DNA from: a virus
DNA length: 21,072 bases
Virus record (IMG/VR): IMGVR_UViG_3300017763_000257
Span: 1-21,072 of that record
Direction: 5' to 3' (one strand)
A model generated the notes under the pieces. The model was not told where the DNA came from, searched no databases, and saw nothing but the letters and a program-made list of their open reading frames with translations. A program made the translations under genes and the position numbers. Shown here piece after piece: positions 1 through 21,072 of this stretch; within the stretch, counting starts at the first letter, position 1, and each line of letters starts with the position of its first letter.

Positions 1-89
1 GCGGGGGGCGCGTGCCGCCGGTGTGGCCGCGGCGGGCCTGGCGGCGCTCTGCTGTTGGGGGGGGGGCGGGGGGGGGGGGGGGGGGGGGG
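1..89. other. A-free, poly-G contig edge, probable sequencing artefact
   Basis: Bases 57-66 are ten G, base 67 is C and bases 68-89 are 22 G. No A occurs anywhere in 1-89 (the first A is at 104). The composition of bases 1-56 (G/C-rich with few T) also differs from the Thr-codon repeat that follows. Poly-G with loss of A is what degrading reads from two-colour Illumina chemistry look like at a contig end. A genuine poly-Pro tract cannot be excluded from this sequence alone. Confidence 0.6.
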
Positions 90-949
90 TTCGTCGTCGT
101 CGGAGGGATCGTTGTCGTGGGGGGCAGCGAGGTTGTCGTCGTAGGCGGCAGGGTCGTTGTCGTACTCGTAGTAGTGGACGTTGACGTAGAGGTTGTCGGC
201 GGGATCGTCGTCGTCGGCGGTAATGACGTAGTGGTCGTGGTGGGCGGCACCGTCGTGGTTGTTGGCGGAACCGTCGTCGTTGTCGTCGTCGTTGTCGGCG
301 GCAGCGAAGTCGTTGTGGAAGTTGTAGTGGTTGGGGGAACCGGGACCGTCGTAGTCGTCGTGGTTGTCGTCGTAGTGGTAGATGGCGGAGCCTCCGTCGT
401 CGTGGTCACCGGGACCGTTGTCGTCGTCGTCGTTGTTGTGGGAGCAACCGTAGTCGTCGTTGTAGTCGTCGTCGTAGTAGTCGATGTCGTCGTAGTCGAG
501 GTCGTCGTGGTGGTCGCTGGAGGGGAGTATCCCTCGGTTGACCAGCTAACGGTTCCTGAGCCTTCTGGAATAACCTCTCCAGATTGCTCTTGGTACGTTC
601 GGAATCTGAGTACATAGTCACCAGCAGGCGGCGTCAGATGCAGCTTCGACCCGTAGCAGTTGTCTTGGTCGTTGTGGTTACCGTCGTCATCGTCGGCAAC
701 GATATTGCCGTCGGTGTCCAATAACCTCAGCCACGGGTCAATCGTGGTCGCAAAATCTAAAGGGCACGCCACATTCGAATTGAACGTGACATGCAGCAAC
801 GTCTCGCCATCAAGAGTCAGGGCGTGGTCGTAATAAGTTTGGTCGGGTCCAAGGGCGACGCTCGTCAAAGCCTGCGCCGCTGGCGCAAACCACGCTGTAA
901 TGTAGAAAAACACCAACAGGGCTTTGCTGGTCCGCCGCCAGGCCCGCAC
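1..949 (-). CDS. Secreted PPC-like domain protein with long Thr-rich stalk (C-terminus off window)
   Basis: Reading leftwards from a GTG at 949-947, the frame stays open to the window edge (316 codons); an in-frame TAA lies three codons upstream, so this is the first possible start, although no convincing Shine-Dalgarno is seen. Residues 1-27 form a classic signal peptide: basic n-region (RAWRRTSK), hydrophobic core (ALLVFFYITAW) and a cleavage site after AQA. Residues about 28-140 resemble a bacterial pre-peptidase C-terminal (PPC-like) beta-sandwich: DPWLRLLDTDG, an Asp-rich loop (ADDDDGN), then LTPPAGDYVLRF. From residue 146 the protein is almost entirely Thr with Pro, Ser and Val for about 140 residues, then poly-Pro. 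Thr/Pro stalks of this kind are common on exported actinobacterial proteins. The product is predicted to be exported from the infected cell; function unknown. The last ~30 codons (bases 1-89) are unreliable because of homopolymers. It could also be a host gene if the contig is chimeric. Confidence 0.8.
   Translation of the reverse strand, partial: MRAWRRTSKALLVFFYITAWFAPAAQALTSVALGPDQTYYDHALTLDGETLLHVTFNSNVACPLDFATTIDPWLRLLDTDGNIVADDDDGNHNDQDNCYGSKLHLTPPAGDYVLRFRTYQEQSGEVIPEGSGTVSWSTEGYSPPATTTTTSTTTTSTTTTTTTTTTTVAPTTTTTTTTVPVTTTTEAPPSTTTTTTTTTTTVPVPPTTTTSTTTSLPPTTTTTTTTVPPTTTTVPPTTTTTSLPPTTTIPPTTSTSTSTTTSTTTTLPPTTTTSLPPTTTIPPTTTNPPPPPPPAPPPTAERRQARRGHTGGTRPP
90..514 (-). repeat. Thr-codon low-complexity tract (stalk of the secreted protein)
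   Basis: About 425 bases made almost only of ACG/ACA/ACC/ACT codons on the minus strand (read as GTCGTCGT on the plus strand), broken by short VPPT, SLPPT and PVT motifs. The tract encodes a mucin-like, extended Thr-rich linker. The reverse strand reads as poly-Val/Gly, which is only its shadow. Such triplet-rich DNA is prone to slippage and to assembly collapse, so its length should be treated as approximate. Confidence 0.9.
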
Positions 950-967
950 GGAGGGACTTTACCAGAC

Positions 968-1402
968 ATGGGAAAAGCGAAACAGAAGGGCACCGCCGGC
1001 GAGAACGAAATCCTCGAGCTGCTACAGCAGGCAGGGTTTACTGACGCTCACCGCACCGAAGCGTCACGAGAATCGCACGACATCTGGTGCGGCCCGTTCA
1101 CCGTCGAAGTCAAGTTCCGTAAAGCGTGGGCGCTGTTCGACTGGATACCCAAACTTCGCAAGGTTGCAGGCGACGAGCCGTGGGTGCTGTTCGCGATCCA
1201 CGGCGACCGCCGCACCGAGAAAGGCCGACACGTCGGACGGGTAGCAGTACTGGACGCAGACTTTGCAGCCGAACTTATGCAGGTCTGGTGTGATACCGTT
1301 TCATCCCGTGGACGCAGCGACCGGGCTACTAACAATACTGACGGTCTTGCTCGTCCCTTGGATGGCGTGGTGCTCAAAGCAGTTGCTGCAAATCCAAATT
1401 AG
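968..1402 (+). CDS. Predicted PD-(D/E)XK nuclease, Holliday-junction-resolvase-like
   Basis: The 144-residue product starts at ATG 968; a GGAGGG at 950-955 sits 12 bases upstream, rather far for a Shine-Dalgarno, but no other in-frame start is plausible. Residues 8-19 (KG..GENEILELL) match the N-terminal helix with a conserved acid (E12/E14), D38 lies in SHDIW, and E47 and K49 form the E-x-K of a PD-(D/E)XK active site (TVEVKF). This layout is that of small archaeal-type Holliday junction resolvases and related phage nucleases. It would cut branched replication or recombination intermediates, helping resolve DNA before packaging; the exact substrate is inferred. After about residue 110 the protein looks unstructured, and that part overlaps the next gene. 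It lies on the opposite strand to almost everything else in the window and starts 18 bases from the divergent secreted-protein gene. Confidence 0.75.
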   Translation: MGKAKQKGTAGENEILELLQQAGFTDAHRTEASRESHDIWCGPFTVEVKFRKAWALFDWIPKLRKVAGDEPWVLFAIHGDRRTEKGRHVGRVAVLDADFAAELMQVWCDTVSSRGRSDRATNNTDGLARPLDGVVLKAVAANPN

Positions 1403-1490
1403 GCTTGCTCGAGGCGAAGAGAACTTTGATCGGGTTCGGGACACGCTGACCGATCACGAAGCCAGGTTGCGAGCGTTAGAAGCGCGTTAG
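1290..1490 (+). CDS. Small single-TM protein with C-terminal coiled coil (holin/spanin-like size)
   Basis: This is a 66-residue product if translation starts at GTG 1290 (AGG at 1281-1283 in front). The frame is also open upstream to a TTG at 1263, and GTG 1308 is an alternative start. Residues about 8-27 are a strongly hydrophobic segment (AATGLLTILTVLLVPWMAW). Residues 35-66 are charged and helical with a heptad-like pattern (RGEENFDRVRDTLTDHEARL). One N-terminal membrane segment followed by a short coiled coil is common among small phage lysis-associated or membrane proteins, but no family was recognised and there is no endolysin in the window. Its start lies within the 3' part of the nuclease gene in another frame, so the two are probably translationally linked. 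Its TAG (1488-1490) overlaps the end of the convergent exonuclease gene. Confidence 0.6.
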   Translation: MIPFHPVDAATGLLTILTVLLVPWMAWCSKQLLQIQIRLARGEENFDRVRDTLTDHEARLRALEAR

Positions 1491-2221
1491 ACATAAGTAG
1501 GTCGAGCAGTAGGCTCAGCCACCCGAGACTTGACCCAAGTACCGCAAGCCATGCACTGAAACCTGCGGTAAGTCATTGTCTTCGTAGCACGCACACCGTT
1601 CGATACAAGCGGTCCGCCGCCACACTGCGGGCACGCATCCGGCTTGTTCATCGCCAACGCCACGTTGGGATGGTTCGGAATCCAAGGGAGGAGTTTGTCG
1701 TACAATTCCTCGGTCAACCGCACGTCTTGAATGTTGTACTTCTTCATCAACGCCCAAGCCTTGTCGTCGGCCATCATGCAGTCACGCCACAAATCAAAGC
1801 CCGTATGCGGCGTCTTTTTGCCGATACCCAACGCCTCGGAAACGTGGGTGAGCTTGTTGGACGGGAACCGGAACTGTGACCGCACTGTCTTCAGCAAGTC
1901 AATGTCAACGTGCGGGGCAGCAGGCGGCAGATCAGCCAGCAGAAACTCACGCTGGAGATGCTTTACGTCGAACGCTTTGCCGTTGTAATGGATCAGGGCG
2001 TCGGCTGAGGACAGTAGCGCGTGTGCTGCTGCGACCATTGCGTCGTGGCCGTCGTGATGATCCGAATAGAACATCACCTTCTTGGAACCGTGCCACTTCG
2101 CAGCAAAGCAGATGACCGAACCGGTCTTCTCGATCTGGTTTAGACCAATGTTCTGGTTCCACAACCCCCAGATGTAACCAAGGTTCGGACTTGTTTCGAT
2201 GTCGATTACGAGTTTCTTCAT
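1487..2221 (-). CDS. DnaQ/DEDD-type 3'-5' exonuclease with C-terminal zinc ribbon
   Basis: This 244-residue protein has an RNase H-like exonuclease fold. The three Exo motifs are visible: VIDIET (D7, E9), HYNGKAFDVKHL (N80, D85) and KYNIQDVRLTEELYDKL (Y162, D166), the Y-x3-D form of the third motif. Residues 197-226 add a zinc ribbon, CPQC...CMAC (C197, C200, C223, C226), likely for DNA binding. No polymerase domain follows, so it is a stand-alone nuclease for replication, proofreading or host DNA breakdown. The ATG at 2221 is chosen because GGGAGG at 2230-2235 lies exactly 8 bases upstream; a GTG two codons earlier (2227) would sit only 2-3 bases from that site. It is the last gene of the long leftward series and overlaps the convergent plus-strand gene by four bases at its stop. 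Confidence 0.85.
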   Translation of the reverse strand: MKKLVIDIETSPNLGYIWGLWNQNIGLNQIEKTGSVICFAAKWHGSKKVMFYSDHHDGHDAMVAAAHALLSSADALIHYNGKAFDVKHLQREFLLADLPPAAPHVDIDLLKTVRSQFRFPSNKLTHVSEALGIGKKTPHTGFDLWRDCMMADDKAWALMKKYNIQDVRLTEELYDKLLPWIPNHPNVALAMNKPDACPQCGGGPLVSNGVRATKTMTYRRFQCMACGTWVKSRVAEPTARPTYV

Positions 2222-2229
2222 ATCCACAA

Positions 2230-2235
2230 CCTCCC
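2230..2235 (-). promoter_or_regulatory. Shine-Dalgarno that fixes the exonuclease start
   Basis: GGGAGG on the minus strand, 8 bases before ATG 2221. A GTG at 2227 is almost adjacent to this site, so the shorter 244-residue protein is preferred over the 246-residue reading. Confidence 0.75.
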
Positions 2236-2254
2236 TGTCGTGTTGTGCATAACT

Positions 2255-4108
2255 CTACGGCACAGTCAAGATGCGCAGCGTCATGGTGCCTTCCCACCAG
2301 TCGCCATCAGCCGATAAATGCTCTGGAGACATCGACATCTGATCAATCACTACCGTGTCAGATCGCGACCCTTCCTGATACGTCACAACCCGTTTAGCGA
2401 CCATCAACGCACGCAAAGCGTCATACTCGCCCTGCGGATCCTGCTGCACCGCAGCACCCATACCCCTTGAGGACGCCACACGCTTCTTCATCACAACCGG
2501 CAACACGATCTCGTCAATACGAGTCGGAGCCGGGAACGCCAACAACTGCCACGACTCAAGGTTCGGGCCAGCGGTCGTAGACGACGAGTCGCGCTCCAAC
2601 GTGAACTTGACCGTGTACTTGTCCGACAGGGTGTAGTCAACCGTCTTCGGTGCCCGGTCAGTCAACGTCAACACGCTCAGGTCAATGCCGGTGTCGGGCG
2701 TGAACGTGACCTTGATGGTGCCTTGTACCGGGGTAGCAACACCGTTGTACACAAGGTCGGCGTCGTCGTACGTTTCGCCTGCTTGCTCGTAAGACTGGCT
2801 GCCGGTAACAGCCAACGTAGGCGAGGCACGCACCTCAACCTGTCGCAGCGACTTGTCGAACTGGCTGTTCCAACGCACGTCGCCAACCGTCAACGTGCCA
2901 GACGCAACCCGATCGCCTGACGCAGCGTGACCCTGCACGCCGTTCGCAACATCCACAAAGAACGTCTCGCCATCAACACGAGCAACCCACGTCACGTTCC
3001 CAGGCGTCGAACCAGTCGACACCACATCGGTTGCCCACGCTGGCACCAGAGTGTCAGTAAACACCGACAGGTCAGCCCGGTACACCTGGCCGTTGCTTGT
3101 GCCGAACCACACGAACCGGTCGTCGGTAGCCAACGAGTAGGCAGCGCCACCGTTATCAATAACGGGTCCATAGGTAACGCTTGCGTCTTGGTTCATTGCA
3201 GCGACACGCAAACCCTTGCTAGTTGCAACGATGAGCAGCCCGCCGTATGACGTGATGGCGTTGACTGTTTCGCCTCGAGGCAGATCAGCGACCTGCTGCG
3301 GGCTTGTGATCGCCCCGTCAGACCCGGCAGCAAGGAAGTACAGCGAGCCGGTGTCGTTGCTGTTAGCGGCTGCGTACAGGCCGACAGGGCCGACGCACAC
3401 GTCTTGCCAGACGCTGCCGTGGGTCAGCGAGAACGTGGCAGATCCCAACACAGAGCCGTTAGCTGCGAGCTCCTCGATTGTGTTGGCGTCTAACTCAATT
3501 AGTCTGCCGCCGACGTACCGGAGTTTGTCTGGCTCGGACGACCCCAGCGACGACGGCTGCGTAGTTGAGCCGATGCCAGTCTTTGCCAGATGACGTGCTG
3601 ACCCGTACGCAATGAAGATTGACGTGCCGTCAGACGTGAAATCCGTGATGGTTTCTGGCGTACCTAACGCTGTGACGGTACTCCAAGTAGGCGACGCCGT
3701 GTCAAAGTTGGTTGCGTAATACAGGTTGGTGCCCGAAGCGACGTACATGTAGTCCGTGCTGCCGCTCGTAAACACCTTCATAATCACGTCGTTGCCAGTG
3801 TTGCCCTTGTCCTCACAGATAGGCAGCAGCGACACCTGGCCCTTCGTCCACGGGTCAATGCCCGACGACGTGTAGAACCGGCGACGATCCGAGTCATCGT
3901 TATCAAAGTATTCTTGACCGGCACCGTACGACCAGTCAGTCTGCGACCGCACCCAAAACTGGGTGTTTAGGCGCTGCTCGCCCGCCTCGCTTGACGTGTC
4001 TCGCTGCTCGCGCAAAGTCGGCACAGTCGTGCGACTGTACCCTTCCGTCTCAATCAAATACGACCGGCCGTCAATCGTGACAGGCAGACGCTCCGCAGCG
4101 TGCGCCAT
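2255..4108 (-). CDS. Tail protein with beta-propeller-like repeats (nozzle/hub candidate)
   Basis: This 617-residue protein contains blade-like repeats of alternating beta strands and Gly/Asp turns from about residue 80 to 390, for example DYMYVASGTNLYYATNF, LRYVGGRLIELDAN, NAITSYGGLLIVATSKGLRV and YSLATDDRFVWFGTSNGQV. A separate beta-rich region (about 400-617) contains LPVVMKKRV and ends in TMTLRILTVP. Propeller-containing tail proteins located directly after a connector-like gene are typical of short-tailed phages, where a tubular/nozzle protein closes the tail and carries fibres. The start ATG at 4108 is two bases after the preceding gene's stop. No catalytic motif is seen. It could instead be a baseplate hub component in a long-tailed phage, but the rest of the window shows no tape-measure or tube genes to support that. 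Confidence 0.65.
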   Translation of the reverse strand: MAHAAERLPVTIDGRSYLIETEGYSRTTVPTLREQRDTSSEAGEQRLNTQFWVRSQTDWSYGAGQEYFDNDDSDRRRFYTSSGIDPWTKGQVSLLPICEDKGNTGNDVIMKVFTSGSTDYMYVASGTNLYYATNFDTASPTWSTVTALGTPETITDFTSDGTSIFIAYGSARHLAKTGIGSTTQPSSLGSSEPDKLRYVGGRLIELDANTIEELAANGSVLGSATFSLTHGSVWQDVCVGPVGLYAAANSNDTGSLYFLAAGSDGAITSPQQVADLPRGETVNAITSYGGLLIVATSKGLRVAAMNQDASVTYGPVIDNGGAAYSLATDDRFVWFGTSNGQVYRADLSVFTDTLVPAWATDVVSTGSTPGNVTWVARVDGETFFVDVANGVQGHAASGDRVASGTLTVGDVRWNSQFDKSLRQVEVRASPTLAVTGSQSYEQAGETYDDADLVYNGVATPVQGTIKVTFTPDTGIDLSVLTLTDRAPKTVDYTLSDKYTVKFTLERDSSSTTAGPNLESWQLLAFPAPTRIDEIVLPVVMKKRVASSRGMGAAVQQDPQGEYDALRALMVAKRVVTYQEGSRSDTVVIDQMSMSPEHLSADGDWWEGTMTLRILTVP

Positions 4109-4110
4109 CG

Positions 4111-5049
4111 CTACACCCCTCGGTAGATCGAAGTCTGAGTCCTACCGCCCGAACGGGTCCACGTTGCCGGGTACTGACTGTACAGGCGGGTCGTTTCAGC
4201 GTTGATCCGGTCAAGCCGTAGCGCCCGAAGGTCACGCATCGACGCCGACACGGCACCAGACACAACCTCTTCAGCCGAACGCGACGATCCCTGCTCATCA
4301 AGGAACTCGCGTCGGATCGGGCGAGACGACATCATCCGCAGCGCAGCACCCAACGCCGGCAGATCGTACGCCTCAGGGTGCAGGCCGGTCGTGGACAAAG
4401 CTGTGGTGCCGTCGGTAAAGGTGCTAAACCCGCACTTGTACAGGACACGCACCGTCTGCCCAGGCCACGCATCCGAGTGCAGAATCAAGCCGTAGCCCGA
4501 TGCGAACGACGACGTGTTGCGGTCGCGACGCAACGCATACTCAGTGATTGCAGGCTCTGACGCCTCCGACCCAGGGTCCGAGTAGGTGACTTGGTAGATC
4601 GACAGGATGTCGTCGGTGACGCCGGTTAGGTCGTAGCCGTCCTGTGCTGCGTTGAACGTGACCTCAACGTTCTTGATCTGGAACAGGCCGTGCTGCGGCG
4701 ACGACAGGTCACGCAGCTCGTGGTTAAGCGCGTCGAGGATCTGATAGGCAGGGAACTTCGGGTTTACGGTGACGAGGTCGCCGTCAGAGTGTGCCGCAGC
4801 CTCCGACCCCTTGTAACCCCGCTTCACCGTTGCCAAACCAGCGCCCGACACCGAGAACACATACATAAGCTCTGTGCCGATCTCAATCGTTGCGCCGGCA
4901 ACCACACCAGGCACAATCGCAGACGGCAACGCAAAGCTCACCGACGTGCTGGACGCATCCAACGCACCAGCAAGCGTCGCCTGTTCCTCTACATAGTCGG
5001 TGAGAAGCAGGTCACGCGTCTCGTCAATCCAAGTCTGAGCAGTCATCAT
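4111..5049 (-). CDS. Connector/adaptor-like tail protein
   Basis: The 312-residue protein begins with a short helix (TWIDETRDLLLTDYV), then a small beta domain at about residues 22-95 (ATLAGALDASSTSVSF, TIEIGTELMYVFSV, TVKRGYKGSEAAAHSDGDLV). That domain is common in phage structural proteins and resembles modules found near head-tail joining and tail-tube genes. It is followed by FPAYQILDALNHELRDL, a helix of the type seen in adaptor proteins, a central beta domain, and an Arg-rich helical C-terminus. Its position next to the propeller-like tail protein suggests the head-proximal ring of the tail (tubular A-like role); this is inference. The start is ATG 5049 or the adjacent ATG 5046; either overlaps or abuts the FmdB-type gene stop, indicating coupled translation. 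Confidence 0.6.
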   Translation of the reverse strand: MMTAQTWIDETRDLLLTDYVEEQATLAGALDASSTSVSFALPSAIVPGVVAGATIEIGTELMYVFSVSGAGLATVKRGYKGSEAAAHSDGDLVTVNPKFPAYQILDALNHELRDLSSPQHGLFQIKNVEVTFNAAQDGYDLTGVTDDILSIYQVTYSDPGSEASEPAITEYALRRDRNTSSFASGYGLILHSDAWPGQTVRVLYKCGFSTFTDGTTALSTTGLHPEAYDLPALGAALRMMSSRPIRREFLDEQGSSRSAEEVVSGAVSASMRDLRALRLDRINAETTRLYSQYPATWTRSGGRTQTSIYRGV

Positions 5050-5438
5050 TCACCCAACGCATCCCGCACAAGTCCCATGCCACGCTTCCGACCGGTAGCG
5101 GTCGAAAACGTCTTGCCAGAGTTTACCTCATGCTTTTCTTCCGCTTTGGCCTCGAGCCGTGCGGCACCGTTAATTGATGGTGGCTGCACACCGTCTTTAC
5201 GTAGACGCTTGTATGCGTCCATGTCAGCCACCTTCTCCTTCTCAGCCTGTTTTGTTGCCTCAAGGTCGATGATGTTGTTGCGTGACGGGACTGCTGACGG
5301 CGACACATACGGCATGCCCAGCATGCGACCCATCACCGCACCGCACTCCAAGCAGTGCATGTCAGGATCGTCTTTGAATCCATGCACCGTTTCTTCAACA
5401 GCACCACACACTTTGCAGCGGTAGTCGTACCTTGGCAT
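5046..5438 (-). CDS. FmdB-type zinc-ribbon protein
   Basis: This 130-residue protein opens with the characteristic FmdB-family N-terminus MPRYDYRCKVCG, with C8-x2-C11 and C29-x2-C32 (HCLECG) forming one zinc ribbon, as in the short FmdB proteins of bacteria and many phages. Beyond residue about 45 it is charged and helical (EATKQAEKEKVADMDAYKRL), then flexible and basic (TGRKRGMGLVRDAL). The family's biochemical role is poorly defined; nucleic-acid or protein binding is assumed. The gene overlaps its neighbours on both sides (TAATG with the repeat protein upstream, ATGA with the connector-like gene downstream), so it is made together with tail proteins and may act in assembly rather than in transcription. 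Family assignment is firm, role is not. Confidence 0.85.
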   Translation of the reverse strand: MPRYDYRCKVCGAVEETVHGFKDDPDMHCLECGAVMGRMLGMPYVSPSAVPSRNNIIDLEATKQAEKEKVADMDAYKRLRKDGVQPPSINGAARLEAKAEEKHEVNSGKTFSTATGRKRGMGLVRDALGE

Positions 5439-6274
5439 TAGCGAACCTCCACGGTAAACCCAGCGCCAACCAGCGCATCCAATTCTTGTGATGTTAGATC
5501 AGTCGGTGATTCGTGCCCACCTAACAACGTGCGACTAATCGACGTAGGGTCGCCTGGCTGACGGGTCGTAACTGCACCGCTAGTCAGAATGAACACGTTG
5601 CGGCCACGAGGGCCTGGAGTGCGGAACCGTGCCAGACGGCGAGCAGGGTCGTTGGTGTGGTACGGCACCACGTCAATCTGCGGCAGAATGTTCTCGGTAG
5701 TTGGCACATAACGCATCGAGATGTCCAGCGACGGGACCGTGCTTGAGCCGTTGATCTGTGACGGCGCAACCGACACGCCCGTACCTTCGGTAACTGCCGA
5801 GTCAGGGACTGTTACAGTCGCAGCAACAGCCGCAGGTGTAACCGTAACACCAGTGCCTTCGGTGACGGTCGGGTCTGGAATGAGTCCAGAAACGGACACG
5901 GTAGCAACGTTGACTGTGACACCCGTGCCCTCGGTGACGGTGACTGCGGGTAGTGCTGTTGTGCCTGTAACCGTGCTGGCCTGAACCGTGATAACAATTT
6001 CGACGGTGACAGCCGGTGTAGTTGCTGCTGTAGCAATAACACCAGGGGTAACGGTGACGCCTGTGCCTTCACCAACGGTAACAGCCGGGACGCTCGAGCT
6101 CGTTGCAATGACCGCCGGCGTAACGGTGACGCCTGCGCCTTCGGTGACGGTAACTGCGGGTGCTGTTGAGGTGCCTGCGATGACGGCAGGGGTGACGGTG
6201 ACGTTGACTACGACTGTGCCGTCGTACCTGAGTAGGTCTTGACGGTAGTCGTTGGATGACCGGTATGCGGTCAT
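5438..6274 (-). CDS. Beta-repeat structural protein with phage fibre-type C-terminal domain
   Basis: The 278-residue protein has a short N-terminus (about 25 residues, including RQDLLRYDG), seven tandem repeats of about 24 residues (residues about 26-186; core TVTPAVIA-x5-PAVTV-EGTG), and a C-terminal domain of about 90 residues. The C-terminal part (RRLARFRTPGPRGRNVFILT ... LLGGHESPTDLTSQELDALV ... AGFTVEV) resembles the terminal domain of many actinophage small tail/head-fibre proteins. The Val/Thr-rich repeats predict an extended beta structure. Role: probably a virion surface or tail-decorating protein; no enzymatic motif is visible. It starts four bases after the S74 fibre stop and its TAA overlaps the FmdB start. 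Confidence 0.65.
   Translation of the reverse strand: MTAYRSSNDYRQDLLRYDGTVVVNVTVTPAVIAGTSTAPAVTVTEGAGVTVTPAVIATSSSVPAVTVGEGTGVTVTPGVIATAATTPAVTVEIVITVQASTVTGTTALPAVTVTEGTGVTVNVATVSVSGLIPDPTVTEGTGVTVTPAAVAATVTVPDSAVTEGTGVSVAPSQINGSSTVPSLDISMRYVPTTENILPQIDVVPYHTNDPARRLARFRTPGPRGRNVFILTSGAVTTRQPGDPTSISRTLLGGHESPTDLTSQELDALVGAGFTVEVR
5715..6197 (-). repeat. Seven tandem ~72-base coding repeats
   Basis: The units read VTVTPAVIAGTSTAPAVTV, VTVTPAVIATSSSVPAVTV, VTVTPGVIATAATTPAVTV, ITVQASTVTGTTALPAVTV, VTVNVATVSVSGLIPDPTV, VTVTPAAVAATVTVPDSAV and VSVAPSQINGSSTVPSLDI, most followed by TEGTG or a variant. Unit spacing is 24 residues except the third, which is 22. The fourth and fifth units have drifted most. 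Boundaries are approximate to a few bases. Confidence 0.8.
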
Positions 6275-6278
6275 AGGG

Positions 6279-7793
6279 CTATGCCGCCTCTAGGTCAACA
6301 ACCCGAGTACGCAAGTCTTTGACTGCCAGCACAAGCAGCGACAGGTAGGCCGTCTTGTTGATACCGGTCAGGAACGAGTCGCCCAGCTCTTCGCCCTCAA
6401 AGTTCGCACCCTTCACAGCGAGGAACGGCGAGATGGCGTCCATGTCCTCAGCGAGCGGACCAATCTCGGGGTAGCCCGGTGAGTTCAGGCGGTTCCACAA
6501 CTTCGGCACCACGCTGTCGATCATGTCGGCGGTGAGGTGCGTGCCGAGGTCGGCGGTGATGTTCTCCTTCTCGGCGGCAAGCGAGGAGTTGCGCTTCAGC
6601 ATGTAGGTGCCGAAGCCAGTCGCAGCCCACTCAGCATCGTTGCCCGTTCCTGTCGTTGGAACGCCGAAGTAGTTTTCACCCGAAGGGACATACACGCCGC
6701 CGTTTAAGATGGTGAATACCGTGTCGTTGCCCGCCGAGAACGAGATTTCATTTGTGCCGCTGCGGTACATGCCGAGGTCGGTGTCCGAGTCGAACGAGAA
6801 CGTCGGTGCGGCTGCCGACCCGTTGTTGCCCTTGAACGCATCGAAGTTGTAGACGTCGCCGGAGTCGTCGCCACGGATACCGAACGAACCGATGCGGACA
6901 CGTTCAGCACCACCCGTAGCAATACCGAGCGAGTCAGCCGCCTGCCTGAAGATGCCGGTGTTCGTATCCGACTGGAAGTTGATTGCTGGGTCAGCAGCCG
7001 AGCCGTTAGTGAAGCGAACTTCGCCCTTGAACTGAGAGTTGCCGCTTTGGTCAATGTGGAACCGACTCGCTAGCCCACCACGGCTTGTGCCGGTGAAGAA
7101 GTCGAGGTCATATCCGCTAATGATCGACAACGCCGGGCTGTCGCTGCCGAGATTCGTAAACGCAGCTTCGGCGTGGTTCGATACGCCAGAGTCGATAATG
7201 GTAAACGCACGGTTCTGACTGGCGACTTGGAAGTTGCCAGCAGGCCCGTTCGTGCCGATGCCGACTGCGCCAGTCAACCCGATCTTGTTCTCGGACGTGT
7301 CGAGCAGAATCTGACACGACGAATCGTTGCCGCCTCCTCGAATGTAAACGTCGCCAGACGAGCCAGCAGAAACAAACGTGTGCCCTCCGTCTGACATAAT
7401 GACGTACTCGTCACCGCTTGCCTCCGCCATGCCAGCAGTACGAAGACCAACATAACTAGCAGAGAAAGTCTGCCCAAGAACGATGCCGCCGTCAGCACCG
7501 CCCGACTGCGCCGTAAAATGCCCAGTCGAACTCGTATCACCATTAACCGTCAGGCCAGTAACCGTCGGAGTAGTCGTCCAACCAGACGTACCTGAACCAG
7601 TACCAGCCAAGACTGAATTAGCAACAGCGTTTGAATCGCCAGTACCAACCTTCGTTTCCAACGCAATAATCGCGCCAGAATGATTTGTGTGTACGACATC
7701 ATGCTCAAACCCAGAGTCATCCATTTCCGTCGAAGACGACGGCGACGGTTGCTGCGTGCCTGAATCAAGCGACCCTGGATAGTTTGTAGCCAT
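6279..7793 (-). CDS. Tail fibre with C-terminal S74-type intramolecular chaperone (fibre A)
   Basis: The 504-residue fibre has an N-terminal virion-attachment-like part (MATNYPGSLDSG ... GTGSGTSGW), then a repetitive beta shaft with units such as GSAADPAINFQSDTNTGIFR and GSAAAPTFSFDSDTDLGMYR, typical of phage fibres. The last ~103 residues form a chaperone domain: NSSLAAEKENI contains a Ser-Lys pair five apart (S404, K409), the expected catalytic dyad for autocleavage after trimerisation, followed by PKLWNRLNSP, GPLAEDM and a terminal leucine-rich helix (LLVLAVKDLRTRVVDLE). It should bind a host surface receptor; the receptor is unknown. It is paralogous to the fibre gene at 7921-9243 at both ends but has a longer, different shaft. 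Its ATG overlaps the stop of the 42-residue ORF. Confidence 0.85.
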   Translation of the reverse strand: MATNYPGSLDSGTQQPSPSSSTEMDDSGFEHDVVHTNHSGAIIALETKVGTGDSNAVANSVLAGTGSGTSGWTTTPTVTGLTVNGDTSSTGHFTAQSGGADGGIVLGQTFSASYVGLRTAGMAEASGDEYVIMSDGGHTFVSAGSSGDVYIRGGGNDSSCQILLDTSENKIGLTGAVGIGTNGPAGNFQVASQNRAFTIIDSGVSNHAEAAFTNLGSDSPALSIISGYDLDFFTGTSRGGLASRFHIDQSGNSQFKGEVRFTNGSAADPAINFQSDTNTGIFRQAADSLGIATGGAERVRIGSFGIRGDDSGDVYNFDAFKGNNGSAAAPTFSFDSDTDLGMYRSGTNEISFSAGNDTVFTILNGGVYVPSGENYFGVPTTGTGNDAEWAATGFGTYMLKRNSSLAAEKENITADLGTHLTADMIDSVVPKLWNRLNSPGYPEIGPLAEDMDAISPFLAVKGANFEGEELGDSFLTGINKTAYLSLLVLAVKDLRTRVVDLEAA

Positions 7794-7921
7794 CAGTCTT
7801 CCTCAGCAGCCTCCTGCGGCTGCGACAACTTCGCAATCTGCACCGCTTGCACGGCGATCTCGAAATGCAGGGGGTACCGTTCCCGGATCACCTGCATTAC
7901 CTCCTCAGCAGTTATTTCCAT
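7793..7921 (-). CDS. Small helical ORF between the two fibres (42 aa)
   Basis: The 42-residue product begins MEITAEEVMQVIRERYPLHF, continues with an Ala/Val/Gln-rich helix (EIAVQAVQIAKL) and ends acidic. The ATG at 7921 overlaps the TAA of the upstream fibre gene and its TGA overlaps the ATG of the downstream fibre (TGATG), so the three genes are translationally coupled. The exact fit into the gap, with overlaps at both ends, is the main evidence that it is real. Small proteins of this kind (short Glu-rich helix, P-x-x-F-E-I motif) occur next to fibre genes in other aquatic phages as far as I recall, without an assigned function. A fibre-assembly chaperone is possible but unproven. Confidence 0.7.
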   Translation of the reverse strand: MEITAEEVMQVIRERYPLHFEIAVQAVQIAKLSQPQEAAEED

Positions 7922-9243
7922 TAGCCCTCCAAGGCTTCAAGTCGAGTAGTTAGATCAGCAACTTGGGTACGAAGGTCTTTGACTGCGAGAACAAGTAGCG
8001 ACAAGTACGTCGTCTTGTTGATACCAGTCAGGAAGGTCGTGCCGTCTTCGTTGTAGCCGTGCGCGCCGAGGTGCGGCGAGATGGCTTCCATGTCTTCAGC
8101 GATCGGGCCGATCTCAGGGATGCCAGGGCTGTGGATACGGTTCCACAGTTTTGGCTCCACTTGGTCGATCATGTTTGCCGTAAGCTCGTCGCCAGGGTCT
8201 TGGATATTTTCTTTCTCGCCCCGAAGCGAACTGTTGCGCTTTAGTTCGTAGTTACCAAACCCGGTAGCTACCCACTCGGCGTCGTTGCCCGATCCAGTGT
8301 TTGGGAAGGCAAAGAAATCAACGCCGTTTTCCAAGTAAAACAGTTCATTGCCGATTGCTACTCGTTTAGCGCCATTGGTTGCGAAATTAATTTCGTCGGT
8401 CGCGCCGAGGTACATGCCGTTGCCCTCATCGCTGTCAAACGTAAACGTCGGCGCAGCAGCAGACCCGTCATTGACCTTCACCAGGCCGTTGATGTCAACG
8501 TCGCCGTCAACAATCAAATCGTCGAGCGTGCCAACCGACGTAATCGCGTCTTGAGTAGCAGTCGTCAACGTGCCCGCAAGACTCGTAGCCGACAGGGTGC
8601 CGTTGCTGGCGTTGTAGGTCAACGCAGAAGCGTCTGCGAGAACAGCTTCGCTACCTGTGCCATCCGTTGCAAGCAACGGAAACAGCGTTGCATCTGATCC
8701 TGCATCAGCAACAGTCACAGTCGAAGCCAAAGTGGCCGTTGCAGCGTTGCCAGTGCATGACGCAGAACTGCCGCTGGCATTACCAGTCAACGCACCAACA
8801 AACGTCGTAGCAGTCAACGTCGCATTGCTAGCGTCGTACGTCAGGCCAGCATCAGTTTCCGGCGTAAGGCTACCCGTAGCACTTTCAAACAACGCCGGGA
8901 AACACGTTGCATCAGCCGTGTCCGTAACAACAACCTTGGTAACAGCGTCGTCGTGGATCTTGGCTGCTGTTACCTGATCGTCGCCGATCATCGCAGTACT
9001 GACCGTCGCCCAACCAGACGTGCCCGAACCAGTACCCGTCAACACAGTGTTCGCAGCCGGAGCCGAAGACCCCGTACCAACCTTCGCCTCAACCGCCTGA
9101 ACAGCATCACCGACGTTCTCATGCAAATCCGAATGCGACGGATGACCCGCAGTCGAATCACTCAGCGCCGTACCAGCAGCAGGCTTAGAATCGCCGCCAA
9201 CCGTTGCAGCATCATCAGCAGAAGTAGGAAAGTTAGTAGCCAC
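7921..9243 (-). CDS. Tail fibre with C-terminal S74-type intramolecular chaperone (fibre B)
   Basis: This 440-residue fibre starts at GTG 9243 (GAGG a few bases upstream, nine bases after the previous stop). The N-terminus MATNFPTSADD and GTGSGTSGW match fibre A. The shaft (about 90-280) is a Thr/Ala/Gly-rich beta repeat with two related passages (ATLTATTFVGALTGNASGSS and GTLSATSLAGTLTTATQDAI), then GSAAAPTFTFDSDEGNGMYL. The last ~104 residues repeat the chaperone domain: NSSLRGEKENI with S339 and K344 as the predicted Ser-Lys dyad, PKLWNRIHSPG, GPIAEDMEAIS, and a C-terminal coiled coil ending LTTRLEALEG. Homology to fibre A is confined mainly to the two ends, pointing to duplication followed by shaft exchange. 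Confidence 0.85.
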   Translation of the reverse strand: MATNFPTSADDAATVGGDSKPAAGTALSDSTAGHPSHSDLHENVGDAVQAVEAKVGTGSSAPAANTVLTGTGSGTSGWATVSTAMIGDDQVTAAKIHDDAVTKVVVTDTADATCFPALFESATGSLTPETDAGLTYDASNATLTATTFVGALTGNASGSSASCTGNAATATLASTVTVADAGSDATLFPLLATDGTGSEAVLADASALTYNASNGTLSATSLAGTLTTATQDAITSVGTLDDLIVDGDVDINGLVKVNDGSAAAPTFTFDSDEGNGMYLGATDEINFATNGAKRVAIGNELFYLENGVDFFAFPNTGSGNDAEWVATGFGNYELKRNSSLRGEKENIQDPGDELTANMIDQVEPKLWNRIHSPGIPEIGPIAEDMEAISPHLGAHGYNEDGTTFLTGINKTTYLSLLVLAVKDLRTQVADLTTRLEALEG

Positions 9244-9252
9244 GAGTCAACC

Positions 9253-9687
9253 TCACGGGGTCAGATCAAGAGTGAAAATGCCAGACGCGTTAAACGTCAA
9301 CACAAAGTCACCAGCAGACGACGACTTGTCTGCACCAAAATCGATGTAACAAATCAGCGGGTCGTTCGTCAGCGAATCGTCGTACACCACAGCCGCTCGA
9401 GCCGTGATCGTTGACGACGCCCACGTCAAGTTGGCAGCATCAAACGTGATCGTGCCGCCCGACTGGGTCAGGGTCACCGAAGACAGCGACTTGCCGCCGG
9501 CGTCATAGCCAGTGCCAGACACCTCGTTGGTGACATCCGACTTGAAGTCGTGCGTCCCGAAGTTAGGGGAGTAGGACGATGTAACCAGCATGACCTTGAA
9601 CCGGTCAGCGGTCGTGTCGTCCAGATCAAGGGCAAGATCGTTCTTCAGTGCGTTAAGGAACGTAATGCCATAAAGGCCGCTAGCCAT
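9253..9687 (-). CDS. Phage structural protein, beta-sandwich (capsid decoration or tail accessory)
   Basis: This 144-residue protein has the pattern of a widespread phage family encoded next to capsid genes: a short N-terminal helix (FLNALKNDLALDLDD), TADRFKVMLVTSSYSPN, THDFKSDVTNEVSGTGYDAG, LTWASSTITARAAVVYDD, LICYIDFGADKSSSAGDFV and a final NASGIFTLDL strand. Its compact all-beta make-up and its place straight after the capsid protein and the Lys-rich peptide suggest a particle-surface decoration protein or a fibre-proximal structural protein. Catalytic residues are not evident. The ATG at 9687 overlaps the TAA of the preceding short gene. Confidence 0.65.
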   Translation of the reverse strand: MASGLYGITFLNALKNDLALDLDDTTADRFKVMLVTSSYSPNFGTHDFKSDVTNEVSGTGYDAGGKSLSSVTLTQSGGTITFDAANLTWASSTITARAAVVYDDSLTNDPLICYIDFGADKSSSAGDFVLTFNASGIFTLDLTP

Positions 9688-9764
9688 TACTTCTTCTTCT
9701 TCTTCTTAGGCATCGGCTTCGCAGCCTTCTTGCCAATCTTGCTGTAAGGCTTACCTTTAGGCAT
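9687..9764 (-). CDS. Lys-rich 25-residue peptide gene after the capsid gene
   Basis: The 25-codon ORF starts at ATG 9764 with a GGAG at 9770-9773 five bases before it. It begins MPKGKPYSKIGKKAAKPMP and ends in six consecutive Lys codons followed by TAA, which overlaps the next gene's ATG. It is too short for ordinary gene-finding limits. The good ribosome-binding site and exact start/stop overlap argue that it is translated. Very small basic peptides (MP..GK.YSK..K type) are encoded beside capsid genes in other marine phages as far as I recall, where a DNA-neutralising or capsid-lining role has been suggested. Function here is inferred only from charge and position. Confidence 0.7.
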   Translation of the reverse strand: MPKGKPYSKIGKKAAKPMPKKKKKK

Positions 9765-9782
9765 AACAACTCCAGACAACGT

Positions 9783-9815
9783 GAAAGAGGGGCCGGGCCA
9801 CGCACCCGACCCCCC
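9783..9815 (-). terminator. Rho-independent terminator after the capsid gene
   Basis: On the minus strand a nine-base-pair stem GGGGTCGGG / CCCGGCCCC (one T-G wobble) with a seven-base loop is followed by a short T-rich run (TCTTTC). It sits 24 bases after the capsid stop. The pyrimidine tail is weak, so partial read-through into the downstream fibre and tail genes is expected, giving more capsid than tail mRNA. Confidence 0.75.
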
Positions 9816-9839
9816 TTAACACTACACCATCAACACTTA

Positions 9840-10778
9840 TCAGTTAGCGCCGATGCTGGACGAGGTTTCGATCCGCTGGAGCGAAGCCTCACGGAAACGG
9901 TTGTAACCGACCAGGTGGTACCAGCCGACCGTCTGGAAACGACGGAGGCTGTCGGTCACGGGACCGAACACGACGGACGGGTTCTCACCGAAGCCAGCGC
10001 CACGGCTGTGAGCCTTAGCGAGAGCCTGCTTACCGCAGATAACGGTGTTGTAGCCGTCCACGTTCGACGCACCGTCGTTGGTGCCGTGGTCAATACGGGG
10101 CGTCTCGATGAAGTCCACGCCGCCGAAGGTGCCGATGCTGCCCATGCGGACACCAGTGCCATCCTGACGGATCTGGTACTGAATGATGTCAGTAACAGCG
10201 GTGTCTTCACGAAGGTCGAACGACACGTCCGGGTGGATGAAGCCGACGTACACGCCGCCGTCCATCGTCGGAGCCGAGTCGCCACGAAGCGCAGCAACAG
10301 CCTTGCGGATCAGCGACGCCGTGATGGTGTCGCCGGCAGCAAGCTCGCCGGTAGCAGTCGCATCGCCGCCATAAGCAACGTTAGAACCGCCAACAAGGAC
10401 AGCCTGAACGATCTTGTCGATCGAGTTGCCCATGTTGTAACCGATGATGTTTGCAGCATCAGCATCCACGTTGAGGAACGAGGTGCCACGAAGCTTCGCC
10501 GTGGTGGTGACAGCGTTGCCGTACTCGGCAAGGGTCACGGTAACGGTCGAGTCGCCAAGGGCAACAGCGGTCACATCCGAAGTCTCGGTCAGGGCCGAGA
10601 CGGCCTGCGAGAGATCGTTGTAGATGTTGAACTGGACAGCAGAGCCAGGGTGCGACTGGTTGGTCGACTTAACGTCGGCAACCATCTCGAACATCGGCTG
10701 GCTACGCAGCGCGAAGTAGGCAAGCTGTTCAAATGCAGTGGTATCTGAAGATACCGAAGAAGCCTGAGTCAAGGCCAT
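9840..10778 (-). CDS. Major capsid protein, N4-gp56-like family
   Basis: The 312-residue protein looks like a complete major capsid protein of the N4-gp56/HK97-fold type. The N-terminal part includes FEQLAYFALRSQPMFEMVAD and VQFNIYNDLSQAVSALTE, followed by DVTAVALGDSTVTVTLAEYG, then FLNVDADAANIIGYNMG, a GGVYVGFIHPDVSFDLRED motif, and GTFGGVDFIETPRI. It forms the icosahedral shell. The start ATG 10778 has AAGGA nine bases upstream, lying inside a small hairpin. The gene follows a scaffold-like gene, as expected for head morphogenesis, and is followed by a terminator. No signs of truncation or an added protease domain; a separate prohead protease is not in the window. Confidence 0.9.
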   Translation of the reverse strand: MALTQASSVSSDTTAFEQLAYFALRSQPMFEMVADVKSTNQSHPGSAVQFNIYNDLSQAVSALTETSDVTAVALGDSTVTVTLAEYGNAVTTTAKLRGTSFLNVDADAANIIGYNMGNSIDKIVQAVLVGGSNVAYGGDATATGELAAGDTITASLIRKAVAALRGDSAPTMDGGVYVGFIHPDVSFDLREDTAVTDIIQYQIRQDGTGVRMGSIGTFGGVDFIETPRIDHGTNDGASNVDGYNTVICGKQALAKAHSRGAGFGENPSVVFGPVTDSLRRFQTVGWYHLVGYNRFREASLQRIETSSSIGAN

Positions 10779-10800
10779 GATTGGGATTCCTTCCCATCAG
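10779..10800 (-). promoter_or_regulatory. Hairpin around the capsid Shine-Dalgarno
   Basis: The minus strand reads TGGGA-AGGAA-TCCCA (10796-10782), a perfect five-base stem that places the AAGGA Shine-Dalgarno in and beside the loop, nine bases before the capsid ATG. An outer GAT/ATC pairing with one bulged A can lengthen it. It may modulate capsid translation or simply expose the site in a loop. Confidence 0.35.
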
Positions 10801-10816
10801 GCCCACCTCAGCTACA

Positions 10817-11263
10817 TCAGACTGCTGCGTTCCAAGTGTGGCCGTGAGCTTCCATCAGCTCTCGCAGTTCGTCAGGGTTATTTGTCTGACGAATCAACGT
10901 ATCGAGTTCAGGATTGGTAACAGGGCCAGCATCGTCAGCCGCCATCGCGATTCGCTGCTCAGCCCCATAATCAACCTGGGGTTGCTGCGCCTGCACCGGC
11001 TGTCCGGTGAGACCCAGTTCGGCAGCTTCTGCACGAATAGCGTCCGCAGTCATTTCGCCGTCGTAGCCCCGTATGAAGTACTGACCCTGCTTTGAGTTTG
11101 GGTCAACACCTGCATCTCGGAACGATACTTCGCGCTGCAACTGCGCCAACTGTGCGACAGCTTCGTCTCCGGCCTTAGCCCGAGCTTCCATATCGCGTCG
11201 CCAGTTTGGCTTCGATTCTTGGCTAACAGAGTCTTCAGCCTCGGTGGGCATTTCATCTGTCAT
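10817..11263 (-). CDS. Scaffold-like head assembly protein
   Basis: The 148-residue acidic protein is helical and low in hydrophobics: acidic start (MTDEMPTEAEDSVSQE), a coiled-coil stretch with Arg/Glu/Ala (MEARAKAGDEAVAQLAQLQR), the phrase VDPNSKQGQYFIRGYDGEMT followed by a helix, a Gln/Pro linker and a C-terminal amphipathic helix (DELRELMEAHGHTW). The motif order (coiled coil, then F-x-x-AGVD...YFIRGYDGE) is that of small actinophage scaffold-type proteins encoded directly before the capsid gene. It would direct shell assembly and leave or be degraded before DNA packaging. AAGGTG lies 8 bases upstream of ATG 11263. Confidence 0.7.
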   Translation of the reverse strand: MTDEMPTEAEDSVSQESKPNWRRDMEARAKAGDEAVAQLAQLQREVSFRDAGVDPNSKQGQYFIRGYDGEMTADAIRAEAAELGLTGQPVQAQQPQVDYGAEQRIAMAADDAGPVTNPELDTLIRQTNNPDELRELMEAHGHTWNAAV

Positions 11264-11383
11264 ATGTCACTCACCTTCGATACGCGTCTACAACGGTGGA
11301 ATGCAGACGGAGAATGGATGGAACAGCTCACCCCGTATGGGGGCCGATCCATCCATGATGTTAGGCGCAGTTTACAGGGTGCG
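11264..11383 (-). other. 120-base intergenic region with imperfect palindrome
   Basis: This is the largest gap in the leftward gene series, between the 296-residue protein and the scaffold-like gene. It contains ATGGATGGA (11314-11322) and its inverted copy TCCATCCAT (11348-11356), enclosing CCCC-GTAT-GGGG (11331-11342). On the minus strand no run of T follows, so it is not a standard terminator. I see no convincing -10/-35 pair. It could be an operator, an RNA-processing site, or the 5' leader of the capsid transcript. Confidence 0.55.
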
Positions 11384-12274
11384 TCAAGTGGCCCGACCAA
11401 GACCGGACGCACCGGCCCCAGTCACAAGCGTGCCCATCTGCCGGCGGCCACGCTGCTGCCGCTGCTGACGCAAACGAGCCACCTCAGCAGTCGCCTCAGA
11501 ATCCAGCCCGAACTCGGCTGCGGCCAGCTCAGAAGTCGTCACAGCCTGCTCTTCGCCCAGAAGCTGCTGCGTCACCGCTGCCTGCCCCTGGAGCCGCTCA
11601 GTGACCTCTCGACGCTGCACACCAAGATCAGCGAGCCGTTCCGCAGTCTCCCGCTCGAAGCCGCCGCCAAGCGTTCCCATCGCCGCAGACGACAACCCGG
11701 CAGCTTCCATCTGCAACCGCTGCTCAATAATGCCCGTGCCTCGTTCAGGGTCTAGGTAGAACGCCAACAATTCGCCGTCGTTCTCCACACCGATCCCATA
11801 CAAGTCTTGCAACTGGGTTTTCAGGTTCGGGTCGATTGACTGGACTGCTGCTGACGCCATCGACACGCGCTGCGTCATCTCGGCCTGCGAGATGTCGTTG
11901 CCGATGAACGCTGCGAGGTCGTCAGGCGAGTCGTAGAATCCCTCAGGGATCCCAGCAGTCGCCATGGTTTGCCGGTAGCTGCGCTCAAGGCTGATGTATT
12001 CGGCGGGGGAGATCGCTGGCAGTCCTGCGTCGGTTCGCATCTGCATGCCCTTGAACCGTTCTTGGAACGATTCCGATTGCCGCAGACGCAGCACGACAGC
12101 CTCGGTTGATGACCCGTCGATCAGCATGTTGTATGCCTCGCTGGTCAGGGCTTCCAGGCCGTACTGTCGCAGGGTGTCTCGGATGATCTCGACGGCGTCG
12201 CGTGCGTCCTGCTCCTCTTGAGCAGAGATCGCAAGGTCGTCCTCGGTTACGTCCATCGGGGGAATGTCACTCAT
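11384..12274 (-). CDS. Probable internal virion/structural protein (296 aa), family not recognised
   Basis: This 296-residue protein is strongly helical and Gln/Glu/Ala-rich. The N-terminal half includes EEQDARDAVEIIRDTLRQYG, an STEAVVLRLRQSESFQERF helix and AISPAEYISLERSYRQTMA. A middle part has GIPEGFYDSPDDLAAFIGND. The C-terminal third is a long Gln-rich coiled coil (ERLQGQAAVTQQLLGEEQAV, EVARLRQQRQQRGRRQ) ending in a glycine-rich tail (GTLVTGAGASGLGRA). No enzymatic motif or signal peptide is visible. Helical, Gln-rich proteins in a coupled row with a giant protein resemble the ejected internal proteins of podoviruses. Its ATG overlaps the stop of the 680-residue gene by one base. Confidence 0.5.
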   Translation of the reverse strand: MSDIPPMDVTEDDLAISAQEEQDARDAVEIIRDTLRQYGLEALTSEAYNMLIDGSSTEAVVLRLRQSESFQERFKGMQMRTDAGLPAISPAEYISLERSYRQTMATAGIPEGFYDSPDDLAAFIGNDISQAEMTQRVSMASAAVQSIDPNLKTQLQDLYGIGVENDGELLAFYLDPERGTGIIEQRLQMEAAGLSSAAMGTLGGGFERETAERLADLGVQRREVTERLQGQAAVTQQLLGEEQAVTTSELAAAEFGLDSEATAEVARLRQQRQQRGRRQMGTLVTGAGASGLGRAT

Positions 12275-14316
12275 CAGGCCACCTCACCAAACGTGCGTCC
12301 GATTGAGAACGCCAACGCCCTTGCAGAATCTGTACCCTGCGACGACTGCTGCCACTCATCCAAGCCACGCACATACTTACGGACCTCGCCCAACGTCATC
12401 GGACGAGCCTCATCAGTCCCCGTATCAGGGATGTACTGGATCACGTCACCGAACTCTTCGTACAGATCGACGTTCGGACGGTCCAGCATCCGTTCAATCT
12501 CGTACTTGTACGGAGCGAAATACTGCTCAGGCGTCACGTTGGCGTTCAACGCGTTCTGCAACTGCGGGTAGTTTATTGCAGCCTGCTCCTTGAACATCTG
12601 CTCAACACCCTCAGCGGTTTGCGTGCCGACGTAAATGTTCTGGGCGTACTCGGCAGCAATAGTTTCGTCAATCGGCGTGAAGTACCGCTTCGACATAGCA
12701 ACAATCTCATCACGAGCCGCAGCAAAGCTAGACGCTGAAACCTCAGCAGCGTTGAATGCCGACTCGGCAACCAGCATTCCACGGATAACTTCGGAATCCG
12801 TTTCTTCGCCTTCACGGGTAATTTTTTCAGCCAAATCACGAGCACGAGTCGGGTCCAACTGGAACCCGAGGAACTGCGCTTCTTCACGCAACAGATCCAG
12901 CACCGGCTCGAGGTACTCGGTCTTCTGCGGTTCCGACATATCTGCGGTGAGCACGTCGTACTCGCGCATTCGAGCGTCAGTGTTTTTGAACCAGTCGGTT
13001 TGTTCCAACAAGCCACGGACACGGGTCGGTGCCGTAATGCCTTGGTCCACGATCACATCAAGAACATTCTTAACGGTCATGGCGTTCGGGTCGTCTGCTG
13101 CGACTACCTGGCCGTCTGCTGTCAGGCCGACTTGCAGTTCGCTGCGGTGTTTCTGAAGGAAGAACGAGAACCCGCCGAACTGGCTTGCGAGAAGCGCCTC
13201 GACTTCTGCTTGGTTGGCGTCACGGATCTGTGCAGCCGACAGGCGAGACGGGCTAGGGTCGCCACGGTCGCTACGGTCAGTCTCTGGTGTAACGGTTGAA
13301 CGACCACGCAAAGCCGGGTCCGACGCAGCCTCTTCGCCAGCAGTAACACCACTAGAAGGCGAAACGGTTTCCGCTGGAACGGTAGAACGACCACGCAAAG
13401 CCGGGTCCGACGGACCCTGAGAAACCAGATCAGCCGCAGGCGTCTCAGGAGCAGCAATCGGCAACTGGCTTTCATATTGCGCCTTATCGCTGGCATCCCC
13501 CGCTTGGCTAAACACGTGTCGTCCAAGTCCGCTTGTTTCTGACGGAGGAACAGAAATCGGGTCACGCGACGGAACAAAAACGTTCTTCGCCCGCTCTAGC
13601 CGCTCAATCCGACGGGTCACATCAAACCGGTCATCCAGAACGTAACGCTGCAACACTTCGTTTAACAAATTCACCTGAGATGCCGGGGGCAACGGGTCTG
13701 GCTGCTTGCCCTTTGTGTCAACCTCGCTGATCGACGCACGCAAAAGGTCAACGTCTGCTTGCAGACGCTCAATGTCGGCGTTCACAACTTCAGCTTCCCG
13801 AAGAGCAGTCTCCATCGCTGCTTCGATCTCAGGGCGCTTTTCTATGCTGCGAGCAACGTCTTCAAACGCACTTTGCAATTCGCTAACCGGAATATTTGCG
13901 CCGCCCGTAATGTCGCTGTACACCCCACGGTCCACAGCCGCTGCATTAAACAACTGAACGCCACTGTAAATACGAGAAGTGCCAACCTCAAAACTGCCCA
14001 ACTTAAAATCCTGAACCCTGATCTTTGTATCAGGGTCAATCAAGTCTTCGACAGAAACACCTTCGTCGGCTCGACCGCCAACAACAAAAGCGCCGCCTTC
14101 ATTCAGCGATTCGACAAAACCTGTTAACCCGATGAACAACTGCGCGTTCGGGCCGCTTAGTTCCGCACCAACAATGTCGCCTTGTTTAGCTTCAAGCTCA
14201 AGCTCATCGCGACGCTGAGCTTGACGGTCGATTTCGTCTTCAAGAATCGAGAATGTGCCAAAAATATTGCGTTCCAGATCAACCTCTGGAGCAACAGTAC
14301 CTATTCGATTCACCAT
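12274..14316 (-). CDS. Large helical structural protein (680 aa), family not recognised
   Basis: The 680-residue protein is mostly helical with coiled-coil segments: FSILEDEIDRQAQRRDELEL near residue 22, EAAMETALREAEVVNADIER near 165 and ESAFNAAEVSASSFAAARDE near 520. A disordered, repeat-bearing linker at about residues 265-365 (two SDPALRGRST copies, many Ser/Thr/Pro/Asp) divides an N-terminal unit from a C-terminal unit rich in charged helices (FGGFSFFLQKHRSELQVG; YFAPYKYEIERMLDRPN). No catalytic motif was recognised. Its size, helicity and place between the giant protein and the 296-residue protein fit an internal virion or ejection protein. Start/stop overlaps on both sides (TAATG, TGATG) indicate coupled translation. 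GC content is somewhat lower than average in the 5' third. Confidence 0.5.
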   Translation of the reverse strand: MVNRIGTVAPEVDLERNIFGTFSILEDEIDRQAQRRDELELEAKQGDIVGAELSGPNAQLFIGLTGFVESLNEGGAFVVGGRADEGVSVEDLIDPDTKIRVQDFKLGSFEVGTSRIYSGVQLFNAAAVDRGVYSDITGGANIPVSELQSAFEDVARSIEKRPEIEAAMETALREAEVVNADIERLQADVDLLRASISEVDTKGKQPDPLPPASQVNLLNEVLQRYVLDDRFDVTRRIERLERAKNVFVPSRDPISVPPSETSGLGRHVFSQAGDASDKAQYESQLPIAAPETPAADLVSQGPSDPALRGRSTVPAETVSPSSGVTAGEEAASDPALRGRSTVTPETDRSDRGDPSPSRLSAAQIRDANQAEVEALLASQFGGFSFFLQKHRSELQVGLTADGQVVAADDPNAMTVKNVLDVIVDQGITAPTRVRGLLEQTDWFKNTDARMREYDVLTADMSEPQKTEYLEPVLDLLREEAQFLGFQLDPTRARDLAEKITREGEETDSEVIRGMLVAESAFNAAEVSASSFAAARDEIVAMSKRYFTPIDETIAAEYAQNIYVGTQTAEGVEQMFKEQAAINYPQLQNALNANVTPEQYFAPYKYEIERMLDRPNVDLYEEFGDVIQYIPDTGTDEARPMTLGEVRKYVRGLDEWQQSSQGTDSARALAFSIGRTFGEVA
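13291..13412 (-). repeat. Pair of 35-base direct repeats 87 bases apart
   Basis: Copies at 13291-13325 and 13378-13412 differ at one base and encode SDPALRGRSTV twice within the disordered linker of the 680-residue protein. The spacing of 87 bases equals 29 residues, so gain or loss of a copy would keep the frame. Confidence 0.85.
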
Positions 14317-15053
14317 TATCGTCCCCGAATCCCCAACGCCTGCATCAACACACCAGCAGCACCAGCGTAATCCATCGCTTTAGCCTCCTCAGGAGCCTGC
14401 TCTCGAGCAAACGCCTCCGCACGAGCACCCACACTGATCCCAGTCGCACCCGACGCTTGCAACCCATGAATCATCTTTACAAACGCCTGCTGCTCTTCGG
14501 GAGTCGCCATACGGCCGGTCACCGACGCAGTGCTCTTCTTTGCAGCGTCCATCAACGCAACCGGATCAATGTAGTTAATGACACGGCCACCGCCCGAACG
14601 AGCCTCAGCCTTCTTGTCAGCCATCAACGCCCGGAGCTCTTCTGGCGACCGGCCAGAGTTCTGCATCAGCACATCAAGGAAATCGGTGCCAAACCCAAAC
14701 TCTGCCTGTTCCTCAGCCAAGTCAATGGCTGAATTGACGCCTGATGTCAGAGCTCCAGGCCGGAACTGGTCGTTGTCATCGAAGTATGAGTCGTAGTCGC
14801 CGATGCCGACAGTCATCAGATCGACGGCAAGTAGCGCCATGTCTTCTTGATCAAACCCGGTGAAGTCAAGGTCTGATCCGTAGATTGGGTCTGGTTCTTC
14901 GCCGTACTCAAGAATAAACGATGTGCGGCCAGGCGGGCGAAGGCCGGTAATGGTTCGTACTGGTTCGCCGTAGCCAATAACAGGGTCGTTGGGGTCCTGC
15001 AAGCCGCCGTACTGACGTTGGTAATTAGCAAACTCTTGTGCAATGCCGTTCAT
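14316..15053 (-). CDS. Structural protein of the giant-protein operon (245 aa), unknown
   Basis: This 245-residue acidic protein has an extended N-terminus with Gly/Pro/Asp turns (YGGLQDPNDPVIGYGEP, LEYGEEPDPIYGSDLDF), then helices. The second half contains SPEELRALMADKKAEA, YIDPVALMDAAKKSTASVTG-RMATPEEQQAFVKMIHG and a C-terminal Ala-rich helix (AGAAGVLMQALGIRGR). The IDP-x5-AAKK...TGR-x-ATPEEQ-x-F motif occurs, as I recall, in unassigned proteins beside large internal proteins of aquatic phages, so a virion role is likely but no function can be given. Its ATG overlaps the giant gene's TGA (ATGA) and its TAA overlaps the next ATG. Confidence 0.5.
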   Translation of the reverse strand: MNGIAQEFANYQRQYGGLQDPNDPVIGYGEPVRTITGLRPPGRTSFILEYGEEPDPIYGSDLDFTGFDQEDMALLAVDLMTVGIGDYDSYFDDNDQFRPGALTSGVNSAIDLAEEQAEFGFGTDFLDVLMQNSGRSPEELRALMADKKAEARSGGGRVINYIDPVALMDAAKKSTASVTGRMATPEEQQAFVKMIHGLQASGATGISVGARAEAFAREQAPEEAKAMDYAGAAGVLMQALGIRGR

Positions 15054-18000
15054 AGCAATCCCTCGAAAGCGTCGTCCTGCACGAACGATTCCCGATCAAG
15101 CCTATCGCGTTCCAAAAAGCGGTCGTAAAGAGGCGAAAACTGCGGACGCATCCCCAACTCTTCCTTCTTTGTTTCCCAGAACGTCTGCAAGTCTTCGTTT
15201 GAGTTTGCACCGATAGAGTCTGAGCCGCCGGCAGCGTCACGGGTCTGCAACTGCCGTTGCACAAACATCCGCAACTCGAAGTATTCAATCAGATGAACGC
15301 TTGAGGGGCGCTGCATGATCTGCGGGTCTTGCAAGCCAACAGCAAACCCTTCCACGACAGCTTTCGTGCGGCGAGCCGAACGAGTGAAATCGCGTTCTTG
15401 CTCTGCCCATTGCGGGTACTGCAACGCCAACTCTGCCTTCTTGGCTTCTTGAAACGCAGCTAACGGACGCATGTGCGCCGAGTTCAGCGAACCTGACATG
15501 CCGGCAGCAATCGCCTCGTCCTGCTTGCTACGCACCAAGTCGCGCAGCTCCGTGTAAGCACGCCACCCCAAATCGGCCTGCGTATCACCAATCGCCTCTA
15601 GCGGCGTCTTACGTTCACGACGGGTCTGGTCGCTGCCAGGAGACAACTCCATGTTCTGCTGACGGCGATACGTCGCCTGCGAGAACACCATCTCCTCATC
15701 AGCCGCACCAACGCCACCAGTAATCCACGCACCAACCTCAGGATGCGCCTGCACCAGATCCTGATGCCGCATGTAGTTCTCTTCCGCATCAATCGACGCA
15801 GCCACACCATCGTTCAGCTTCGTCATGCGGGCAGTCAACGCATAGAAGTCCTCGCCGTACTTGTCGAGGAACATATCGTTGCCGATCAGCGTGCCGTGTT
15901 CCCGCTGAAGCTTCCGAGCTTCCTGCACCAACGGTTCGTACGGCGACAGCAACGTCGTCGAAGTAGGCGAGAACAGGCCGGCAGCAGCACGGAAGATAAA
16001 GAACTGGCCTGCACGATCGTTTGCGAGTTCAACCGCAGCCTGCACCTCAAGGTCGTTGTTCCAGTCAAGCGGTTCGCCAGCAGCAGACCGCTCAACAACG
16101 ATGTCTTGGAACATGCGCTGCACAAGCCGTTCCTTGCTTTGCGACTGGGTGCCGTAATCCAGAAGGGCTTTACCCCACGTCGGCAAGTTGCCGATAAACG
16201 CACGTTCCAAGAACCCGCCCTCAGGATGCCCGAACGGGAACATAAACCCGAACGTCTCCTCAAGACTCGGGTCGGCCAGGATTGCTTCACGAACCGGAAT
16301 AGTAATAAGCGGACCGAACCCTGGAACCGGGGCCTGCACAACCGTGTTCAGGCCGTCTTTCGAGAACCGGACTGTAGCGTTCTGGTCACGCAACGACTCG
16401 GGAATCAACAAGTTCCGCATCGCCGGCGACATTGCTTCGAAGATCGTGGTTTCGTTGCCGTCCTCATCGAACGCAGGACCAAGCGGTCGGAACGCCAGAT
16501 AGGTGCCGGTGACGTTGCCCTCGGCGTCTTCGGTCGTAATTTCGCTAATGCCAAGTGTTTCGGCGTCCCACGGCTTGCGGTAGATACGCACAGCGTTGCC
16601 GACAAACGTCGGGTTCTGCACAGCCAGCCCCGACCAGCGGCCAATTACTTCTTGCCACGCGTTGAAGAACGGCATTGCGTTGCCGACCATTTCGCTGATA
16701 CGAGTGTTTTCAGCTAGGTCGTACATCAACTCACGCACTTCCAACAACGCTGCGTCTCGAGCCTGCTGCTCAATCTCGTTGATATTGCGCTGCGACAACC
16801 GCACCGCTCCGTCGTCGTCGGCAAGCAGTTCAATGCGGCGGCGAAGCTCACGTTCGTACTTGACTCGGAACATAGGGTTACGGGCCAATTCGTCGGTCGG
16901 CAGCGTGCCGAGCATTTTGAACAGGCTTTCGGCGTGTTCTGCTGCGCGTCCGGTCATGTTTCGACGGGCAGAACTTGTATGCGACAACGGTTCGGGGCTG
17001 GTTGCCTTTGCGAAGTTGTCGTAGCCAGCGTCACGCGTTTCTTGAATGCGCTGGTTCAACGACTTGCCAGTATCAAAGCCGGCATCCGGCGACTTCAACG
17101 AATCTGTTACTGCTTTCCACGGCACGATCTCGCCTGCCTGCGCCCGCAAACGCAGATCAGCAAACTGGCCCGACGGCAACACCGTCTCATACTCGTCAAT
17201 GATCCGACCGGCCATCTCTCCGATGCCGCCTTCTGGGATGCTGCCCGTCGGCGTGTTGCTCAAGCTCCGCAACAACGGCTCATCGTTCTCCAACAGTTCC
17301 GTCAACTTCTGCCTACGCACCACCACGTCATCGTTCGACCACACCACTTGGTAGAACTTCTGGTCAATGTCGCGTGACGTGTACTGGTTCATCATGCGTT
17401 CCCACTGCGTCGAGATGTCGCCATCTTCCAACGCATCAAACACACGCCAATCAACGTCCTGATAGCGCTCCAACTGCCGTTGAGCGTCAGCACGGGCACC
17501 CGAGTACACCGCCGACTGCGACCGAGAGGCCGACACGTTCGCACGAATCTGCTCCTGATACCGGGGGTCGTCACCGAAGGCGTTGCGGAACGTCACGCCA
17601 CCGATGTTTACGCCGCCAATACCAGCCTGCTGCATCAACTCTTCAGCAGCATCAAACGCGTTACGGACATCGCTAGCGCCATCAACCTCACGCTGCACAA
17701 GATCCTCAATGTGCGAGGCGTCGTCCTGCAACTTGCGGATTGCAGCAAGGTCGCCGCCGTCAGCGTCCGTAATTTGACGCAGCATCAACTCGGCTTCGTT
17801 ACGCAACGCCCCCGCATAGTTCAACGCAGCCTTACGCTCCAACGCCTGATTGATCCGGCCACGCTTACTCATCAGCGACACAAACCCGTACGCAGCACCC
17901 AACGCCGGGTTACCCATCAACAGGCCGACACCGCCGCCCTTCAACGCAGCGTTGCGTCCTAGCCGGCGCAGATTCGATCGCTTGCCAGCCTGGTTGCGGT

Positions 18001-21000
18001 ACGCCAACACCTTCTCACGGCTCAACTGCCTCACAGCATCCTTAAGCCCTTCGGGGCCAGCCATCTCGTACAATTCAAACAGCGACAGCGACGAAGCTCG
18101 AGTTTGCAGGGGAGCGGTTGGGGTTGCGGCAAGCATTGAGCGTGGTTCGATGCCTAGCGTCAACGCTGATTGGTAATCTGCTGATGCGATTTCGTCTGGT
18201 GTCCAGCGGCCGTACGTCAACGACTCGAGGTAGCCACCTCCGTGGCGCATGTCTGTGATGCCGAGGTTTGTTGGCACATGCATAAGGCCGATGTCGCGTG
18301 CTGGATTCTCGCCTGCAACAGAATGCAAGATGTTGCGCGTGGAATTCGAAGGCGTCCTTGCAAGCTCTCTGCTTCCTGCTCGTCCGAACGCCATGTTCAA
18401 AATTGCTTCGTCCGAAGCGTTAAGCAAATTGGCTACGTTTCCTTGCGTCAGAAACGAGTCGCCGTAAGTGAACTTGCTTCGTTCAAGCACCTTTGGGTCG
18501 AGCAAAACTGTTGCTTCGCCGTAGGTGTTGACGCCGGTCATAGCGATGGCGTCTCTTTCTTTTTTAATAAAAAGTTGTTTTGCTTTGTCTGTCAGATTGT
18601 CAAACGAAAACGAAACATGCGAAGCCATTAACTCGTCAACACGGTCACCCCAGGCAATCCGGTCAGCGTCACTAGCCAACTCGTCAAAGCCAGAAACTCC
18701 GAACTCGTCAAGCAGCACCGGTTTGACTTCTGTGTTGTAAATATTGACGAGTTCTTCTTGGTTCTTGAACCGTTTAAAGTTGCCGCCTCCAGTCGGCACA
18801 CCATCAGCTCTTGCAACAACAGAACCAAAGTCCCTTGTAATGTACTCACGGGCTTGCCGCACATACGCGCCAGGGACAACGACACCAGACGACGGTCGCA
18901 GTTCTGGAGCAAGGTTTGCTGGAGTACCAATCCCTGCTTCGTACTCTTGACGAACATCAAATGTGCTGGACGCTAGTTCTGAACCTTGATCGTGCGTTGT
19001 CTTGTAAACGCCGGACGCTTTAACTTTTGGAACAGTGCCAGGATCCATTGCTACTGCAATGCGAGTATCTGGATCGTTGATGATGTTGCGGAACGCACGG
19101 ATAACGTCTTGTTCGATCTGAGCAATCGGCGTGTTTCTGACGTAATCTAAAATCTTTTGCTCGCGCGCAAGATCAATTTCAAGCTTTCTGTAGCCATCGG
19201 TTACCCGTCCTTGATAAATGTTGTCTCCGTAATTAACCATTTCTTGCATTTGGTTGCGAAGAATTGCGACGGCGTTTTCTAATTCGGAAACAATATTGGG
19301 GGTTTTAATGCCTCCGTCAGCTATTGGCGCGCCTCGAAGCATCCGTTCCAGATTGGCGCTCTCATACTTTTTGGAAGGATTGTTCAGTTGCATGCCATTA
19401 GCGTTATGCCACTCGATCTGCTCCTCCAGCGACAAATCCTCAAAGTCCCAACGGCCACCAGCTTCCTCAAGCGCCTTGATCGTCGCGTTCGTCTCAGCAA
19501 ACTCAACCGTCTTCTCAGAAGGCGCAGACGCCGACACCCTGCCGGCCTCCCGCTGCGTCGCATCGCCCTGCTCCGACAACACCTTCTGCTGCTTCTTCAA
19601 CTGCTCCCGCTCAGCCTTCACAGCATCAGGCATGTCAGCAATCCGACCATGCTCTTTCAACTGTTCATCAAGACGAGCCGTAATCTCATCCAACTGGTCG
19701 GAAACAGTCCGAACGCCGGTCTGCTCACGCAAGATACGAGACAACGCCTCAACATCGGTTGCATCCGCAATCCCGTCAAGGTTGTGCAGCGCAAACGCAC
19801 GACGCAGCTCAGGGAACGCTGTAACAAGGTTGCTCGCCGCCGTCAACGCACCCATGTCAGCCATCGCACGCAACTGCTCGTCCATGCCGACACGCATCGG
19901 CCAGGCAGGCCGCAACAACATGCTACGACGCCACGCTTGCTGCGGACCTTCCAGCACCGGCCGCAGCCGCTTCATTGAACCTCGAGTCGCGTCGCCGACG
20001 GTCACAGCAATCTTCTGCGCGCCGCGACCCTTGCGGGCCTGAGCTAGTTCGACCTGGCGCTGCACAATGTCGTAGCGGGGCTGCACCATTGAGGACTTGA
20101 CCTGCGACGGCGACATGCGGTGATGCAAAACGTAAGTAGCACCGTCCTCAGCTTGCTTGCGAACTGTGACCGTAAAGTCAGCGCCGTCCTCGGTCACACC
20201 AATCGTGCGAGCCTTCTCGCTTTCAGTCATCCACGCAATCTGCTGCTCGTTGTACGAATCAGTCAATGCACGCTTCGTCTTGTCGATCCCTTCGATGCCG
20301 GAATCCCGCAACAGATCATCAAGTCGGTTGTTCAACGTGCGGACAGTGTTTTCATACAACACCGACATGCCAGCAACATCGTTTTGCATCTTCAACGCCT
20401 GGAACGACGAAACCAGCCGACCAGCTTCCTGCGCGTCAACAATCTTTGCGCCGCCGACGTTGATACGTTCAGCCTGTGTCATCACGCGCTCAAACTGGCG
20501 AACCACCGAAGCGTCGTTAAAGAAAATGATTGACTGCGGAACGCGTTCAGTTAGAACTCGAACAGCGCGCCCGTATGCGCCGCCCAACGCGCCGCCGACC
20601 GTGTTCGGGTTAGCAAACTCGCTAACAACATACCGGTCGCCTTGTTGCTCGAGCACCTCAGCGTGCCGACGCAAAATGTTGTCAAGCCTGTTGCCCCACG
20701 GCGTCTGGGCTAAACCCAACGTAGTGCCGTAGATGTCTTTGCCTGCGCCAGCAATGCTTTCAAGGGCTGCGAGCGTTTCGTCTGCGTGTTCCGCAGCGTG
20801 CGACGCAAACGTCGTTGCTTTGTGCGTGCCTAAGTAACGGTTGAGGCCGTTGTCAAAATCAAGGGATATCTGTTGTGACTTGAACAAGGCTTCTCGGAAC
20901 TGCGACATCACAGCCCAGTCCGTTTGCTCAGCTAGTTCACGGAACTGAGCTGCGCCTACAGCGTCGCCCATCTTCGGGTCGTCTAGCGCCTTTCGAATTT

Positions 21001-21072
21001 CTGCCCAGTTATCGCCCTGCATCACCTCACGAAGTTTGTTGGCCTCGCCGGCGACCTCCTCAAGAACCCGAA
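15050..21072 (-). CDS. Giant internal/polyvalent-type virion protein (N-terminus off window)
   Basis: The frame is open through the right edge: a GTG at 21025 has 15 further in-frame codons without a stop before the window ends (reading RVLEEVAGEANKLRE), so at least 2,006 residues are present and the true start is outside. Numbering from 21025: helices at 1-330; LRPAWPMRVGMDEQLRAMAD near 375; a coiled coil at about 435-490 (LDEITARLDEQLKEHGRIAD); a module near 831-860 with TYGEATVLLDPKVLERSKFT then YGDSFL; a Gly-rich hydrophobic segment near 1020-1060 (GGGVGLLMGNPALGAAYGFV) that could insert into a membrane; MPFFNAWQEVIGRWSGLAVQ near 1447; a Pro/Gly-rich region near 1560-1640; helical C-terminus. 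Size, helicity and operon position suggest an ejected internal protein carried in the capsid. No lytic transglycosylase or polymerase motif was found. Confidence 0.65.
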   Translation of the reverse strand, partial: RVLEEVAGEANKLREVMQGDNWAEIRKALDDPKMGDAVGAAQFRELAEQTDWAVMSQFREALFKSQQISLDFDNGLNRYLGTHKATTFASHAAEHADETLAALESIAGAGKDIYGTTLGLAQTPWGNRLDNILRRHAEVLEQQGDRYVVSEFANPNTVGGALGGAYGRAVRVLTERVPQSIIFFNDASVVRQFERVMTQAERINVGGAKIVDAQEAGRLVSSFQALKMQNDVAGMSVLYENTVRTLNNRLDDLLRDSGIEGIDKTKRALTDSYNEQQIAWMTESEKARTIGVTEDGADFTVTVRKQAEDGATYVLHHRMSPSQVKSSMVQPRYDIVQRQVELAQARKGRGAQKIAVTVGDATRGSMKRLRPVLEGPQQAWRRSMLLRPAWPMRVGMDEQLRAMADMGALTAASNLVTAFPELRRAFALHNLDGIADATDVEALSRILREQTGVRTVSDQLDEITARLDEQLKEHGRIADMPDAVKAEREQLKKQQKVLSEQGDATQREAGRVSASAPSEKTVEFAETNATIKALEEAGGRWDFEDLSLEEQIEWHNANGMQLNNPSKKYESANLERMLRGAPIADGGIKTPNIVSELENAVAILRNQMQEMVNYGDNIYQGRVTDGYRKLEIDLAREQKILDYVRNTPIAQIEQDVIRAFRNIINDPDTRIAVAMDPGTVPKVKASGVYKTTHDQGSELASSTFDVRQEYEAGIGTPANLAPELRPSSGVVVPGAYVRQAREYITRDFGSVVARADGVPTGGGNFKRFKNQEELVNIYNTEVKPVLLDEFGVSGFDELASDADRIAWGDRVDELMASHVSFSFDNLTDKAKQLFIKKERDAIAMTGVNTYGEATVLLDPKVLERSKFTYGDSFLTQGNVANLLNASDEAILNMAFGRAGSRELARTPSNSTRNILHSVAGENPARDIGLMHVPTNLGITDMRHGGGYLESLTYGRWTPDEIASADYQSALTLGIEPRSMLAATPTAPLQTRASSLSLFELYEMAGPEGLKDAVRQLSREKVLAYRNQAGKRSNLRRLGRNAALKGGGVGLLMGNPALGAAYGFVSLMSKRGRINQALERKAALNYAGALRNEAELMLRQITDADGGDLAAIRKLQDDASHIEDLVQREVDGASDVRNAFDAAEELMQQAGIGGVNIGGVTFRNAFGDDPRYQEQIRANVSASRSQSAVYSGARADAQRQLERYQDVDWRVFDALEDGDISTQWERMMNQYTSRDIDQKFYQVVWSNDDVVVRRQKLTELLENDEPLLRSLSNTPTGSIPEGGIGEMAGRIIDEYETVLPSGQFADLRLRAQAGEIVPWKAVTDSLKSPDAGFDTGKSLNQRIQETRDAGYDNFAKATSPEPLSHTSSARRNMTGRAAEHAESLFKMLGTLPTDELARNPMFRVKYERELRRRIELLADDDGAVRLSQRNINEIEQQARDAALLEVRELMYDLAENTRISEMVGNAMPFFNAWQEVIGRWSGLAVQNPTFVGNAVRIYRKPWDAETLGISEITTEDAEGNVTGTYLAFRPLGPAFDEDGNETTIFEAMSPAMRNLLIPESLRDQNATVRFSKDGLNTVVQAPVPGFGPLITIPVREAILADPSLEETFGFMFPFGHPEGGFLERAFIGNLPTWGKALLDYGTQSQSKERLVQRMFQDIVVERSAAGEPLDWNNDLEVQAAVELANDRAGQFFIFRAAAGLFSPTSTTLLSPYEPLVQEARKLQREHGTLIGNDMFLDKYGEDFYALTARMTKLNDGVAASIDAEENYMRHQDLVQAHPEVGAWITGGVGAADEEMVFSQATYRRQQNMELSPGSDQTRRERKTPLEAIGDTQADLGWRAYTELRDLVRSKQDEAIAAGMSGSLNSAHMRPLAAFQEAKKAELALQYPQWAEQERDFTRSARRTKAVVEGFAVGLQDPQIMQRPSSVHLIEYFELRMFVQRQLQTRDAAGGSDSIGANSNEDLQTFWETKKEELGMRPQFSPLYDRFLERDRLDRESFVQDDAFEGLL

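Follow-up and report, generated by a model that had tools for sequence, protein, structure and literature searches.

Little is known of how phages break the complex envelopes of actinobacteria, and most accessory lysis genes of actinophages have no assigned role. Several described phage proteins offer points of comparison. Unimolecular spanins are single exported proteins of the lysis cassette that span the envelope from the inner membrane to the outer layer, with an N-terminal lipoprotein anchor in the outer membrane. The T4 antiholin RI is a small, soluble exported protein with a cleavable signal peptide that partners the holin T by binding its large periplasmic domain. The superinfection-exclusion proteins T5 Llp, lactococcal Sie2009, and Ltp of phage TP-J34 are phage encoded, exported, and membrane attached, and are small or lipoproteins. 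LysZ of Corynebacterium phages CL31 and Cog is described in two reports as a 177-aa protein with one N-terminal TMD and an N-in/C-out topology, encoded downstream of the holin; during lysis by the phage, its proposed targets are the membrane-anchored glycopolymers of C. glutamicum (PMC13056207, PMC13148394).

The DNA analyzed here (the window) is an entire IMG/VR contig, 21,072 bases long, and represents part of the genome of a tailed phage. It carries at its left end the 5′ part of a gene for an exported stalk protein (2..949, minus strand), which in the phage continues past the contig to its true 3′ end. In the window's relatives, this gene is followed by one for F13, a small 2-TM protein. 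Judged against these accounts of LysZ, the stalk protein is similar in being an actinophage lysis-cassette protein that would reach outside the membrane beside a 2-TM holin and may act on envelope glycans, as proposed for LysZ. It differs from LysZ, as described there, in having a signal peptide, a predicted C-terminal anchor, a length of ~400 to 1100 aa, a place upstream of the holin, and a folded head of sugar-binding type. Because topology, size, gene order, and folded head all differ, it is not a LysZ.

The stalk protein shares with unimolecular spanins a plan in which one exported protein would span the envelope from the inner membrane to the outer layer, and it shares their setting in a lysis cassette, the order in the window's relatives being stalk gene, F13, r1t holin, and endolysin. 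Unlike spanins, it has no lipobox (its AxA site is followed by Leu, Ser, or Phe, with no Cys at +1), and its hosts appear to be Actinomycetota. It has no homology to RI, although both are exported with a signal peptide and RI, too, is partnered with a holin. Llp, Sie2009, and Ltp have phage origin, export, and membrane attachment in common with it but lack a lectin head, a stalk, and a 2-TM partner.

The truncated open frame and its head

The earlier note on this DNA had described a minus-strand frame of 316 codons. The frame (949..2) is indeed open over that length from a GTG start at 949, but its last ~30 codons are an artefact. The frame itself is real. The same head (the N-terminal 144 residues) is encoded at the same genomic place in 22 further viral contigs, with 59 to 99% identity, which answers the question of whether related phages carry this gene. 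The dN/dS values for the head against the relatives L002, L003, and L006 were 0.09, 0.19, and 0.10, respectively, indicating purifying selection, and together with the 22 contigs they show that the frame is more than chance. The relatives have a stop codon 2 to 4 codons upstream of the same GTG or ATG start, which supports the start at 949. The plus-strand frame at 3..617 (poly-Val) is merely the antisense of the ACN codons.

A chimeric junction at ~950, raised earlier as a possible flaw, is excluded by an independent, collinear contig, L001, which is 99.9% identical to the window over 10,812 bases that start far upstream, include 950, and stop at window position ~138. The two sequences part inside the Thr stalk at window ~137, and window ~92 to 137 resembles the contigs L007 and L018; the divergence points to an exchange of modules at the repeat or to a misassembly. 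Below position 92, the window has no match in any relative and contains homopolymers of 10 G (57 to 66) and 22 G (68 to 89). Window 1..91, which has no strand assignment and lies outside the gene, is therefore a sequencing or assembly artefact of the contig end, and the last ~30 residues of the frame (NPPPPPPP...GTRPP) are not protein and are to be discarded. Gene callers will run the frame on through this G-run sequence. The true length of the protein in close relatives is ~400 to 440 residues.

Residues 1 to 27 (MRAWRRTSKALLVFFYITAWFAPAAQA; 869..949, minus strand) form a predicted Sec signal peptide by composition and hydropathy scan, in which a basic n-region and a hydrophobic core precede an AxA site, and these features are kept in all relatives and in every head type. 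Residues 28 to 145 (515..868, minus strand) form the head, which has an acidic loop (DDDDGNHN) and invariant cysteines at positions 62 and 98. An AlphaFold2 model of the head was a beta sandwich (pLDDT 82), and VIA-align matched it to 5sv5 (Z 9.6, rmsd 2.1 over 89 residues) and to ColG CBD3b (1nqj; Z 9.3), with the DeCLIC N-terminal region alongside. Modeling thus supports a PPC (pre-peptidase C-terminal) beta-sandwich fold for the head. The remainder of the gene in the window (92..514, minus strand) translates as a Thr/Pro-rich stalk, its final part like the stalks of L007 and L018. The earlier picture of an exported, surface-type phage protein with a signal peptide, a PPC-like beta domain, and a Thr/Pro stalk is borne out by the hydropathy of MRAWRRTSKALLVFFYITAWFAPAAQA, the AlphaFold2 model, and the translation.

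In fold, the window head is like the beta domains of the PPC/DVUA0089 family (NF038127), which occur in proteins that bacteria secrete. It differs from them in scoring below the profile cutoffs (14.0 bits against 25.9 for PPC, PF04151; 25.0 against 29 for NF038127) and in its phage context, with an anchor and the F13 partner. A related head, in L055, exceeds the NF038127 cutoff (33.6 against 29). Other loci carry other heads: PA14 in L073, L092, and L149; an L-type lectin with an SUEL lectin in L085; an SUEL lectin in L132; a beta-helix in L142; and fn3 modules in some. Heads are thus exchangeable among the PPC, PA14, L-type lectin, SUEL lectin, and beta-helix types. Most of these folds bind sugars in characterized proteins, and glycan binding by the exchangeable heads is probable on grounds of fold. 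Searches of cultured phages with the window head, two related heads, and one related C-terminal end gave no match.

The C-terminal module and the F13 partner

Complete relatives with the window-type head are 385 to 495 residues long and consist of the signal peptide, a beta head of ~115 residues, a Thr/Pro stalk of 130 to 190 residues, a helical acidic region, and a C-module. The C-module has the conserved motif EVKEAFEEEVDVFAGATExYVPxGSxVxVEDRRAIIAV... and a hydrophobic helix, and ends in a basic tail of Pro/Gly-rich character. In the AlphaFold2 model of this C-domain, six short helices lead through a loop to a hydrophobic helix of 18 residues; the pLDDT is ~90 up to the hydrophobic helix, which is less certain. 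All 77 motif-bearing sequences had a mean hydropathy of 1.42 to 2.72 over the 17 residues past RR/RK and a net charge of at least +2 in the last 15 residues; the helix is borderline hydrophobic in the window's close kin. The hydrophobic helix and basic tail are a predicted membrane anchor, which would give an N-out topology. A C-terminal anchor, which the earlier note proposed to look for beyond the contig end, is thus found, as a prediction, in the full-length relatives.

A fold search with the C-domain returned only Z scores below 5, and profile searches against PDB sequences gave no match. Pfam and NCBIfam matches to the helical region (PgdA_N, Glycos_trans_3N, and MgtE_N) were weak or generic and were rejected. 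No function-assigned family in Pfam, NCBIfam, or PHROGs spans the whole stalk protein or F13. An LPXTG motif before a hydrophobic stretch is absent from the window's relatives. A stalk-type protein elsewhere (L151:1-945), encoded directly before F13, has an LPVTG sortase-like C terminus in place of the C-module and would be a phage-encoded surface protein, possibly anchored by sortase.

F13 is ~58 residues long in the window's lineage, and its start usually overlaps or abuts the stop codon of the stalk gene. Its PHROGs family, phrog_29041, is without an assigned function, and the protein has conserved polar residues at T15, T25, S27, and H45. A search of annotated phages with the C-module found a single record, Actinomycetia phage DSL-LC01 (OQ999401), whose genome was placed among actinobacteriophages by its authors (PMC10611076). 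Its 944-residue protein (WJZ48438) has a signal peptide, beta-rich regions, Thr stalks, the C-module, and then F13 in the same frame; among cultured phages it was DSL-LC01 alone that matched, through the C-module and F13. A further scan found 21 relatives, and stalk and F13 were fused in 16 freshwater loci, including DSL-LC01, and split in one (L092). Every one of the 37 loci in which the 3′ side is present carries F13, either directly after the stalk gene (21 loci) or fused in the open frame (16 loci).

To avoid circularity, we also searched in reverse by F13 alone, with a profile built from an 8-sequence alignment, and kept the best 80 of 411 contig matches. Many of these 80 loci are near-identical, so that independent lineages are fewer, and they span several unrelated genome types. 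A stalk-type open frame lay upstream on the same strand in all of the best 80, and each of the 60 that were complete had a hydrophobic N terminus and a T/P/E-rich stalk. The C-module pattern was present in 71 of the best 80; the unmatched loci, when read, had a variant form or the LPVTG anchor. The gene fusion and the invariable adjacency are strong evidence that the stalk protein and F13 work together.

In the window's lineage, the r1t holin (family F3) lies at L001:11484-11714 (PF16945, 49.1 bits against a cutoff of 26.9, E 6e-13), followed by the endolysin (PG_binding_1, phrog_2649). Other lineages have the order stalk, F13, F19, F3. F19 carries the PHROGs label "nuclease" plus a holin match and looks like a small membrane protein. 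PHROG 26427, so labeled, matches small two-TM proteins of lysis cassettes (L044 to L052, the F19 family), and the label is probably a misnomer for a holin-like family. Among the best 80 of the 411 F13 loci, 62 have F3, F19, or F1 within the flank, immediately downstream in about half of the 80, and 41 have a holin- or endolysin-type gene at most 500 nt downstream. About half of these 80 have no recognized lysis gene within 500 nt; in six freshwater loci of this kind, the pair lies among tail-type genes, as judged by eye from the translations. By gene order, the pair would be a late-region accessory that is often, but not always, part of the lysis cassette. What the earlier note missed is located past the end of the contig: the predicted C-terminal anchor, the obligatory 2-TM partner, and the frequent placement in a lysis cassette.

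WhiB genes, which to our knowledge occur only in Actinomycetota and their phages, are present in 17 of the 22 related records. The nearest relatives of the capsid in the annotated collection are LanE43-AprF5, LanE43-AprE7, and Streptomyces phages such as Stella, the first two, whose records there carry no annotation, being cultivated Planktophila phages (PMC10202952). WhiB and the capsid relatives point to Actinomycetota hosts, in keeping with the actinobacterial flavor first noticed in the protein. Among uncultivated phages, the pair is present in many contigs of marine and freshwater origin; it was not detectable in LanE43-AprE7, LanE43-AprF5, or Stella.

Possible roles of the pair

The frequent adjacency to lysis genes makes it probable that the pair targets the envelope of the cell at a late stage of infection. 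Our preferred reading, which we hold tentatively, is that the stalk protein is a Sec-exported, membrane-anchored actinophage protein with a probably glycan-binding head that works with F13 late in infection and helps to open the envelope at lysis. It would be made late, most likely from the tail/lysis region, and exported via Sec. The long Thr/Pro (or Pro/Glu) stalk would carry the head through the cell wall, the C-terminal helix and basic tail would hold the protein in the membrane, and the head would grip the outer glycan layer. While the endolysin acts, the stalk protein, with F13 as next gene or fused part, would help to disrupt the glycan layer or the membrane, a role comparable to that of spanins in diderms or LysZ in corynephages.

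The lysis role is weakened by the roughly half of F13 loci that have no lysis gene within 500 nt, six of them among tail-type genes. The analogy to spanins is weakened because the hosts are probably monoderm, where classical spanins are not needed. The cultivated capsid relatives have no detectable pair, so actinophages in general can lyse their hosts without it. If the stalk protein is a lysis factor, the LysZ idea would extend to glycan-specific, wall-spanning tethers. A bolder version, which we regard as doubtful, is a widespread and undescribed envelope device of actinophages in two parts, in which a modular, wall-spanning lectin stalk with exchangeable heads for glycans is wired, through gene overlap or fusion, to a dedicated 2-TM holin-like protein, coupling recognition of surface glycans on the outside to opening of the membrane or lysis on the inside. 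The pair offers a handle on such questions in its swappable head, its stalk of measurable length, and its fused partner.

The main rival, a serious one that is quite possible, is that the pair masks receptors or excludes superinfection. Held by its anchor, the lectin-like head would bind the host's own surface glycans in cis and conceal the receptor of the phage. Progeny or competing phages would then no longer adsorb to the infected cell or to its debris, and the 2-TM partner would be an anchor or insertion helper. Export and predicted membrane anchoring of the stalk protein are consistent with this idea, and heads that swap among sugar-binding folds are what would be expected if they track receptor glycans. 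Tail or tail-fiber genes are also neighbors of the pair in several freshwater phages and lie upstream of the stalk gene in the window. The frequent placement of the pair directly before holin and endolysin argues against masking, however, and an obligatory holin-like 2-TM partner with T15, T25, S27, and H45 conserved exceeds the needs of a plain anchor. If masking is nevertheless its function, the pair would represent a large family of lectin-based superinfection barriers.

It is improbable that the pair is a lysis-timing sensor, in which F13 would be a holin or antiholin gated by the stalk protein and the head would report the state of the cell surface, as in the pairing of T4 RI with holin T. 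That the stalk protein overlaps translationally with a 2-TM holin-like protein, or is fused to it, would fit such a sensor, as would the adjoining second holin type (F3/F19), which suits a holin/antiholin pair; yet F13 offers hardly any extracytoplasmic domain for binding, and its PHROG carries no functional assignment.

The earlier suggestion of a host-derived cargo gene, here taken as a surface protein for adhesion, aggregation, or protection from grazing, now seems very unlikely. Proteins secreted by bacteria often have Thr/Pro stalks and the PPC fold, and the L151 variant ends in an LPVTG-type anchor. Against this, a profile-derived scan and a scan of 84,980 species genomes with a 54-base degenerate pattern found no bacterial gene for the C-module, the pattern being strict enough that divergent host versions could escape it. 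The sole match to the pattern was a contig of phage origin that had been placed in a Flavobacteriales MAG. In addition, F13 has hundreds of phage copies, and the gene keeps its place in many phages. The matched contig, L059 (CALKUW010000343.1), carries endolysin, stalk gene, F13, F19, and r1t holin; since its relatives infect Actinomycetota, its binning is probably an error. Least likely of all is a part of the virion, decorating tail or head, whose hydrophobic N terminus misleads. Tail genes adjoin the stalk gene and beta-sandwich heads occur in phage fibers, but a signal conserved in every head type and a predicted C-terminal anchor are unexpected in a part assembled in the cytoplasm.

Other genes of the window

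The divergent neighbor of the stalk gene encodes a RusA-like Holliday junction resolvase (968..1402, plus strand; phrog_244, E 7.5e-08), which starts 18 bp from the stalk gene start. Overlapping its frame on the same strand is F18 (1290..1490), a 66-aa protein with an N-terminal TM and a coiled coil, a layout that resembles one-TMD lysis proteins. In L048-type phages, F18 follows the stalk/F13 pair, and the endolysin/holin pair is located elsewhere.

On the minus strand, the stalk gene is last in the order 1,991-aa protein, capsid (PF13252, phrog_1357), tail-fiber-type proteins, exonuclease subunit, stalk gene. The exonuclease gene (1487..2227, minus strand) is of the DNA polymerase exonuclease subunit type (RNase_H_2; phrog_403, E 2.4e-85; PF13482, E 2.4e-14). 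Upstream of it lies a gene for a 617-aa homologue of Streptomyces phage Stella gp47 (2255..4108, minus strand; phrog_11667, E 2.2e-55; BLASTP E 6e-35). A 278-aa protein of VTVTEGTGVTVTP repeats (5438 to 6274, minus strand) adjoins the tail-fiber-type genes. The 1,991-aa protein (15050 to 21025, minus strand) had no Pfam match; in Stella, a gene of comparable size (gp10, 4.9 kb) lies upstream of the capsid gene.
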